Positions 1-64,000 of a DNA stretch of 64,000 bases are shown piece after piece. The notes under the pieces were generated by a model that made no database searches, was not told where the DNA came from, and saw nothing but the letters and a program-made list of their open reading frames with translations. Both the position numbers and the translations under genes were made by a program. How positions within the stretch are numbered: the stretch's first letter is position 1; each line of letters starts with the position of its first letter. The stretch covers positions 1-64,000 of the forward strand of contig VGLJ01000004.1 in assembly GCA_016866775.1 (NCBI GenBank). The letters run 5' to 3'. The DNA comes from Candidatus Rokuibacteriota bacterium (GTDB taxonomy: Bacteria > Methylomirabilota > Methylomirabilia > Rokubacteriales > CSP1-6).

Positions 1-50
1 TGACAGCGCACCGAGCCTAGCACACGAAGTGAAGCGACGGCGGGATGGCT

Positions 51-959
51 CTAGAGCTTCATGTGCGGGTCGAGCCAGTCCCGCAGCGCGTTGCCCACCA
101 GGTTGATCACGAGCGTGGTGACGAAGATCGCGGCGCCCGGAAAGGCGGCGATCCACCACGAGTTCAGCATGTAGACCCGTCCTTCGCCCAGCATGTTGCC
201 CCACGCGGGCGTGGGCGGCTGCACGCCCAGCCCGAGGAACGACAGGAACGACTCGAGGATGATGACCTGCGCCACCTGCAGGGTGGCGATCACCACCATC
301 GGCGAGAGCACGTTCGGGAAGATCTGGCGGAACACGATGCGCGCGTGGCTCATGCCGAGCGCCCGGCCCGCGACCACGAACTCCCGCTCACGCATCGCGA
401 GCGTCTCGGCGCGGATCACGCGGCAGTAGATCGGCCAGCCCGCCACCCCGAGCACGATGATCATGTTGACGAGGCTTGGCCCGAGCACCGCGATGACCGA
501 CAGCGCGAGCAGCACGAACGGGAACGTGAGGACCACGTTCACGATCGTCATGATCGTCCAGTCCGTTCGCCCGCCGCAGTAGCCCGCCGCGAGGCCGAGC
601 AGCACGCCGATCGTCGTCGACACCAGCACGGCCGCGACGCCGACCAGCAGCGAGATGCGTCCGCCCCAGATGATGCGCGACAGGAGATCGCGTCCGATCT
701 GGTCCGTGCCGAGCAGGTGGGCGGCGGTCCCGTCCATCCAGACCGGCGGGGCGAGGCGATGGCGGATGTTGACCGCGAGCGGATCCGCCGGCGCCACGAG
801 CGGCGCGAAGATCGCGCTCGCGACGATCAGCAGCAGGATCACCGCAGCCGCGACGCCCCACTTCACGCGCCACAGGCGCCGCAGCGGGACCTGCGACGGG
901 TCGGGCTCGCTCGTGACCGCCACGGGCCGGACACGCTCGCCTTGCGCCGTGGTCGCCAT
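51..959 (-). CDS. ABC transporter permease, DppC/OppC type
   Basis: This is the second inner-membrane permease of a peptide/nickel-type ABC importer, 302 residues. After a short cytoplasmic N-terminus there is a first membrane helix (about residues 30-50), then a periplasmic stretch with the family signature HLLGTDQIGRDLLSR, then five more hydrophobic helices. The EAA loop that contacts the ATPase is present (FVVAGRALGMSHARIVFRQI), as is the usual C-terminus ending in a DWLDPH-like motif. The ATG was chosen because it overlaps the stop of the upstream permease by one base (TGATG), a sign of translational coupling; a longer reading frame runs upstream but only shadows the other permease. Substrate cannot be told from sequence. 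The ATPase subunits are not in the window and may lie beyond its left edge. Confidence 0.93.
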   Translation of the reverse strand: MATTAQGERVRPVAVTSEPDPSQVPLRRLWRVKWGVAAAVILLLIVASAIFAPLVAPADPLAVNIRHRLAPPVWMDGTAAHLLGTDQIGRDLLSRIIWGGRISLLVGVAAVLVSTTIGVLLGLAAGYCGGRTDWTIMTIVNVVLTFPFVLLALSVIAVLGPSLVNMIIVLGVAGWPIYCRVIRAETLAMREREFVVAGRALGMSHARIVFRQIFPNVLSPMVVIATLQVAQVIILESFLSFLGLGVQPPTPAWGNMLGEGRVYMLNSWWIAAFPGAAIFVTTLVINLVGNALRDWLDPHMKL

Positions 960-1879
960 CAGGCTCCGACCCGAATCCGCGGATCGATGAGGCCCACGAT
1001 CATGTCCACGAGGAAGTTCACCGCGACGATGATGAGCGCGAGCAGCACGACCGCGCACTGCACGACCGGAAAGTCCTGGTTGCGGATCGATTCCACCGTC
1101 AGCGTCGCCACGCCCGGCCACGCGAAGACGGTCTCGGTCACGATGGCGCCGCCGAGGAGCTGGCCGAACTGCAGCCCGAGCACCGTGATCACCGGGATGC
1201 ACGCGTTGCGGAACGCGTGCTTGAGCACGACGAGGCGCTCGCCGACCCCTTTCGCGCGCGCGGTCTTGATGTACTCCATGTTCATGACTTCGATGAGCCC
1301 CGAGCGCACCAGCCGCATCGTGATGGGCGCGAGGAACGCGCCGAGCGTGAACGCCGGCATCAGGAAGTGCTGCCACGTGCCGTAGCCCGAGGCGGGCAAG
1401 AGCCTGAGCCGCACCGCGAACACGATGATCAGCATGATGCCGAGCCAGAAGATCGGCATCGCCTGGCCGGCGACCGCGACCGTCGTGCAGAGGTTGTCCA
1501 CGATGGAGTGACGCCGCAGCGCCGCCAGCGTGCCGAGCGGCAGCGCGATCAGCATCGCCACGCCGAGGCCGGCGAGCGTGAGATAGATCGTCGGCGGCAT
1601 CCGCTCGAGCACGAGCCCGAACGCGGGCACGTCGCCGTACCACGACTTGCCGAAGTCGCCCCGCACGGCGCGGCTGGCGAACTTCCAGTACTGCACCCAC
1701 ACCGGCTGGTCGAGGCCGAGCACCTTCCGGATGCGCTCGTGCTCCTCCTTCGGGGCGGTCTCCGGGACCATGAGCACGACGGGGTCGCCGATCACGTGGA
1801 GGATGGAGAACGCGAGGATCGAGATGCCGACGATGACGACGACGAGCTGGACGAGCTGGCGGCCGAGATAGCGCCTCAT
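959..1879 (-). CDS. ABC transporter permease, DppB/OppB type
   Basis: First permease of the same importer, 306 residues. It opens with the typical RRYLGRQLVQLVVVIVGIS helix and carries the periplasmic loop ERIRKVLGLDQPVWVQYWKF, which is diagnostic for DppB-like permeases. Five further helices follow, with the ATPase-contacting EAA segment EYIKTARAKGVGERLVVLKH. It ends with DPRIRVG, also usual for the family. It starts 31 bases after the binding-protein gene stops and shares one base with the next permease, so the three genes look like one transcription unit. Length matches the family. Together with its partner it would form the heterodimeric channel in the inner membrane. Confidence 0.94.
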   Translation of the reverse strand: MRRYLGRQLVQLVVVIVGISILAFSILHVIGDPVVLMVPETAPKEEHERIRKVLGLDQPVWVQYWKFASRAVRGDFGKSWYGDVPAFGLVLERMPPTIYLTLAGLGVAMLIALPLGTLAALRRHSIVDNLCTTVAVAGQAMPIFWLGIMLIIVFAVRLRLLPASGYGTWQHFLMPAFTLGAFLAPITMRLVRSGLIEVMNMEYIKTARAKGVGERLVVLKHAFRNACIPVITVLGLQFGQLLGGAIVTETVFAWPGVATLTVESIRNQDFPVVQCAVVLLALIIVAVNFLVDMIVGLIDPRIRVGA

Positions 1880-1910
1880 CCCGCTGCCTCGGCCGCCTTT
1901 CTGTCTCCTC

Positions 1911-3443
1911 TTACTTCTTGCGCGGCTTGGCCACGAACATCCGGTCGATCTCGTCGCGCGGCGCCTCGTAGTCCACGCGGTTCGACACGCCCCACACGCC
2001 GCGCAGGCCCCACTTGTAGATGTAGGCGGCGTCGTCGTGAATCATCTTCTGCGCCTTCGCGTAGATCTCCGCGCGCTTCTTCGGGTCGAGGGTGGAGCGG
2101 CCCTGCAGCACGAGATCGTCGAACGCCTTGTTGCAGTAGTAGCTGTAGGCCTGGCCGCACGTCATAGTGTCGAACAGGATCGCGTCGGCGTCGAAGATCG
2201 AGTAGTAGCCCCACGACCACTCGAACATCGGGCCGCCCTTGCCGTCCTTCACGAGGGTGACGAACGGGTTGACGTCGCCGATGTAGTGCTTCTTGGTCTT
2301 GATGCCGATCTTGGCGAGATCCGACGAGATCGCCTCCGACGTCTGCGGCAGCGCGGGCTCGACGATGGGCGCCGTCTGGAGGAAGCGCACCTCGAACCCG
2401 TTCGGGAAGCCGGCCTCGGCCATCAGCTTCTTGGCGCGCTCCAGGTCCTGCTTGAACGGCTTGATGCTCGCGTCGTACCCGAACGCCATCGGGTTGACCG
2501 CGGTCGCGGTGCGGTCGGCGAGCCCGTTGAGCACGTGCTTGATGATCCCGTCCATGTCGGCGGCGAGGTTCGCGGCCTGGCGGACCCGCTTGTCCTTGAA
2601 CGGGTTGTCGCCGCTGCGGCCCGCCTGGTCGAGCTGCAAGAACGCGGTGCGCAGGATCGGCGAGGTGGTGGTCCGCGACGTGCCCGACTTGTTGATCACG
2701 TCCATCTGGTCCGGCGGGACCGCCTTGATGACGTCGACGCCGCCGGAGAGGAGCTCGGCGATCTGTGTCGCCTGCTCCGGGATGATGCGGAGCTTCATGT
2801 GCTTGAATGCCGGCTTCGTGCCCCAGTAGTCCTCGTTGCGGATGAGGACGTGCTCCTGCTTCTTGCTCCACTTCACGAGCTTGTAGGGCCCGGTGCCGAT
2901 CGGGTTCTCCTGCATCCACTCGTGGCTCTTCTCCTTCATCACCTTCTCGGACTGCATCACGAGCGCGGTGAGCCGCTCCGCGAAGAGCGGATAGGGGCCG
3001 TCCGTCTTGAAGCGGACGGTGTGGTCGTCGAGGATCTCGACGCTCTTGATCTTGAGGTGGTTGCCCCGCGCGGTCAGCTTCTTCTCCGGATCGAGCACGC
3101 GGTCGAACGAGGCCTTGACGTCCTTGGCGGTGAAGGGCGAGCCGTCGTGGAACTTCACGCCGGTGCGCAGCTTGACTTCCCACGTCGTGTCGTCGAGCGC
3201 CTTCCACGAGGTCGCGAGGCTCGGCCCGACCTTGCCGGTCTTGAGGTCGCGCGCGGCGAGGTGGTCGAACACGTGGTAGCCCATGATGATCGACTCGCGC
3301 AGCACCGAATTCGGCGGATCCCAGTTCGGCAGGTCGCTCTGGACCGCGTAGATGATGGTCTCGTCCCGCGTCTGCGCGACGGCGACGATCGGGAGCAGCA
3401 GGATGAGGACGACGGCGAGCGTGAACGGCCAGCGATGGGCCAT
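1911..3443 (-). CDS. ABC transporter substrate-binding protein, family 5
   Basis: Periplasmic solute-binding protein of the peptide/nickel (SBP_bac_5) family, 510 residues. The N-terminus is a clear signal peptide (MAHRWPFTLAVVLILLLPIVAVAQ, cleaved after AVAQ). The mature part shows family landmarks: SLATSWKALDDTTWEVKLR, FHDGSPFTAKDVKASFDRVL and NPIGTGPYKLVKW. The chosen ATG is preceded by GGAGGAATCC; a reading frame 19 codons longer exists but has no ribosome site and would bury the signal peptide. It is the first gene of the importer operon. A promoter with a perfect TTGACA lies just upstream. The ligand is not predictable. Confidence 0.94.
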   Translation of the reverse strand: MAHRWPFTLAVVLILLLPIVAVAQTRDETIIYAVQSDLPNWDPPNSVLRESIIMGYHVFDHLAARDLKTGKVGPSLATSWKALDDTTWEVKLRTGVKFHDGSPFTAKDVKASFDRVLDPEKKLTARGNHLKIKSVEILDDHTVRFKTDGPYPLFAERLTALVMQSEKVMKEKSHEWMQENPIGTGPYKLVKWSKKQEHVLIRNEDYWGTKPAFKHMKLRIIPEQATQIAELLSGGVDVIKAVPPDQMDVINKSGTSRTTTSPILRTAFLQLDQAGRSGDNPFKDKRVRQAANLAADMDGIIKHVLNGLADRTATAVNPMAFGYDASIKPFKQDLERAKKLMAEAGFPNGFEVRFLQTAPIVEPALPQTSEAISSDLAKIGIKTKKHYIGDVNPFVTLVKDGKGGPMFEWSWGYYSIFDADAILFDTMTCGQAYSYYCNKAFDDLVLQGRSTLDPKKRAEIYAKAQKMIHDDAAYIYKWGLRGVWGVSNRVDYEAPRDEIDRMFVAKPRKK

Positions 3444-3488
3444 GGATTCCTCCTGGCGAGCGATCGATACGGCCGCGGAAGTAACGGA

Positions 3489-3517
3489 ATCTTGGGCCAC
3501 TGCGCCGGACCTGTCAA
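3489..3517 (-). promoter_or_regulatory. Predicted sigma-70-type promoter of the importer operon
   Basis: On the minus strand a perfect -35 hexamer TTGACA (3517-3512) is separated by 17 bases from CAAGAT (3494-3489), which matches three of six -10 positions. The start of the binding-protein gene lies about 45 bases downstream and has a good Shine-Dalgarno sequence. The -35 match and spacing are seen directly; promoter activity is inferred. Confidence 0.45.
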
Positions 3518-3544
3518 GGTTGACGGGTAGAATGCTGGGAGCCC

Positions 3545-4783
3545 ATGGCGAAGTTTTCGATCGAGCGGTTTCCCGCCGGGTTCTTCGACGTCAGCCAGGA
3601 CCTCGCGGGTGAGCTGCCGCTCGACCTCATCGATGATTGGACCCACGGCGATCGCTCGCGCGAGGCCGCGCTCCGGCTGCTCTCCGCGCACCTGGTCAGC
3701 GGGGCGGTCGTCTCCACGGACGCGGCCGGCCTCACGTCGCTCAGCCGCAGGCGCTCCGTGATCGAGATCCTCGCGCTGCTCGATCAGCCGAAGCAGATCG
3801 TCTCCGAGTGCGGCAGGGCGATCGGCGGCGACGCGATCGGCGTCTGGGCGGCCGACAACACCCAGATGCTCTATCGGGGCGTGGAGCCGTCGCGCGTGCT
3901 GTCGGCCCTGCTCGAGACCCGGGACCGCATCCGGCACGACTGCGAGGTGCAGGTGGGCTTCTGCGTGCACACCGGATCGTTCTTCCGGCTCGGCGGCGGT
4001 CTCTACGGGAACGATGCGGATCGTGTGGAGCGGCTCGCCGAGGTGTCCACGCGAGGCGGCGAGGTCATCGTGACGGACACGTTCTTGAAGACGCTCGGCG
4101 ATGGCACTCCGTTTGCCGTGGCCGAGCGCGCCGACCTGCCGGGCGGCGACCGCGCGTGGACCGTGACCGACGGCCCGCGCATGGCCGAGCTTCGGGCGGC
4201 CGACGGGCGCTATCCGTATCCGTACTCGCGGGAATTCTTCGACGAGCTGCGCCGGCTCCGTCCGCCGATCGACGCGGCCGAGCTGCGGAGGCTGCACGAG
4301 CGCTTCGCGCAGACGCGGACCGTCGTCCTGGTCGAGCACGAGCGCGAGGAGCCGGACGTTCCCGAGATCGCCGTGCTCAACGACCTCGCGCTCTCGGCGG
4401 CGATGACGAAAGTCGGCGCCGACCTCTTGCGCGAGACCGGCGGAACGGAGATCAAGACGATCGGCAACCTCGGCATCTACACGTTCGTCGACCCGCCCGC
4501 CGCGGTCGCGTTCGCGCGCCGCTTCCGCGCGCTCTTCCAGGCCCAGGGCGTCGCGGTGCGGATCGGCATCGATCGCGGCGAGGTCCTCGTGTTCGATCTT
4601 CCCGCCGGCGGCGAGGACATCGCGGGGATGCCGGTGAACGTCGCGTCGAAGATCGCTCAGGACACGGGCCAGTTCGGCCGCGTCTATCTCACCGAGAGCG
4701 TGGCGGGCCTCGCCGGCGCGACGGGCCTCGAGCGCCTGACCGTGCGGATCGCCGGCGTCGACGCGACCGTGCTCGTAGACTGA
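3545..4783 (+). CDS. Tandem class III nucleotidyl-cyclase-like protein
   Basis: A 412-residue soluble protein with two class III adenylate/guanylate cyclase folds in one chain. Domain 1 (about residues 50-205) has the beta1 motif VVSTDAAGLTSL and the second metal-site motif IGGDAIGVW, so both metal-binding Asp (D59, D96) are present. Its region normally holding the transition-state Asn/Arg reads GNDADRVERLAE and is altered. Domain 2 (about 255-410) is the mirror image: the first Asp is lost (VVLVEHERE), the second is Asn (KTIGNLGIYTF), but MPVNVASKIA retains the Asn with Lys in place of Arg. A linker with PYPYSREFFDELRR joins them. No membrane segment or sensor domain is visible. A TAGAAT box lies 11 bases before the ATG and there is no Shine-Dalgarno. 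It may be an active intramolecular heterodimer or a regulatory pseudo-cyclase. Confidence 0.85.
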   Translation: MAKFSIERFPAGFFDVSQDLAGELPLDLIDDWTHGDRSREAALRLLSAHLVSGAVVSTDAAGLTSLSRRRSVIEILALLDQPKQIVSECGRAIGGDAIGVWAADNTQMLYRGVEPSRVLSALLETRDRIRHDCEVQVGFCVHTGSFFRLGGGLYGNDADRVERLAEVSTRGGEVIVTDTFLKTLGDGTPFAVAERADLPGGDRAWTVTDGPRMAELRAADGRYPYPYSREFFDELRRLRPPIDAAELRRLHERFAQTRTVVLVEHEREEPDVPEIAVLNDLALSAAMTKVGADLLRETGGTEIKTIGNLGIYTFVDPPAAVAFARRFRALFQAQGVAVRIGIDRGEVLVFDLPAGGEDIAGMPVNVASKIAQDTGQFGRVYLTESVAGLAGATGLERLTVRIAGVDATVLVD

Positions 4784-4800
4784 CGCCCAGGAGGATAGCC

Positions 4801-4953
4801 ATGGCGACGCACTCGAAGACCGATCACGCGGTGAAGCGGAAGCGCCGGCACGGACGCCGGCGGCGCGAGGCCGACCTCAAGAAGGCCCGGCTCGCCGCGG
4901 CAGGGAAGCCTATCCCTGAGAACCCCCGGCGATGGCAGGGCTATGCGCGGTAA
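4801..4953 (+). CDS. Small highly basic protein, 50 residues
   Basis: A short gene downstream of the cyclase-like gene with an excellent ribosome site (AGGAGGATAGCC immediately before ATG). The product is lysine/arginine rich (KRKRRHGRRRREADLKKARL) and ends in PENPRRWQGYAR, with no hydrophobic segment. The charge and length would fit a nucleic-acid-associated or ribosome-associated peptide, but I do not recognise the family. The final 44 bases overlap, tail to tail, the 3' end of the methyltransferase gene on the other strand. The gap from the upstream stop is 17 bases, so it is probably co-transcribed with the cyclase-like gene. Confidence 0.7.
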   Translation: MATHSKTDHAVKRKRRHGRRRREADLKKARLAAAGKPIPENPRRWQGYAR

Positions 4954-6211
4954 CGACTGACGCCCGGGCGGCGTCGTCCACCGGATAGGGGTGCGCGCTC
5001 GAGAAGTAGTCGACGAGCCGCCCCTCGAACTCGATGAGCACCCGCGAGCACGTGATGCCGTGGGTCGCCATCTCGCGCACGATGTCGCACGCGCGCCAGT
5101 GCGTGGGGATGATGACGACGTCCACGGGATGCGTCGAGAGCCAGTCACGAAAGCGAATCTCCTGACCGGTGCCGGGGACGAACGTCCCGACCTTGTCCCG
5201 ATCGGAGTCGACCACGAGCGGGAATCGTTCCGCGTCGGCGCCGGCCTGGCCCATGAACGCCGCCGATGTTCCGCTCCCTCCCCACACGGCCACCGTCTCG
5301 CCCGTCTCGGCGAGGTCCCGAAGCTCCGCGCGCAGAGTGTCGCGCGCGCGCGCGGCACGGTCGCGGAAGCCGAGCGCCGCGGTCGCGTGCGCGAGCTGCG
5401 GCGGACGAGCGCTGAGACGCACGAGCGCGTAGACCACTTCGCGGTCGTACCCGTGACCCAGATGCTCGATGGTGCAGCCGCAGCGCGCCAGCATCCGCCG
5501 GAAGGAGTCGGTCGTGAAGTGGGAGTTGTGCTCGTAATAGAAATCGAACGTGCGGCCCGTCGCGAGCGCCCGGTCGATGCACGGGACCTCGACGAACAAC
5601 GCGGGCGAGAAGCCGGCCCACGCGGCGGCGAACGAGAGCTGCTGGATGAAGCCGACGGGGTTCGTGAGGTGCTCCAGCACGTGGCGGCTGACGATGAGGT
5701 CCGGCTTCAGCCCCGCGAGATCGCGTGCGGGTACGAACAGGCCCGGACGGAGGTCGACCTGCTCGCGGGCTGACGTCGTGGCGCCGTGAGGATCGAAGCC
5801 CATGTATCGCCCTTCGGGCCGGGCGGCTGCCAGCGCGTTCAGGAAATGCCCGTCGCCATGCCCGATCTCGATGACGACCGGTGCGGGCGGCAGGCGATCG
5901 AGCAGGACCTGCCGGGTCGTCTCGAGATGCTGCGACCAGCCCGGCGCGCGATTGAACATGAGGTTGGGCTTCGTGGAGTACGGGACCGCGCGATAGTCGA
6001 ACGCGGCGTTGAACACGTGGCCGCACTCGACGCAGCGCACGAAGTCGAGCGGCAACCGTTCCATCGCGTGCGCTTCCTCGGCGCTGCCCGGCCAGCCGAG
6101 CGTGGCGAGCGGCTGCGCGCCGCCGTCGAAGAACGACACGGCGACCTGATGCGCGCACGCGGGGCACGGCACCTCGCGGAGTCCCGCGGGCCCGAGCGGC
6201 GGACGGGTCAT
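4910..6211 (-). CDS. Class I SAM-dependent methyltransferase with zinc-finger N-terminus
   Basis: A 433-residue enzyme of the sugar C-methyltransferase type. Residues about 15-65 hold two CxxC pairs (CPACAHQ and CVECGH), the putative zinc-binding module. A Rossmann SAM domain follows (VIEIGHGDGHFLNAL, then SRHVLEHLTNPVGF). The C-terminal third carries a second Rossmann-like motif VAVWGGSGTSAAF, seen in the domain that follows the methyltransferase in TylCIII/NovU-like proteins. The ATG overlaps the stop of the SPINDLY-like gene by four bases (ATGA), so the two are translationally coupled and may modify the same glycan or act on nucleotide sugars used for surface glycans. A longer frame upstream is only the shadow of the neighbour. 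Confidence 0.88.
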   Translation of the reverse strand: MTRPPLGPAGLREVPCPACAHQVAVSFFDGGAQPLATLGWPGSAEEAHAMERLPLDFVRCVECGHVFNAAFDYRAVPYSTKPNLMFNRAPGWSQHLETTRQVLLDRLPPAPVVIEIGHGDGHFLNALAAARPEGRYMGFDPHGATTSAREQVDLRPGLFVPARDLAGLKPDLIVSRHVLEHLTNPVGFIQQLSFAAAWAGFSPALFVEVPCIDRALATGRTFDFYYEHNSHFTTDSFRRMLARCGCTIEHLGHGYDREVVYALVRLSARPPQLAHATAALGFRDRAARARDTLRAELRDLAETGETVAVWGGSGTSAAFMGQAGADAERFPLVVDSDRDKVGTFVPGTGQEIRFRDWLSTHPVDVVIIPTHWRACDIVREMATHGITCSRVLIEFEGRLVDYFSSAHPYPVDDAARASVVTAHSPAIAGGSQG

Positions 6212-8268
6212 GCCGCGACCGCCTGCTCGAGGAACGTCTGCAGCTCTTCGACGGCCCGCAGGTCCTCGAAGAGGTGGCCGCTCGTGGCGAGGATGCGCGC
6301 GCTGACGCCGTCGCGGAATGCGCGATCGTTGGCGAGGCGCACCGCCCGCTCCGCATACGCATCCGCGCTGTCGACCACGCAATCCATGACATCCCGCTGG
6401 CGATAGCAGGCGGCGGTGACCCGACCGCGCATGAACGCTCCGGGCCACGTCACGATGGGGACGCCGAGCGCGAGCGCCTCGTACGTCGAATTGCCGCCGC
6501 CGAAGTGCACCGGATCGAGCATCACGTCGGCCACACGCCGCAGATCCATGAAGCGCCGCTCCGGCATCCGAGGCAGGAGGGCAGATGCGGCGCCGGCATC
6601 GCGAACGAGCGGCGCGAGGCGCGCGAGCAGGACTTCGTGCCAGTGGCGGGACAATCCGTCGAGCAGCACGAACCGGCCTCGTGGATCGCGGCGGAGAATG
6701 TCGGCGACGATCGCATCGAAGTCCGGGTGCAGCTTGAACAGCGACTGCGGGCACACGTAGAGGACGTCGCGGTCATCGAAGCCGAACTCGCGCTTGTCCG
6801 CGTTGCCGGCCGGCGCTTGGGGCCGGTAGTAGTACGCGGGAAGCCTCGAGAGCCGCACGAGCCGCTCGGTGTAGTGCGCGTCGGCGCCCTCGGGCTCGAG
6901 GCTCTCGCTCGAGATGTAGTAGTCGATGTTCGGGAGCCCGGTCGTCACGGGATGGCCCCAGGTCACGCATTGCACCGGAGCCAGGCGCGCGTACGCGAGG
7001 AAGTAGGCGAGCCGGGACATGCCCACGTCCGGGTAGAGCAGGATGTCGAGCGCCTCCGCTTCGACCGCTCGCCGCGCCTCCCCGAGGCGGCGCGGGAGGC
7101 GACTGACGCGGTCGGCGGCGGCAACGATGCCGGGGGGCGTGCCGTCGGAAAAGTCTCGCGTCGTGAAGGCGACGATCTCGAAGCGGTCGTGCGCGAGACG
7201 CTCGATGAGCCCGCGGGTCAGCTTGTCGACGGTGTGGTCGCCCGCGTAGCTCGACATCACGCCGAGCCGGATCCGGCGGCCCTGGCGCGTGACCGGCGCG
7301 CGGCGGTGCGCAGCCGTGTACGCCAGCGACGGCGACATCGTGAGACAGACCGCCGCCAGCTTTTGCTGGAGCTCGATGTCGTTCTGGCCGTGATAGGCGA
7401 GGAAGAAGTTCGCGACGAGCGGCGGCGGGGTGTCGAAGTCGGCGGCGGGCGGCGTGGAGCCGGCGAGCCTGTCGAGGTTTGCCGCGACGCGCGCTCGATC
7501 CGCCGCGATCGCGTCGCGTGACGCCGGGATGACCGCCAGCGCGGTCGCCATCGTGATCTCGCGCGCCGGGTCGTAGCGAAGCTGGTTCGCCCGGCGCTGG
7601 CTCGCGATCGCGGCCTCGTGCCGGCCCTGCATCTGCAGCGCCTCGGCGAGATTGTGATAGGCGTCGGCGAGCGGCAGGAGCTTCGTCGCGCGCTCGAAGC
7701 CGGCGACCGCCTCGTCGAAGCGACCGCGCTGGAGCATGATCGCGCCGAGGTTGTTGTGCGCGACCGCGAAGCTCCCATCGATCTCGAGGGCCTTGACGTA
7801 CACGGCCGCGGCTTCGTCGAGCTGGCCCTGACGCTGCAGCGCGCTGCCGCGGTTCGTCAGCAGCTCGGCCGAGCCCGGATCGAGCGAGACGGCGTGCTGA
7901 TAGTGCGCGAGCGCGTCGTCGTGCTTGCCCTGCGCGGAGAGCGTGTTCGCGAGGTTGTTCCAGGCGGCGACGAAGCCCCGGTCGCGCTCGATCGCCGCGC
8001 GATAGCACAGCACGGCCATGTCGAGCTTGCCCAGCGCCTGCAACGTGTTGCCGAGATTGTTGTGCGTGATCGCGAAGTCGGGCGCCATCGCGGCGGCCTC
8101 GAGGAACACCTTGACGGCCGCGTCGTATTCCCCGCGCTCGTGGAGGGCGACGCCACGCTGGTTTTCGGCGGTGACCGAGGCCACGACGGGATCGTCGCCA
8201 GGCCGGGGGCGGGCCGGGCGCCGCTTCGCCTCGAGGACGGCGGCGCGGCGCCGCTCATGACGGTTCAT
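6208..8268 (-). CDS. TPR-containing SPINDLY-family O-GlcNAc-transferase-like glycosyltransferase
   Basis: A 686-residue protein. The N-terminal region (about residues 30-270) is a run of tetratricopeptide repeats with typical units such as NNLGNTLQALGKLDMAVLCY and NNLANTLSAQGKHDDALAHY. The C-terminal two thirds is a glycosyltransferase family 41 (SPINDLY/OGT) catalytic region: SSYAGDHTVDKL, LAPVQCVTWGHPVTTGLPNI, CPQSLFKLHPDFDAIVADIL and DPVHFGGGNSTYEALALGVP, the last being the nucleotide-sugar binding motif. The start MNRHERRRA was preferred because related proteins begin this way; 36 more codons are open upstream. No signal peptide. In bacteria such proteins glycosylate cytoplasmic proteins or serve surface-glycan and flagellin decoration; the target here is unknown. 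Confidence 0.9.
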   Translation of the reverse strand: MNRHERRRAAVLEAKRRPARPRPGDDPVVASVTAENQRGVALHERGEYDAAVKVFLEAAAMAPDFAITHNNLGNTLQALGKLDMAVLCYRAAIERDRGFVAAWNNLANTLSAQGKHDDALAHYQHAVSLDPGSAELLTNRGSALQRQGQLDEAAAVYVKALEIDGSFAVAHNNLGAIMLQRGRFDEAVAGFERATKLLPLADAYHNLAEALQMQGRHEAAIASQRRANQLRYDPAREITMATALAVIPASRDAIAADRARVAANLDRLAGSTPPAADFDTPPPLVANFFLAYHGQNDIELQQKLAAVCLTMSPSLAYTAAHRRAPVTRQGRRIRLGVMSSYAGDHTVDKLTRGLIERLAHDRFEIVAFTTRDFSDGTPPGIVAAADRVSRLPRRLGEARRAVEAEALDILLYPDVGMSRLAYFLAYARLAPVQCVTWGHPVTTGLPNIDYYISSESLEPEGADAHYTERLVRLSRLPAYYYRPQAPAGNADKREFGFDDRDVLYVCPQSLFKLHPDFDAIVADILRRDPRGRFVLLDGLSRHWHEVLLARLAPLVRDAGAASALLPRMPERRFMDLRRVADVMLDPVHFGGGNSTYEALALGVPIVTWPGAFMRGRVTAACYRQRDVMDCVVDSADAYAERAVRLANDRAFRDGVSARILATSGHLFEDLRAVEELQTFLEQAVAA

Positions 8269-8455
8269 CGCGCGATCGAAACGCACGCGTCGTGCCACGC
8301 CACGCCGGATGAAAGCGGCCTGAATGCTGGGCTTTTCACGGGTTGCCGGCCGCGGCGGGGACGAGGCGCTAGGCACGATCTTCCCAGCGCCCGACCCTCC
8401 CGGGCGGCGCGCGGGCGACCTTGCCCGGGCCGTCCGGCCGTGCTATCCGTTCGGC

Positions 8456-10111
8456 GTGGCCGCGACACGTGACCCCGCGCGTGTGCTGGTCGTCGACGAT
8501 GACGAGCCGAAGCGTGACTTGCTGTCGCGGCGGCTCCAGCAGCAGGGACACACCGTCGACGAGGCGGCCGATGGCGAGCAGGCGCTGAGCATCCTCACGC
8601 AGCGGCCCTACGACCTCGTCCTCCTCGACATCGTCATGCCGAAGCTCGACGGCTACGGCGTCCTCGCACGGATGAGAGCCGACGACCGCCTCCGCCACGT
8701 GCCCGTGATCGTGATCTCGTCGCTGGGCGAGGTCGAAGCCATCACCCGGTGCCTCGACATGGGCGCCGACGACTACGTCACGAAGCCCTTCAACGTGGCG
8801 CTGCTCCGGGCGCGCGTCGACGGGTGCCTGACGAAGAAGCGGATGCGCGACCACGAGCAGGCGTATACGCGCGAGCTCGTCGGCTTCAACGAGACGCTGA
8901 CCGAGCGGCTCACGGCGCTCTCCGACGTGTCCGTCGCCATCAACTCGCTCCACGTGGACGTGGTGCTCGAGCAGATCCTCGACCTCAAGCAGGTCATGAC
9001 CGCCGAGGCGAGCTCGCTGCTGGTGCTCGACACGGAGATCGGGAAGCTGCCGTTCCACGTCGCCGCGGCGAAGCCGGCGCCGCCCTGAAGTCCGTGACGG
9101 TCGAGCTCGGCCAGGGGATTGCCGGGTATGTCGCGCAGACGGGTGAGCCGGTGCTCATTCCGGACGCCTACCAGGATCCGCGGTTCGATCCGTCGTACGA
9201 CAAGCGGACCGGGTTCCGCACGCGGTCCATCCTCACCGTGCCGATCCGGATCAAGAACGAGGTCGAGGGCGTGGTGCAGGTCATCAACAAGCGGGGCGAC
9301 GCCCGGTTCGATCAGGACGATCTCAAGCTCTTCCAGTCGTTCGCGGGCATGGCGAGCGCGTCCCTCGAGAACGCCCGGCTCTTCGAGCAGACGAAACAGC
9401 AGGCCGAGGACCCGCGCGCCGCGCTCGAGGCCGAGCGGCGGCTCTCCATCGAGAAGGAAAAAAATGGGGGCGTACATCCCCAAGCAGCTCGTCGACGACA
9501 TCTCGCGCAACCGCGAGCAGAAGCTCGCACTCGGCGGCAAGCTGGTGCGCGGCACGATCCTCTTCTCCGACATCCGCGGCTTCACGCGGCTCTCGGAGAA
9601 CATGGAGCCGCAGGCCGTCGTCTCGTTCCTGAACGAGTACATGACGGCGATGACGACGATCATCGAGGACGAGGGCGGCATCGTCGACAAGTTCATCGGC
9701 GACGGAATCATGGCCGAGTTCCTGCCCACCACCGCCGACGACAATCACGCGCTGCGCGCGGTGCGCGCGGGCGTTCGCATGCAGCAGCGCCTCGGCGAGC
9801 TCGAGCGCGCCTGGCGCACGACGCGGCCGGAGCTGACCGGCATCCCGTGCCGCGTGGGGATCAACACGGGCGAAGTGGTCTCCGGCAACATCGGCTCCCA
9901 GACGCGCATGGACTACACGGTCATCGGCGACAACGTGAACCTGACGTCGCGGATCGAGTCGAACGGCCGCGGCGGCGAAGTCCACCTGAGCGAGTCGACC
10001 TGCCTGGAAGTGAAGGGCCAGGTCACCGCCGTCCGGCTGGATCCGATCCAGGTGAAGAACCGCGTCCAGCCCGTCCAGGTCTACGCCATCAAGGTCAACG
10101 CGCCGGACTGA
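8456..10111 (+). pseudogene. Response regulator REC-GAF-adenylate cyclase, split by two frameshifts
   Basis: Read across three frames this is one protein of about 550 residues. Part 1 (8456-9088) begins at a GTG and holds a receiver domain (VLVVDDDEPKRDLL, phospho-Asp in LVLLDIVMPKLDGYG, then ITKPF-like VTKPFN), a coiled linker and the start of a GAF domain. Part 2 continues the GAF domain in another frame from about 9070 (GQGIAGYVAQTGEPVLIPDA) to about 9460. Part 3 (from ATG 9464) is a complete class III cyclase: FSDIRGFTRL and FIGDGIMAEF give both metal Asps, NVNLTSRIES the Asn/Arg pair, and Lys plus Asp positions fit ATP. The first break fits a missing G near 9067, the second one extra A in a seven-A run at 9458-9464. 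The two shifts cancel. It could be a sequencing error, decay, or (less likely) programmed slippage. Confidence 0.82.
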
Positions 10112-10158
10112 GCGGCACCGTCCTTGCTGCCCCGTCCTTCGTAGGGAGGACGGTCCCC

Positions 10159-10455
10159 ATGAAGACGTTTTTGGCAGCCCTCGTTGCCGGGCTGACGCTG
10201 AGCGCGATGCCCGCTCTCGCGCAAGATCGCGACAAGGCGATCGAAGAGCCGGCCAAGCTGAATGGCGAGGCCGCCAAGCCGAGCGGCGAGCCGAGCGCGT
10301 CGCCGACGACCGGCGGCGACACGAAGCCGTCGGCGGTCGATCCCGCCGAGGCCACGAAGACCGGCGCCAATGCGGGCGAAGGCGCGTCGTACAACCGCAG
10401 CAGCGAGAAGGGCGACTCGGCCACGCCGAAGGACGATTCGAAGAAGACCAAGTAA
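10159..10455 (+). CDS. Small exported hydrophilic protein
   Basis: A 98-residue protein with a typical Sec signal peptide (MKTFLAALVAGLTLSAMPALAQ) and a low-complexity mature part rich in Ala, Lys, Glu, Ser, Pro and Gly (for example PAKLNGEAAKPSGEPSAS). It lacks cysteine, so no lipobox. GGAGGA sits eight bases before the ATG. It lies 47 bases after the cyclase gene. The family is not recognised; the composition suggests an unstructured periplasmic protein. Its stop codon is part of the TAAGAT box that probably drives the next gene. Confidence 0.75.
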   Translation: MKTFLAALVAGLTLSAMPALAQDRDKAIEEPAKLNGEAAKPSGEPSASPTTGGDTKPSAVDPAEATKTGANAGEGASYNRSSEKGDSATPKDDSKKTK

Positions 10456-10458
10456 GAT
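10453..10458 (+). promoter_or_regulatory. TAAGAT box, likely -10 of a leaderless transcript
   Basis: TAAGAT overlaps the stop of the preceding gene and ends six bases before the GTG of the amidohydrolase gene. No Shine-Dalgarno sequence lies between. The same arrangement occurs at several other genes in the window. The box is seen; leaderless initiation is inferred. Confidence 0.4.
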
Positions 10459-10464
10459 CGGCGG

Positions 10465-11835
10465 GTGCCGACCGCGATCCGCGACACCACCGTCGTCACC
10501 TCCGACGCCGCCCGTACCGTTCACCACGAAGCGGCGATCGTCGTCGACGGCGATCGCATCGCCGCAATCGGCCCGACCGCCGAGATCGATCGTCGCTTTC
10601 CCCACGCCGAGCGTGTCGACGGGCGCGGCAAGGCGGTGCTCCCCGGGCTCGTCAACTGCCACACGCATCTGACCCTCACCGTCGCGCGCGGCGTCCAGGA
10701 AGACTTCGGCTTTCCGTCGACGCTGCGGTTTCCGACGACGGTGCAGGCGATGCTGAGCGCGGAAGAGAACGCGGTGTTCGCGATGCTCGGCGCGCTGGAG
10801 TGCCTGCGCGGCGGCAACACCACGATGCTCGAGATCAGCACCCGCGTCCCCGACTATGCGCAGCTCGTCGCGGGGACCGGGCTCCGCGCCGTCTTCGGGC
10901 AGAGCGCGAGCGACCTCGAGCCGGCGGGCATCCGGGAGAACCGCTTCGTCTACTCGCCGGCGCTCGCGGAGAAGACGCTGCGCGGCGTCGACGACGTGAT
11001 CTCGACCTGGCACGGCGCGGAGAAGGGGCGTGTCACCTGCGTGGTCGCGGCGCACGCGCCCGAGGCGTGCTCGCCGGAGCTGCTCCGCGCGGCACGCGCG
11101 CTCGCGGAGCGGCGTGACGTCGGTACCACCATCCACCTCGACCAGAGTCACTGGGAGGTGGAGTCGGTGACGAAGGTCCGCGGCGTGCGACCGGCCGAGT
11201 ACCTCTTCCAGCACGACTTTCTGTCGCCGCGCCTCGTCGCCGCGCATTGCCGGTTCATGACGCCGGGCGAGGTGTCGCATCTCGGCCGCAGCCGCGCGTC
11301 CGTGTCGCACAACGCCGCGATGGCCGCGCGCCGCGCGGCGGCGCCGCCGATCCAGGCGCTCGCCGCCGCCGGCTGCACCATCGCGATGGGCACCGACAAC
11401 ATGGCGCACGACATGCTCGAGTCGATGCGGACCGGTTTGTTCGTCGAGCGCATCGCGCGGCAGGATGCCGAGCGACCGTGGCCTGAGGACGTGCTGGAGT
11501 GGGCGACGCGCAACGGCGCCGCCGCGCTCGGCCTGGGCGCCGACGTCGGCAGCCTGGAGATCGGCAAGAAGGCCGATCTGATCGTGCTGGATGCGCGGCG
11601 TCCGCACCTCGTGCCGGCGCTGCGGATCGTGTCAGCGTGGATCCACAACGGGCAGGCGAGTGACGTCGAATCGGTGATGGTCGACGGCCGCTGGCTGATG
11701 CGCGATCGCAAGGTGCTCACGATCGACGAGGCCGACGTCGTCACGCGCGCGGAGGCGATCGGCCGCCGCGTCTGGCGCGAGCTGGTCGACCGCCACCCGA
11801 ACGTGCCGTTCCCGATCAGGCTCCCGTCCTGCTAG
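10465..11835 (+). CDS. Amidohydrolase, AtzB/TrzN/MtaD-like deaminase-hydrolase
   Basis: A 456-residue TIM-barrel metal-dependent hydrolase. The small beta domain (residues 1-60) contains VVDGDRIAAIGP. The barrel begins with the metal ligand motif LPGLVNCHTHLTL. Further ligands are visible in TTIHLDQSHWE, VAAHCRFMTPGE and MGTDNMAHDM (His, His, Asp). The C-terminal end closes the beta domain with LEIGKKADLIVLDARRPHL. Members hydrolyse C-N or C-Cl bonds of heterocycles such as guanine, methylthioadenosine, hydroxytriazines or cytosine; the substrate is not predictable. Translation starts at a GTG without Shine-Dalgarno, six bases after a TAAGAT box. The pseudouridine synthase gene follows directly. 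Confidence 0.9.
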   Translation: MPTAIRDTTVVTSDAARTVHHEAAIVVDGDRIAAIGPTAEIDRRFPHAERVDGRGKAVLPGLVNCHTHLTLTVARGVQEDFGFPSTLRFPTTVQAMLSAEENAVFAMLGALECLRGGNTTMLEISTRVPDYAQLVAGTGLRAVFGQSASDLEPAGIRENRFVYSPALAEKTLRGVDDVISTWHGAEKGRVTCVVAAHAPEACSPELLRAARALAERRDVGTTIHLDQSHWEVESVTKVRGVRPAEYLFQHDFLSPRLVAAHCRFMTPGEVSHLGRSRASVSHNAAMAARRAAAPPIQALAAAGCTIAMGTDNMAHDMLESMRTGLFVERIARQDAERPWPEDVLEWATRNGAAALGLGADVGSLEIGKKADLIVLDARRPHLVPALRIVSAWIHNGQASDVESVMVDGRWLMRDRKVLTIDEADVVTRAEAIGRRVWRELVDRHPNVPFPIRLPSC

Positions 11836-11867
11836 ACATCCTCTTCGAGGACGACGCGCTGCTCTTC

Positions 11868-12467
11868 GTGAACAAGCCCGCCGGCATCGTCGTCCAGCAG
11901 CGGATGCACCATCCCGACGAGCCGTACCTCCACGCCGACGTGGAGCGCCACACCTCGCCCGCGTATCTCCTGCAGCGGCTCGATCGGGGGACGAGCGGGG
12001 TGATGTTCTTCTCCAAGCGCGAGGACGTGAACGCGCGCCTCACGCGGCAGTTCCAGCGCAAGCGGATCGAGAAACGCTACGTCGCGATCTGCGAGGGCGC
12101 GCTCGCGGCGCCGCGCACGGTCGACGCGCCGATCGCGCGGACGGGCGCGATCACGTTCGGCGTGCGCGAGGGCGGCGGGCGGGCGATCACGCACGTACGG
12201 CCCGTGCACGCGACCCCCCGTGGCTCGCTGCTCGAGCTCACGCTCGAAACGGGGCGCACGCACCAGATCCGCGTGCACCTGAGCGCCATCGGCCATCCGC
12301 TCGCCGGCGACTGGCTCTACGGCGCCCGCAACGCCGCGCGCCCGATGCTCCACGCCGCCGAGATCGCGATGACGCATCCGCTCACCAACGAGCCGCTGCG
12401 CGTGGCGGCGCCGCTTCCCGACGACTTCGTGGAGGAGGCCAGGGGCCGGGGAATCCGCGTTGCGTGA
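11868..12467 (+). CDS. RluA-family pseudouridine synthase, start uncertain
   Basis: Converts uridine to pseudouridine in rRNA or tRNA. The reading frame shows the catalytic RluA motif LLQRLDRGTSGVMFF with the catalytic Asp, then KRIEKRYVAICEG and the hallmark TGRTHQIRVHLSAIGHPLAGDWLYG. From the GTG used here the protein has 199 residues. However, the frame stays open upstream and encodes LLDILFEDDALLF directly before the NKPAG motif, residues conserved in the family. No ATG, GTG or TTG serves that extension; a CTG at 11829, overlapping the upstream stop, could. Thus the real start is probably non-canonical or lost. It overlaps the next gene by eight bases. Confidence 0.85.
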   Translation: MNKPAGIVVQQRMHHPDEPYLHADVERHTSPAYLLQRLDRGTSGVMFFSKREDVNARLTRQFQRKRIEKRYVAICEGALAAPRTVDAPIARTGAITFGVREGGGRAITHVRPVHATPRGSLLELTLETGRTHQIRVHLSAIGHPLAGDWLYGARNAARPMLHAAEIAMTHPLTNEPLRVAAPLPDDFVEEARGRGIRVA

Positions 12468-13677
12468 CGGGCCGGAGTCCGCCTACGCCTGGAACCGGCT
12501 CTTCGCCGCGCTGCTGACCTCCGCGATCGGCGGCGTCGGCATGTGGTCGGTGATCGTCGCGCTGCCGGCGGTGCAGGCGGAGTTCGGCGTCGCGCGCTCC
12601 GCCGCGACGCTGCCCTACACGCTCACGATGATCAGCTTCGGCTTCGGCGGCATCCTGATGGGCCGCCTGTCCGACCGCTTCGGCATCCTCGTTCCCGTGG
12701 TGGGCGGCGCCGTGACGCTCGGACTCGGTTATGCCGTCGCGAGCCAGGCGACGAGTCTCTGGCAGTTCATCCTGCTCCAGGGCGTGCTGATCGGCGCCGC
12801 CAGCTCCGCGACGTTCGCGCCGATCATCGCCGACACGTCGCTGTGGTTCACGCGCCGGCGCGGCATCGCGGTCGCGATCATCGCGAGCGGGAGCTACCTC
12901 GCGGGCACGGCGTGGCCGCCGGTCGTCCAGCACTTCATCGACGCCGTCGGCTGGCGGCGCACCTATCTCGGCATCGCGGTGTTCTGCGTCGCGACCATGG
13001 TGCCGCTCGCGCTGCTCGCGCTCCGGCGGCGCTCGCCGCTGACCGACACCGCGTCCACGACGTCGCAGCGCGTGACGCGAGCCCCGCGGCCGCTCGGCAT
13101 GTCACCGTCGGCGCTGCAGACGCTCCTGGTGATCGCGGGGCTGAGCTGCTGCGTGGCGATGTCGATGCCGCAGGTCCACATCGTCGCGTACTGCGGCGAC
13201 CTCGGGCACGGCGCGGCGCGGGGCGCGCAGATGCTGTCGCTGATGCTGGGCTTCGGCGTCGTGAGCCGGCTCGCGTCGGGGTGGATCTGCGACCACATCG
13301 GCGGGCGGCGCACGCTGCTGCTGGGCTCGAGCCTGCAAACGCTCGCGCTCGTGCTCTTCCTGCCGTTCGACGGCCTCGGGTCGCTCTACGTCCTGTCGAC
13401 GCTGTTCGGCCTGTCGCAGGGCGGGATCGTGCCGTCGTACGCGGTGATCGTGCGCGAGTTCTTCCCTCCGGGCGAGGCGGGCGTGCGCGTCGCCACCGTG
13501 CTGATGGCGACCGTGTTCGGGATGGCGCTCGGCGGCTGGATGTCCGGCGTGCTCTTCGACGCGACCGGCTCCTACCAGGCCGCGTTCGTCAACGGCATCC
13601 TGTGGAACCTGCTGAACGTCGCCATCGCGGTCGGACTGCTGCGACGGCCGGCGCGGCCGATCGAAGTGGCGAGCTGA
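12460..13677 (+). CDS. Major facilitator superfamily transporter
   Basis: A 405-residue inner-membrane secondary transporter with about twelve hydrophobic segments. The conserved loop between helices 2 and 3 reads GRLSDRFGILVPVVGG, the MFS signature, and a related GWICDHIGGRRTLLLG occurs at the start of the second half. The sequence resembles the monocarboxylate/oxalate-formate antiporter branch (for example FTRRRGIAVAIIASGSYLAG and FPPGEAGVRVATVLMATVFG). The TTG start overlaps the pseudouridine synthase end by eight bases, with GGAGGAGG some 20 bases before it, so the exact start is not secure. The substrate is unknown, though a carboxylate would fit the surrounding catabolic genes. Confidence 0.9.
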   Translation: MRDGPESAYAWNRLFAALLTSAIGGVGMWSVIVALPAVQAEFGVARSAATLPYTLTMISFGFGGILMGRLSDRFGILVPVVGGAVTLGLGYAVASQATSLWQFILLQGVLIGAASSATFAPIIADTSLWFTRRRGIAVAIIASGSYLAGTAWPPVVQHFIDAVGWRRTYLGIAVFCVATMVPLALLALRRRSPLTDTASTTSQRVTRAPRPLGMSPSALQTLLVIAGLSCCVAMSMPQVHIVAYCGDLGHGAARGAQMLSLMLGFGVVSRLASGWICDHIGGRRTLLLGSSLQTLALVLFLPFDGLGSLYVLSTLFGLSQGGIVPSYAVIVREFFPPGEAGVRVATVLMATVFGMALGGWMSGVLFDATGSYQAAFVNGILWNLLNVAIAVGLLRRPARPIEVAS

Positions 13678-13683
13678 CGCGCT

Positions 13684-14724
13684 TCAGCGCCGCGGCGGGA
13701 ATTTCGGGGCGGAGCGCTCTTCCGGCTTCGCGCAGGGCGTGGCGCGGCCGGCGACGAGCGCCGCGCGCGCCTCCCCGAGGAGCGTACGCGTCGACGGGGC
13801 CAGCGCGCCCGGGAGCACGAGGTCGACGCCGCCGTTGGCGAGGCGCATCACGAGCGTGCCCCCGGTGAACGACTGCCTGCGGAGATCCGCCACCGCGGTC
13901 TCCACCGCGCGATCGAGGCGCTTGCGCATCGACGTGACGACGGTCCCCGGCGCCAGGAGGCTCTGGTCGGCGTCGACACCGATGGCTTTCAGCTTCGCCG
14001 CGCGCGCGGCCTCGATCACCCCGAGGCCCGAGGCGCCGGCGGCGGCGTACAGCACGTCGACGCCCTTCTGCACGATCAGCTCGCGCGCCAGCTCGGCGCC
14101 CATCGCGGGGTTCGCGAAGGCCTCCGGCGTGGCGCCGACGTAGACGGCGTACCCGCGCACCTCGCGCCCCAGCTCCCTGGCCGCCCATCGCACGCCGCTT
14201 TCGTAGCCGCACTCGAACGCGCGGATGATCGGCATGTCCATGCCGCCCACGAAGCCGACCTTGGCGCGCTTCGACTCGGCCGCGGCGGCGACGCCGGCGA
14301 GGAAGCTGCCTTCGTCGGCGCGGAACGTCACTGCTCGCACGTTCGGCAGACCGGCGAGCTCGGCGTCGAGGAGCAGGAATCGTCGCGCGGGGTGACGCGC
14401 GGCCGCGCTGCGGAACGGCTCCGCGTAGAGGAAGCCGACGCCGATGATGAGGTCGGCGCCGGCCGTCGCGAGCTCGTCGATGGCGGCGCCGTACGCGTCC
14501 GCCGCCGGCGCCGCGCGCTCGAGCACCTTCACGCGGGCCTGCTTGCTGGCGGCCGCCAACCCGTCGAGCGCGTTGTCGTTGAAGCCCCTGTCACCCCGTC
14601 CGCTCGGGCCGAGCAGGATGCCGATCGTCGGCTCGTGCGGGGCCGGCTGCGCGCGCACGGGGCGGTCGTCGCCAAGTGTGCTGACGAGCAGGCACGCGAG
14701 CAGCACGAGCCCGCGTCGCGACAT
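13684..14724 (-). CDS. BMP-family ABC transporter substrate-binding lipoprotein-like protein
   Basis: A 346-residue periplasmic binding protein of the basic membrane protein (PnrA/BMP) family. It has an N-terminal signal sequence (MSRRGLVLLACLLVSTLG) and family motifs GDRGFNDNALDGL, VGFVGGMDMPIIRAFECGYE and YAAAGASGLGVIEAA. Such proteins deliver nucleosides or other small ligands to an ABC importer; no permease or ATPase adjoins. A Cys occurs in the signal region (LLACLLVST), but the surrounding residues are not a clean lipobox. It sits 11 bases downstream of the CitE-like gene and probably shares its mRNA. Tail-to-tail with the MFS gene, six bases apart. Confidence 0.88.
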   Translation of the reverse strand: MSRRGLVLLACLLVSTLGDDRPVRAQPAPHEPTIGILLGPSGRGDRGFNDNALDGLAAASKQARVKVLERAAPAADAYGAAIDELATAGADLIIGVGFLYAEPFRSAAARHPARRFLLLDAELAGLPNVRAVTFRADEGSFLAGVAAAAESKRAKVGFVGGMDMPIIRAFECGYESGVRWAARELGREVRGYAVYVGATPEAFANPAMGAELARELIVQKGVDVLYAAAGASGLGVIEAARAAKLKAIGVDADQSLLAPGTVVTSMRKRLDRAVETAVADLRRQSFTGGTLVMRLANGGVDLVLPGALAPSTRTLLGEARAALVAGRATPCAKPEERSAPKFPPRR

Positions 14725-14735
14725 GACGACTCGCC

Positions 14736-15656
14736 TCACGTCCTCAGCTTCGCCAGCGCCGCGGCCTTCCGCTGCTCCGTCGCCGCGACGGCGCGTGCGC
14801 GTTCCAGGATGACGAGTGCTCGCTTGTAGACCGGCACGTCGACCATCTTGCCGTCGAGGTTCACCGACGCCGTGCCCTTGGAGACACCTTCCTCGAACGC
14901 TTCGACCACGCGGCGGGCGTACTCGGCCTTCGCGGGACCCGGAGTGAAGACGCGGTTGAGCACGGTCACCTGGTCCGGGTGGATGCAGCCCGCGCCCTCG
15001 CAGCCGAGCTGCCGCGCGCGCTCGGCCGCGGCTTCGAACGTCGCGAGATCGCGGAAGCTCGCGATGCTGCCGACGAGGCCGGTGGCTTCGATGCCCGCGG
15101 CCTTGCAGACCGCCACCACGTACGACACCGGGAAGTGCAGCTCGGTGCCGTCGGCCGAGGGCTCGACGCCGAGTGCCAGGCAGTAGTCCTCGACGCCCAC
15201 GCTCATGCTGCGCACGCGCGGGCTCGCGACCGCGAGCTCGCGCGCCGCGAGCAGGCCGACCGGCGTTTCGAGCGCGAGCGTGAAGCGGACGTGGCCGGGC
15301 GTCAGGCCGCGCTCGCGCTCGAGACGCTCGACGCGCGCCGCGAGATCGCGAATCTGCTCCGCCGACTCCGCCTTGGGGATGCTGAGGTTGTCGAGGCCCG
15401 GCTGGATGGCGGCGTCGACGTCGTCGTGGAGCAGGCCGTGCTCGTTGTTGACGCGCACCGCGACCTCCGCGCCGCCGCGCGCGGCGACGGGAATCGCGTC
15501 CTTCACGAGCGTCCGCGCGTGCGCTTTCTCCGCCGTCGGGACGGAGTCCTCGAGGTCGAGCACGATCGCGTCGGCGTTGCGCGTGTACGCGCGGTCCACG
15601 AAGCGCGGCTGGTTGACGGGCAGGATCAGCGACGAGCGGCGGGCAAAGGTGGTCAT
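14736..15656 (-). CDS. HpcH/HpaI aldolase / citrate-lyase-beta (CitE)-like protein
   Basis: A 306-residue TIM-barrel lyase of the CitE/malyl-CoA lyase superfamily. Visible motifs: SSLILPVNQPRFVDRAYTR, ADAIVLDLEDSVP (acidic residues for Mg2+), NLSIPKAESAEQIRDL, FTLALETPVGLLAARELA and CEGAGCIHPDQVTVLN. The likely reaction is cleavage or formation of a 3-hydroxy-acyl-CoA such as malyl- or citramalyl-CoA. Its divergent neighbour 19 bases away is a class III CoA transferase, which could make the CoA ester. The ATG is preceded by TATCAT eight bases upstream with no Shine-Dalgarno, suggesting leaderless translation. A longer open frame upstream runs through the neighbour and was rejected. Confidence 0.9.
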   Translation of the reverse strand: MTTFARRSSLILPVNQPRFVDRAYTRNADAIVLDLEDSVPTAEKAHARTLVKDAIPVAARGGAEVAVRVNNEHGLLHDDVDAAIQPGLDNLSIPKAESAEQIRDLAARVERLERERGLTPGHVRFTLALETPVGLLAARELAVASPRVRSMSVGVEDYCLALGVEPSADGTELHFPVSYVVAVCKAAGIEATGLVGSIASFRDLATFEAAAERARQLGCEGAGCIHPDQVTVLNRVFTPGPAKAEYARRVVEAFEEGVSKGTASVNLDGKMVDVPVYKRALVILERARAVAATEQRKAAALAKLRT

Positions 15657-15675
15657 GGCTGTGCATGATAGAGCC
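15657..15675. promoter_or_regulatory. Divergent promoter space with overlapping -10 boxes
   Basis: Only 19 bases separate two divergent start codons. On the plus strand CATGAT (15664-15669) ends six bases before ATG 15676. On the minus strand TATCAT (15670-15665) ends eight bases before ATG 15656. The two boxes overlap by five bases, so polymerases could not open both at once. Neither gene has a Shine-Dalgarno sequence. Boxes and distances are seen directly; mutual exclusion is inference. Confidence 0.45.
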
Positions 15676-16893
15676 ATGCCGATCCCGAAAGCGCGATTCG
15701 ATCCGACGGCCGAAGGGCCGCTCCGTGGTGTGCGCGTGCTCGACTTCTCGCGGCTGGTCGCCGGCAACATGGTGAGCCTGCAGCTCGCCGACCTCGGCGC
15801 CGAAGTGGTGAAGGTGGAAGCGCCGGGCCGCGGCGACACGCTGCGCGACTGGCGCGAGAAGGGCCTGAGCGTCCACTGGAAGGTCTACGCGCGGAACAAG
15901 AAGAGCATCACGCTCGATCTGAAAGCGCCGGAGGCGCCCGCGATCATCCTCGACCTCGTCGCGCACTTCGACGTGATGATCGAGAGCTTCCGCTACCGCT
16001 ACCTCGAGAAGCTCGGCGTCGGGCCCGATCGGCTGCACGAGCGGAACCCGAAGCTCGTGCTCGTCCGCGTCTCGGGCTTCGGTCAGACGGGCCCGTACGC
16101 GAAGCGCCCGGGGTTCGGCACGCTCGTCGAGGCGATGTCGGGCTTCGCCTCGCGCAACGGCTTCGAGGATCGCGAGCCCGTGCTGCCGCCGCTCGCGATG
16201 GCGGACATGATCGCCGGCCTCTACGGCGCGCTGGCGACGGTCGTCGCGGTGCGCGACATCGAGAAGAACGGCGGCGGCGGCCAGGTCGTCGACCTCAGCC
16301 TGCTCGACTCGATCTTCTCCATCCTCGGGCCCGAGGCGGCGATTCACCGGCTCTCCGGCAAGATCCGGGCGCGGGTCGGCAGCGCGTCGGAATCGACGTC
16401 GCCGCGCAACGTCTACGCGACGAAGGACGGCGGGTGGGTGGCGATCTCCGCGTCGACCCAGTCGATGACCGAGCGCCTCTTCGCGGCGATCGGCCGGGGC
16501 GATCTCAACTCCGACCCGCGCTTCAAGACGAACGCGGAGCGGATCAAGCGCCGCGCGGAGGTCGACGCGATCGTCGGCGACTTCATCGCCAAGCGCACGC
16601 TCGCGGAGAACGTCACGTTCTTCGAGGACCAGGGTGTGACGGCGGGGCCCGTCTACGACATCGCGCAGTTCCTCGAGGATCCTCACGTGCAAGAGCGCGG
16701 GATCGTGGTCGACGCGCCGGACGAGGAGATGGGCGAGGTGCCGATGCACGCGCCGGTGCCGAAGCTGAGCCGCACGCCGGGCGTGCTGCGGACGCCGGCG
16801 CCGACGGTCGGTCAGCACAACGACGAGATCTACGGCCGGATCGGCTATTCCGGCGAGCGCCGCGCCGACCTGCGTCGGCGCGGCGTCATCTGA
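15676..16893 (+). CDS. CaiB/BaiF-family (class III) CoA transferase
   Basis: A 405-residue enzyme that moves CoA between carboxylic acids via an aspartyl-CoA anhydride. Motifs: LRGVRVLDFSRLVAGNMVSLQLADLGAEVVKVE (family start; quoted in two parts: VRVLDFSRLVAGNM and QLADLGAEVVKVE), SITLDLKAPEA, RVSGFGQTGPYAKRPGFGTL and AMADMIAGLYGAL, the last holding the catalytic Asp (in MADMIAG). The C-terminal part has FEDQGVTAGPVYDIAQFLEDPHVQ in the usual place, with the order GPVYD then EDPHV. With the adjacent CitE-like lyase it suggests activation and cleavage of a dicarboxylic or hydroxy acid. Ends three bases from the convergent membrane-protein gene. Confidence 0.93.
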   Translation: MPIPKARFDPTAEGPLRGVRVLDFSRLVAGNMVSLQLADLGAEVVKVEAPGRGDTLRDWREKGLSVHWKVYARNKKSITLDLKAPEAPAIILDLVAHFDVMIESFRYRYLEKLGVGPDRLHERNPKLVLVRVSGFGQTGPYAKRPGFGTLVEAMSGFASRNGFEDREPVLPPLAMADMIAGLYGALATVVAVRDIEKNGGGGQVVDLSLLDSIFSILGPEAAIHRLSGKIRARVGSASESTSPRNVYATKDGGWVAISASTQSMTERLFAAIGRGDLNSDPRFKTNAERIKRRAEVDAIVGDFIAKRTLAENVTFFEDQGVTAGPVYDIAQFLEDPHVQERGIVVDAPDEEMGEVPMHAPVPKLSRTPGVLRTPAPTVGQHNDEIYGRIGYSGERRADLRRRGVI

Positions 16894-16896
16894 GAC

Positions 16897-18447
16897 CTAG
16901 CTGCCGGCCTGCCAGCGGCGAATGATCTCCGCCAGCCCGCCCGCGTAGAGCCAGATGCCGACGGCGGCCCACCGCGTGATGACGGCCAGTGGGAGCAGCA
17001 CCATGTTGATCCGGCCGATGTGGAACTCCGGATGGAGTCGCGTGTTGTTGATCCGCATGATCTGGATGCAACCGATGCCCTGATTGATCAGATACATGAC
17101 GGAGCCGGCCAGCCAGATGATGAACGGCGAGGTCTGCAGCACCATCCACAGGCCGGCGAGGACCGCCACGGTCACGACGACGAAGTACCAGAAGCGATAC
17201 GGCCGGTCGCGAAGACCGGACGGCAGGATGTTGTGGAAGACCCGGTGCAGCCGGCCCTTCCGCAACCGCGTGGTCGCGATCGCGTCACACGTCGTGCGGC
17301 CGATGAACGTGTCGTAGATCGGGAACTGCGCGTCGTAGAGGGTGACCATGATGAACAGCAGCATCAGCCAGCCGGCCATCCCTCCGAGGACGCCTCCGGC
17401 CACCGTCGCCATCTGCACGGCGACCTCCGCGCCGGCGGGGACCTTGCCCGTCTTGAGGAATCCTTCGTGGAGGTACGCGTATCCGGCGACGGAGTAGAGG
17501 TAGACCATGAGGATGCCGCCGATGAGCGCCCACCAGAGGAACAGGCCGTAGCCGCCGAGCTTCACCCACTGGTGCATCTTGCGGCGCTCGCCGGCGTCGT
17601 TCGTGTCCCACCGCAGCTCCTCGACGGTCACGTTCTCGGGGGGCCGCAGCGGCCCCGTGACCTGGCCGGCGAACTTGCCCATGGCGAACCCGGCGCCGAT
17701 GATCCAGAAGCTCACGTACATGATGCTGCCGCCCGGCTGGCCGAACAGCGCCAGCGCATCGGTCAGCGGCAGCTGTGACGGGTACCCGCCGCCGGTGATG
17801 AAGGTGATGCCGATGAGTCCCTTGAACACCTCCCAGTAGTGATGCGGCTTGGCGGCGATGGCCACGACGGCCGCGACCAGGATGATGTTGCCCCACATGA
17901 TGAACAGGAAGAACTTCTGCAGGAAGTTGTAGGTGCGGTCGGAGAGATAGAACACGACCAGCACCAGCACCAGCGCGATCACCGCCCAGAGATACTGCGG
18001 AGGCAAGCTCGAGCCCGGAAGGAGTGTCTGGGTCGAGATCCCGGTGAAACGCTGGGCGGCGATGACCGCACCGCCGAGCCAGGCCGGCCAGCCGGCGACC
18101 AGGATAGTGATGACGGCCCAGTACCACGGCCAGAGGCCTTTCGGGCTCAGCTCGGAGGTTGCGGCGAAGAACGACCGCCCCGTGTTCATGCTGTACTTGA
18201 TGCACTCGTAGACGAGCGCGGCCTCGAGCACGACCGACACGAGCATCAGCCAGTGCATGTGGAAGGTGCCGCGCGCGCCGATGTTCGGCAGCAGGTACGC
18301 CTCGCCGCCGCCCACCGAGATGCCGAAGTTGATCGCCTGCGGGCCGAGCATCGCCATCATCCCGGCCATGGTCAGCGGGAATGGGTCGGGGACCCTGTGC
18401 ATCGTCCGCGTGTCCGTCACGCGGCCTGCCACGGTCGTCGTGGCCAT
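16897..18447 (-). CDS. Nramp-superfamily-like multi-spanning membrane transporter
   Basis: A 516-residue integral membrane protein with about eleven to twelve hydrophobic helices. The first helix region (LGPQAINFGISVGGGEAYLL) resembles the start of Nramp/SLC11 proteins, but the metal-binding DPGN motif of TM1 and the MPH motif of TM6 are not visible (GGYPSQLPLTDAL occupies the TM6 area). It may therefore be an Nramp-related transporter with another substrate. The ATG is preceded by GAAGGAGGTTCT, an ideal ribosome site that lies in one arm of a short hairpin. A TTGACA promoter lies about 165 bases upstream. Family assignment is moderate; the gene itself is certain. It is monocistronic on this evidence. 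Confidence 0.85.
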   Translation of the reverse strand: MATTTVAGRVTDTRTMHRVPDPFPLTMAGMMAMLGPQAINFGISVGGGEAYLLPNIGARGTFHMHWLMLVSVVLEAALVYECIKYSMNTGRSFFAATSELSPKGLWPWYWAVITILVAGWPAWLGGAVIAAQRFTGISTQTLLPGSSLPPQYLWAVIALVLVLVVFYLSDRTYNFLQKFFLFIMWGNIILVAAVVAIAAKPHHYWEVFKGLIGITFITGGGYPSQLPLTDALALFGQPGGSIMYVSFWIIGAGFAMGKFAGQVTGPLRPPENVTVEELRWDTNDAGERRKMHQWVKLGGYGLFLWWALIGGILMVYLYSVAGYAYLHEGFLKTGKVPAGAEVAVQMATVAGGVLGGMAGWLMLLFIMVTLYDAQFPIYDTFIGRTTCDAIATTRLRKGRLHRVFHNILPSGLRDRPYRFWYFVVVTVAVLAGLWMVLQTSPFIIWLAGSVMYLINQGIGCIQIMRINNTRLHPEFHIGRINMVLLPLAVITRWAAVGIWLYAGGLAEIIRRWQAGS

Positions 18448-18449
18448 AG

Positions 18450-18470
18450 AACCTCCTTCGTTGAGAGGTT
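18450..18470 (-). promoter_or_regulatory. Possible ribosome-site-sequestering hairpin
   Basis: On the minus strand AACCTC (18470-18465) and GAGGTT (18455-18450) are perfectly complementary across a nine-base loop. The GAGGTT arm is part of the Shine-Dalgarno sequence of the membrane-transporter gene, three bases from its ATG. The fold would hide the ribosome site. Pairing is seen directly; control function is inferred. Confidence 0.35.
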
Positions 18471-18587
18471 CGTCATCGGCGTGAGCGCATGGGAGCGTGC
18501 GGCGCGGGCGGCGGGCTGCGTCCTCGAACCCGATCCAGGGGCATGGAGCGGTCCCCCCGAGGTCCGGACGGTCGCGACGGTGGGGCG

Positions 18588-18617
18588 ATGATCGGACGGC
18601 TAGCGCGGCGTTGTCAA
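18588..18617 (-). promoter_or_regulatory. Predicted sigma-70-type promoter of the transporter gene
   Basis: A perfect TTGACA (18617-18612, minus strand) is followed after 18 bases by GATCAT (18593-18588), four of six matches to TATAAT. It would give a 5' leader of about 130 bases, unusually long for this window, that contains the ribosome-site hairpin. Nothing else recognisable lies in the 175-base intergenic stretch. Confidence 0.42.
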
Positions 18618-18622
18618 CTGCC

Positions 18623-19111
18623 TCATCCGAGCTCGGGCGCGTCCGCCAGCGCGGCCCACGCGGCGGGATCCTGCCAGAACAGCGTCGTGAGATAGAGCGC
18701 GACGTCGTCCTTCGGGTACGCGCCAGCGATCGTCGTGGCCGCCGCGCGCACCTTGGCCTCATCCGGTGCGAACGCGTCGTCCTCGATCATCCCGTTGTCG
18801 TGCTTGATGCCGGCGGCGTCGAGGAACGCGCTCATCATCGGGCGCTGCTCGGCGAGGTGATAGAGAACGAGCAGGCGCGCGGCGAGGTCCTCGGGGATCT
18901 CCGGGACGTTCGTGAGGGAGCGCGCCTTCTTGTCGGCGTCGAGGCTGCTGACGCTCTTCGGCCGGAACTTCAGATGCTTCGCGATGAGCTGCGCACCTTG
19001 CTGCTGCTCGCTCTTCGCCTCGGGGTTGCCGTAGAGCGCGGTCGCCGCGCGCCGCCGCTGCTCGGCGGTCATGCGCTTCCAGAGTCGCGACGGCGTGAGC
19101 GGCTCCGTCAT
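18623..19111 (-). CDS. Uncharacterised 162-residue helical protein
   Basis: The product is soluble, charged and predicted mainly helical, without signal peptide. It begins MTEPLTPSRLWKRMTAEQRRRAATALY and contains AKHLKFRPKSVSSLDADKKA and TLFWQDPAAWAAL (quoted as short pieces). I do not recognise a catalytic motif. Its ATG overlaps the stop of the enolase-superfamily gene by four bases (ATGA), so the two are translationally coupled, but there is no obvious functional link. The layout (LWKRMT, RLLVLYHLAEQRPMMSAFLDAAG) recalls small uncharacterised proteins of environmental bacteria; that is impression only. Confidence 0.72.
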   Translation of the reverse strand: MTEPLTPSRLWKRMTAEQRRRAATALYGNPEAKSEQQQGAQLIAKHLKFRPKSVSSLDADKKARSLTNVPEIPEDLAARLLVLYHLAEQRPMMSAFLDAAGIKHDNGMIEDDAFAPDEAKVRAAATTIAGAYPKDDVALYLTTLFWQDPAAWAALADAPELG

Positions 19112-20202
19112 GCGATCTGGAACTTCTTGAGCACCGCCTGATCGAACGCGAGGCCGAGCCCCGGCTTCGACGGGACCACGATCTGGCCGTTCTTGATATC
19201 CGGCGTCTCCTCGAAGAGACGCAGCGTCCACGGCATGTACTCGACCGTGAGGCCGTTCGGGATCGCGGCGATCAGGTGCACGTGGATCTCGGGAATCAGG
19301 TGGCTCACCACGGGGAGGTTGTAGGCCTCCGCCATGCCCGCGATCTTCATCCAGTGCGTGATGCCGCCCGCGCGCAGCAGGTCGATCATCACGATGTCGA
19401 CCGAGCGGTGCTCGAGGAGCTGGCGGAACGGCGCGATGCCGTAGACGTACTCGCCCGCCGCGACCGGCGTGCTGAGCGCGTCCGCGATGCGCGCGAGCCC
19501 CTGGTAGTCGTCCGCCGTCGTCGGGTCCTCGAGCCAGTAGAGATGCAGACCCCGCTCTTCGAGCCGGCGGGTGACGTCGATCGCGTGGTGCACGCTCCAG
19601 AGCTGGTTGATGTCGCACATGAGGTCGACGTCGGGGCCGATGCCCTCGCGCATCACGCGCACGCGCTCGATCGACTCGCCGATGGTCTTCTCGCTCCCGC
19701 ACTGCATCTTCATCTGGCGGAAGCCCATGTCTCTGAGGCGCGGACCCGCCTTCGCGAGGTAGTCGATCGGGTGCGGGCGCATGAGCGCGCCGCTCGCGTA
19801 CGTCGCGACACGGCCGCGCAGGCCGCCGAGCAGCGCGCACACCGACTGGTTGACGGCCTTGCCCTTGAGGTCCCAGCACGCCATGTCCACCGGCGCGAGC
19901 GCCAGCGAGAAGATGCCGCCCGGGCCGCAGCTGCCCGCGGCCTTCCGGCACTTCGCGGTGATCGCCTCGGTCTGCGTCGGATCGTCGCCGACGATCAGCT
20001 CGCCGAGCGTCTGCACCGCCGAGCGCAGCGCCGGCGTCAGCGCGCCGCCGAAGAACGTGAGGCCGATGCCGACCAGCCCCTGGTCGGTGCCGAGCTCGAG
20101 CGTGACGAACTCGCGCGTGTCGGTGGTGGGCGGCAGGCCGACGACCAGCGGGTTGTCGGCGGGCGTGCGGATGATCTTCGTCGTGACGTGCGTGATTTTC
20201 AT
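19108..20202 (-). CDS. Mandelate racemase/muconate-lactonizing-enzyme-like (enolase superfamily)
   Basis: A 364-residue enolase-superfamily enzyme. The N-terminal capping domain spans about residues 1-120. The barrel shows the expected order of residues: FRQMKMQCG (Lys base, with Gln where many relatives have a second Lys or acid), LMCDINQLW (first metal Asp), YWLEDPTTADDY (second metal Glu), VAAGEYVYG (third metal Glu), then VVSHLIPEIHVHLIAAIPNG with the His typical of acid-sugar dehydratases. The likely reaction is dehydration or epimerisation of a sugar acid; galactonate- or glucarate-type chemistry fits best but is not proven. A GTGATTTTCATGGATCAC inverted repeat covers its start codon, and a G-rich repeat lies just upstream. 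Confidence 0.88.
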   Translation of the reverse strand: MKITHVTTKIIRTPADNPLVVGLPPTTDTREFVTLELGTDQGLVGIGLTFFGGALTPALRSAVQTLGELIVGDDPTQTEAITAKCRKAAGSCGPGGIFSLALAPVDMACWDLKGKAVNQSVCALLGGLRGRVATYASGALMRPHPIDYLAKAGPRLRDMGFRQMKMQCGSEKTIGESIERVRVMREGIGPDVDLMCDINQLWSVHHAIDVTRRLEERGLHLYWLEDPTTADDYQGLARIADALSTPVAAGEYVYGIAPFRQLLEHRSVDIVMIDLLRAGGITHWMKIAGMAEAYNLPVVSHLIPEIHVHLIAAIPNGLTVEYMPWTLRLFEETPDIKNGQIVVPSKPGLGLAFDQAVLKKFQIA

Positions 20203-20210
20203 GGATCACC

Positions 20211-20251
20211 GGGGGGGGTGGGGGTCCTGTGCTGTGGGGCCCCCATGTTCA
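20211..20251 (+). repeat. Short copy of hairpin repeat family 2
   Basis: An eight-G run followed by TGGGGG and then TCCTGTGCTGTGGGGCCCCC. Bases 20225-20251 match 21833-21859 in 24 of 27 positions. The terminal part GGGGCCCCCAT also matches the 3' edge of the long copy at 59864-59933. The copy lies between the enolase-superfamily gene and the aldo/keto reductase stop. Outer G and C tracts can pair. Seen directly by eye alignment. Confidence 0.6.
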
Positions 20252-21115
20252 TGTCGCGAGACCGAACAGGGAAGTCATGCGCTGCGATTCCGCCATCGCG
20301 GTCATGGCGGCGTCGGACGGGCGACGCTCGAACCGGCTGGCGGCGTCGAGCACGCGTGGCAGCAGTGAGAGGTCGCCCACCGTATTGATGTGGATGCCCG
20401 GGAGGCCGAGCACCCAGTGCACCGCGCGGTCGACGTCCGTCTGGTCCTCGAGCGGCTGATACCACGTGGTGTGCGTGCGCGCCGTCGTCGCCCACGGGCC
20501 GCGCGCGATCGACTTGATCACCTGCACGGCCACCCGGCGCCCCTGACACGTCGCCAGCAGCGACTCGAACGCCTCGCGATACCGCGGGTCATTCGCCATG
20601 AACCAGTTGTAGGGGAGCAGCACGGAGTCGAACTCGAAGCGCGCGAGGCTGCGCTTGTGCATGGCGGCGATCGTCCAGCCGTGGCCGGTGACGCCGATGA
20701 AGCGCGCGAGTCCTTGCGCACGCGCTTCGACCAGCGCTTCCAGCGCGCCGTCCGGTCCCATCGCGCGGTCCCAATCGTCGGGATGCCAGAGCGCGTGCAT
20801 CTGGATCATGTCGACGTGATCGACGCGCAGCCGCTCGAGCGAGCGATGGAGGTCCTCCCGCGCGCCCTTCGCGTCGCGGAGACCCGTCTTGGTCGCGAGG
20901 AAGAAGTCCTTGCGATGCCGCGCCATCCACGGGCCGATCCGCAGCTCGGAGTCGCCGTAGCGCGCCGCGGTGTCGATGTGGTTGACGCCGTAGCGCAAGA
21001 GCATGTCCAGCGCGCGGTCGGCCGCGTCCTGGTCGACGCGCGCGAGCGCGGCGGCGCCGAAGAGCGTGACGGTGCTGTGATGCCCGGTGCGTCCGAACGG
21101 CCGCTTTTCGATCAT
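20249..21115 (-). CDS. Aldo/keto reductase
   Basis: A 288-residue NAD(P)H-dependent oxidoreductase with the TIM-barrel AKR fold. The catalytic tetrad is visible: Asp and Tyr in [17 protein letters not shown], Lys in [11 protein letters not shown], His in [13 protein letters not shown]. The cofactor-binding C-terminal part includes [21 protein letters not shown]. Members reduce aldehydes and ketones. It is divergent from a second aldo/keto reductase gene with only 21 bases between the two ATGs, and they share overall design, so they may be old duplicates. A longer frame upstream is shadow. The last codon touches the G-rich repeat. Confidence 0.92.
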
Positions 21116-21136
21116 GGGAGCATATACTCGCGGTCC
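21116..21136. promoter_or_regulatory. Divergent promoter space between two aldo/keto reductase genes
   Basis: TATACT (21123-21128) ends eight bases before ATG 21137 on the plus strand, with no Shine-Dalgarno, the pattern of leaderless start. On the minus strand TATATG (21126-21121) lies five bases before ATG 21115, a weaker match that overlaps the first box. Activity is inferred. Confidence 0.38.
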
Positions 21137-22066
21137 ATGGATCGGCGCAAGCTCGGCAAAACCGACATGACCGTGAGCGCGCTCGGCTTCGGCGGCTCCG
21201 AGATCGGCTACGAGCGCGCGAGCGCCCGTACGGTCGCGACGCTCCTGGGCGGCGCGCTCGACGCCGGCCTCAACGTGATCGACACCGCGGAGTGCTACGA
21301 GGACAGCGAGGTCCTCATCGGCAAGGCCGTCGGCACGCGGCGGCGCGAGTTCTTTCTCTTCACGAAGTGCGGCCACGCGGGCGGGTGGGGCCGCGCGGAC
21401 TGGCGGCTCGACCCGTTGCTCAAGAGTGTCGAGCGCAGCCTGAAGCGCCTCGGCACCGACTACGTGGACCTGGTCCAGCTCCACAGCTGCTCGCTGGACG
21501 TGCTCAAGCGCGGTGACGCGATCGTCGCACTCGAACGCGCGCGCGCGCGCGGCGTCACGCGCTACATCGGCTACAGCGGCGACGGCGCGGCCGCGCGCTA
21601 CGCGATCGAGACCGGCCGGTTCGACGCGCTCCAGACGTCGGTGAGCATCGCCGATCAGGAAGCGCTCGAGCTGACGCTGCCGCTCGCCCGCGAGCGCGGG
21701 ATGGGTGTCATCGCCAAGCGACCGCTCGCGAACGTCGCGTGGCGCTACACGCGCCGCCCCGACCCGTACTACGCCGACTACTATGAGCGCCTGCGCGCGC
21801 TCGACTATCCGTTCCTGAGGGGGGCTTGGAGGTCCTCAGCTGTGGGGCCCCCATCTTCAAAGGCGGCCACGGCCGCGGCCACGGCGCTGCGCTTCACGCT
21901 CAGCGTGCCCGGGGTCCACACCGCGATCGTCGGGACCGCGAAGCCCGAACGCTGGCAGGAGAACGCGGCGATCGTGAAGAAGGGTACGCTTCCGAAGAAC
22001 GAGTTCGACGCGATCCGCACACGGTGGGCGCAAGTCGCCACGGCGTCCTGGGAGGGCCAGGTATGA
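21137..22066 (+). CDS. Aldo/keto reductase with repeat-derived insertion
   Basis: A 309-residue aldo/keto reductase. Catalytic residues: Asp and Tyr in [17 protein letters not shown], Lys in [12 protein letters not shown], His in [12 protein letters not shown]. The C-terminal cofactor motif [18 protein letters not shown] is intact. Between the helix ending [11 protein letters not shown] and [12 protein letters not shown] lies [14 protein letters not shown], which is the translation of a G-rich repeat (21819-21859) also present outside genes. The frame is kept. It starts without Shine-Dalgarno eight bases after TATACT; the frame stays open upstream, but that part is antisense to the neighbour. 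ATGA overlap with the esterase gene. Confidence 0.9.
21819..21859 (+). repeat. Hairpin repeat family 2, copy inside a coding region
   Basis: Six G, then CTTGGAGGTCCTCAGCTG and TGGGGCCCCCAT. Over a 35-base span it aligns end to end with the 5' half of the minus-strand reading of the copy at 59864 (same GGGGGCTTGG start and GCCCCCAT end). It also matches 24 of 27 bases of the copy at 20225-20251. It is translated in frame within an aldo/keto reductase, adding about 14 residues to the protein. Confidence 0.6.
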
Positions 22067-22947
22067 GCATCCGCTTCGACGCGTCCGCGCCGTACGAGGT
22101 CGAGGAGAGCGACGTCCCGTTCGCGAAGGTGGACGGCAAGGACTTCCTCGCGCGGGTCTATCGGCCGAAGGGAACGCCGGCGGCGCCGCTCGCGGCGGTC
22201 GTGGACGTGCACGGCGGCGCGTGGACGCGGCTGGATCGCACCGCAGGCGTGCACCACGGCCGCGGGCTCGCCGCGAGCGGGCTCGTCGTCGTGTCGCTCG
22301 ACTTTCGTCAGGGCCCGACGCACAAGCACCCGGCGATGGCGCAGGACGCCGCGGCGGGCGTGCGGTGGGTGCGTGCGCACGCGCAGCGACTTCAGGTCGA
22401 CCCCACGCGTGTGGCGTTGCTCGGTCAGTCGAGCGGCGGTCACATCGCGCTGCTCGTGGCCGTGCAGCCCGGCGTGTTCGGCGGCACGCCGGTCGTGATG
22501 CCCGACGGGTCGCTCGGCACCGGCGGCGACGACACGGTGGCCTGCGTGCTCGCCGCGTATCCCGTCGCCGACCCGCTGCGCCGCCATCGCTTCATGGCCG
22601 AGCACAGGGACGATCCGAAGTTCCCGAACGCGCCGCGGCTCGTCGAGTCGAGCGTCGGCTACTTCGGCAGCGACGCGGTGATGAGCGAAGCCAGCGTGAC
22701 GCGCGTCGTGGCATCGGGCCGCGCGCGCGTGCTGCCGGCGTGGATCGCGCAGCCCGAGCTCGACGACAACGTGCCGGAGGACATCCCGGAGGCGCTCGTG
22801 AGCGCGTGGGAGAAGGCCGGCGGCCACGTCGAGCGGCAGAAGTTCCCCGTCGCCAAGCACGGGTTCCTCGGCCAGGAGAGCGTCGACACGACGAAGGCCA
22901 TCGCCGGCATGCGCGACTTCATCGGCCGCCATCTCGTCAGGGCGTAG
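22063..22947 (+). CDS. Alpha/beta hydrolase (HSL/esterase-like)
   Basis: A 294-residue hydrolase of the hormone-sensitive-lipase-like group. The oxyanion motif VDVHGGAWT, nucleophile elbow LLGQSSGGHIA (Ser in GxSxG) and late KHGF (catalytic His) are visible; the acid is probably the Asp in ELDDNVPEDI. No signal peptide. Probably an esterase or lactonase acting in the cytoplasm. It overlaps the aldo/keto reductase by four bases (ATGA) and precedes the LLM oxidoreductase by two, so the three form one transcription unit, together with the HpaB-like gene downstream. Confidence 0.91.
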   Translation: MSIRFDASAPYEVEESDVPFAKVDGKDFLARVYRPKGTPAAPLAAVVDVHGGAWTRLDRTAGVHHGRGLAASGLVVVSLDFRQGPTHKHPAMAQDAAAGVRWVRAHAQRLQVDPTRVALLGQSSGGHIALLVAVQPGVFGGTPVVMPDGSLGTGGDDTVACVLAAYPVADPLRRHRFMAEHRDDPKFPNAPRLVESSVGYFGSDAVMSEASVTRVVASGRARVLPAWIAQPELDDNVPEDIPEALVSAWEKAGGHVERQKFPVAKHGFLGQESVDTTKAIAGMRDFIGRHLVRA

Positions 22948-22949
22948 CG

Positions 22950-23900
22950 ATGCGCATCGGCATCCTCATCCCGACCCGTGGCAGCGTGATGCAGTCCGCG
23001 CGGCGGCCGCCCGTCGACGAGGGATGGGCCATGGCGCGGCACGCCGACGCGCACGGCTACGACGCCGTGTGGGTCGGCGACAGCGTGGTGATGAAGCCGC
23101 GGCTCGAGCCGCTGACGGCGCTCGCCTACATCGCCGGCATCACCGAGCGCGTGAGGCTCGGCACCGCGGTCCTCCTCCCGGCGCTTCGTCATCCCGTGGT
23201 GCTCGCGCACCAGATCGCGAACCTCGATCAGATGTCGCACGGCCGTGTCGTCATGGGCATCGGCGTCGGGTGGAGCCTCCCGGCGGCGGCGCGCGAGTGG
23301 GCGGCGTGCGGCGCGGACCACAAGCGCCGCGCGCGCCGCATGGACCAGCACGTGGAGGTCTGGCGGATGCTGTGGCGCGGCGAGCCGGTCACGCACACCG
23401 ACGGTGACGTCGTGCTGACGGAGCACACGATCGGTCCGCTCCCGTGGAATGCCGAGGGGCCGCCGGTGCTGATCACCGCCGGCAATCGCGGCGAGATGAT
23501 CCCCGCGTCGTTCGACCGCTTCGCGCGGCTCGGCGACGGCATCATCACCACGTACATCCACGCGGAGGAGTGCAAGACCGTGCGCGAGCACGCGGAGAAG
23601 GCGATGGTGAAGTACGGCCGCAGCGCGCCTGACTTCCCGCTGTGCGTCTACACGACCGTGCGCCTCGGCGACGATCCCGCGCGCGTCCGGCGCGAGACCG
23701 AGAACTTCCTCGCCGCCTACTACGGCGGCGGCGTGCACTCGCGCGGCACGATGGGGCTCGGGCCGCCGGAGGTCGTGGTCGAAGCGCTGCGGCGCTACGC
23801 CGCGGCCGGCGCGACCGACCTGTGTCTGCGCTTCGTCGGCGACAAGCAGCTCGCGCAGCTCGAAGAGTTCACGGCGAAGGTCTTGCCGCACCTCCGCTGA
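22950..23900 (+). CDS. LLM-class (luciferase-like) flavin/F420-dependent oxidoreductase
   Basis: A 316-residue TIM-barrel protein of the bacterial luciferase superfamily. Motifs: [12 protein letters not shown] at the start, [41 protein letters not shown] in the early barrel (here in parts: AVWVGDSV and [12 protein letters not shown]), [14 protein letters not shown] and [19 protein letters not shown]. Such proteins use reduced FMN or F420 for monooxygenation or hydride transfer. Start ATG is two bases after the esterase stop; a longer frame is shadow of the neighbour. It lies upstream of the broken HpaB-like gene, so the operon probably degrades a hydroxylated substrate. Confidence 0.91.
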
Positions 23901-23914
23901 GAGGGGTTGGGTCC

Positions 23915-25394
23915 ATGACGACATTGCCGTACACGGGCAAGGAATTCCTCGCGAGTCTCGACGACGGCCGGGAAGTCTGGATCTACGGCGAGCGGGTGAA
24001 GAACATCACCGCGCATCCGGCGTTCCGGAACGTCGCGCGGATGCTCGCGCGCCTCTCCGACGCGCTCCACGAGGATGTGGGGCGGCTTCACGCAGCGCTA
24101 CTTCCGCGCGCCGACGACCGTCGAGGAGCAGGTGGCCGCGCGCGACGCGATCGCCGCGTGGGCGCGCCTCACGTGGGGCTGGCTCGGCCGCTCGCCGGAC
24201 TATAAGGCGGCCTTCCTCGCGACGCTCGGCGCGAACGCCGACTTCTACGATCCGTACCAGGCGAACGCGCGGCGCTGGTGTCGGTTCGCGCAGGAGCGCG
24301 TGCCCTTCATCAACCACGCGATCATCCATCCGCCCGTCGACCGGAACATCGCCCCGGGCGCTGCGGGCGGGGCGACTGACGTGTACGCACGCATCGTGAA
24401 AGAGACCGACGGCGGGATCCACGTCTCGGGCGCGAAGGTCGTGGCGACAGGCTCGGCGCTGACGCACTTCACCTTCGTCGCGCACCACGGCCTCCTGCCC
24501 GTGCAGGATCGCAAGTTCGCCGTCGTGTTCATGGTCCCGACGAACGCGAAGGGCGTGAAGCTCATCTGCCGCGTGTCGAACGAGATGCGCGCGGCCGCGC
24601 TCGGCAGCCCGTTCGACTACCCGCTCTCGAGCCGCCTCGACGAGAACGACGCGATCTTCGTGATGGACGACGTCTTCGTGCCTTGGGAGGACGTGTTCGT
24701 CTACGCGGACGTCGAGAAGGCGAACAACTTCTTCCCGCGCACGGGCTTCCTCCCGCGCGCGATGATCCACGGCTGCACGCGCCTCGCCGTGAAGCTCGAC
24801 TTCATCACCGGGCTCCTCATCAAGGCGACCGGGACGACGGGCGCGCGCACGTTCCGCGGCGTCGAGGCGAACATCGGCGAGGTGATCGCCTGGCGCAACA
24901 TGATCTGGGCCCTGTCCGACGCGATGGCGAAGAGCGCCGATCCGTGGACGGGCGGCTGCATCCTGCCGGGCGCGGAGGCGGCCGCGGCGTACCAGGTGCT
25001 CGCGCCGGAAGCGTACGTGCAGATCAAGAACCTCGTCGAGAAGACGGTGGCGAGCGGCCTGATCTACTTGAACTCGGACGCGCGCGACTTCAAGGCGCCG
25101 GAGCTTCGCAAGTACCTCGACCTCTACCTGCGCGGCTCGAACGGCGTCGACGCCGTCGAGCGCGTGAAGCTGATGAAGCTCCTGTGGGACGCGGGGGGCA
25201 CGGAGTTCGGCGGGCGCCACGAGCTCTACGAGATCAACTACTCGGGCAGCCACGAGGAGATCCGGCGCTACGCGCTGTTCGGCGCCCTCGGCTCCGGACA
25301 GTACGACCGCTTCAAGCGGTTCGCCGAATCGTGCATGGCCGAATACGACCTCGACGGCTGGACGGCGAAGGACCTGATCACGCCTTCCCGCTGA
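23915..25394 (+). pseudogene. HpaB-like 4-hydroxyphenylacetate 3-hydroxylase, broken by small deletion/frameshift
   Basis: Oxygenase component of the FADH2-dependent two-component phenol hydroxylases. The N-terminus is in one frame ([43 protein letters not shown]) and breaks off near 24075. The rest continues in another frame from [13 protein letters not shown] to the end (24075-25394, 439 codons), with [54 protein letters not shown] and [15 protein letters not shown]. Family members have some 15-18 more residues between DALH and the GG(Y/F)T motif, so a stretch of roughly 45-55 bases appears to be missing there, with loss of frame. GAGGGG lies before the ATG. Real deletion and assembly error are both possible. 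Confidence 0.82.
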
Positions 25395-25830
25395 GCACGC
25401 GCTCGATGTCGTCGAGGTGCTCCTTGCGGTGATCGGCGCGCGCGAGGTTGAGGAGCCTGGCCGCCGCGTTCTTCGCGACGAGCTCGTCCGAGAGCGTCTC
25501 GGCCTTGCGGTCGGCGGCCTCGGCGCTCGCGACCGCGATCTGCGCGAGCGCGCGCGGCGGGACGGCGAGCAGCATCGGCTTGGCGGCGTCGTTGATCCAG
25601 TCGACGTCCGCCGCGACTTCGTGCGTCGGCACGATGCCCTTCTTCTCCCACTGGTCGAGCAGGAGCACGATGCGCTGATCCCAGAACGCGAGGTGGCCCA
25701 GCACGCCGGCCACCGTCCAGCCGGCGGGCATCGGCGTCGCGAGATCGGCGTCCGAGCACTTCGAGACCAGCGCCTTCAGCCGGGCGCGCTCGTCATTGTT
25801 GCGCGCGATGTAGCCGCGGTCGGTGCTCAT
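25378..25830 (-). CDS. DinB-like/maleylpyruvate-isomerase-like four-helix protein
   Basis: A 150-residue protein of the DinB-like superfamily. It has the expected metal-site pattern: His in [13 protein letters not shown], and His in a late [15 protein letters not shown]. The start [23 protein letters not shown] is typical of the first helix, where family members carry a Q or N and set up the bundle. Function in this group ranges from thiol-dependent isomerases to metal-dependent stress enzymes and is unknown here. GTCAGGAGGATGCT precedes the ATG. Its 3' end overlaps the HpaB-like gene tail to tail by 17 bases. Confidence 0.85.
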
Positions 25831-25879
25831 AGCATCCTCCTGACGCTATGAAACACCGGCCGCGGCGCCGTGTGAAACA

Positions 25880-26815
25880 CTAGCTCTTCTTCGGCGCGTG
25901 CTTCCCCGTGATCTGCGGGGTCGTGCCCTCGAGCCCCTTGTTCTGGCGGTCGAGACGCGTCTCGCGCGACCACGTCCGCTTCAGCTCATCCCTCACGCCG
26001 AACGTCAGCTTGCCGAGCCCTTCCACCTCCAGGTCGATGCGGTCGCCGTCCTGGAAGCCGCTGAGCCCGCGGTGGTTGGTGCCCGTCGCGATGATGTCGC
26101 CGGGCTCGAGCGAGTGGATCGAGGTCACCCACTCGATGCAACGCGGGATCTTGTGCGCCATGTCGTCGGTGTTGAAGTTCTGCTTCAGCTCGCCGTTCAC
26201 CCACAGCTTGATCTCGAGCTTGTGCGGGTTGGCGATCTCGTCGGCCGTGACGATGTACGGGCCGATCGGGCAGAACGTGTCGCGCGACTTCATCTGGTAG
26301 AAGGTGTTGCCGCTCGGCGGCAGCCCGCGCGCGGAGCCGTCGATGAAGTTGCAGTAGCCGAAGATGTAGCTCATCGCGTCGGCCTGGCTCACCTTCGTGG
26401 CCCGCTTGCCGATGATCACGGCCATCTCCGCCTCGCCCTCGAAGATCGTGGCGGGCACGTCGGGGAGCACCATCGTCTCGGCGGGGCCGATGATCGCGCT
26501 CGGCGACTTGTGGAAGGCGTTGATCGGCGCGGGCTCCGTGCGCGTGCCGTCTTCCATGTAGTTGACGGCCATCGCCACGATGTTTGTGGGCTTCGGCAGC
26601 GGCGGACGGAGCCGGACGCTCGCGACGGGCGTGCCCTTGCCCTTGCTCGCGGCCTCCTGCAGCTTCGCGCGGTAGTCGCCGAAGCGCGCGATGAGCCCGT
26701 TGATCACGTCGCCGGGGCCGATGCGCGGGATGTCCTTCACGACGTCCGAGACGTCCACCACGCTGTCGCCGTTGAGCACGCCGAGCTTCCAGTCGTCGAA
26801 GAAACAGATTTTCAC
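25880..26815 (-). CDS. Fumarylacetoacetate-hydrolase-family protein
   Basis: A 311-residue FAH-fold enzyme. Metal ligands are visible in the family motif IFEGEAEMAVIIGK (two Glu) and FCNFIDGSARG-like YCNFIDGSARG (Asp). Substrate-side motifs include MKSRDTFCPIGPYIVTADEI and LEPGDIIATGTNHRGL. Members hydrolyse C-C bonds or hydrate/decarboxylate 2-oxo acids in aromatic catabolism. The start is a GTG with GAGGAGGGTCCC in front; 28 further codons upstream are open but overlap the LLM gene. Four-base overlap with that gene shows coupling. A paralogous FAH gene lies at 38739-39584. Confidence 0.9.
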   Translation of the reverse strand: MKICFFDDWKLGVLNGDSVVDVSDVVKDIPRIGPGDVINGLIARFGDYRAKLQEAASKGKGTPVASVRLRPPLPKPTNIVAMAVNYMEDGTRTEPAPINAFHKSPSAIIGPAETMVLPDVPATIFEGEAEMAVIIGKRATKVSQADAMSYIFGYCNFIDGSARGLPPSGNTFYQMKSRDTFCPIGPYIVTADEIANPHKLEIKLWVNGELKQNFNTDDMAHKIPRCIEWVTSIHSLEPGDIIATGTNHRGLSGFQDGDRIDLEVEGLGKLTFGVRDELKRTWSRETRLDRQNKGLEGTTPQITGKHAPKKS

Positions 26816-27857
26816 GGGACCCTCCTCATGATCTCCTCGCCCAGGATCCGGAGATACTTCGCCTGCTCGTCGAAGCCGCGGCCGCTGGCCGTCAGCCACA
26901 GCCGGGTCGCGCCCGCGGACGCCACCTGCTCGATGCGCGCGATCCAGTCGCGGGCGTTGCCGGCGAGCGCGAAGCGGTCGAGCGCGTACTGTGTCAGCCC
27001 GAGCGCCTCCATCCGCTTCGGGTTCTGACCCTCGTGGAGCACGTGGTCGTAGAGCGCGTAGTTGTCGACGTAGGCCTGGATCTTCGCGCGGAGGTCGTCG
27101 GGCACGCTCTTGCCCTCGAGCCCGAACCGCATCGAGTGGTTGAGGATCGAGGACACGGACGCCTTCACGTTCTCGATCGCGGTTGCGCTGTCGTCGTGCA
27201 GCGAGCTGCGCGCGGTGAACCAGACCTCGACGTCCTCGGGCGCGCGGCCCGCCTCGCGCGCGCCGGCGTGAACCCGCGCGAGCGTGTCCTTGATGACCTC
27301 GGGCAGGAGCCCGGTGCCGGCCACGACGCCGTCGCCGATGCGTCCGCCGAGGTGCAGCGTCTTCGGCCCCTCGGCGCAGATCGAGATCGGCACGCGCGGC
27401 CTGACGACGGTGGACGACCAGCGCACGCGTTGCGGCCGATCCTGATACGTCGCCTCACCCTTCGCGATCAGCTCGCGGACACAGGTGACGTAGTCCTCGA
27501 TCCGCGCGCGCGTGGCGGCCTTCAGGCCGATGTTGAAGACCGCGCTGTCGCCGCTCGCGATGTCCATGAACGCGCGGCCGTCGGTGAGCGTGTCGAGCGA
27601 CGCGAGGAACGACGCCATGACCTGCGGCTCGCGGGTGAGGGGATTGGTCGGCCTGAGCCCGACGCGCGCGACGACGTTTGGGCGAGCAGCGTCGCGCGAA
27701 CGTACGCGTCGCCGCCGATGAACGCGGTGTCGAACGTGCCGAGCGCCGTCGCGCCGTAGTCGTCGGCCATGCGCACGAGGTCCATGAACTTCTGCATGTC
27801 GGCGCGGCGCATGAGCGGCGTGGCGGAGCCGAAGCTGATGCCGAACGCGACCTTCAT
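26812..27857 (-). pseudogene. LLM-class flavin-dependent oxidoreductase, frameshifted
   Basis: Luciferase-superfamily protein of about 348 codons split into two frames. The N-terminus starts at ATG 27857 behind GGGAGATCCG and reads MKVAFGISFGSATPLMRR, YGATALGTFDTAFIGGDAYV and ATLLAQT. Around 27662-27685 the frame changes and the rest follows as VGLRPTNPLTREPQVMASFL, LTDGRAFMDIASGDSAVFNI, ISICAEGPKTLHLGGRIGDG and so on to the stop at 26812. The motif RPTNPLTREP directly after the break is highly typical, so the two parts belong together; one missing base in a repetitive CGTCGTCGCGCG tract explains it. The FAH gene is coupled downstream. Sequencing error is a serious alternative. Confidence 0.82.
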
Positions 27858-27879
27858 CGGATCTCCCGTCCCGGCACTC

Positions 27880-27947
27880 GCGGAGCGCGCGGCTTCACGC
27901 CGCGCGCGGAGCGTGGGGGCGTGGGGGGCGCGCCTCGCGCCCCCCAA
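27880..27947 (+). repeat. Hairpin repeat family 2, full-length copy
   Basis: Order on this strand: GCGGA, a nine-base-pair stem (GCGCGCGGC with GCCGCGCGC) around loop TTCAC, the spacer GGAGCGTGGGGGCGTGGGG, then a ten-pair stem GGGGGGCGCG/CGCGCCCCCC around loop CCT. The copy at 59864-59933 (other strand) has the same order and sizes with different stem sequences. The element lies between the cupin stop and the LLM start. No T tract follows, so it is not a simple intrinsic terminator. Confidence 0.72.
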
Positions 27948-27948
27948 G

Positions 27949-28299
27949 TCAATCAACGGGCACAAAAATGCAGTGGCGCATCTTGCCGTCCACGGCCTTG
28001 GAGAGGTGGCCCTTGCCCGTCGTGTCCTCGACGAGGATGATTTCGCCGGCTCCGATCACGCGCGCCTCGCCGTCGCTCGCCGTGATCCGCACGCCGGCGT
28101 CGAGGTTGATGATGTACTGGCGCCGCGGGGCCGGATGCCAGTCGAGGTCGTAGGTGGGCTGCACCTGGCGAAAGATGATGCCGGTGGCGGGGAGGCGCTT
28201 GGAGAGCTTGCCGGCGCGCGTCTCCTCCGCCCATTCGACCTCGATGTCACGGAAGTGGGATTCGCCCTTGGCGTCGGTGTAGAGATTGTGGATGCGCAT
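27949..28299 (-). CDS. Cupin-domain protein
   Basis: A 116-residue single-domain cupin. The strand pattern fits: FRQVQPTYDLDWHPAPRRQYIINLDAGVRI (in pieces: FRQVQPTYDLDWHPAP, RRQYIINLDAG) for motif 1, and GEIILVEDTTGKGHLSKAV for motif 2. The metal ligands are partly retained (His in DWHPAP, His in KGHLSK). It may bind a small carboxylate or act as an isomerase or sensor; no function is asserted. Start ATG has GGAGTGGCC before it; eight further codons are open upstream. Its start lies back to back with the Lnt-like gene. A hairpin repeat begins two bases after its stop. Confidence 0.83.
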   Translation of the reverse strand: MRIHNLYTDAKGESHFRDIEVEWAEETRAGKLSKRLPATGIIFRQVQPTYDLDWHPAPRRQYIINLDAGVRITASDGEARVIGAGEIILVEDTTGKGHLSKAVDGKMRHCIFVPVD

Positions 28300-29625
28300 G
28301 GCCACTCCTTCCCCTTCGACCACGGACTATAACCGAAGGCGCGCGGCGCTCGCGGGGCTCGCCGGGGCGGTGGGCTTCGCGTCCGGCACGGGCCTCGAGC
28401 CGCTCTGGCCAATGGCCTGGGTCGCGCCGTTGCCGGTCCTCGCGGTCGTCCGCCCGCCGTGGTGTTCGTGCTCGTCGTGCTCGCGTTCCGCGCGCTCGTC
28501 CGCCGCGGCGCCCCGTGGTCCGCGGCGTTGTGTGTCCCCGTGCTGTGGGTCGTCTTCGAGTTCGCCGGCACGCGCATATCGCCACATGGCAGTGCGGGGA
28601 GCCTCGCGTACAGCCAGGCCGATGTCCTGCCGATCGCCCGGCTCGCGTCCGTCACCGGCCTGTCCGGCATCACGTTTCTCCTCATGGCGGTGCCCGCCGC
28701 GGCGGCGGTCGCGATGGCGAAGTCGACGCCACGTCGGCCCCGCGTCCACGTCGCGCTCGCCGCCGCGCTCCTCGTCGCGACGGCGGTCGCGTTCGGGACG
28801 TGGCGCCTCGCGCGGCCGGTCGCGGGCACCGCGGTCACCATCGGGCTGGCGGCGTCCGATGTCCCGATCGCCGCGTTCCGCACCACGGATCGCGGCGAAG
28901 CGCTCGCCGTGATCCAGGCGCACGCCGAGGCCGTCGACGCGCTCGCCGCGCGCGGTGCCGCGGTGGTCGTTCTTCCGGAGAAGATCGTGGGCGTCACCGA
29001 CGCGTACCGCGACGACGTCGAACGACAGATCGCCGCCGCGGCGGCGCGCAACCGGGTCACCGTCGTCGCGGGGGTGAACGAGATCGCCGCGCCGCGGCGC
29101 CGGAACGTCGCGCTCGTGATCGCGCCGGACGGGACGATCGCCGGGCGGTATCGCAAGCGTCATCACATCCCGGGCATCGAAGCGGGCTACGCGGACGGCG
29201 ACGGTCCACTGATCGTGCCGGCCGCGACGGCTCCGTGGGGGGTCGCGATCTGCAAGGACCTCGACTTCCCGTCGCTCGGCCGCGAGTACGGCGCGCGCGG
29301 CAGCGGGCTCCTGCTCGTGCCGTCGTGGGATTTCGTCTCCGACGCGTGGCTGCACGACCGCATGGCGGCGATGCGCGGGATCGAGAGCGGCTTTGCGATG
29401 GCGCGTGCGGCCAAGCAGGGCCTGCTGACCCTGCGCGACGATCGAGGCCGCCTCGTCGCGTCGGCGCGGAGCGACGCCGCGCCCATGGCCCTGCTCGCGG
29501 CGCCCGTGGAAGTGCGGCATGATCCCACCGTCTACGCGCGTTACGGAGACTGGTTCGCCTGGCTCTGCGTGCTCGCCGCCGCGGGGCTCGTGATCAAGGA
29601 GGCCGCATGGAAACGAACCGCCTGA
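28298..29625 (+). pseudogene. Apolipoprotein N-acyltransferase/nitrilase-like membrane protein, broken
   Basis: The 3' part (28459-29625, 388 codons) is an Lnt-like protein: membrane helices, then a carbon-nitrogen hydrolase domain with Glu in VVVLPEKIVGV, Lys in GRYRKRHHIPGIE and the nucleophile Cys in GVAICKDLDFP, plus a C-terminal helix. The 5' part lies in another frame (28298 to about 28450) and reads ALAGLAGAVGFASGTGLEPL and WVAPLPVLAVVR, the usual first helix and APLPVL motif. Between VLAVVR and the second part AVVFVLVVLAFRALVRRG a stretch of perhaps 40-50 residues seems absent, along with a frame change near 28450-28462. Either an internal deletion or a misjoined assembly. The ATG at 28298 is tentative. 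Confidence 0.75.
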
Positions 29626-30389
29626 GTCTCAAGGGCAGGACAGCCTTCGTGACCGGCGCCAGCCGCAACATCGGCCGCGCCATCGCGCTGGCGTTCGCCG
29701 CCGAGGGGGCCAGCCTCCTGCTGAACACCCGCGTCAACAAGGACGAGCTCGAGAGCGTCGCGGCCGACTGCCGCAAGGCCGGCGTCCGCGCGCTGCCGGT
29801 CCTGGGCGACATCGCCGACGCGGCCTCCGTGGACACGATGGTGCGCGACGGGCTCGCGGAGTTCGGCGCCATCGACGTGCTCGTGTGCAACGCCGCGATT
29901 CGCCCGCACACGTCGATCGCCGACACGTCGCTCGACGACTGGCACCGCGTGATGGCGGTCAACCTGCACTCCGCGTTCTATCTCTCGAAGGCGGTCGTCC
30001 CGGGGATGAAGGAGCGGCGGCGCGGGAGCATCATCGCGCTCGGCGGGCAGTCCTCCATCACCGGCCGGCCCAACACCACGGCGGTGACGGCGGCCAAGTC
30101 GGGGCTCCTCGGCCTGATCCGCTCGCTCGCGGCCGAGCTCGGACCGTTCGGGATCCGCGCGAACATGGTGATCCCCGGCTTCATCGACACCGAGCGGCGC
30201 TACGCCGACTGGTACCCGGAGTTCAAGGAGAAGCCGCGCGACTCGCCCGAGCACCTGAAGGAGATTCCGTTGCGCCGGCTCGGCCGGTCGGAGGACATCG
30301 CCGATGCGTGCGTGTTCCTCGCATCCGACGCGTCGTCGTACGTGACCGGCGATACTATTCGGGTGATGGGCGGCCGGGTGATCGGCTGA
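29607..30389 (+). CDS. Short-chain dehydrogenase/reductase lacking the catalytic tyrosine
   Basis: A 260-residue SDR. The nucleotide motif TGASRNIG, the NAA motif (LVCNAAIRPH), the Asn of the active site (MAVNLHSAF) and the structural Ser region (ALGGQSSITGR) are all present. The catalytic YxxxK reads VTAAK, so the Tyr is Val (codon GTG) while the Lys is kept. The C-terminus YVTGDTIRVMGGRVIG is family-typical. It may be a non-dehydrogenase SDR or use another proton donor. It overlaps the Lnt-like gene by 19 bases and is followed 22 bases later by a 6PGDH-like gene. Confidence 0.9.
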   Translation: METNRLSLKGRTAFVTGASRNIGRAIALAFAAEGASLLLNTRVNKDELESVAADCRKAGVRALPVLGDIADAASVDTMVRDGLAEFGAIDVLVCNAAIRPHTSIADTSLDDWHRVMAVNLHSAFYLSKAVVPGMKERRRGSIIALGGQSSITGRPNTTAVTAAKSGLLGLIRSLAAELGPFGIRANMVIPGFIDTERRYADWYPEFKEKPRDSPEHLKEIPLRRLGRSEDIADACVFLASDASSYVTGDTIRVMGGRVIG

Positions 30390-30411
30390 GGGGCCAAGGA
30401 GGGGGTTTCCG

Positions 30412-31248
30412 ATGAGCGTGACGATCGGCGTGCTGCATCCGGGCGAGATGGGAAGCGGGGTCGCCGCGAGCGCGCGCGTGGCCGGCGCCCGCGTGATGTG
30501 GGTCTCGGAAGGCCGCGGCACGGCCACGCGCAAGCGCGCGGAAGCGGACGGTCTCGAGGACGTCGGCACCCTCGCGCGGCTCGCGCGCGAAGCGCAGGTG
30601 ATCGTCTCCGTCTGCCCGCCCGCTTCGGCGATGGACGTCGCGAAGCAGGTCGCCGCGCAGCGCTTCACCGGCCTCTACGTCGACGGCAACGCGATCGCGC
30701 CCGCCACCACGCGCAAGGTCGGCGAGATCATCACCGCCGCCGGTGCGACCTACATCGACGGCGGCATCATCGGCCCGCCGCCGCGCAAGCCGGGCGTCAC
30801 GCGCCTCTATCTCTCCGGCGCCGGAGCCGCGGAAGTCGCCGACATGCTGAACGGCGGCCTGCTGCAGGCGATCGCGATGGACGGGCCGATCGGCGCGGCG
30901 TCGGCGATCAAGATGGCGTACGCGGGATGGAACAAGACGCAGCAGGCGCTGCTGATGGCGGTGCGCGCGTACGCGATGCGCGAGGGTGTCGACGAGACGC
31001 TGCTGCAGGAGTGGGCGATCTCCCAGCCCGAGCTTCCCAAGCGCTCGGAGCACGCGGTCGCAGGCACCGCGCGCAAGGCGTGGCGCTTCGTGGGCGAGAT
31101 GGAGGAGCTCGCCGCGGCGTTCGCCGCCGCCGCCGTGCCCGGCGAGTTCCACGACGCCGGCGCCGAAGTCTATCGACGTCTCGCTCAGTGGAAGGACGCG
31201 CCGACGCCGCCGTCGGTCACCGAGGCCTGCAAGAGCCTCGCGCGCTGA
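30412..31248 (+). CDS. NAD(P)-binding 6-phosphogluconate-dehydrogenase-like oxidoreductase
   Basis: A 278-residue two-domain protein. The N-terminal Rossmann domain begins VTIGVLHPGEMGSGVAASAR, a variant of the beta-hydroxyacid dehydrogenase GxGxMG motif. The C-terminal helical domain resembles DUF1932 (GPIGAASAIKMAYAGWNKTQ, the Lys being the probable catalytic residue, as in 3-hydroxyisobutyrate dehydrogenase relatives). Substrate is unknown. AAGGAGGGGGTTTCCG forms a strong ribosome site. It follows the SDR and its stop overlaps the next ATG by one base, indicating a three-gene unit. Confidence 0.88.
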   Translation: MSVTIGVLHPGEMGSGVAASARVAGARVMWVSEGRGTATRKRAEADGLEDVGTLARLAREAQVIVSVCPPASAMDVAKQVAAQRFTGLYVDGNAIAPATTRKVGEIITAAGATYIDGGIIGPPPRKPGVTRLYLSGAGAAEVADMLNGGLLQAIAMDGPIGAASAIKMAYAGWNKTQQALLMAVRAYAMREGVDETLLQEWAISQPELPKRSEHAVAGTARKAWRFVGEMEELAAAFAAAAVPGEFHDAGAEVYRRLAQWKDAPTPPSVTEACKSLAR

Positions 31249-31751
31249 TGCGAGTCACGCTCGTCGCGCTGGCGCTGGCGTTGGTCGTCACGCAGGCGTG
31301 GGGCGCCGATCTTGCCACGCTCGCGGAGCGCGCGGCCGCCATCGAGCGCGCGTCGACGGCGCCCGACGGCTTTCGCGTCGTCGTCGGCCACCTCTCGCGC
31401 GAGCTCGGCCTTCCGGTCGACGAGCTGCGCGCGCAGCGCCTGCGCAGCGGGCTCGACTGGGGCGCGATCTTCATCGCCAACCGCCTCGCCAAGGAAATCG
31501 GGATGACGTTCGACGAGGTGCTCGCCGCGTATCGCGGCGGCAAGACCTGGGAGGGCATCGTTCGCGAGCACAAGGTCGACCTCGAGAAGCTGACGAGCGC
31601 CCTGCAGCGCACGCAAGGCGTCGTCGAGCGCCGCGCCGAGGACAAGGCGCCGCCGCCGATGGAGTGGAAGTCGACGGCGCCGCCCGGCATGGGCGGCGTG
31701 CTGCCGGGCATCGTCCCGGCACCCATCACGACGCCCGGCCGCAGCTACTAG
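31248..31751 (+). CDS. Exported helical protein of unknown function
   Basis: A 167-residue protein with a signal peptide (MRVTLVALALALVVTQAWGA). The mature half is helical and carries LDWGAIFIANRLAKEIGM followed by FDEVLAAYRGGKTWEGI, resembling the repeated small exported proteins with a G-W-G-x-I-type motif found in many environmental bacteria. The C-terminal tail is Pro/Gly rich. No catalytic motif. The ATG shares one base with the upstream stop (TGATG). Its 3' end overlaps the monooxygenase gene by four bases, tail to tail. Function is not asserted. Confidence 0.78.
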   Translation: MRVTLVALALALVVTQAWGADLATLAERAAAIERASTAPDGFRVVVGHLSRELGLPVDELRAQRLRSGLDWGAIFIANRLAKEIGMTFDEVLAAYRGGKTWEGIVREHKVDLEKLTSALQRTQGVVERRAEDKAPPPMEWKSTAPPGMGGVLPGIVPAPITTPGRSY

Positions 31752-33265
31752 TCGCGCGCGGCGCGGAGCCCGCGCGCGTCGAGATACGACGCGAGCGCGG
31801 TGCCGGCCCGGTCCGTCGACGCGAGCGCGACGTAGCCGTCCGGGCGGACGAGATAGAAGGCGTTCCGCAGCAGCCCCGGACGCCGCATCGTCCGCCGCCA
31901 CGTGAACGCGTGCAGCGCGATCCCGCGCGCGCGACACGTTTCGCGCAACGTCGTGGACGCCTCGCCGTACACGTGCGCCTGCCACGCGAGTGACGCCAGC
32001 GCGGCGAAGTTGTCGTGGCCTTCGCCCAGCGACACCCACGGCAGGCGGTCGCCGCCGTGGACGCGGCCCGCGCGCCCGGCGCTCAGGCGCTGCCCCCGGT
32101 ACGTGATGACCGTCTGCGAGATCGTGCGGAACATGAACCGCCGCACGGCGGGGAGGCGGAAGAGCGCCGGCAGCACGACCGGCACCACGCGCAGACGCAC
32201 GCGGCGCGCGAGCGGGCCGCGACGCGTGATGCCGGTGAAGACGCGATCGGTCGTGGCGACGAGGCGCCGCGCGAACGCGATGCGCTCGGGCTCGTAGGTC
32301 TCGAGCAGCGCCGTCTCCGCGTGCCCGCGCACGACGTTCGCGAGCTTCCACGCGAGGTTCACGGCGTCGCCGATGCCGGTGTTCATGCCCTGGCCGCCGA
32401 CCGGGCTGTGGATGTGCGCGGCGTCGCCCGCGAGAAAGACGCGGCCACGTCCGAAGCGGTCGGCCACGCGATGGTGGACGTGGTACGTCGAGAACCAGTT
32501 CACGCGGAGGATCTGAAGCCCGAGCCGCGCGATGACGTCCTTGCCGATGTCGTCCCACGACAGCGCCGTGTGTCTCGCCGCGGCCTCGGCGCGAATCGTG
32601 CCGACGATCCGCGCGCGGCCCTCTCCCCGCAGCGGGAAGATGGCGAGGAAGTCCGCCTCGTCCAGCGCGCCGTTCAGCTCGCCGTTGATCACCGGACCGC
32701 TCGCGTCGACGTCGGCGACGTAGAAGAGGTGCTCGTACGTGCCGCCGGGGAAGCCGATGCCGAGCGCCTCGCGCACGTCGGAGCTCGCGCCGTCGCATCC
32801 GGCGAGATACGCGACCTCGACCTCTTCTTCGCGGCCGTCGGGCCGCGCGACGCGGGCGCGCACGCGGTCCCCCAGGTCCTCGAAGCCTCGGAGCGTGGTC
32901 TTGCGCTCCACGGAGATGCCGGCCGCGTCCAACCCCGCGATCAGCACGCGCTCGTGCGCGTCCTGCGGCGTGATCAGCGCGTAGGGAAACGGGCTCAGGC
33001 GGACGCCCATCGCGCCGAACTCCACGCGCGCGACCTTCCGGCCGGCGACCCAGAGGTTGACGGCGATCAGCGGAACGCCCTGCGCGACGACCGCGTCCGA
33101 GAGCCCGACCTGCCTCTCGAACTCGAGCGTGCGCGCCTGCACCGCGAGCGCGCGCGACGTCGTGCCCGGCGCTTCCGTCCTGTCGATGATGCGGACGCGC
33201 ACGCCGAGGCGCGCGAGCCACAGCGCGAGCACGAGCCCCGTCGGGCCCGCGCCGACGACGAGCAC
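31748..33265 (-). CDS. FAD-dependent aromatic-ring monooxygenase (PheA/TfdB-like)
   Basis: A 505-residue flavoprotein hydroxylase of the p-hydroxybenzoate-hydroxylase superfamily. The FAD motif is at the N-terminus (VVGAGPTGLVLALWLARLG), followed by the NADPH/FAD DG motif YLAGCDGASSDVRE and the second FAD motif GRVFLAGDAAHIHSPVGGQG. Such enzymes insert one oxygen atom into phenolic or related rings. The GTG start lies ten bases after the HyuB stop; a longer start is not available because the frame is closed by context. It is the last gene of the seven-gene minus-strand operon and gives the best hint that the operon handles an aromatic or heteroaromatic compound. Confidence 0.92.
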   Translation of the reverse strand: MLVVGAGPTGLVLALWLARLGVRVRIIDRTEAPGTTSRALAVQARTLEFERQVGLSDAVVAQGVPLIAVNLWVAGRKVARVEFGAMGVRLSPFPYALITPQDAHERVLIAGLDAAGISVERKTTLRGFEDLGDRVRARVARPDGREEEVEVAYLAGCDGASSDVREALGIGFPGGTYEHLFYVADVDASGPVINGELNGALDEADFLAIFPLRGEGRARIVGTIRAEAAARHTALSWDDIGKDVIARLGLQILRVNWFSTYHVHHRVADRFGRGRVFLAGDAAHIHSPVGGQGMNTGIGDAVNLAWKLANVVRGHAETALLETYEPERIAFARRLVATTDRVFTGITRRGPLARRVRLRVVPVVLPALFRLPAVRRFMFRTISQTVITYRGQRLSAGRAGRVHGGDRLPWVSLGEGHDNFAALASLAWQAHVYGEASTTLRETCRARGIALHAFTWRRTMRRPGLLRNAFYLVRPDGYVALASTDRAGTALASYLDARGLRAARD

Positions 33266-33275
33266 GTCGACCGCG

Positions 33276-35018
33276 CTAGTCGCGGATGCCGTAGGTGTCT
33301 CGCGCCACCGCCGGCGAGATCACACCGTCCGCGAGGTCGCGCGCGACCAGCGCGCGATCCCGCGCGCGCGGGTCGCCGTAGCCGCCGGCGCCCGGCGTGA
33401 TGATCGCGACCTTCTGCCCCGGCCGCAGGATCGCTCGCGCGCGCACCGCCGGCTCGACGTCGGGTCCGTACTCGATGCGCGCGGGCGCGCCGTCGTGGCC
33501 GCCGAAGAGACCCCACGGCGCGGAGCGTCGGCGCGCCGAGTGGACGAACGCGTGGCAGTCGTGGTCCTCGGCGCGGACCTCGCGCACGATGCCCATCCCG
33601 CCGCGCCACGTGCCCGGGCCGCCGGAGTCGTCGACCAGCGCGTAGCGTTCGACGACCAGCGGATACTCCGCTTCGAGGGCCTCGACCGGCAGGTTCGACG
33701 TGTTGGTGACGTGCACGTGAACGCCGTCGAGCCCGTCCTTCGTGGCGCGCGCGCCGAAGCCGCCGCCGATCGTCTCGAGATAGACGTAGTAGGCGCCGGT
33801 GCGCGGGTTCACGCCGCTGAACGTGCCCATCGCGCACGCGCCGTTGCACGCGGCGATGATCCGGTCGGGAATCGCCGGCGCGAGCGCGCCGTGAATGAGG
33901 TCGACCACACGCTGGCACGTCTCGGTGCGCGCGTTGACCGCGGCGGGCGCGACGCAGTTCAGCATCGTGCCTTCCGGCGCTGAGACGTGCACCGGCCGGA
34001 ACGCGCCCGCGTTCGCCGGGATGTCCGGGCCGACGAGCGTCTTCACCGCGTAGTAGACGGTGGCGAGCAGCCCCGTCCACACGAGGTTGAGTCCCGCGCG
34101 CACCTGCGGCGGGCTCTCGAAGTGGAGGAAGATCTCGCCGCCCTTCACCTCGACGCGCGTCTTGAAGAGCTTCTCCTCCGGCATCTCGTCGGTGTCGAAG
34201 CGGTCCTCGAAGGTGTACACGCCTTCGGGAATGGTCGCGATGCCCGCGCGGGTCATGCGCTCGGTCGCGTCGAGCAGCGCGTCGCTCGCGGCGAGCACGA
34301 GCGCCGTGCCGTACTTCGCGCACAGCGACTGGAAGCGCTGGATGCCCTGGCGGTTCGCCGCCATCTGCGCGCGGAGGTCGTTGAGCCGCTCGCGCGGCAC
34401 CTGGCAGTTGAGGAGGATGAGATCGAGGACGTCCTGCTGGAGCACGCCTTCGCGATAGAGCCGGACCGGCGGTATGCGCAAGCCTTCCTGGTAGATGTGC
34501 GCGTGGCCGCGGTCCACGAAGTCCGCGTGGTGCGCGATGTTCGTCGCCCACGCGACGACCCCGCCGTCGACGACGATGGGCTCGATCATCACGATGTCGG
34601 GCAGGTGCGTCCCGCCGCCGGTGTAGGCGTCGTTGCCGAGGAAGACGTCGCCCGCGCGGATCTCGTCCATCGGATGCCGCGCGGTCACGTGCTCCACGAC
34701 GCCCATGAGCGAGCCGAGGTGCATGGGGATGTGCATCGCCTGGCACAGCGTGCGGCCGCGCGCGTCGAAGAGGCAGGTGGAGCTGTCGCGCCGCTCCTTC
34801 ACGTTGGTCGAGTACGCCGCGCGCACGAGCGTCTCGCCCATCTCGTCGACGATCGACGACAAGGCCGATCCGATCACCTCGACGGTTGCCCCGGAGAGGG
34901 GCTTTGCCCCCCTTCCGGCGGTCGTCGCACGCCCCGAGGCGTGCTCCTCCCTGCCTCCCCCCAGGACAGGAATTGCGCCGGCGAAGCCGGCGCTCGAAAG
35001 CGGCTGATCAGTGCTCAT
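33276..35018 (-). CDS. hyuB: Hydantoinase B/oxoprolinase beta-like subunit with in-frame repeat insertion
   Basis: A 580-residue HyuB family protein. Family landmarks: ALSSIVDEMGETLVRAAYSTNVKERRDSS (in parts, VDEMGETLVRAAYSTN and KERRDSSTCLFD), GDVFLGNDAYTGGGTHLPDI, PVHVSAPEGTMLNC and GGGFGARATKDGLDGVH. Normal relatives begin almost directly with the TVEVI motif. Here eight residues (MSTDQPLS) are followed by about 37 residues (SAGFAGAIPVLGGG to GAKPLS) that are the translation of a three-hairpin repeat also found between genes at 42846-42958. The frame is open throughout. The start is fixed by an 11-base overlap with HyuA. Acts with HyuA in ATP-dependent amide or lactam hydrolysis or N-carboxylation. 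Confidence 0.92.
   Translation of the reverse strand: MSTDQPLSSAGFAGAIPVLGGGREEHASGRATTAGRGAKPLSGATVEVIGSALSSIVDEMGETLVRAAYSTNVKERRDSSTCLFDARGRTLCQAMHIPMHLGSLMGVVEHVTARHPMDEIRAGDVFLGNDAYTGGGTHLPDIVMIEPIVVDGGVVAWATNIAHHADFVDRGHAHIYQEGLRIPPVRLYREGVLQQDVLDLILLNCQVPRERLNDLRAQMAANRQGIQRFQSLCAKYGTALVLAASDALLDATERMTRAGIATIPEGVYTFEDRFDTDEMPEEKLFKTRVEVKGGEIFLHFESPPQVRAGLNLVWTGLLATVYYAVKTLVGPDIPANAGAFRPVHVSAPEGTMLNCVAPAAVNARTETCQRVVDLIHGALAPAIPDRIIAACNGACAMGTFSGVNPRTGAYYVYLETIGGGFGARATKDGLDGVHVHVTNTSNLPVEALEAEYPLVVERYALVDDSGGPGTWRGGMGIVREVRAEDHDCHAFVHSARRRSAPWGLFGGHDGAPARIEYGPDVEPAVRARAILRPGQKVAIITPGAGGYGDPRARDRALVARDLADGVISPAVARDTYGIRD
34891..34999 (-). repeat. Hairpin repeat family 1, copy inside hyuB
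   Basis: Three short hairpins in a row. In plus-strand order: GGGGCTTTGCCCC, then CTTCCGGCG, a second hairpin around ACGCCCCGAGGCGT, then CTGCCTCCCCCC, and finally a third hairpin GCGCCGGCGAAGCCGGCGC followed by TCGAAA. The copy at 42846-42958 has the same parts in the same order with different stems in hairpins 1 and 2. It lies fully inside the N-terminal coding part of hyuB and is translated. Confidence 0.7.
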
Positions 35019-37059
35019 CTGCGATCACCAGGTTCGCAAACTGATCGACACGCGTCCGCTGGCCTGGCAGCAGCAACGTTGTCGCATCCATTTGTTCGAT
35101 GATTGCCGGGCCCACGAACTCGTGCCCGGCACCGAGGCGCTCACGGTCGTACACCGGGCACACGACGAGCCCGTCCGATTCGTCGAGCCACACCTCGCGG
35201 TGAGACACGATCGCGGCGCTGACCGCCGTCGTCGCGCGCGGGAACGGGCGAAGCTCGGCGCGGCGGACCGCGCCCACCGCTTCCAGGCGGAACGTCACGG
35301 CCTGGATCGGCTCCTCCGCCGCGATGTAGCCGTAGATCTGCTCGTGCGCACGCTCGAAGCCCGCGGTCAGCTCCTTCACGAGCGCGGCGGGCGACGGCGC
35401 GTCCGGCCACGGGACCGGCAGCTCGTAGTTCTGCCCCGCGTAGCGCATGTCGAGCGTCCGCCGGAGCGTGCGCGCCCCGGGCGCGATCCCTTCGCCATCG
35501 AACCATGCCGCCGCACGCGCCTCCAGCTCGGCGAACGTGTCGAGCATCGCTGTCACGGCATCCGGCGTGAGCCGCATCAGGCGCGTCTGCGCGTAGTTCG
35601 TCTTGAGATCGCTGAGCAGGAGCCCGAGCGCGCAGAGGATGCCGGGATGTCGGGGCACGAGCACGCGCGGGATCTCCAGCTCGCGGGCGAGCCGCGCGGC
35701 GTGCAGCGGGCCGGCACCACCGAACGCGACGAGCGTGTAGTCGCGCGGGTCATGGCCGCGCTGGACCGAGATCACGCGGATCGCCTTGGCCATCGTCGCG
35801 GTGACGACGCTCACGATGCCTTGCGCGGTCGCCGTCGCGTCGAGGCCGAGGCTCTTCGCGAGCCGCACGATCGCCGCATCGGCGCGTGTGCGATCGATCG
35901 GCATGCGGCCGCCGAGCAGATGCGTCGGGTTCAGCGTCTGGAGGACGACGTTCGCGTCGGTGACCGTCGGTTCGTCGTTGCCGAGGCCGTAGCAGACCGG
36001 GCCCGGGACGGCGCCGGCGGAGCGCGGCCCGACCTTCAGGAGTCCGCCGGCGTCGACGAACGCGATCGAGCCGCCGCCCGCGCCGACCGTGTGGATGTCG
36101 AGCGCCGGGGTCTTGAGCGGGTAGCCGTGCACGTCGAGCTCGCCGGCCAGCTTCGGCCGGCCGTCCTCGATCAGCGCGACGTCGGTCGACGTGCCGCCCA
36201 TGTCGAAGGTGATGAGGTTGCCGAAGCCCGCGAGACGTCCGACTTCGAGGCCGCCGACGACGCCTGTCGCGGGGCCCGAGAGCACCGTGCGCACGGGCTG
36301 GGCGCGTGCCGCCTCGAACGACATCACGCCGCCGTTGCTCTGCGTGATGTGCGGCGTGACGCGGATCCCGGCCTCGCGCAGTCGCGGGCCGAGCCCGGCG
36401 AGATACCCCGCCATGACCGGACCGAGATACGCGTTCACCACGACGGTCGACAGGCGCTCGAACTCCCGGAACTCGGGCGCGACCTCGTGCGAGCACGTCA
36501 CGAAGACGCCGGGCAGCTCCTCTTCGACGATCCGGCGCACGCGCTGCTCGTGGGCGGGATCGACGTAACAGTAGAGGAGACAGATCGCGAGCGCGCGGAT
36601 GTCGGTGTTCTTCAGGCGCCGGACGACGGCGCGGACCTGCGTCTCGTCGAGGGGCTTGTCGAGACGGCCGTCGTGGCGGAGGCGCTCGGCGATCTCCAGG
36701 CGCAGCCGCCGCGGCACGAGCACGCGCGGCTTGTCGGCCTGGAGATCGTAGAGGTGCGGCCGGCGCTGGCGGCCGATCTCGAGCAGATCGCGAAAGCCTT
36801 CGGTCGTCAGCAGGGCGGTCGGCGCGCCGCGGTCCTGGATGAGCGCGTTCGTGGCGACCGTCGTGCCGTGTCCGAAGTAGCCGACGTCGCCGGGCGTGGC
36901 GCGCGCTTCGCCGAGCGCCTCGACGGTTCCGCGCGCAATCGCGTGCGATGGATCGTCGGGCGTGCTCGGGACCTTCCAGACCCGGATCGCGCCGGTAGCC
37001 TCGTCGACGAGGCACACGTCCGTGAACGTCCCGCCCGCGTCGACGCCGACACGCCACAT
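35008..37059 (-). CDS. hyuA: Hydantoinase A/oxoprolinase alpha-like subunit
   Basis: A 683-residue member of the HyuA family, an ASKHA-fold ATPase. The phosphate-1 motif is VGVDAGGTFTDVCLVDE; other landmarks are GHGTTVATNALIQ, VLSGPATGVVGG, LITFDMGGTSTDVALIEDG (phosphate-2), and VAFGGAGPLHAARLARE. Together with HyuB it would cleave or carboxylate a cyclic amide (5-oxoproline, N-methylhydantoin, or ketone carboxylation in acetone/acetophenone-carboxylase relatives). It starts six bases after the ThDP enzyme gene stops and overlaps hyuB by 11 bases. Full length for the family. Confidence 0.95.
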   Translation of the reverse strand: MWRVGVDAGGTFTDVCLVDEATGAIRVWKVPSTPDDPSHAIARGTVEALGEARATPGDVGYFGHGTTVATNALIQDRGAPTALLTTEGFRDLLEIGRQRRPHLYDLQADKPRVLVPRRLRLEIAERLRHDGRLDKPLDETQVRAVVRRLKNTDIRALAICLLYCYVDPAHEQRVRRIVEEELPGVFVTCSHEVAPEFREFERLSTVVVNAYLGPVMAGYLAGLGPRLREAGIRVTPHITQSNGGVMSFEAARAQPVRTVLSGPATGVVGGLEVGRLAGFGNLITFDMGGTSTDVALIEDGRPKLAGELDVHGYPLKTPALDIHTVGAGGGSIAFVDAGGLLKVGPRSAGAVPGPVCYGLGNDEPTVTDANVVLQTLNPTHLLGGRMPIDRTRADAAIVRLAKSLGLDATATAQGIVSVVTATMAKAIRVISVQRGHDPRDYTLVAFGGAGPLHAARLARELEIPRVLVPRHPGILCALGLLLSDLKTNYAQTRLMRLTPDAVTAMLDTFAELEARAAAWFDGEGIAPGARTLRRTLDMRYAGQNYELPVPWPDAPSPAALVKELTAGFERAHEQIYGYIAAEEPIQAVTFRLEAVGAVRRAELRPFPRATTAVSAAIVSHREVWLDESDGLVVCPVYDRERLGAGHEFVGPAIIEQMDATTLLLPGQRTRVDQFANLVIADEH

Positions 37060-37065
37060 CGCGCG

Positions 37066-38742
37066 TCAGCGCTTCCGCGCTTGCGTGGCCGGCGCCGGGA
37101 ACTCGTTCGGGTCGATCGGGATCTCGACGATCGCGGGCGTGCCGGCCTTCAGCGCGGCGATGACGACGTCGCCGACCTGATCGGGATGCTCGGCGTAGAA
37201 GCCGGCCGCGCCGAACAGCCGCGCGTACTCGTCGTAGCGCGGGTTGCCGATGTCGCAGCCGATGTAGCGCTCGTTGTAGAACGCCTTCTGGTACGCCTTC
37301 TCCGAGCCCCAGCAGTTGTTGTTCATCACGATCGTGACGGCGTCGATCTGGTGCCGCACCGCCGTCTCGAGCTCCTGCGCGTTCATCAGGAAGCCGCCGT
37401 CGCCGTGGATGGCGACGACGGGCGCGTCGGGACGCCCGAGCTTCGCGCCGAGCGCGACCGGAAACGCGAAGCCGAGGCCGCCGAGGTCGAGCGGCGTCAG
37501 GAACGTGCGCGGGTGGCTGAAGTGCAGGCGGTCGTAGCCGTACGCCGGCGCGGCGCCCGCATCGAGCGCGACGATCGTGTCGTCCGGCAGCGCGCGGCGC
37601 AGCTCCGCGTACACGCGCTGCGGCTTCATCGGCTTCGTCTCGAGCTGCGCTTCCCCGGCGAGACGCTGCTGCCGCTGCTCGCGCAGCTTCGCCACTTCCG
37701 CGCGCCACGCCGGTGTCTGTCGGCGCGGCGCGCTGCGGGCGAGCGCCTCGAGCAGCGCGGCGCACGATTCGCGCGCGTCGGCCTGGATGCCGACGGCCAC
37801 CGGGTAGTACCGGCCGATGTCGCGGCTCTCGAGGTCGATCTGCACGATCGCCGTCTCCGGCTTGATCGACCGATCGTCGAAGTGGCTGGTGAACTGCGCG
37901 AGCCGCGAGCCGATGACGAGCAGCACATCGGCGCGGCGACATGCCGCGGCCGCCTCCGCGGCGCCGGCCCGCCCGAGCGGTCCGAGATAGAGCGGATGCG
38001 CGTTCGGCACCGCGTCGTTGCGGCCGTACGCCGTGATCATCGGGATGCCGTGCCCGTCGGCGAGCCGCACGACCAGGTCGCTCGCGCCGGCGCGCGTGGC
38101 GCCACCGCCGACGAGCATGAGCGGACGCTCGGCCTCGCCCAGCAGCCGCGCGGCGTCGCGGATCGCGTCGGGATGCGGCGGCTGCGGGTGGATCGGGCGA
38201 TAGCGCTCGGCCCCGAGCATCGGCGCCTTGATCGTCTGGTCGTTCAGCACGTCGCGAGGAATCTCGACGAAGACCGGGCCGCGGCGCCCCGTCATCGCCG
38301 CGCGGAACGCCGCGCGCAGCAGCTCGGGGATGCGATCGGCCTTGGTGACCTGGACCGCGTACTTCGTCACCGGCTTGAACATCGACACGAGGTCGTATTC
38401 CTGGAACGCGTCCTTCTGGAGGTGGTCGAGCGAGGGCCCGCCGACGAGGACGACGACCGGCGAATGCGCGACGTGCGCCGCGGCGATGCCGGTGAGCAGG
38501 TTGGTGGCGCCGGGCCCGCTGGTGACGAGACACACGCCGGGCAGGTCGGTGACGCGCGCGAGCCCGTCGGCCATGAAGGCGGCGGCCTGCTCGTGGCGCA
38601 CGTTGATGTACTCGACGCCGCGCTCGTCGTAGAGGGCGTCGAGCACGTCGAGGAACGTCGAGCCGACGATCCCGAAGACGTGGCGCACCTGCTCCGCTTT
38701 CAGGAGCTCGATCACCGCGCGGCCGGCGCTGAGCTCGCTCAC
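37066..38742 (-). CDS. Thiamine-diphosphate-dependent enzyme, acetolactate-synthase-like
   Basis: A 558-residue ThDP enzyme with the three-domain layout of the AHAS/benzoylformate decarboxylase family. The catalytic Glu lies in YINVRHEQAAAFMADGLAR, the ThDP/Mg2+ motif is HGDGGFLMNAQELETAV followed by NNNCWGS. The middle domain shows RPLMLVGGGATRAGASD. It probably decarboxylates or ligates 2-oxo acids; it is not a standard biosynthetic acetolactate synthase because no small subunit adjoins. GTG start overlaps the FAH stop by four bases (GTGA). A much longer frame upstream shadows that gene. Coupled to hyuA downstream. Confidence 0.92.
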   Translation of the reverse strand: MSELSAGRAVIELLKAEQVRHVFGIVGSTFLDVLDALYDERGVEYINVRHEQAAAFMADGLARVTDLPGVCLVTSGPGATNLLTGIAAAHVAHSPVVVLVGGPSLDHLQKDAFQEYDLVSMFKPVTKYAVQVTKADRIPELLRAAFRAAMTGRRGPVFVEIPRDVLNDQTIKAPMLGAERYRPIHPQPPHPDAIRDAARLLGEAERPLMLVGGGATRAGASDLVVRLADGHGIPMITAYGRNDAVPNAHPLYLGPLGRAGAAEAAAACRRADVLLVIGSRLAQFTSHFDDRSIKPETAIVQIDLESRDIGRYYPVAVGIQADARESCAALLEALARSAPRRQTPAWRAEVAKLREQRQQRLAGEAQLETKPMKPQRVYAELRRALPDDTIVALDAGAAPAYGYDRLHFSHPRTFLTPLDLGGLGFAFPVALGAKLGRPDAPVVAIHGDGGFLMNAQELETAVRHQIDAVTIVMNNNCWGSEKAYQKAFYNERYIGCDIGNPRYDEYARLFGAAGFYAEHPDQVGDVVIAALKAGTPAIVEIPIDPNEFPAPATQARKR

Positions 38743-39584
38743 CGCGCCTGGATGATGCGATTGCGCTGCGTGCCGAGGCCGGTGATCCCCATCTCCACGA
38801 CGTCGCCCGGCTGCAGGTAGCGCGGCGGCTTCATGCCGTGCGCGACGCCGGCCGGCGTGCCGGTCGAGATGAGATCGCCGGCGCGGAGCGACATGAAGTG
38901 GCTGACGTAGCTCACGAGCTTGGCGATGCCGAAGATCAGGTCCTTCGTGTGGCCGTGCTGGCGCGTCTCGCCGTTCACTTTCGTCCACACTTCGAGGGCG
39001 TGCGGATCGCGGACCTCGTCGGCGGTGACGAGCCACGGCCCGATCGGCGCGAACGTGTCGCAGCTCTTGCCCTTGGTCGTCGTGCCCTCGCGCTCCATCT
39101 GGAAGGCGCGCTCCGAGACGTCGTCGACGATGCAGTAGCCCGCGACGTACTTCATCGCGTCGGCCTCGCTCACGTAGCGCGCGTCGCGGCCGATCACCGC
39201 CGCCAGCTCCACCTCGTAGTCGAGCTTCTCGGCGCCGCGGGGCCGCACGATCGCGTCGTGGGGGCCGTTGATCGCGCTGTTGGCCTTGATGAAGAGGGTC
39301 GGCTCGGAGGGCGCGGGACGGCCGACCTCGCGCGCGTGGTCGGTGTAGTTGAGGCCGATGCAGACCATCTTGCCGATCCCGGCGAGCGGCGGCCCGAGGC
39401 GCGGCCGGCTGCCGATCACCGGGAGGCGCGCGATGTTGGCGCTCCGCAGCTTCTTGAGACCCGCGCCGGCGAGGACGTCGGGCGTGATGTCCTTCACGAC
39501 GCGTGAGAGGTCTCGCAGCTTTCCGTCGGCGTCGATCACGCCCGGCTTCTCGGCGCCGGCGCGGCCGTAGCGGACGAGCTTCAT
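38739..39584 (-). CDS. Fumarylacetoacetate-hydrolase-family protein (2-oxo-acid hydrolase/hydratase type)
   Basis: A 281-residue FAH-family enzyme. After an N-terminal strand region, the core has MVCIGLNYTDHAREVGRP, FIKANSAINGPHDAIV, LDYEVELAAVIGRDAR (metal Glu residues), GYCIVDDVSERAFQ (metal Asp), and ISTGTPAGVAHGMKPPRYL, which is the classical signature of the hydratase/isomerase group. Likely acts on an acylpyruvate or hydroxymuconate-like intermediate. ATGA overlap with the alpha/beta hydrolase upstream and GTGA overlap with the ThDP gene downstream: same operon. Paralogue at 25880-26815. Confidence 0.94.
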   Translation of the reverse strand: MKLVRYGRAGAEKPGVIDADGKLRDLSRVVKDITPDVLAGAGLKKLRSANIARLPVIGSRPRLGPPLAGIGKMVCIGLNYTDHAREVGRPAPSEPTLFIKANSAINGPHDAIVRPRGAEKLDYEVELAAVIGRDARYVSEADAMKYVAGYCIVDDVSERAFQMEREGTTTKGKSCDTFAPIGPWLVTADEVRDPHALEVWTKVNGETRQHGHTKDLIFGIAKLVSYVSHFMSLRAGDLISTGTPAGVAHGMKPPRYLQPGDVVEMGITGLGTQRNRIIQAR

Positions 39585-40393
39585 AGCAGGAACTCCTTGA
39601 GTGTGGCGACGACGGCGTCCGGGTTGTCCTCGTGCAGCGTGTGCACGGCGCGCGGGATCTCGACGAACCGGCCGCGCGGCAGCTCCTTGCCCATGCGCTC
39701 CGCGACGTCGCGATCGAGGATGTGACTGTGCTCGCCGCGCAGGACGAGGGTGGGGCAGGGGATCGAGCGCAGGGCGCCCCACCAGTCGAAGTCGATCTGC
39801 GTGCGGCGCTCCTTCACGCTGGGATGCCACTTCCACACGAGCGCGCCGTCGGGCCGCTGGCGCAAGCTGTGCGACACCACCCAGCGGTAATAGTGGATGC
39901 CGGGATACGGATTGCCGCGGAGCAGATGCTGCGCGGCCTGCTCGATGCTCTCCCACGTGTCGGGTTCCGGCGGACCCGGCGGCGCCGCGGCGGCGCGCGC
40001 GCTGATCTCCGGCCCGATGTCGACGGTGACGAGCTTCTGCACGACGTCCGGCCGCTTCGCCGTGAAGTAGATCGCGTTGCGCCCGCCCATCGAGAGCCCG
40101 ATGAGGATCAGCGCGGAGAGCCCGAGCTGATCGATCACGCCGCTCAGATCGTCGAACGCGACCGCGGGGTTGTAGACGTCCGCCGGGTCGCTGTCGCCGT
40201 GGCCGCGCTGATCGAGCGCGTACACGTGGAAGTGCGGCTGCAGCGCGATGCTGAGCGTGTCCCACGCGTGCGCATGCCCGGTGAAGCCGTGCAAGAGGAG
40301 CAGCGGCGTGCGGCCCGCGCCGCCCCAGTCCAGGAGGTGAAGCTTTCGGCCGTCGACCGCGAGATCGCTTTCGTGCGGGCGCAGGAGGTTCAT
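39581..40393 (-). CDS. Alpha/beta hydrolase (MhpC-like)
   Basis: A 270-residue hydrolase. Motifs: LLLLHGFTGHAHAW (oxyanion region), ALDQRGHGDSD, LIGLSMGGRNAIY (nucleophile Ser), LRGEHSHILDRD (catalytic Asp region, with His), and a late RAVHTLHEDNPD (catalytic His). Similar to meta-cleavage-product hydrolases and haloperoxidase-like esterases. The ATG is preceded by TATCCT eight bases upstream and no Shine-Dalgarno. It is the first of six tightly overlapping genes, followed by FAH, ThDP enzyme, HyuA, HyuB and monooxygenase. A longer frame was not used because it lacks any start signal. Confidence 0.92.
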   Translation of the reverse strand: MNLLRPHESDLAVDGRKLHLLDWGGAGRTPLLLLHGFTGHAHAWDTLSIALQPHFHVYALDQRGHGDSDPADVYNPAVAFDDLSGVIDQLGLSALILIGLSMGGRNAIYFTAKRPDVVQKLVTVDIGPEISARAAAAPPGPPEPDTWESIEQAAQHLLRGNPYPGIHYYRWVVSHSLRQRPDGALVWKWHPSVKERRTQIDFDWWGALRSIPCPTLVLRGEHSHILDRDVAERMGKELPRGRFVEIPRAVHTLHEDNPDAVVATLKEFLL

Positions 40394-40401
40394 GGCGCGA
40401 C

Positions 40402-40407
40402 AGGATA
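40402..40407 (-). promoter_or_regulatory. TATCCT box, likely -10 of the hydrolase-hyu operon
   Basis: TATCCT on the minus strand ends eight bases before the ATG of the alpha/beta hydrolase. No Shine-Dalgarno is present. It lies in the 35-base gap after the DUF3303 gene, so the operon may have its own leaderless start here in addition to read-through. Inferred activity. Confidence 0.38.
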
Positions 40408-40428
40408 CGCCTGCCGCGCGCCCTCGCG

Positions 40429-40710
40429 CTACCGCCCGGAGCGGCGCAGCGTTTCCTGGAGCTCCGCGTCCTCGACGACCGGCACGACCTTCAGCTCCAT
40501 CACGTCGCTCCACATCAGCGCGAACTCGGTGAGCGCTTTCGCGTCGTCGCTCTCGAGCAGATCGAAGCCGCCGCTGAAATCGGCCGCGGTCCAGCGGCCG
40601 AGCAGGCGCGCGCCGTGCGGGGGCTGGCCGCCGGTCTTCTTGAATCGCGCGATGGCCTCGTCCCGCCCGCGCGCCTCGGGCTTGAAGGCGAACGTCAGCA
40701 TGAATTTCAT
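40429..40710 (-). CDS. DUF3303-like small protein
   Basis: A 93-residue protein beginning MKFMLTFAFKPEARGRDEA, with GRWTAADFSGGFDLLESDDAKAL following, then MWSDVMELKVVPVVEDAE. This pattern (short ferredoxin-like alpha/beta fold) is that of DUF3303 proteins, whose function is unknown; related dimeric alpha-beta barrel folds serve as small oxygenases. GGGAGGACCA precedes the ATG. It is 35 bases upstream of the hydrolase operon on the same strand and divergent from an orphan binding protein gene. A longer reading frame upstream is not supported by any start signal. Confidence 0.8.
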   Translation of the reverse strand: MKFMLTFAFKPEARGRDEAIARFKKTGGQPPHGARLLGRWTAADFSGGFDLLESDDAKALTEFALMWSDVMELKVVPVVEDAELQETLRRSGR

Positions 40711-40846
40711 TGGTCCTCCCTGGGGCCCGGCCGATTCGTTCCTCCGTCTACTACGGCTGTGACAGGCCGGGGGATTTGGCGCCACGCCCGCCGAGCGTGT
40801 ACCCTGCGCCGGACGCGTGACGTCGATCTTCGAGGAGGCGTTTGCG

Positions 40847-42367
40847 ATGAGGAGATTCGCTCTGGCGCTAGCGATGATCGCGGCGACGGCGGGACCTGTG
40901 GCGGCCGCTCCGGAGGGCACGCTGACGTGGGGCGTGCACGTGACGCTCGCCGCGCGGTGGCTCGACCCCGCCGAGACCGAGGCGCTGATCACGCCGTTCA
41001 TGGTCCTCTACGCGATCCACGACGCCGTCGTGAAGCCGATGCCCGGCAACAACAACACGCCGAGCCTCGCCGAGTCGTGGACGGTATCGAAGGACGGTCT
41101 CAGCTACGACTTCGTCCTGCGGAAAGGTGCGAGGTTCCACAACGGCGATCCCGTCACCGGGGAAGACGTGAAGTTCTCGTTCGACCGCTACAAGGGCGCC
41201 TCGGCGAAGCTGCTCAAGGACCGCGTGAAGGACGTGCAGATCGTCGATCCCGGCCGCGTGCGGATCACCCTCAAGGAGCCGTGGCCCGACTTCATGACGT
41301 TCTACGGCACATCGGCCACCGGTGCGGCGTGGGTGGTGCCGAAGAAATACGTGGAGAAGGTCGGCGACGACGGGTTCAAGAAGGCGCCGATCGGCGCCGG
41401 TCCGTACAAGGTCGTCAGCTTCCAGCCGGGCATCGAGCTGGTGATGGAGGCGTTCGAGGGCTACTGGCGCAAGCAGCCGAACGTCAAGCGCCTCGTGTTC
41501 CGCAGCCTGCCCGAGGAGACGACGCGCGCGGCGGCGCTCAAGAAGGGCGACGTCGACATCGTGTACCTCCTCAGCGGACCCGTCGCGGAGGACGTCAAGC
41601 GGACGCAGGGACTCAAGCTCGTCGCCGCGCAGCCGCCGGGCGTGTTCTGGCTCGATTTCCCCGAGCAGTTCGAGCAGAAGTCGCCCTGGCACGACCGTCG
41701 CGTGCGTCTCGCGGCGAGCCACGCGCTCGACCGGCAGGCGCTGAACCAAGCCGAGACGCTCGGGTTCTCGAAGCCGACCGGCAGCCTGCTGCACGGAAGC
41801 CTCGAGTTCTCGAAGTCGTTCCCGCCGCACGCGTACGACCTCTCGAGGGCCAAGCAGCTGCTCGCCGAGGCCGGCTATCCGAACGGGTTCGACGCGGGCG
41901 ACCTCACGCCGCTGCCGCCGTACAACACGCTCGGCGAGGCCGTGTCCGGGTACCTGCAGCAAGCGGGAATCCGCACGCGGCCGCGGGCGATGGAGCGGGC
42001 GACGTTCCTGACCGAGTGGCGCGAGAAGCGGATCAAGGGCGTCATCCTCGGCGTCGCGGGCGCCGCGGGCAACGCGGCCACGCGGCTCGAGGCGTACGTG
42101 GCCAGGAACGGGATCTACGCCGCCGGCGTGATGCCGGACGTCGACGATCTCTTCCAGCGGCAGGCGCGCGAGCTGGACCGCAAGAAGCGCGAGGCGCTGC
42201 TCCACCAGATCCAGCAGGCGATCTACGATCGCGTGACCCACGTGCCCGTCTACGAGCTCGCGTTCCTCTGGGCCGTCGGGCCGCGCGTGGAGGATCCGGG
42301 CGTCGACAAGATCAAGGGGTTCGCCTACTCGGGGCCGTACGAGGATCTGAAGCTCAGGAAGCCGTGA
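40847..42367 (+). CDS. Orphan ABC transporter substrate-binding protein, family 5
   Basis: A 506-residue SBP_bac_5 protein. Signal peptide MRRFALALAMIAATAGPVAAAP; mature landmarks LAESWTVSKDGLSYDFVLRKG (in pieces LAESWTV, YDFVLRKGARFHNGDPV), GEDVKFSFDRYKG, APIGAGPYKVVSFQPG and AKQLLAEAGYPNGFDAG. The start was moved ten codons downstream of the longest option because GAGGAGG lies eight bases before this ATG. No permease or ATPase genes adjoin, so it may work with a transporter elsewhere. It heads a run of small catabolic genes (VOC, SMP-30, ABM). Confidence 0.93.
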   Translation: MRRFALALAMIAATAGPVAAAPEGTLTWGVHVTLAARWLDPAETEALITPFMVLYAIHDAVVKPMPGNNNTPSLAESWTVSKDGLSYDFVLRKGARFHNGDPVTGEDVKFSFDRYKGASAKLLKDRVKDVQIVDPGRVRITLKEPWPDFMTFYGTSATGAAWVVPKKYVEKVGDDGFKKAPIGAGPYKVVSFQPGIELVMEAFEGYWRKQPNVKRLVFRSLPEETTRAAALKKGDVDIVYLLSGPVAEDVKRTQGLKLVAAQPPGVFWLDFPEQFEQKSPWHDRRVRLAASHALDRQALNQAETLGFSKPTGSLLHGSLEFSKSFPPHAYDLSRAKQLLAEAGYPNGFDAGDLTPLPPYNTLGEAVSGYLQQAGIRTRPRAMERATFLTEWREKRIKGVILGVAGAAGNAATRLEAYVARNGIYAAGVMPDVDDLFQRQARELDRKKREALLHQIQQAIYDRVTHVPVYELAFLWAVGPRVEDPGVDKIKGFAYSGPYEDLKLRKP

Positions 42368-42406
42368 CCAAGTAGACTACGGGGCACCAGTTCAGGAGGA
42401 GAGGCC

Positions 42407-42844
42407 ATGCCGAAGATCAAGCACATCGCCATCTCGTGCCAGGACGTCGACAAGACCGCGAAGTTCTACATCGAGGTGTTCGGGCTGAAAGAGGTCGGCA
42501 AGATCGACAGCATGGGCGCCAAGGGGTACTACCTGACCGACGGCGACCTCAACCTCGCCATCCTGCATTTCAAGAACGACGCGGTGGCCGGCGTCGAGCG
42601 CGGCACGGGATGGAGCGGCATCCACCACTTCGGCTTCCAGGTCGAGAACCTGGAAGACATCGCCGACAAGCTCAAGACGGCGGGCGCTCCGCGCCGTGAC
42701 GACATCAACGAGGCGCTCGGTGTCGGCCAGGGCCTGCGCCACGGCGGCAACGTCGAGGTGAAGTACACGGCGCCGGACGGCGTCACCGTCGACGTCTCGG
42801 AGACCGGCTGGGTCGGCACGCCGAGCTTCAGCCCGAAGGTCTGA
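42407..42844 (+). CDS. VOC-family (glyoxalase/dioxygenase-like) protein
   Basis: A 145-residue protein of the vicinal-oxygen-chelate fold. It begins IKHIAISCQDVDKTAKFYIEVFGLKEVG, here in parts: HIAISCQDVDKTAKFY and VFGLKEV, typical of the first beta-alpha-beta unit. The second unit has IHHFGFQVENLEDIADKL and VEVKYTAPDGVTVDVSETGW, so His and Glu ligand positions are plausible (His at the first strand; Asp/Glu late). Substrate unknown. CAGGAGGAGAGGCC precedes the ATG. A three-hairpin repeat begins two bases after its stop. Confidence 0.88.
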   Translation: MPKIKHIAISCQDVDKTAKFYIEVFGLKEVGKIDSMGAKGYYLTDGDLNLAILHFKNDAVAGVERGTGWSGIHHFGFQVENLEDIADKLKTAGAPRRDDINEALGVGQGLRHGGNVEVKYTAPDGVTVDVSETGWVGTPSFSPKV

Positions 42845-42845
42845 C

Positions 42846-42958
42846 CCGGAGGGGGATTTCATCCCCCTTCCGGCGCTGCAACGGAGCGGGCCGCGCGGCC
42901 CGCTCCGTTTTCGCTGCCTCCCCCCGAGAAATTGCGCCGGCAAAGCCGGCGCTCGAAA
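42846..42958 (+). repeat. Hairpin repeat family 1, intergenic copy
   Basis: Same parts as the copy inside hyuB: hairpin 1 (GGGGGATTTCATCCCCC), CTTCCGGCG, hairpin 2 (GGAGCGGGCC with GGCCCGCTCC), GCTGCCTCCCCCC, and hairpin 3 (GCGCCGGCAAAGCCGGCGC) followed by TCGAAA. Stems 1 and 2 differ in sequence from the other copy but remain complementary, while the linkers are nearly identical. It fills the space between the VOC and SMP-30 genes. Confidence 0.72.
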
Positions 42959-42975
42959 CCGCATTCACGGTGCGC

Positions 42976-42981
42976 TACTCT
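42976..42981 (+). promoter_or_regulatory. TACTCT box before the SMP-30 gene
   Basis: TACTCT ends nine bases before the ATG used here, with no Shine-Dalgarno in between. It fits the leaderless pattern seen at other genes. An alternative TTG-like start further upstream (42970) would place the box inside the coding region. Confidence 0.33.
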
Positions 42982-42990
42982 CAGCGGGCC

Positions 42991-43932
42991 ATGACCATGA
43001 CGATCACGCCGAAAGTCACGCAGTTCGCGTCGGGGCTGCGCTTCCCCGAAGGGCCCGTCGCCATGCCGGATGGGTCCGTCGTCCTCGTCGAGATCGAGAG
43101 ACGGACGCTCTCGCGCGTCACCCCCGGCGGGAAGATTCACGTCGTCGCGACGCTCGGCGGCGGGCCGAACGGCGCGGCGATGGGCCCGGGCGGCAAGATC
43201 TACGTCACCAACAACGGCGGGCTGAAGTTCGTCGACCGGCCGGGGAAGCTGTTTCCGATCGCCCAGGCCGACGACTACAAGACCGGCAGCATCCAGATCG
43301 TCGATCCGGAGACCGGGAAGTTCGAGACGCTGTACGACTCCTGCGACGGACGGCGCCTCAACGGTCCGAACGATCTCGTCTTCGACCGCGCCGGCGGCTT
43401 CTGGTTCACCGACCTCGGCAAGACGCGCGACCGCGACGCCGACCGCGGCATCGTCTACTACGCCAAGGCGGACGGCTCCTCGATCAAGGAGGCGATCTTC
43501 CCGCTGGAGCGGCCGAACGGGATCGGGCTCTCGCCGGACGAGCGCACGCTCTGGGTCGTCGAGACGCCGACGGCGCGCGTCTGGTCGTTCACGCTCTCCG
43601 GGCCCGGCGAGATCGAGTCCGCCAACGGCCCGTACCGCGGCGAGAAGGGCCGCTGCGTCCTCGGGCTCGGCGGCTACCAGATGTTCGACTCGCTCGCGAT
43701 CGACGCCGAGGGGCACATCGCCGTCGCCACGCTCATCACCGGCGCCGTGAGCGACATCTGGCCCGACGGCAGCCGCGTCGACCAGTACGCGCTGCCGGAC
43801 ATGATGGTGACCAACGTGTGCTTCGGCGGCGCCGGGCTGCGCACCGCCTACGCCACGCTCTCGATGGGCGGCACGCTCGTGTCGTTCGAGTGGCCCCGCG
43901 CGGGGCTACCCTTGCATCATCTCAACCGCTGA
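42991..43932 (+). CDS. SMP-30/gluconolactonase-like beta-propeller hydrolase
   Basis: A 313-residue six-bladed propeller protein. Motifs: LRFPEGPVAMPDGSVVLVE (first metal Glu), NGAAMGPGGKIYVTNNGG, RLNGPNDLVFDRAGGFWFTD (metal Asn/Asp) and PNGIGLSPDERTLWVVETP (metal site). Members hydrolyse sugar lactones or related esters. The ATG was chosen because seven further codons upstream lack start signals and a TACTCT box fits leaderless initiation. ABM gene follows after 13 bases with its own ribosome site. Confidence 0.9.
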   Translation: MTMTITPKVTQFASGLRFPEGPVAMPDGSVVLVEIERRTLSRVTPGGKIHVVATLGGGPNGAAMGPGGKIYVTNNGGLKFVDRPGKLFPIAQADDYKTGSIQIVDPETGKFETLYDSCDGRRLNGPNDLVFDRAGGFWFTDLGKTRDRDADRGIVYYAKADGSSIKEAIFPLERPNGIGLSPDERTLWVVETPTARVWSFTLSGPGEIESANGPYRGEKGRCVLGLGGYQMFDSLAIDAEGHIAVATLITGAVSDIWPDGSRVDQYALPDMMVTNVCFGGAGLRTAYATLSMGGTLVSFEWPRAGLPLHHLNR

Positions 43933-43945
43933 CGAGGAGACTTCC

Positions 43946-44266
43946 ATGCTGGCGATCTTCGTGAAGGTGCGCATCAAGCCGGACAAGCGCGACAAGTTCC
44001 TGAAGGCGATCGAGCACGACCAGATCCATTCGGAGGGCGACGAGCCTGGCTGCCTGCGCTTCAACGTGCTCCAGGACCAGAAGGACCAGAACCTCTACTA
44101 CTTCTACGAGGTCTACAAGGACCAGGCGGCGATCGAGGCGCACCGCGCGGCGCCGCACTACGCGGTGTGGCGCGAGGCGGCGGCGGAATGCCTGGACGGG
44201 CCGACGGAGCGCGTCGACGCCACGACGGTGTTCCCGTCCGATCGCAAGTACTGGGGGAAGCTCTAG
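43946..44266 (+). CDS. Antibiotic-biosynthesis-monooxygenase-domain (ABM) protein
   Basis: A 106-residue small protein with the dimeric alpha/beta barrel ABM fold: MLAIFVKVRIKPDKRDKF, HSEGDEPGCLRFNVLQDQKD, YYFYEVYKDQAAIEAHRAAP and HYAVWREAA, exactly the motif order of this family (LsrG, YgiN-like). Members act as quinol or small-aldehyde monooxygenases or isomerases without a cofactor. GACGAGGAGACTTCC provides a ribosome site. Stop is shared, four bases overlapping, with the convergent DMT transporter gene. Confidence 0.9.
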   Translation: MLAIFVKVRIKPDKRDKFLKAIEHDQIHSEGDEPGCLRFNVLQDQKDQNLYYFYEVYKDQAAIEAHRAAPHYAVWREAAAECLDGPTERVDATTVFPSDRKYWGKL

Positions 44267-45126
44267 CCCGCGCCGAACGCCGTGATCAGGTAGACGCCGA
44301 GGACGATCAGCACGGTGCCGATCACCACCCGCGTGGTGAGCACCTCGACGCCCTTCAGGAAGAACGGCGTGAAGAGCAGCACGAAGAGCGGTGACGCCGC
44401 GGTGAGCGGCGTCACCACGCTCACCGCGCCGAGGCTCAGGCCGAGGATCAGCAGGAACACGCCAGCGTTCTCGGCGACGCCGGCGGCGATGAAGCAGACC
44501 AGCGACCGCCCGCGGCACGACGCGAGGCCGCGGTGGCGCGTGGCGGCGATGAACGCGCTGAACGCGATCGCGGCGGTCGTGAAGTTGATCGCCGAGCCGA
44601 GCATCGGTCCCATGCCGCTGAGCCCGACCTTCCGGATGATCTGGACGATGCCGAAGCACGTCGCCGAGAGCAGCGGCAGCAGGATCATCCACGGACGGAA
44701 GCCGAGATCGTGCCCGCTCACGGAGAGCAGCACCGTCCCGATCACGATGACGATGGTGCCGAGCACCACGGGCAGGGTGACGCGCTCGCCGAGCAGCGCG
44801 ATCGCGAGGATCGTGGCGATGAGGGGCGTCAGGTTCCCGACGGCGGACGCGACCGACGCGCCGACCTTCTCGATGGCGAAGAAGCGAGCCACGCGTCCGC
44901 CCGCCGTGCCGATCAATCCCGCGGCCGCGAACAGGAGCAGGCTTCGCATGGAGATCGGCCCGGGCCCGCCGGTGACGAGGACGCAGATCCACAGGCCGAT
45001 CGCGCCGACCATCATGTTGATCCAGGCGCCGGTGTACGGATCGCTCTGGCGCAGGCCCTGCCGGACGAAGATCGTCGCGATCGCGGAGAGCAGGGCTGAG
45101 CCGAGCGCGAGGGCCGGGACGATCAC
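44263..45126 (-). CDS. DMT-superfamily (EamA) transporter
   Basis: A 287-residue membrane protein with about ten helices in two EamA repeats. The second repeat is plain at FRPWMILLPLLSATCFGIVQIIRKVGL with the ending VVSVVTPLTAASPLFVLLFTPFFLKGVE-like stretch (SVVTPLTAASPLFVLLFTP), and the first at LGSALLSAIATIFVRQGLR. DMT exporters move amino acids, nucleosides or drugs; substrate unknown. GTG start overlaps the MFS stop by four bases (GTGA). The longer frame upstream is shadow of that gene. Confidence 0.88.
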   Translation of the reverse strand: MIVPALALGSALLSAIATIFVRQGLRQSDPYTGAWINMMVGAIGLWICVLVTGGPGPISMRSLLLFAAAGLIGTAGGRVARFFAIEKVGASVASAVGNLTPLIATILAIALLGERVTLPVVLGTIVIVIGTVLLSVSGHDLGFRPWMILLPLLSATCFGIVQIIRKVGLSGMGPMLGSAINFTTAAIAFSAFIAATRHRGLASCRGRSLVCFIAAGVAENAGVFLLILGLSLGAVSVVTPLTAASPLFVLLFTPFFLKGVEVLTTRVVIGTVLIVLGVYLITAFGAG

Positions 45127-46370
45127 GCGGCACTCGGCAAAGCGCGGAGCGATCGTACCGGCGAGAACACCAGCCACACGAAGCCGAGCAGCGTGCCGAT
45201 CTCCGCGACGACGAGCGTCCACGGCAGGCCGATGACGCCGCCGAGCGCGCCGCCCACGAGCGCGCCGATCGGCATCAGCCCGCCCGCGAAGAACCGCATC
45301 GTGGCGTTCACGCGCCCCTGCAGCCGGCTCGGCGTGATCGTCTGGCGCACGCTGACCGCGTTGACGTAGTAGACGATCACCGCCATCCACTGGCCGAACT
45401 CCGAGGCGACGATCATCACGAGCGCCACGCGCGGGAACAGGATCGCGAGCGGGACGAGGAGCCCCGTCAGTCCGAACGCCAGCTGCGAGGCGACGAGCAT
45501 CGGCCCGGGGCCGAAGCGCCGCGTGGTCGGGCCCGTGACGAGCGCACCCGCGAGCGAGCCGATGCCGCCCGTCGCGAGCACGAGGCCGACGCCTATCGGA
45601 CCGAGGCCGAGATCGCGCGTCATGTAGAGCACGTAGACCGCGAGGAACATGCGGCCGAAGAAGTTCATCGTGCCCGCTGCCGCGATCAGCGCGCGGAGGA
45701 TCGGCTCCGCCCACACGACGCGGAAGCCTTCACGGATTTCCGCGCACACGCTCGCGCGCGCTGCCGTCGCGGCCGGCGCCGGCTCGACGGCGCGCGTCCG
45801 CTTGATCAACCACCCCGAGGCGAGGAAGGACAGCGCGTCGAGCAGGACCGCGAACGGCGCGCCGAGCAGGCCGATCAACGCGCCGCCGAAGCTCGGGCCG
45901 ACGACCTGCGCCGCCGCCGCCGTGACCTCGAGCTTGGCGTTGCCGTCGACGAGCTGGTCGCGGGCGACCAGCACGGGCAGGAAGGCGAGGTGCGCGACGT
46001 CGAAGAACACGCCGAGGGCGCCGACCACGAGCGCGACGATGACGAGCAGCTCGATCGTCAGCACGCCGAGGAGGCTCGCGAGCGGGATCGTGAGCAGCAG
46101 CACCGCGCGCCCGATGTCGGCGGCGATGAGCACGGGACGGCGGCGCAGCCGGTCCACCCAGACGCCGGCGAAGAGACCGACGAGGAGAATCGGCATGCTG
46201 CTCGCCGCGTTCAGGACGCCCATCTGCCACGGCGTGGCGGCCAGGGTCAGCGCGCCGATGAGCGGCAGGGCGAGCGCGGTGACCTGCGAGCCGACGTCGG
46301 AGATGGCGGACGCGGTCCAGTACCTGCGGAACTCAGAATGCCGCCAGAGGCCCGTGAAGCGTCGCGGCAT
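45123..46370 (-). CDS. MFS transporter, EntS/MFS_3-like exporter
   Basis: About 415 residues, twelve hydrophobic segments. N-terminus LWRHSEFRRYWTASAISDVG is the EntS/macrolide-exporter-type start; the loop between TM2 and TM3 is VGLFAGVWVDRLRRRPVLI, and the second half starts with LVLATGGIGSLAGALVTGPT. Likely an exporter of small molecules. Start is ATG at 46370 (a GTG codon immediately upstream at 46373 is an equal choice). It is coupled to the DMT transporter gene; the class II aldolase gene ends 25 bases before. Confidence 0.88.
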   Translation of the reverse strand: MPRRFTGLWRHSEFRRYWTASAISDVGSQVTALALPLIGALTLAATPWQMGVLNAASSMPILLVGLFAGVWVDRLRRRPVLIAADIGRAVLLLTIPLASLLGVLTIELLVIVALVVGALGVFFDVAHLAFLPVLVARDQLVDGNAKLEVTAAAAQVVGPSFGGALIGLLGAPFAVLLDALSFLASGWLIKRTRAVEPAPAATAARASVCAEIREGFRVVWAEPILRALIAAAGTMNFFGRMFLAVYVLYMTRDLGLGPIGVGLVLATGGIGSLAGALVTGPTTRRFGPGPMLVASQLAFGLTGLLVPLAILFPRVALVMIVASEFGQWMAVIVYYVNAVSVRQTITPSRLQGRVNATMRFFAGGLMPIGALVGGALGGVIGLPWTLVVAEIGTLLGFVWLVFSPVRSLRALPSAA

Positions 46371-46395
46371 CACGGGCCCTGGCGGTTGTCCGGCG

Positions 46396-47178
46396 TCAGT
46401 TCTTGTAGGAGGGATCGAGGCGATCGAGGCGACGGAGGATGCCCGGCCACACGAGGCGGCTCGCCTTGCTCCCGGCGCCGCCGCCGGCCTGCATCTGCCC
46501 GTACGCGGTCTCGAGGATCTCCTTGCCGATGTGGATCAGCTCGCCGCCGCCCGCCTGCGCGCGGACCTGGATCGCGCACGACGTCTCCAGGTAGTACATC
46601 CGCACGAACGCGTCGGCGACGGTCTCGGCGACCGTCAGCAGGCCGTGGTTGCGGAGGATCAGGTTGCCGGCGGTGCCGAGGTCGGCGACCAGCCGCGGCT
46701 TCTCGTCGGCGTTGAGCGCCGGGCCCTCGTAGTCGTGATAGCCGATGCTCGCGAGCACGGACATCGAGTGCTGCGACAGCGGGAGCAGGCCCCCGTGCTG
46801 GGCGGCGACCGCGACGCCGTTCAGCGTGTGCGTGTGGAGCACGCACTTCGCGTCGTGGCGCGCCTGGTGGATCGCGCTGTGAATGATGAAGCCCGCGGCG
46901 TTCACGGGGAACGGCGATTCCTCGACCTTGTTGCCCTCGAGGTCGATCTTCACGAGGCTGGAGGCCGAGATCTCGTCGAAGAACACGCCGTAGGGATTGA
47001 TGAGGAACTGCTCCTCGGCGCCGGGCACGCGCAGCGAGATGTGCGTGAAGACCAGGTCTTCCCAGCCGAACAGCGCGCATGCGCGGTACGCGGCGGCGAG
47101 ATCGACGCGGGCCGCCCACTCTTCGGGCGAAACCTTGTCCTTCAGCGACGGAATGTCGAGGGCGGCGGCCTTGGTCAT
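46396..47178 (-). CDS. Class II aldolase/adducin-family protein
   Basis: A 260-residue zinc-dependent aldolase-fold protein. The metal site is clear: HTHTLNGVAVAAQ (two His), and NHGLLTVAET (third His); the upstream GFIIHSAIHQARHDAKCVLHTH supports the family (pieces: FIIHSAIHQARHDAK). The N-terminus LAAAYRACALFGWEDLVFTHISLRVPG is typical for the L-fuculose-phosphate-aldolase group. Could act as aldolase, epimerase or decarboxylase. GGGAGAAGAC before the ATG. Lies nine bases after the amidohydrolase gene stop on the same strand. Confidence 0.92.
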   Translation of the reverse strand: MTKAAALDIPSLKDKVSPEEWAARVDLAAAYRACALFGWEDLVFTHISLRVPGAEEQFLINPYGVFFDEISASSLVKIDLEGNKVEESPFPVNAAGFIIHSAIHQARHDAKCVLHTHTLNGVAVAAQHGGLLPLSQHSMSVLASIGYHDYEGPALNADEKPRLVADLGTAGNLILRNHGLLTVAETVADAFVRMYYLETSCAIQVRAQAGGGELIHIGKEILETAYGQMQAGGGAGSKASRLVWPGILRRLDRLDPSYKN

Positions 47179-47187
47179 GTCTTCTCC

Positions 47188-48336
47188 CTAGATGTTGTAC
47201 AGGCGAGCGACGTTCTCACAGGTGATCTTCCGGCGGACGCGCTCCGGGAACCCGCCGAGATTCTTTTCGAGGATCTTGCGCGAGTCCGGCCACAGGCAGT
47301 CGGGATGCGGGTAGTCCGCGCCCCAGATGATGTTGTCCTCGCCGATGAGCGGGACGATCGGCTCCAGGTACTGGTCCTGCTGATAGGTCACGAAGCCCTG
47401 GCGCCGGAAGTAGTCGCTCGGCCGCATCTTGAGCCCGATGCCGCGCGCGCGGTCGTAGTACTCGGTGTCGAGCCGGTCGAACACGTAGGGCAGCCAGGTG
47501 ACGCCGGACTCGCCGAGCACGAAGTTCAGCTCGGGGAACCGCTCGCACGCGCCGGACGCGAGGACCGAGACCAGCACTTCCATCGTGTCGAGCTGGAAGA
47601 GCGAGCTGCGCACGAGGCGGTACTGGAGGAAGTATTCCTTCTCCTGCTCCGGGCTGTCGGGCGCGCGCAGCGCCTTGAAGCCGGTGGAGTGGAACGAGAT
47701 GGGGAACTTGCACTCGGCCGCGGCTTGCCACATCGGGTCCCACAGGTTCGTGTAGAGCGGCAGGGACATGCGCTTGAACGCGAAGTCACCGCCCTTGAGT
47801 CCCATCTTGGCGCACCGGCGGATCTCCGCCGCCGCGTCCTGCGGGTCGTTGTTCGGCACGAGTGCCAGCGGGAACACGCGCTTCGGGTCCGAGCGCTTCG
47901 CGAAGTCCGCCGCCCAGTCGTTGTAGCGCTGATCGCACCACAGGCGGAGCTTCGGGTCCGCGATCATCTCGTTGATCATGAGGCAGCCGTAGATGATCTC
48001 CGCGTCGACGCCGTCGCGATCGAGATCGGCGAGACGCAGCTCCGGCGTGGTCGGCCGCGGCTTCGCGCCGGGCCGATAGTCCCACTCGAAGCCGAGATCC
48101 TTCATCAGGTCGATGCGCGCGAGCGCGCCCTTCGTGTACGGCAGGAATCCCGGGCCGACGCCGTTCCACATCCCCTTGTCCTGCGCCTCGACGAACCAGT
48201 GGCAGCCGTCCTCGAGCTCCTCCACGCGCGGCGCGAGCAGGCGCCACTTCGCGGGCGGATTCGCCCAGAGATCGGGCGGCAGGTAGGTGAGGTCGATGTG
48301 GTTGTCGCCGGAGATGAGCCGCTGGTGACCGTCCAT
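47188..48336 (-). CDS. Amidohydrolase-2 family metal-dependent hydrolase (ACMSD-like)
   Basis: A 382-residue TIM-barrel enzyme of the amidohydrolase 2 family (aminocarboxymuconate-semialdehyde decarboxylase type). Metal ligands are visible: ISGDNHIDLTYLP (first DxH-type pair), FPISFHSTGFKAL (His), FVLGESGVTWLPYVFDR (Glu region) and IIWGADYPHPDCLWPDSRK (late Asp/His). C-terminal TCENVARLYNI is typical. Decarboxylation or hydrolysis of a carboxylated aromatic or lactone fits. Start chosen at ATG with AGGAGCG eight bases upstream; the longer start adds 14 codons. Paralogue at 56986-58185. Confidence 0.91.
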   Translation of the reverse strand: MDGHQRLISGDNHIDLTYLPPDLWANPPAKWRLLAPRVEELEDGCHWFVEAQDKGMWNGVGPGFLPYTKGALARIDLMKDLGFEWDYRPGAKPRPTTPELRLADLDRDGVDAEIIYGCLMINEMIADPKLRLWCDQRYNDWAADFAKRSDPKRVFPLALVPNNDPQDAAAEIRRCAKMGLKGGDFAFKRMSLPLYTNLWDPMWQAAAECKFPISFHSTGFKALRAPDSPEQEKEYFLQYRLVRSSLFQLDTMEVLVSVLASGACERFPELNFVLGESGVTWLPYVFDRLDTEYYDRARGIGLKMRPSDYFRRQGFVTYQQDQYLEPIVPLIGEDNIIWGADYPHPDCLWPDSRKILEKNLGGFPERVRRKITCENVARLYNI

Positions 48337-48390
48337 GTACGCGCTCCTTTGAAAGCGGTGCGGAGGCGATCGTACCACGCGGACGGCGCG

Positions 48391-48873
48391 CTACCGCGGG
48401 AGCAGGAAGAGCTGAGTGAAGTAGACGGACCGGCCGACCTGACAGACGCCGACACCTGTCGCCGTGAACCGCGGGCTCAGGATGTTCTCGCGGTGTCCCT
48501 CGCTCCTCAACCAGCCGGTGACCGCGCGGACCGCCGGGTCGCCGCGCGACTGGATGCGCGCGATGTTCTCGCCGGCCGAGCGATACCGGACACCGGCCGC
48601 GCGCAGACGATCGCCCATCGTGCTTCCGTCCGGCGCCGCATGGTCGAAGAACCCGCGCTCGGCCATCGCGCAGCTGTGGCCGGGAGCAACCTGGGTGAGC
48701 CGCGGATCGGCCGTGAGCGGGGGCAGCCCACGATCGCGGCGAGCGTCGTTCACCGCGTCGACGACGCCCCGCTCGATCGCGGTGACGTCAGCGGCCGCCT
48801 CGAGCGCGGCGGCAGCGAAGATCGGCAGCGCGAAGACCAGCGTGGCGACGCCGCGAGATACAGCCAGGATCAA
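48391..48873 (-). CDS. CAP-domain (SCP/PR1-like) exported protein
   Basis: About 160 residues: a hydrophobic N-terminus that looks like a signal peptide (GVATLVFALPIFAAAALEAAADV) and a CAP domain. Motifs: VVDAVNDARRDRGLPPLTAD, QVAPGHSCAMAERGFFDH (His, Asp-His pair) and YRSAGENIARIQ (Glu) and LRSEGHRENILSPRFTATGVGV (His), the complete set of CAP cleft residues. Function of bacterial CAP proteins is uncertain (lipid binding or proteolysis). The start TTG at 48873 is a guess; the frame is open much further upstream without a signal. Divergent from the first acyl-CoA dehydrogenase gene. Confidence 0.83.
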   Translation of the reverse strand: MILAVSRGVATLVFALPIFAAAALEAAADVTAIERGVVDAVNDARRDRGLPPLTADPRLTQVAPGHSCAMAERGFFDHAAPDGSTMGDRLRAAGVRYRSAGENIARIQSRGDPAVRAVTGWLRSEGHRENILSPRFTATGVGVCQVGRSVYFTQLFLLPR

Positions 48874-48916
48874 CCTCCGCCTTACGACAGGCGCGCCAAA
48901 GGCCTTATTCCAGTGA

Positions 48917-48922
48917 TAAGGT
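48917..48922 (+). promoter_or_regulatory. TAAGGT box before the acyl-CoA dehydrogenase operon
   Basis: TAAGGT ends seven bases before ATG 48930 with no ribosome site between, matching the leaderless pattern but only three of six consensus positions. Inference. Confidence 0.28.
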
Positions 48923-48929
48923 TCCGGCC

Positions 48930-50051
48930 ATGAACTTCGACTTCTCCGACGACCAGAAGGTCCTTCGCGACCAGGCGCGGAAGTTCCTCGGCCAGCACGC
49001 GGCGCCGGCCCGCGTGCGAAAGGTTCTCGAGGGCGACGCGCCGTACGACGTCGAGCTCTGGCGCGGCATGGCGGAGCAGGGGTGGCCGGGCACCGCGATC
49101 CCGGAGAGCTACGGCGGAGCCGGCTTCGGCTATCTCGAGCTGTGCGTGATCGCCGAGGAGCTCGGCCGCAGCCTGGCACCGACGCCCTTCGCGTCGTCGA
49201 TCTATCTCGCCGCCGAAGCGCTGCTGCTCGCGGGCTCGGACGCGCAGAAGAAGGCGTGGCTGCCGAAGCTGGCGATGGGCGAGACGATCGGGTGCTTCGC
49301 GTTCGCCGAAGGGCCGGGGACACCGACGGCGAAGTCGATCGCCACGCGCGCGCGCGACGGCCGGATCAGCGGCACCAAGATGCCGGTGCCGGACGGCGAC
49401 GTCGCGGACCTCGCGGTGGTGGTCGCGCGCACGTCCGAGGGCGCGGGCGACGACGCGCTGTCGCTGTTCCTCGTCGACCTGCGCGCGAACGGCGTGACGC
49501 GCACGAGCGTGAAGACCGTCGATCCCACGCGCTCGCACGGCCGCGTCGTCTTCGACGGCGCCCCCGCCGAGCCGCTCGGTGCGACCGGCGCCGGTGCCGC
49601 GCTCGTTCGCAAGCTCCTCGATCGCGCGGCGGTGCTCGTCGCCTTCGAGCAGGTCGGCGGCGCGCAGGCGGCGCTCGACATGGCGCGCGAGTACGCGATG
49701 GGCCGCTTCGCCTTCGGCCGGCCGATCGCGTCGTTCCAGGCGATCAAGCACAAGCTCGTCGACATGTACGTGGCCCTCGAGCTCGCGCGCTCCAACGCCT
49801 ACTACGGCGCGTGGGCGCTGTCGACGAACGCGGCCGAGCTTCCCGTCGCCGCCGCCGCCGCGCGCGTCAGCGCCACCGAGGCGTTCTGGCTCGCGGCGAA
49901 GGAGAACATCCAGACCCACGGCGGTATGGGGTTCACCTGGGAGTTCGACTGCCACCTCTACTACCGTCGCGCCAAGCTGCTCGCGCTGCAGCTCGGCAGC
50001 GCGCGGCGATGGAAGCACGAGCTGATGGCGCGACTGACAAAGGCGGCCTGA
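48930..50051 (+). CDS. Acyl-CoA dehydrogenase, small partner
   Basis: A 373-residue member of the acyl-CoA dehydrogenase family. N-terminal helical part: NFDFSDDQKVLRDQARKFLG, ELWRGMAEQGWPGTAIPESYGGAGFGYLE (parts: GWPGTAIPESYGGAGFGY). Flavin-side residues appear at CFAFAEGPGTP-like stretch, and the C-terminus has MGRFAFGRPIASFQAIKHKL and ENIQTHGGMGFTWEFDCHLYYRR (parts: QTHGGMGFTWEF). It lacks the usual E residue region in a canonical form, as often in one of the two subunits of steroid/bile-acid-type alpha2beta2 dehydrogenases. Two bases upstream of the second gene, so co-translated. Confidence 0.93.
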   Translation: MNFDFSDDQKVLRDQARKFLGQHAAPARVRKVLEGDAPYDVELWRGMAEQGWPGTAIPESYGGAGFGYLELCVIAEELGRSLAPTPFASSIYLAAEALLLAGSDAQKKAWLPKLAMGETIGCFAFAEGPGTPTAKSIATRARDGRISGTKMPVPDGDVADLAVVVARTSEGAGDDALSLFLVDLRANGVTRTSVKTVDPTRSHGRVVFDGAPAEPLGATGAGAALVRKLLDRAAVLVAFEQVGGAQAALDMAREYAMGRFAFGRPIASFQAIKHKLVDMYVALELARSNAYYGAWALSTNAAELPVAAAAARVSATEAFWLAAKENIQTHGGMGFTWEFDCHLYYRRAKLLALQLGSARRWKHELMARLTKAA

Positions 50052-50052
50052 C

Positions 50053-51282
50053 ATGGACTTCACCGACACCAAAGACGAAGCGGCCTTCCGGTCGGCGGCG
50101 CGCGCGTGGCTCGCGAAGAACGCCGAGCCCAAGCGCGGCGCGTTCGAGACGTGGGACGCGCGGTACGGGGACGAGGCGCTGCCGCGCGCGAAGGACTACC
50201 AGCGCCGCAAGGCCGAGGCCGGCTTCGCCGGCATCACGTGGCCGAAGGAGTACGGCGGCCGCGGCGGCACCGCCATCGAGCAGGTGATCTGGAGCCAGGA
50301 AGAGCTCGAGTACATCGCGCCGCGCGGGTACTTCGAGATCGGCCTCGGCATGATCATGCCGACGCTCTTCGCGTACGCGACCGAAGAGCAGAAGCGCCGC
50401 TATCCGCCGAAGGCGCTGCGCGGCGACGAGATCTGGTGCCAGCTCTTCTCCGAGCCCGCGGCCGGCTCCGACCTCGCGGGCCTGCGCACGCGCGCGGTGA
50501 AGGACGGGAGCGACTGGGTCATCAACGGCCAGAAGATCTGGACGTCAGGTGCGCACCGCGCCGACTACGGCGTGGTGGTCACGCGAAGTGATCCGAACGC
50601 GGCGAAGCACAAGGGCCTGACGTATTTCTTCCTCGACATGAAGTCGCCCGGCATCGAGATCCGGCGGATCAAGCAGATCTCGGGCGCGTCGAACTTCAAC
50701 GAGGTCTACTTCACCGACGTGCGGATCCCCGACAGCCAGCGGCTCGGTGCCGTCGGCGGCGGGTGGGGCGTGGCGATCACCACGCTGATGAACGAGCGGC
50801 TCACGTCCGGCGAGCTGCGCGGGCCGGACTGGGACGAGCTGCTGGGGATCGCGCGCTCGACCGAGCTGGAGGACGGCCCGGCACTCGCGGATGCCGGCGT
50901 GCGCGAGCGTCTCGCGGACTGGTACGTCAAGCGCCAGGGCCTTCGCTGGACGCGCTTCCGTGTGATGACCGCGCTCTCGCGCGGCGAGACGCCGGGGCCC
51001 GAGAACTCCATCGGCAAGCTCGTCGCGGCGGCGCAGGCGCAGGACATGGCCGCGTTCGCGATGGACCTGATGGACATGGGCGGGATGGTGAGCGATCCGG
51101 AGCTCGCGCCGATGCGCGCGGCGTTCCAGGACGCCGTGCTCTCGTCGCCGGGCTCGCGCATCGCGGCCGGCACGGACGAGATCCTCAAGAACATCATCGC
51201 CGAGCGCGTGTTGGGCCTCCCGGCGGACGTGCGGGTGGACAAGGACGTCGCGTTCAAGGACCTGCCGGCGAGCAAGCGCTGA
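50053..51282 (+). CDS. Acyl-CoA dehydrogenase, large partner
   Basis: A 409-residue acyl-CoA dehydrogenase of the FadE-type long subfamily. Visible: FAGITWPKEYGGRGGTAIEQ, CQLFSEPAAGSDLAGLRTRA (flavin-binding signature), WVINGQKIWTSGAHRADYG, ISGASNFNEVYFTDVRIPD and the C-terminal SSPGSRIAAGTDEILKNIIAERVLGLP (GTDEIL...ERVLGLP). The ATG lies two bases after the first dehydrogenase stop; the pair probably forms a heteromer like FadE26/27-type complexes acting on a bulky acyl-CoA. A restriction-modification island starts about 100 bases downstream. Confidence 0.94.
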   Translation: MDFTDTKDEAAFRSAARAWLAKNAEPKRGAFETWDARYGDEALPRAKDYQRRKAEAGFAGITWPKEYGGRGGTAIEQVIWSQEELEYIAPRGYFEIGLGMIMPTLFAYATEEQKRRYPPKALRGDEIWCQLFSEPAAGSDLAGLRTRAVKDGSDWVINGQKIWTSGAHRADYGVVVTRSDPNAAKHKGLTYFFLDMKSPGIEIRRIKQISGASNFNEVYFTDVRIPDSQRLGAVGGGWGVAITTLMNERLTSGELRGPDWDELLGIARSTELEDGPALADAGVRERLADWYVKRQGLRWTRFRVMTALSRGETPGPENSIGKLVAAAQAQDMAAFAMDLMDMGGMVSDPELAPMRAAFQDAVLSSPGSRIAAGTDEILKNIIAERVLGLPADVRVDKDVAFKDLPASKR

Positions 51283-51389
51283 GCGTACCGGTACGGGCTC
51301 GCGGCCGGCTGCGGCACGGCAGTGGATTTTATCTGATACACCAATAAGATAGACGCGCTTCGCGCGGTTGTTGCTGTCGACTCGGGGCC
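51283..51389. other. AT-rich boundary of the restriction-modification island
   Basis: Bases 51325-51355 are strikingly AT-rich for this window (GATTTTATCTGATACACCAA then TAAGATAG). They contain a five-base inverted repeat (TATCT, AGATA) and a TAAGAT hexamer (51345-51350) 39 bases before the GTG of the methyltransferase; a clear -35 is not seen. It probably holds the promoter, and the composition shift marks the island edge. No coding potential. Confidence 0.35.
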
Positions 51390-53882
51390 GTGAAATACGG
51401 ATCTGGGCGCAAGCGGAAGGCGGCTCGGCCCGGGCGCGTCGCCGAGAGCTACGCCCACTACGAGGCGCAGAGCCCGATGCGTCCGGACGTCGGGACGCAA
51501 CCGCAGTTTCGGAAGAGGAAGCCGCCCGCGACCTACCGCTACGACTCCTCGCTATCACCCGCGCTGAACTGGGACGGGCAGAATCCGGGACGGGAGCTTG
51601 GCGAATGGCTCCTGAGTGTCATCGAGCGCGCCGCCGCGCTTCCCGCTCCGCATGCCTTCGACCGGGCGCAAGAGTTCAAGACCGCAGACGGTACCGTCGT
51701 AGCGGCGGTCACGACGCTCCACGAGGCGGTCGGTCTGCTTCGGCGCCTAGGCCGGCCGTTTCTCGATTGGACGGGCAAAGCCGTGCGCCTGTCGTTCGAC
51801 GTCCCGACGCTCCCCCTGTTCATCCACGAGCGCCTCTCAACCAAAGCGATCGTGCAGACGCTGACCGGCCACCGGCGGGACAGGCAGCAGACGATGTTCG
51901 AACTGTTCGGCGATCCGCAGCATCCCGTAGCTGATCAGATCCTTCGCGCGTACGAGTACCCGGACAAGTGGGTGAACCGCCTCGTCCTCGGCGACTCGCT
52001 GGTAGTGATGAACTCGCTGCTGCACTACGAGGGCCTCGGCGGCCAGGTCCAGATGATCTACATGGACCCGCCGTACGGCGTGAAGTTCGGCTCCAACTTC
52101 CAGCCATTCGTCCGCCGCCGCGACGTCAGCCACAACGACGACGCCGACATGACCCGCGAGCCCGAGATGGTGAAAGCGTACCGGGACACGTGGGAGCTCG
52201 GTCTCCACTCGTACCTAACGTACATGCGCGACCGTCTCTTGCTGTGTCGCGAACTGTTGGCGCCGAGCGGCAGCATCTTCGTGCAGATTGGCGATGAGAA
52301 CCTTCATCACGCGCGCGAACTCATGGATGAGGTTTTCGGATCGAAGAACTTCGTTTCATTCATCACGTTTGCCAAGACCAGTGGGTCGACAGGAGACTAC
52401 TTGCCGGGCACAGCGGACTATCTCCTGTTCTATGCGCGAGATCGAGAGCGCTTGCGGGAGCGTTACAGTCAACCCTTCGTGCTCAAGGAAGTCGAGCGCG
52501 AGCCTGAAGGTCCATATCAGTGGATCGAGCTTCCGGACGGCTCACGCCGACGAATGAGCCGGGAGGAGCGGAAGGATCCCACCAAGATTCCTGCTGCCGC
52601 ACGAATCTTTCGGTTAGACAACCTTCAGAGTCAAAGTGTCGGCGGCCAGAAGGGTGAGGGGGCCGCTAGTCGGTTCCCTGTCGAATTTCAGGGACGCGAG
52701 TGGCGACCGAGTCTCCGCGCGCGTTGGAAAACGAACGAAGAGGGCATGGCTCGACTCAAAGCTGCGCGACGTTTTGAAGCAACAGAAGGCGGTCTTTACT
52801 ACGTTCGCTACATCGACGACTTTCCGGCTAAGCCTGTTGGCAACAATTGGCAGGACACAACTATCGCTGGCTTTGCTTCCGACAAGGCATACGCCGTTGA
52901 GACGAGCAGCAAGGTCATTCAGCGTTGCATGTTGATGACCACACGGCCTGGGGATCTCGTACTTGATCCGACGTGCGGAGGCGGGACCACCGCGTACGTC
53001 GCGGAGCGGTGGGGAAGGCGATGGATCACCGTCGATGTAAGCCGTGTGCCCCTAGCACTTGCCAGGCAGCGTCTACTGACCGCAACCTTTCCCTACTACC
53101 GCCTCCTTGAGGATGAGCGAGGTCCCGCCGGGGGATTCGTCTACGTCCGTCGTCAAAACAGGAGAGGCGAGGAGGTAGGCGGAATCGTCCCACACGTCCA
53201 ACTCGAAGAGATCGCCAAGGGCGAATCTCCGAGTGAAGAAGTCATGCCAGAACGCCCGGCAGAGGACGAGAGCATCGTTCGCGTGACCGGGCCCTTCACG
53301 GTCGAAGCCACGATTCCCACGCCCATCGATTGGGACAGCGACGGCGTCGCCGACAACGGCGAGGAGGGCGCCCAGGCCTACTCGTCTTTCCTCGATCGCA
53401 TGCTGGAGATACTCCGCCGGTCGCCGGTGCTGCACGTCGGCGGCGGAAAGACCGTCACGCTGCGCAACGTGCGGCCGCCAGCGCGGACGTTGTCGCTGTC
53501 GGCGGAGGCTGTCGTGGTCAACGGCGACGAGCGTCCCGTGGCGTTGCTGTTCGGTCCTGAGAACGGCGGCGTCACCCAGCGCGCCGTGCACGAGGCGCTG
53601 AAAGAGGCGAGCCTCAAGGGGTACGCACACCTCTACGTTGTCGGCTTCGCGATCCAAGCCGACGCGCGGCTGCTGATCGAGAAGGCGGCGGACATGGGCT
53701 TACCGCCGGCCAGCTACGTGCAGGCCACGCCCGACCTTATGATGGGCGACCTGCTGAAGAACATGCGGTCGAGCCAGATCTTCAGCGTGTGCGGGCTCCC
53801 CGACCTCGACATCCGCAAGCGGCCTGACGGCCAGTACGAGGTCACGCTGGCAAAGCTGAACGTCTTCGACCCGCCACGATGA
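51390..53882 (+). CDS. Type III-like site-specific DNA methyltransferase (Mod)
   Basis: An 830-residue beta-group N6-adenine/N4-cytosine methyltransferase. The catalytic motif IV is MIYMDPPYGVKFGS (DPPY), followed by DENLHHARELMDEVFG and the SAM motif I LVLDPTCGGGTTAYVAERWG late in the chain, the order of type III Mod enzymes. Between them (about residues 310-510) lies the target-recognition stretch, encoded by visibly less GC-rich DNA. A C-terminal region (about 640-830) may contact other subunits. It starts with GTG. ATGA overlap with the next gene. Because the restriction gene is broken, this is effectively an orphan modification enzyme. Likely protects DNA or acts as epigenetic mark. Confidence 0.92.
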   Translation: MKYGSGRKRKAARPGRVAESYAHYEAQSPMRPDVGTQPQFRKRKPPATYRYDSSLSPALNWDGQNPGRELGEWLLSVIERAAALPAPHAFDRAQEFKTADGTVVAAVTTLHEAVGLLRRLGRPFLDWTGKAVRLSFDVPTLPLFIHERLSTKAIVQTLTGHRRDRQQTMFELFGDPQHPVADQILRAYEYPDKWVNRLVLGDSLVVMNSLLHYEGLGGQVQMIYMDPPYGVKFGSNFQPFVRRRDVSHNDDADMTREPEMVKAYRDTWELGLHSYLTYMRDRLLLCRELLAPSGSIFVQIGDENLHHARELMDEVFGSKNFVSFITFAKTSGSTGDYLPGTADYLLFYARDRERLRERYSQPFVLKEVEREPEGPYQWIELPDGSRRRMSREERKDPTKIPAAARIFRLDNLQSQSVGGQKGEGAASRFPVEFQGREWRPSLRARWKTNEEGMARLKAARRFEATEGGLYYVRYIDDFPAKPVGNNWQDTTIAGFASDKAYAVETSSKVIQRCMLMTTRPGDLVLDPTCGGGTTAYVAERWGRRWITVDVSRVPLALARQRLLTATFPYYRLLEDERGPAGGFVYVRRQNRRGEEVGGIVPHVQLEEIAKGESPSEEVMPERPAEDESIVRVTGPFTVEATIPTPIDWDSDGVADNGEEGAQAYSSFLDRMLEILRRSPVLHVGGGKTVTLRNVRPPARTLSLSAEAVVVNGDERPVALLFGPENGGVTQRAVHEALKEASLKGYAHLYVVGFAIQADARLLIEKAADMGLPPASYVQATPDLMMGDLLKNMRSSQIFSVCGLPDLDIRKRPDGQYEVTLAKLNVFDPPR

Positions 53883-54169
53883 CTGCGAGCCACATGGAGG
53901 CCGGCGACGTCCCCGCCTGGTTTCTCGACATCGACTATAACGGGCTCTGCTTCCATGTAAGCCAGGCGTTCTTCCCGCGCACGGCCGCGTGGGACGACTT
54001 GCGACGGGCCCTCCGCGGCGAATACGACGATGCCGTGTGGGACCACCTGGCGGGCACCACCAGCGCGCCATTCGAGGGCGGCGAGCACGGACAGGTCGCG
54101 GTCAAGGTCATCGACGATCGGGGCAACGAGCTGCTGGTCGTGAAGAGTCTGCGAGACGCCGGCGCGTGA
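53879..54169 (+). CDS. Small conserved R-M accessory protein, 96 residues
   Basis: A 96-residue soluble acidic protein: WFLDIDYNGLCFHVSQAFFP, WDDLRRALRGEYDDAVWDHL and GEHGQVAVKVIDDRGNELLVVKSL (in parts GEHGQVAVKVIDDRG). It overlaps the methyltransferase stop (ATGA) and its own stop overlaps the GTG of the ATPase gene (GTGA), so it is translated as part of the operon. It looks like a structured domain rather than an antitoxin. Gene order Mod, small protein, AAA ATPase, BPTD_3080-type restriction enzyme recurs in other bacteria to my knowledge, which is the only reason to link it to restriction; role unknown. Confidence 0.82.
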   Translation: MTASHMEAGDVPAWFLDIDYNGLCFHVSQAFFPRTAAWDDLRRALRGEYDDAVWDHLAGTTSAPFEGGEHGQVAVKVIDDRGNELLVVKSLRDAGA

Positions 54170-54898
54170 TCCATCGCGTTCGCCTGCGCCGCTTCAAGCG
54201 GTTCGGCGACGTGGAGTTCGTCCTTCCCGGCCACGTGGTGCTGGCCGGCCCCAATAACACCGGTAAGACGACCGTGCTGCAGGCGATTGCGGCGTGGTCG
54301 CTGGCCCTGGACCGCTGGAAGCAGCTCAACGACTTCCACCGACACGGCGGCGCCTACACGCGAGCGCCCATCGCGCGACAGGCCTTCGCGGCAGTTCCGC
54401 TGCGGGCGGTCGACTTGCTGTGGCGCGAGCGCGAATACGCCGGCAGCGTCGAGATCGAGATCCAGGACACGACGGGCTGGACGGTTTCCATGGAGTTGAT
54501 CGCCGACAGCACCGAGCAAATCTACGTGCGACCTCGCCCCGCCGCAGCGCCGGACGTGGTGAGGCAGGCGAACCTCTCGGCGGTCTTCGTGCCGTCCATG
54601 AGCGGGCTCGGCACCGAGGAGCCGCTCTACCAACGCCCCAAGGTGGATCAACTCCTCGGCCAGGCAAAGCCGGGCGACGTCCTGCGCAACCTGCTCGTTG
54701 AGGCGTCGAGGTCCGATCCGGCCTGGGCGCGCTGCAAGTTTCGATCGGCCGCCTGTTCGGCTTCGAGCTGCTGCCCCCCGATGCGACCGGCGCTCACATG
54801 CTGGCTGAGTACCGCGAGCGAGCGGACGCGCCTCGGCTGGACATCGCGAGCGCCGGGAGCGGGTTCCAGCAGGTGCTCATGCTGCTGAGCGGACGACG
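54166..54898 (+). pseudogene. SMC/RecF-like AAA ATPase of the R-M operon, frameshifted and truncated
   Basis: Remnant of an ATP-binding protein. The N-terminus is good: IHRVRLRRFKRFGDVEFVLP and Walker A in VLAGPNNTGKTTVLQAIAAW. It continues to LNRLLVEASRSDPAWAR-like sequence and then loses frame near 54728. In the new frame the protein goes on (VSIGRLFGFELLPPDATG, HMLAEYRERADAPRLDIASA) up to the ABC-type signature GSGFQQVLMLLSG. Walker B and the rest, which should follow at once, are missing: at about 54890-54898 the DNA runs directly into the middle of the restriction gene. So one frameshift and one large deletion have removed function, unless the assembly is at fault. Confidence 0.75.
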
Positions 54899-56160
54899 AT
54901 GGAACTGCTGGACTATTGGATGCGAGAAGGACGGCAGCATCGCTTGTTCTTCGCCCAGCGCGAGGCAGCCGAGTCGGTGATCTTCCTGACCGAAGCGCGC
55001 GCCGACTTTCTCCAGGGGATCGACATCCCGCCCGACATCCCGAGCGAGGATCGGCAAGCGGACGGGTACACCGGGTTCCGGCGCATCGCGTGCAAGATGG
55101 CCACCGGCACCGGCAAGACCACAGTCATGGCGATGTTGGCGGCATGGAGCATCCTTAACAAGGTGGCCATGCGCGCCGACGCCCGGTTCTCGGACGTGGT
55201 GCTGGTGGTCTGTCCTACCGTCACGATCCGGCGGCGGCTGGGCGAGTTGGACCCGCGCGAGGGCGACGCAAGCCTCTACCGAACACGCGACCTCGTGCCT
55301 CGGCATCTCATGCCTGATCTGGTGAAGGGCCGCGTGCTCGTCACGAACTGGCACGTCTTCGAACCGCAGAGCGTGACGCCCGGCGGGGTTAGCGCCAAAG
55401 TCAGCCGGGCCGGCGTCCCGTTGCGAACGATTGAGACGATCACCATCGGCCCGAAGACGACGACGGCGCGCGGACGCACGCCTACCGGATCCGTCGCGAT
55501 GCGCCCGATGATGACGTCGACGATTTGTACGGCGAGCCCGAGGCGGAGGACGAGTAAGACGGGCGGTCGCGGATCGTCAAGCCGCTGCCGCCGGCCAACG
55601 TGTTGGACGTGGCTCTCTCCCCGTACTACGGCTGGGTGATCGAAGCCCTGACCGGCGCCATCAAACCGGACGCAGCAGGCGGCGAGGAGCCGGAGCTGCC
55701 GCGCTACGAGACCCGTCGAAGCTCGGGGTTGACGGCCGAGGTCGACTTTTGGACCAGCCGTGACGTCCGCGAGGTCGTGCGCTGCCACCTCAACTACGTC
55801 GTGGCCGACACGGCGAAGTGGGAGCAGTCGGCCGCCTATGTGTTGGATACCCATTCGCTGGTCGAGGCGTTCGTCAAAAATGCGGGGCTCGGCTTCGCGA
55901 TTCCCTACGTGCATAACGGCCAGCCTCACGACTATGTCCCCGATTTTCTTGTCAGGCTGAAACATGATCCTCCCGTTCATCTCATCCTGGAGACGAAGGG
56001 GTTCGATCCGCTGGAGGAGGTGAAAGTAGGAGCAGCGAGGCGCTGGGTCGCGGCCGTGAACGCCGACGGCTCGTACGGACGTTGGCGCTACGAGATCGCC
56101 AAGCGAATCAGCGACATTGCCGCCCTGCTTGCCGCCGCGATCGAGGCGAAGCGCGAATAG
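54899..56160 (+). pseudogene. BPTD_3080-type restriction endonuclease (Res), three remnants with internal deletions
   Basis: Remnant of a roughly thousand-residue helicase-nuclease. Piece 1 (54899 to about 55477) encodes HRLFFAQREAAESVIFLTEA, GFRRIACKMATGTGKTTVMA (Walker A) and VLVVCPTVTIRRRL, LVTNWHVFEP, ending in PKTTTARGR. Piece 2 (55477-55557) jumps in another frame to HAYRIRRDAPDDDVDDLYGE, the stretch after the DEAH box, which itself is missing, and ends in a stop. Piece 3 (about 55558-56160) is the intact C-terminus: VDFWTSRDVREVVRCHLNYV and the PD-(D/E)XK nuclease core PDFLVRLKHDP...LILETKGFD. Most helicase motifs are gone. Inactive unless this is a scaffold artefact. Confidence 0.78.
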
Positions 56161-56214
56161 GGTCAGCGGACCTCGGGCGGCACGGATTGCTTCGGGCGCG
56201 TGTACGTCCTCCCC

Positions 56215-56220
56215 CATAGT
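56215..56220 (+). promoter_or_regulatory. CATAGT box before the DUF2161 gene
   Basis: CATAGT ends six bases before the GTG at 56227, with AGGGCC between and no ribosome site. It fits the leaderless pattern. Inferred. Confidence 0.35.
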
Positions 56221-56226
56221 AGGGCC

Positions 56227-56952
56227 GTGCCTCCACGCTTGGACGCGGGTGCCCGCCGCGAGTCGGACCTCTATTTCGCCGTCAAGGCGTTCCTCGAGCG
56301 CCAGGGCTACGACGTCAAGGGTGAGGTGCGCGGCTGCGACGTCGTCGGCACCCGCCGCGGCGAGCGGCCGGTCATCGTCGAGCTCAAGCTGACCTTCGGC
56401 CTCTCGCTGCTGCTCCAGGGGGTCGATCGGCTCGCGCTCACTGACCGCGTGTACCTCGCCATCGCGCGTCCTCGCTCGCGCCGCGCGCCGGCCTCGGTCT
56501 ATCGCCGCGACGTCAGAAAGCTCTGCCGCCGCCTCGGGCTCGGGTTGCTGACGGTCGGGCCACCGCCGTTCCACGACATCGAGGTTCTCGAGGATCCGCG
56601 ACCGTATCGCCCGCGGCCGCATGCGCGACGGGCCGCGCTCCTGCTGGGCGAGCACGCGCGGCGCCAGGGCGATCCCAATCAGGGCGGCGTGACGAAGACC
56701 CCGATCATGACCGCCTACCGCCAGGAGGCGCTGCGCTGCGCGCTGCTCGTCGATCACGACGGGGGCAGGAGCCTCAAAGCGCTCCGCGCGACGGGCCTCG
56801 TGCCGAACGCGCCGAAGATCCTCGGGCGCGACGTCTACGGCTGGTTCCACCGGGTGGAACGGGGCGTCTATCGCCTGAGCGAGCGCGCCCGGGAGGACCT
56901 GGCCCGGTACCGCGCGGCGGGGCGGCTGCCGAGTCTCGCGCCGATGGGGTAG
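56227..56952 (+). CDS. DUF2161-family putative PD-(D/E)XK nuclease-fold protein
   Basis: A 241-residue basic protein. The N-terminal half has a nuclease-like core: ESDLYFAVKAFLERQGYDVK, GCDVVGTRRGERPVIVELKL, where Glu, Asp and ExK (VELK) are placed as in PD-(D/E)XK phosphodiesterases, followed by LLLQGVDRLALTDRVYLAIA. The C-terminal half holds GVTKTPIMTAYRQEALRCAL and a winged-helix-like RVERGVYRLSER. These features match DUF2161. Its place 66 bases after the dead restriction gene may be accidental or mark a defence island. GTG start with a CATAGT box six bases before; a start nine codons earlier is possible. Confidence 0.82.
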   Translation: MPPRLDAGARRESDLYFAVKAFLERQGYDVKGEVRGCDVVGTRRGERPVIVELKLTFGLSLLLQGVDRLALTDRVYLAIARPRSRRAPASVYRRDVRKLCRRLGLGLLTVGPPPFHDIEVLEDPRPYRPRPHARRAALLLGEHARRQGDPNQGGVTKTPIMTAYRQEALRCALLVDHDGGRSLKALRATGLVPNAPKILGRDVYGWFHRVERGVYRLSERAREDLARYRAAGRLPSLAPMG

Positions 56953-56985
56953 GATGCGTCCACTGATCCGTAGGGGAGGCACGCC

Positions 56986-58185
56986 TTGCGTTACGAGATG
57001 ATCTCCGCCGACTGCCACGTCGACCTCTGCTGGCTGCCGCCCGACCTCTTCACAACGAACGCCTCGCCGGAGCTGCGCGAGCGGATGCCGTACGTCACCG
57101 ACGGGCCGACGGGGCCCCAGTGGGTGACGAAGAAGGGCGCCAGCCTCGGACGCGTGAACGGCATGGGCTCGGCGGGACGCGAGTACATCCCCGGCCGCAT
57201 CCATCGCTCGGACCGCATGGCGTCGACCGGACTCTACGACGACGGCAAGAAGGGCATTCGGCGGCTCACCGATCCCGATCTCCGGGTCAAGGATCAGGAC
57301 CGCGACGGCGTGCAGGCGGAAGTGCTGTACGGCATCCTCGGCGCCACGAGCCGGCTGAACGATCCCGAAGCGTCGGTCGAAGTCATTCGCGTCTACAACG
57401 AGTGGCTCGCGGGCTTCGTCGAGTCCAAGCCGGGCCGATTCGTCGGCCTCGCGGCGATTCCGAACAACCCGCTCGACGCGGCGATCGCGGAAGTCGAGCG
57501 CGTGGCGAAGCGCGGCGCGTGCCGCGGCGTCGACATCGCCAACTCGTCCGACCTGAAGCCGCTGTGGGATCCGTACTGGGAGCCGCTGTGGGACGTGATC
57601 AACGCGACCGGCCTGCCGCTGCACTTCCACACGGTCGGCGGCTACCTGCCGGACCACATCCGCAAGATCATCTTCGTCGGCAGCGATCCGACGCGCGCGA
57701 ACCTGCCCGACGCGCCGAACGTGCCCATGCGCGTCGCGCGCGCGGCGTTTGCGACGAACATCACGCACTTCCAGATCAACATGGCGAACATCCTCACGTC
57801 GATGATCTTCTCCGGCGTGCTGGAGAAATATCCGCGCATCCGGCTGGTGCTCGGCGAGAGCGGCATCGGCTGGATCCCGTACGTGCTGTGGCGCATGGAC
57901 GCGGAGTGGGAGGACCAGTTCAAGGACCTCTCGCTCACGATGCCGCCGAGCGAGTACTGGAAGCGGCAGTGCTGGGCCACGTACCAGACGGATCCGATCG
58001 GCGTGAAGCTCATCGACGAGCTCGGCGCCGACACGATCATGTGGGGCTCCGATTTCCCGCATCCCGACGGGATCTGGCCGGACTCGCAGGAATACGTCCA
58101 GAAGGAGCTCGGCCACCTGCCGGCGGCGACGCGCCGCAAGGTGGTGTGCGAGAACGCGGGGAAGCTCTACGGGCTGATCAACTAG
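56986..58185 (+). CDS. Amidohydrolase-2 family metal-dependent hydrolase
   Basis: A 399-residue relative of the 47188-48336 protein. Metal-site motifs: MISADCHVDLCWLPPDLF, LPLHFHTVGGYLP, LVLGESGIGWIPYVLWRMD and TIMWGSDFPHPDGIWPDSQE, with the same C-terminal VVCENAGKLYGLIN. It begins with a TTG behind GGGGAGGCACGCC. Probably decarboxylates or hydrolyses a carboxylated substrate. The ThDP enzyme gene follows after 16 bases, so the two are co-transcribed and may act in sequence. Confidence 0.9.
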   Translation: MRYEMISADCHVDLCWLPPDLFTTNASPELRERMPYVTDGPTGPQWVTKKGASLGRVNGMGSAGREYIPGRIHRSDRMASTGLYDDGKKGIRRLTDPDLRVKDQDRDGVQAEVLYGILGATSRLNDPEASVEVIRVYNEWLAGFVESKPGRFVGLAAIPNNPLDAAIAEVERVAKRGACRGVDIANSSDLKPLWDPYWEPLWDVINATGLPLHFHTVGGYLPDHIRKIIFVGSDPTRANLPDAPNVPMRVARAAFATNITHFQINMANILTSMIFSGVLEKYPRIRLVLGESGIGWIPYVLWRMDAEWEDQFKDLSLTMPPSEYWKRQCWATYQTDPIGVKLIDELGADTIMWGSDFPHPDGIWPDSQEYVQKELGHLPAATRRKVVCENAGKLYGLIN

Positions 58186-58201
58186 AGGGGGAGAGAACGC
58201 A

Positions 58202-59860
58202 ATGGCTGAAGTCGACGGCGCAACACTGGTCGCGAGGAACCTCAAGAAGCAGGGCGTCCAGTACATGTTCGGGATCGTCGGGTTTCCGGTGCAGCCGATC
58301 GCGGCGGCCGCGCAGAAGGAAGGGATCACCTACGTCGGGATGCGCAACGAGCAGTCCGCCTCGTATGCCGCGCAGGCCGTCGGCTATCTGACCGGACGCC
58401 CCGGCGTCTGCCTCGTCGTGTCGGGCCCCGGCGTCGTTCACGCTCTCGCCGGCCTCGCGAACGCCCAGCAGAACGGCTGGCCGATGATCTGCATCGGCGG
58501 CGCGTCGGAGACGTGGCGCAACGGCATGGGCGCGTTCCAGGAGGAGCGCCAGGTCTACATCGCGACGCCGTTCTGCAAGTTCGCGCACGCGATCGAGCAC
58601 GTGCACCGGATTCCGTTCTACGTCGAGATGGCGGTGCGCAACGCGATCTACGGCCGGCCCGGCGCGAGCTATCTCGACATCGCCGACGACATCATCACCG
58701 GCAAGGTCGACGAGGCCCAGGTCCTCGAGGCCGCGCGCGTCCCGGATCCGCCGCGCACCCAGGCCATGCCGGACGACGTCGAACGCGCGCTGGACGTGCT
58801 CCGGTCGGCGGAGCGGCCGCTCGTCATCGTGGGCAAGGGGATGGCATACGCGCGCGCCGAGGACGAGGTGCGCAAGTTCATCGAGCGCACCCAGGTGCCG
58901 TTCCTCGCCTCGCCGATGGGCAAGGGCGTGATGCCCGACACGCATCCGCTGTCGGTCGGCGCGGCGCGTAGCCACGCGCTGCAGAATGCCGACGTCGTCT
59001 TCCTGATGGGCGCCAGGCTGAACTGGATCATGCACTTCGGCCTGCCGCCTCGGTACAACAAGGACGTCAAATTCATCCAGCTCGACATCGCGCCGGAGAC
59101 GATCAGCCAGAACGCGCCTGCGGCGGTGGGGCTGGTCGGCGACGGCAAGGCGATCGCCGCGCAGCTCAACAACGCGCTTGAAAAGCGCGAGTGGGTCTAT
59201 CCCAAGGACACGCCGTGGCGGAGCTCGATCGCGGAGAAGGCGGCGGCGAACGCGGCACAGATCGCGCCGCAGCTCGCCGACGACCAGGCGCCGGCCAACT
59301 ACTACCGCGCGCTCAAGGACGTCTCGGCGTGGATCCCGGACGACGCGATCATCATCGGCGAGGGCGCGAGCACGATGGACATCGGCCGCACCCAGCTCAT
59401 GAACTCGAAGCCGCGGCACCGGCTGGATGCCGGCAGTTACGGCACGATGGGCATCGGCATGGGCTTCGTCATCGCCGCCGCCGTCGTGCATCCCGACAAG
59501 CCGATCGTCTCGGTCTCGGGCGACTCGGCCATCGGGTTCTCCGGCATGGAGATGGAGACGTGCGCCCGCTACAACCTCCCGGTCAAGATCGTCGTCTTCA
59601 ACAACGGCGGCATCGGACCCGGCCACGCGAAGCATCCGGACAACCCGCTGCAGAACCTGAAGCCGAACGCGCTGATCTACGGCGCGCGCTACGACAAGAT
59701 GATGGAGGCCTTCGGCGGCAAGGGCTGGTTCGTCGAGAACCCGAAGGATCTGAAGAACGCGCTGCAAGAGGCGATGGCGTTCAAGGGTCCGGCCCTCGTG
59801 AACGTGATGATCTCGCAGGAATCCGCCCGCAAGCCGCAGCAGTTCCGTTGGCACTCGTGA
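58202..59860 (+). CDS. ThDP-dependent oxalyl-CoA decarboxylase / 2-hydroxyacyl-CoA lyase-like enzyme
   Basis: A 552-residue ThDP enzyme. Catalytic Glu is in YVGMRNEQSASYAAQAVGYL; the ThDP/Mg2+ motif is SGDSAIGFSGMEMETCARYN followed by VFNNGGIGPG; GTMGIGMGFVIAAAVVHP precedes it. The GFSGMEmET and NNGGI stretches are characteristic for the oxalyl-CoA decarboxylase/HACL branch rather than acetolactate synthase. It would release CO2 or formyl-CoA from a CoA thioester; the CaiB-type CoA transferase at 15676 is a possible partner in the genome. GAGGGGGAGAGAACGC precedes the ATG. A full-length hairpin repeat begins four bases after the stop. Confidence 0.91.
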   Translation: MAEVDGATLVARNLKKQGVQYMFGIVGFPVQPIAAAAQKEGITYVGMRNEQSASYAAQAVGYLTGRPGVCLVVSGPGVVHALAGLANAQQNGWPMICIGGASETWRNGMGAFQEERQVYIATPFCKFAHAIEHVHRIPFYVEMAVRNAIYGRPGASYLDIADDIITGKVDEAQVLEAARVPDPPRTQAMPDDVERALDVLRSAERPLVIVGKGMAYARAEDEVRKFIERTQVPFLASPMGKGVMPDTHPLSVGAARSHALQNADVVFLMGARLNWIMHFGLPPRYNKDVKFIQLDIAPETISQNAPAAVGLVGDGKAIAAQLNNALEKREWVYPKDTPWRSSIAEKAAANAAQIAPQLADDQAPANYYRALKDVSAWIPDDAIIIGEGASTMDIGRTQLMNSKPRHRLDAGSYGTMGIGMGFVIAAAVVHPDKPIVSVSGDSAIGFSGMEMETCARYNLPVKIVVFNNGGIGPGHAKHPDNPLQNLKPNALIYGARYDKMMEAFGGKGWFVENPKDLKNALQEAMAFKGPALVNVMISQESARKPQQFRWHS

Positions 59861-59863
59861 TAG

Positions 59864-59933
59864 ATGGGGGGCCGCCAGAGGCGGCCCCCCAAGCCCCCAC
59901 GCTCCGGGCCCGGAATCAATCCGGGCCCTCCGC
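59864..59933 (-). repeat. Hairpin repeat family 2, full-length copy
   Basis: Read on the minus strand: GCGGA, a nine-pair stem (GGGCCCGGA with TCCGGGCCC) around loop TTGAT, then GGAGCGTGGGGGCTTGGGG, then an eleven-pair stem GGGGGGCCGCC/GGCGGCCCCCC around loop TCT, ending CAT. Same order, spacer and sizes as 27880-27947, but stem sequences differ while remaining paired. It lies directly after the ThDP gene. Further hairpin-prone GC DNA continues to about 59995, without a gene. Confidence 0.72.
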
Positions 59934-59999
59934 GAATGCCGCAGCGCCTCCGGCGGCCCTCCAAGACCCCCGGCGCTGCCCTGGCCACGGCGCTCGACC

Positions 60000-60005
60000 T
60001 ACAAT
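60000..60005 (+). promoter_or_regulatory. TACAAT box, likely -10 for the intron-split EVE gene
   Basis: TACAAT is followed by GCGGCCAT and then the proposed 5' end of the group II intron. Removing the intron puts the box six bases before the ATG of the EVE gene, the same distance as at other leaderless-looking genes in the window. Five of six match TATAAT. Activity inferred. Confidence 0.42.
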
Positions 60006-60519
60006 GCGGCCATGTCGCGTCCTGCGAAGCTGCACCGGACCTGCGGGTGCAAGTCCCGCCTGAGTAAGCGCCGATGCGCTCAGTAGCAGGCCCCAGCGTT
60101 GATGCGAGATCGTCAGCGCCGAGCGGGGCGTCGAGAGCCTCTACGGAGGGAGCGAAGGCGCGGGCCGCAACATCACGTGAATCCTGCCGCCTCGTCAGAT
60201 TATCAGCCGAAAGGCAGGGGAGGCCGAGCCGGGCATGCCACGGCGAAGGCAATAGACAGCGCGCAGGGATCGGAGCGGCGCTGGACTCCTCCGGGGTATG
60301 GGGAGCGGCACGTGTCGACGGCCCGGTGCGGAACAGGAGAGGCCCTACCCGACAGCTCACGTCGGAGCAAGGCCGCGTCGATAAGGCGAGTCCGAAACGG
60401 CGCGGCGTCGGGAGGGAGTCCGAGGGGGTCGTAGTACCGGCGAAGGGCGGCAAGACAACCGCTTGGAGGGAAGGACCCCTGCTTTGATCGCGCGTTCGCA
60501 CGGAGGTAAGCGCGAGGGC

Positions 60520-61839
60520 ATGAGCGCAAGCTCCAATCACCCGGAAGGCAAAGTGCGAGAACTCCAGCGGACGCTGTGGCGAGCGGCCAAGCAGAGTCGG
60601 GGGCGGCGCTTCCACGCGCTGTACGACCGGATCTACAGGAGTGACATCCTGCGGGAAGCGTGGACGCGCGTACGAGCCAATCGAGGCGCTGCGGGAGTGG
60701 ACGGCGAGACGATCGCGGCCATTGAGCAGCGGGGGGTCGAGGGATTTCTGCACGAGATCCAGGCCGACCTCAAGACTGGGCGGTACCGACCGGCCCCGGT
60801 GGAGCGGCGGTACATCCCGAAGGCGGACGGACGGCAACGACCGTTGGGTATTCCGACGGTCCGGGATCGGGTAGTCCAGATGGCGGCGAAGCTCGTGATC
60901 GAGCCGCTCTTCGAGGCCGACTTTCTGCCGGTGTCCTACGGGTTCCGGCCGAAACGAAGCGCCACGGAGGCGTTGGAGACCATTCGGGTCACGGCGAACC
61001 AGCGGCACGAGTACGTAGTCGAGGTCGACATCAAAGACTATTTTGGCCGTATCGACCACGACCGGCTGATGGGGGAAGTGGGGCGGCGAATCTCGGATCG
61101 GCGGGTGCTCAAGCTGATTCGGCGCTGGCTGAAGGCCGGGGTGATGGAGGAGGGGCAGCAAGAGGAAACGGTGGTGGGGACGCCACAAGGCGGCGTCATC
61201 TCGCCGGTGCTCTCGAATATCTACCTGCATGGGCTCGATCGCGTGTGGCAGCGGAAGTGCGGGCACCTCGGCGTACTGATCCGGTACGCCGACGATTTGG
61301 TGGTGCTCTGTCGCACGGAGGCGACGGCGCGGGAAGCGCATCGACGGGTGGGGCTGATTCTCCAGCATCTCGGACTGGAGGCGCATCCGGAGAAGACGCG
61401 CCTGGTGGCGCGCGGAGGCGGCAAGGAGAGCTTCGAGTTTCTCGGGTGTCGGCTGAAGAAGTGTCGGTCGGTGCGGTATCCCGGCCGGATGTTCTTGCAG
61501 CGCTGGCCGTCGCCGAGGAGCATGAAGCGGGTACGAGCCCGCATTCGGGAGTTGACGGACGCGCGGCACAGCGGGGTGAAGGACGTGCGAGAGCTGATCG
61601 CACGGCTGAATCCCGTGCTGCGGGGCTGGGGGAACTACTTTCGCACAGGAAACGCTTCCCTGAAGTTCAACCAGATCGATCACTACGTGCGGCAACGGCT
61701 CGGGCTGTTTCTGGCTCGGCGCCGGGGCCTGCAGTATCGGCACGGAGCGATCTCCCGGTGGTCGTTCGACTGGTTTCGGGAGCTTGGCCTCCATCGACTG
61801 TTCGGCACCGTACGCTATCCCGGCACTGCGCATGCCTGA
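60520..61839 (+). CDS. ltrA: Group II intron reverse transcriptase/maturase
   Basis: A 439-residue intron-encoded protein. RT domain blocks: RANRGAAGVDGETIAAIE (RT0/1), YIPKADGRQRPLGIPTVRDR (RT1/2), VVEVDIKDYFGRIDHDRLM (RT3, first Asp), VVGTPQGGVISPVLSNIYLH (RT4), LIRYADDLVVLC (RT5, catalytic YADD), FLGCRLKK (RT7 area), followed by the maturase X domain VLRGWGNYFRTGNASLKFNQ. No HNH endonuclease domain follows, so target entry would use nascent DNA ends. ATG chosen at 60520, with GGAGGT upstream; the frame is open 19 codons earlier. All catalytic residues are intact, so the element may be active. Confidence 0.92.
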   Translation: MSASSNHPEGKVRELQRTLWRAAKQSRGRRFHALYDRIYRSDILREAWTRVRANRGAAGVDGETIAAIEQRGVEGFLHEIQADLKTGRYRPAPVERRYIPKADGRQRPLGIPTVRDRVVQMAAKLVIEPLFEADFLPVSYGFRPKRSATEALETIRVTANQRHEYVVEVDIKDYFGRIDHDRLMGEVGRRISDRRVLKLIRRWLKAGVMEEGQQEETVVGTPQGGVISPVLSNIYLHGLDRVWQRKCGHLGVLIRYADDLVVLCRTEATAREAHRRVGLILQHLGLEAHPEKTRLVARGGGKESFEFLGCRLKKCRSVRYPGRMFLQRWPSPRSMKRVRARIRELTDARHSGVKDVRELIARLNPVLRGWGNYFRTGNASLKFNQIDHYVRQRLGLFLARRRGLQYRHGAISRWSFDWFRELGLHRLFGTVRYPGTAHA

Positions 61840-61857
61840 CGCCAAGAGATCATCGGT

Positions 61858-61948
61858 AAGCCGTGTGCCCGAAAAGGGCACGCACGGTTTGAAAGGGGGG
61901 TGCTGGAGACGGGCCCGGTAACGGGTACCGCGCCAGCGTTCTACCAAT
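61858..61948 (+). ncRNA. Group II intron domains V and VI
   Basis: Domain V: AAGCCGTGTGCCC, loop GAAAA, GGGCACGCACGGTTT. The catalytic triad AGC (61859-61861) and the two-base bulge (CG) between GGGCA and CACGG are in place. A GNRA tetraloop is usual; here the loop has five bases. Domain VI: stem GCTGG...CCAGC followed on the 3' side by GTTCTACC with A 61943 unpaired as the likely branch point, five bases from the proposed 3' end AAT; six or seven would be more typical. Confidence 0.7.
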
Positions 61949-62366
61949 GAACTGGCTGGTGAAGGAAGAGCCGACCCATTACGGATGGGACGATTTCGTC
62001 ACGGACACGAAAGCCGTGTGGAGCGGCGTCAGGAACGCGCTCGCGCAGAAGCATCTGCGCGCGATCGAGAAGGGCGACCGGGTCTTCTATTACCACACCG
62101 GCGATGAGAAGGCGGTCGTCGGGATCGCGAAAGCGCTCTCGAGCGCGTATCCGGATCCCGACGACAAGAGCGGGAAGTACGTCGCGGTGGATCTCGCTCC
62201 GGTGAAGCGGTTGGCGAGACCGGTCCGCCTCGCCGAGATCAAGGCCGACGCGGCCTTCAAAAACTTTCCCCTCGTCCGGATCGCGCGGCTGTCGGTGATG
62301 CCGGTCACCGACGCGGAGTGGGCGCGGATCGAGCGCCTGGCCGGGAAGGCGCGGGCCGAGGCGTGA
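61947..62366 (+). CDS. EVE-domain protein
   Basis: A 139-residue PUA-like EVE protein. It begins MNWLVKEEPTHYGWDDFVTD and has AVWSGVRNALAQKHLRAIEK and VFYYHTGDEKAVVGIAKAL, the classical motif order (W-x-VRN, F/Y-Y-H, and the aromatic cage positions). EVE domains read modified bases in DNA or RNA and often sit near restriction systems; the type III-like island lies about 6 kb upstream. A group II intron ends at or two bases after the first base of its ATG, so the intact intron still leaves a usable ATG. It has no ribosome site of its own. Confidence 0.9.
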   Translation: MNWLVKEEPTHYGWDDFVTDTKAVWSGVRNALAQKHLRAIEKGDRVFYYHTGDEKAVVGIAKALSSAYPDPDDKSGKYVAVDLAPVKRLARPVRLAEIKADAAFKNFPLVRIARLSVMPVTDAEWARIERLAGKARAEA

Positions 62367-62474
62367 GGCCATGCCGGAATGCCCGGCGCCACGCCCATCA
62401 GGAGGCTGGATGGAGGGGCTGACGCGGCCCGTGTGGGCGGCGAACCTCCTGCACCTGCGCTAAAGGAGACACTC

Positions 62475-63989
62475 ATGGCCATCAAGCGGCCCACGCCATC
62501 CCAGCTCCGCGCCGTCGCCGACGATCTCGGCTTCACGCTGACCGACGCCGACGTCCAGTCGTACCTCGCGTTGATGGAAGGCAGCCTCGGCGCCTACGAC
62601 GCGGTCGACGCGATGCCGGACTACCTGCCGCAGGTCACGTACCCGCGCACGCCCGGCTACCGGCCGGAAGGCGACGAGAACCCGCACAACGCCTGGTACG
62701 TCAAGACCACGGTGAAGGGCGCGCCCGGCGGCAAGCTCGCGGGCAAGCGGATCGCGCTGAAGGACAACGTCTGCCTGGCCGGCGTGCCGATGATGAACGG
62801 GGCCTCGACGCTCGAGGGCTACGTGCCCGACGTCGACGCCACCATCGTCACGCGCATCCTCGACGCGGGCGGCGCCATCCTCGGCAAGGCGCACTGCGAG
62901 TACTTCTGCTTCTCCGGCGGCAGCCACACGAGCGCTGCCGGGCCCGTGCAGAACCCGCGCAAGCCCGGCTACTCCGCGGGCGGCTCCTCCTCGGGTTCGG
63001 CCGCGCTCGTCGCCGCGGGCGAGGTGGACATGGCGATCGGCGGCGACCAGGGTGGGTCGATCCGCATCCCGTCCGCCTACTGCGGGATCTACGGCATGAA
63101 GCCGACGCACGGGCTCGTGCCCTACACGGGGATCATGCCGATCGAGCTGACGCTCGACCACACGGGGCCGATGACGGCCACCGTGCGCGACAACGCGCTG
63201 CTCCTCGAGGTGATCGCCGGCGCCGACGGGCTCGACCCGCGGCAGTACGCGCCGCAGGTCGCTCCCTACACGCAGGCGCTGGGGCAGGGCGTGGACGGCC
63301 TCCGGATCGGCGTCGTCACCGAGGGCTTCGGGCACCCGAACTCGGAGCCGGACGTCGACGCCCGCGTGCGCGGCGCGGCCGCGATGCTCGGCAAGATGGG
63401 CGCGAAGGTCACCGAGGTCGCGCTGCCGATGCACCGGCTCGGGCCCGCGATCTGGACGCCGATCGCGCTCGAGGGCGCGACCGAGCTGATGATGAAGGGC
63501 AACGGCCTCGGCACCAACTGGCGCGGGCTCTTCGTCACGAGCCTGCTGGATGCGCACGCGGCGTGGCGGCACCGCGCCGACGAGCTGTCCGACACGCTCA
63601 AGCTCTCGATGTTCCTCGGGCACTACGCGATCAAGCACTACCGCGGCCACTACTATGCGAAGGCGCAGAACCTCTCCCGCAAGCTGCGCGCCGCCTACGA
63701 CGCCGCGCTCGCCGAGCACGACCTGCTGCTGATGCCCACGCTGCCGCTCAAGGCGACACCGCTGCCGCCCGCGCACGCGCCGCGCGAGCTCGTCATCCAG
63801 CGCGCGTTCGAGATGATCGCGAACACGGCGCCGTTCGACGCCACCGGGCATCCGGCGATGAGCGTGCCGTGCGGCCAGACCGACGGCCGCCCGATCGGGA
63901 TGATGCTGATCGGCAAGCACTGGGACGAGTCGACGATCTACCGCGCCGCGCAGGCATTCGAGGTCGCCGGCGACTGGCGGCAGATGTAG
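62475..63989 (+). CDS. Amidase (amidase-signature family)
   Basis: A 504-residue amidase-signature enzyme. The Ser-cisSer-Lys triad is clear: Lys in GKRIALKDNVCLAGVPM, cis-Ser and catalytic Ser in the family signature GYSAGGSSSGSAALVAAGEV and GGDQGGSIRIPSAYCGIYG. The C-terminal PFDATGHPAMSVPCGQTDG is typical. It hydrolyses a carboxamide to acid and ammonia; the exact substrate is unknown. AAAGGAGACACTC precedes the ATG. The 108-base gap upstream holds a short hairpin (GCCGG/CCGGC) after the EVE gene and a 30-codon ORF that I do not call a gene. Stop at 63987-63989, eleven bases from the window end. Confidence 0.93.
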   Translation: MAIKRPTPSQLRAVADDLGFTLTDADVQSYLALMEGSLGAYDAVDAMPDYLPQVTYPRTPGYRPEGDENPHNAWYVKTTVKGAPGGKLAGKRIALKDNVCLAGVPMMNGASTLEGYVPDVDATIVTRILDAGGAILGKAHCEYFCFSGGSHTSAAGPVQNPRKPGYSAGGSSSGSAALVAAGEVDMAIGGDQGGSIRIPSAYCGIYGMKPTHGLVPYTGIMPIELTLDHTGPMTATVRDNALLLEVIAGADGLDPRQYAPQVAPYTQALGQGVDGLRIGVVTEGFGHPNSEPDVDARVRGAAAMLGKMGAKVTEVALPMHRLGPAIWTPIALEGATELMMKGNGLGTNWRGLFVTSLLDAHAAWRHRADELSDTLKLSMFLGHYAIKHYRGHYYAKAQNLSRKLRAAYDAALAEHDLLLMPTLPLKATPLPPAHAPRELVIQRAFEMIANTAPFDATGHPAMSVPCGQTDGRPIGMMLIGKHWDESTIYRAAQAFEVAGDWRQM

Positions 63990-64000
63990 GCGGCGGGGAG

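Follow-up and report, generated by a model that had tools for sequence, protein, structure and literature searches.

A dispersed three-hairpin repeat at stop codons, with a copy in frame near the start of hyuB in a Candidatus Rokuibacteriota genome

Known palindromic repeats and the hyuB copy

Palindromic repeats that lie in frame within protein genes have been described for several bacterial elements. The palindromic elements of Rickettsia (RPEs) are repeats of 100–150 bp, some of which are found in frame in unrelated protein genes, where they are tolerated (PMC10969869, PMC3767692), and RPE families have been described as encoding a conserved peptide (PMC10969869). REP elements, which are also palindromic, sit mostly downstream of genes, often touch or supply the stop codons, and are sometimes found in open reading frames, N-termini included; copies inside open frames have been published for many species, with the warning that many of the N-terminal ones are really located upstream of the true start (PMC3733652). 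REPs of E. coli within 15 nt of a stop codon stall ribosomes and act on translation (PMC12306157). ERIC and the enterobacterial RU elements are ~127 bp long and located at gene ends, forming C-terminal fusions in which the normal stop is removed, and intragenic ERICs are also known (PMC2759123). Debate on in-frame palindromes has centred on Rickettsia, an AT-rich parasite with a reduced genome; the repeat described here shows the same outcome in an unrelated, GC-rich order.

The window analysed here, a stretch of 64,000 nucleotides, belongs to Candidatus Rokuibacteriota, a group of soil and groundwater bacteria, and the genome that carries it (G000) is assembled in 159 contigs. The start of hyuB and the end of hyuA share 11 nt, and the hyuB reading frame takes in one complete copy of a dispersed repeat with three hairpins, which is in frame and has no stop codon:

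33276–35018, minus strand: hyuB (Hydantoinase_B, PF02538), open frame of 580 aa from ATG 35018
35008–37059, minus strand: hyuA, with its TGA at 35010–35008, 7 nt ahead of the element
34889–35000, minus strand: repeat copy in hyuB, matching covariance-model positions 1–111 (113.6 bits, E 1.3e-19, with a model built partly from this copy itself)
34998–34890, minus strand: conserved core of the hyuB copy, its limits set by an alignment of 50 copies

Other copies in the genome match the hyuB copy at the level of plain DNA, by up to 90% over ~120 bp, and therefore the match is not a chance one. Translated in the hyuB frame, the insert reads LSSAGFAGAIPVLGGGREEHASGRATTAGRGAKPLSG, and the HyuB N-terminus as a whole reads MSTDQP-LSSAGFAGAIPVLGGGREEHASGRATTAGRGAKPLSGA-TVEVI; at the junction the last residues of the insert and GA are common to both sides. 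The original prediction had described a palindromic repeat carried in frame by hyuB and encoding 37 residues, and it is borne out on both points, with ~37 residues between MSTDQP and GATVEVI. The Pfam Hydantoinase_B match covers HyuB residues 44–550, wholly downstream of the insert. Whichever of its six frames is considered, the element is open in 78–92% of copies, and we discarded frame openness as evidence for translation, since all frames of the element are usually open.

The closest hyuB ortholog, which is 82% identical and also has hyuA and hyuB as neighbours (G023), does not contain the insert. It begins MTVDPITVEVI, against MSTDQP-[37 residues]-GATVEVI in the window, and so agrees with the earlier expectation that removal of the element would leave an ordinary HyuB start; the extension, which relatives might have shared if it were an ordinary tail, is not found there. 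From parsimony with this one close ortholog we infer a gain here rather than a loss in relatives. Purifying selection acts on the body of hyuB (dN ~0.12 and dS ~0.57 against the same ortholog, averaged over both branches). The relative with the best hyuB match is itself a member of Candidatus Rokuibacteriota.

Structure, placement and classification of the repeat

The repeat is ~110 bp long and consists of three separate hairpins, which in the hyuB copy are:

34975–34993, minus strand: stem 1, GCGCCGGC-TTC-GCCGGCGC
34920–34951, minus strand: stem 2, GGGAGGAGCACGCC-TCGG-GGCGTGCGACGACC, with two tandem G.A pairs within the helix
34891–34918, minus strand: stem 3, CCGGA-A-GGGGGGC-AAA-GCCCCTC-TCCGG

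Among 26 copies, changes on both sides are found at 11 of the 34 pairs of the whole repeat, a count which none of 500 shuffles reaches, and this covariation signal is lost in slid versions. Stem 1 has such changes at 2 of its 8 pairs, with 98.6% of cells paired, and stem 2 at 6 of its 14, where the G.A positions are conserved while the surrounding pairs covary. In stem 3, 98.8% of cells are paired and a U-A to C-G change is seen in 10 of the 26 copies. Stem 2 is swapped in some copies for an unrelated, still complementary sequence, and it is missing from a short form of the repeat (~75 nt). At L121, L123, L124 and L129 the replacement for stem 2 is rich in A/T and forms a hairpin like that of a two-way intrinsic terminator. 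We also observed head-to-tail tandem pairs with a period of ~110 bp in one relative (G015 C52:8702-8922, C57:164129-164348 and C73:73901-74124), as well as brief duplications of the stem-3 end (GCGAAGCCCCCCTCCGAG) beside the element, at the right ends of L076, L160, L166, L175 and L187.

A plain DNA search of the genome located the repeat in at least 40 places, and a search with a covariance model built from 26 copies yielded ~50 clear copies, along with others that are short or decayed (83 at E ≤ 1). All genomes of the order that were searched, G000 and 38 others from four families, contain the repeat in widely varying copy number, and in other orders of the class there are 0–2 matches per genome. 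No Rfam family scored above its gathering threshold at either copy in the window, the phage, plasmid and viral collections searched held no match to the repeat and hence gave no vector, and among the papers found on Rokubacteria with palindromic repeats or MITEs none was relevant. The window also holds a different dispersed element, a pair of G/C-rich hairpins in inverted orientation and 83% complementary (27872–27929 and 59884–59941).

The original prediction missed the rule of placement at gene ends. With gene ends taken from a simple codon-based gene caller written for the analysis, 40 of 50 copies lie directly at a stop codon with at least one end. It is usually the stem-3 end that abuts: it lies within −2 to +3 nt of the stop of an opposite-strand gene in 33 of the 50 copies, whereas random intergenic placement would give ~2% (P ~1e-43). 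In 15 of the 50, the other end follows a gene on the same strand, a few bases after its stop. When gene calls are left aside, in 21 of 50 copies the letters at exactly the abutting position spell a reverse stop codon, compared with ~1 at most other offsets. The rule also holds in three relatives (G017, G035 and G023), and it is followed by the other copy in the window:

42844–42959, minus strand: second window copy, 90.8 bits, with its stem-3 end abutting the stop codon of the plus-strand gene 42407–42844

The hyuB copy, for all its position inside a protein gene, obeys the rule as well, as a full-length match 7 nt behind the hyuA stop. It is peculiar only in that the start of hyuB lies inside the end of hyuA, and the N-terminal HyuB tail is a by-product of gene-end placement.

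Two copies in one relative (G017) are absent from its congener (G035), where the flanks are 87–92% identical, and both sit exactly behind a stop codon; no target-site duplication was seen at these two filled/empty pairs. Neither G000 nor most members of the family gave a match to PF01797, the Y1 (RAYT-type) transposase that was looked for, and no candidate for an autonomous transposase partner of the repeat emerged. Between trpA and accD a copy is observed at the same place across genera of two families, in long and short forms (L185, L187, L189, L145, L194, L209, L206, L198). Some sites such as this one may last, the alternative being independent insertions at the same junction.

How does the repeat compare with the described kinds? 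Its copies in hyuB and in the genes for a BadF-type ATPase, FolD, Map and TrpA are in frame within protein genes, as with RPEs, but it belongs to another lineage with a different base composition, has no single conserved peptide, and most of its copies are non-coding and lie at stop codons, a distinction drawn from the published descriptions of RPEs. Like REPs, it sits at gene ends, touches stop codons and now and then lies inside a gene, although REPs of the GTAG and CGTC superfamilies consist of one hairpin of 20–40 bp, as opposed to three over ~110 bp here. We ruled out a GTAG-type REP with RAYT, as the GTAG tag is absent (the consensus ends are TTCGAG and CCGAGT) and G000 has no Y1 transposase. 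A CGTC-type REP would have an unpaired CGTC tag beside a stem of 8–9 bp starting with A-T pairs, whereas in our repeat the CG(T/C)C that precedes stem 3 has its last two bases paired and the stem is G-C rich. The repeat is MITE-like in being short, non-autonomous, dispersed and polymorphic between relatives, but its ends are not inverted copies of each other, so that terminal inverted repeats are lacking along with target-site duplications at the two filled/empty pairs, and it was not classed as a MITE. ERIC is one long palindrome of enterobacteria, in contrast to the three separate hairpins seen here, and the plasmid and phage records searched contain no match to our repeat. Since each of the RPE, REP and MITE kinds has at least one defining feature that was tested and that the repeat lacks, we treat it as a new family that behaves like them; it appears to be undescribed, in-frame palindromic repeats as such being already known from RPE, REP and ERIC. 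The comparison with Rickettsia made in the original prediction is valid in kind only, and in-frame palindromes are not peculiar to that genus (REP, PMC3733652; ERIC, PMC2759123).

Translation start and origin of the HyuB tail

Two starts come into question for HyuB, one on each side of the insert:

35023–35029, minus strand: Shine-Dalgarno sequence GGTGATC, a 7-nt match to the extended anti-Shine-Dalgarno, 4 nt before ATG 35018
34875–34877, minus strand: in-frame GTG (codon 48), the likeliest alternative start on the far side of the insert, downstream

The pairing predicted at ATG 35018 amounts to −12.3 kcal/mol, which is in the strongest tenth of genes in the window (median ~−7), compared with −5.5 kcal/mol at GTG 34877. 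On sequence grounds the element-coded tail is likely to be translated from ATG 35018. The insert itself has a codon score of −0.17 per codon, below the +0.36 of the hyuB body, and is therefore not adapted coding sequence. In the AlphaFold model of HyuB, residues 1–37 have no confident fold (pLDDT below 50) and the fold begins at residue 43. This argues weakly for tolerance of the tail, low pLDDT being expected in any case for residues that have no relatives in the alignment.

The best full explanation, to which we assign a probability of roughly 0.7, is that a stop-codon repeat was inserted behind hyuA and is read into HyuB as a tolerated tail. The element would be an order-wide, non-coding, ~110 bp three-hairpin repeat that enters, or survives at, sites immediately following stop codons, and the hyuB copy would have entered 7 nt past the stop of hyuA. 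As the hyuB start lies within the end of hyuA, this spot falls in hyuB after about codon 6. The net length gained would by chance have been divisible by three and without stop codons, as so GC-rich an element readily allows, and for this reason hyuB stayed open. The ribosome would most likely still start at ATG 35018, producing a HyuB with ~38 extra disordered residues, and the enzyme would tolerate them. Of the parts of this explanation, the repeat family with its structure and stop-codon rule, the absence from the ortholog and the fusions with other reading frames are shown; insertion at the hyuA stop codon is very probable, and the use of ATG 35018 and the tolerance of the tail are inferred.

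We see maintenance of the repeat as an RNA control element (a stabiliser of 3′ ends, a ribosome staller or a partial terminator), selected at each site and with the protein reading incidental, as possible, at somewhat under even odds. Covariation across copies, the strict placement at stop codons, the trpA-accD copy that occupies one position in genera from two families and the terminator-like A/T-rich stem 2 of some copies would all fit such a function, as would the ribosome stalling described for REPs of E. coli that lie no more than 15 nt from a stop codon (PMC12306157). However, both of the two copies tested are absent in the congener, G023 has no copy at hyuB and the number of copies varies widely between genomes, which suggests that many sites are dispensable. 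Control by RNA is, in any case, compatible with translation of the hyuB copy.

It is rather unlikely that the element is intercistronic, that is, that HyuB starts at GTG 34877 and the element forms untranslated hairpins between hyuA and hyuB. Such an arrangement would be in keeping with the 40 of 50 copies directly behind stops, the hyuB copy being 7 nt behind that of hyuA, with the open frames that run through the element commonly by chance, and with the warning in the REP literature about N-terminal repeats upstream of true starts (PMC3733652). Against it, the Shine-Dalgarno pairing of the GTG is weak, a start there would delete the D-P-I-T-x-E conserved at the HyuB start in relatives, and MSTDQP ahead of the insert resembles the ortholog start MTVDPI. 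The original statement that the 37 residues “must be made” was too strong, as the GTG is a possible if weak start; the upstream start on which it relied, ATG 35018, is the better one.

More speculative, and in our opinion doubtful, is the idea that the element is a structured, mobile molecule (RNA or single-stranded DNA) for which stop codons direct insertion instead of only tolerating it, and which steadily makes new protein tails across the order; insertion of this kind could work via termination, mRNA 3′ ends or an integrase, and HyuB-type fusions would arise at overlapping genes. An assembly artefact, with the repeat joining two unrelated stretches, might be feared for a multicopy repeat in an assembly of 159 contigs but is very improbable, as the ~110 bp element is shorter than usual reads and hyuA and hyuB are also adjacent in the relative. 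That the extension is an ordinary HyuB tail and not a mobile repeat, as the open frame in a conserved gene might suggest, can practically be dismissed, since the same DNA is found in dozens of unrelated places and in several frames, and the ortholog does not have it.

Copies in other protein genes

The best case for a translated element, stronger than hyuB, is a BadF-type ATPase (dehydratase activator), which in G000 has an internal in-frame copy (L076, G000:C93:10678-10786) and reads KIVGVDVGSTTVKAVVVDCDPHDR-[element]-TGEAPLRVIWQDYQRHNTKQ. An ortholog that is 82% identical reads MKLVGVDVGSTTVKAVVVADGKAGWQDYQRHNTRQ without the element, in agreement with four further orthologs (76–84% identity for the five). 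As the conserved start is upstream of the element and the remainder of the protein downstream, the element has to be part of the protein if the gene is alive; pN/pS in the body of the gene is 0.28–0.40. In the predicted structure the insert forms a loop between strands 12–19 and 69–77, bulging from a beta hairpin. The same loop holds a different in-frame repeat (WRGAAEGEPSGFAKAWRGAAEGEPSG) in another genome (L176, G002:C2), which suggests a tolerant site or a hot spot.

Fusions are also found at C-termini, among them those of the core enzymes FolD and Map. FolD of G000 (L244) ends RQLGGGLRPPPDGRHG..., while in most relatives the protein goes no more than a few residues beyond RQL; FolD of G003 (L245) has its own similar element tail, and that of G015 possibly part of one. 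Map of G000 (L264) likewise ends with an element tail, whereas most relatives stop soon after VLTRK. A different repeat-like tail is seen on Map of G038 (L267). TrpA of G017 ends in an element-coded tail, and TrpA of G000 stops ahead of its copy. The coding fusions use both strands and several frames, and thus the element has no peptide of its own. The repeat offers a natural series for studying the ways in which gene ends are found by repeats and random tails are accommodated by proteins, and it warns annotators that repeat DNA accounts for some protein ends, N- as well as C-terminal, in these bacteria.

HemW was considered as a second N-terminal case like HyuB and left as ambiguous, an in-frame TTG and a Shine-Dalgarno-like sequence being located inside the element. 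The HemW N-termini of relatives contain other short repeats (ADNP.., VVAGSAR..), at the hemW 5′ ends L221, L225 and L232.
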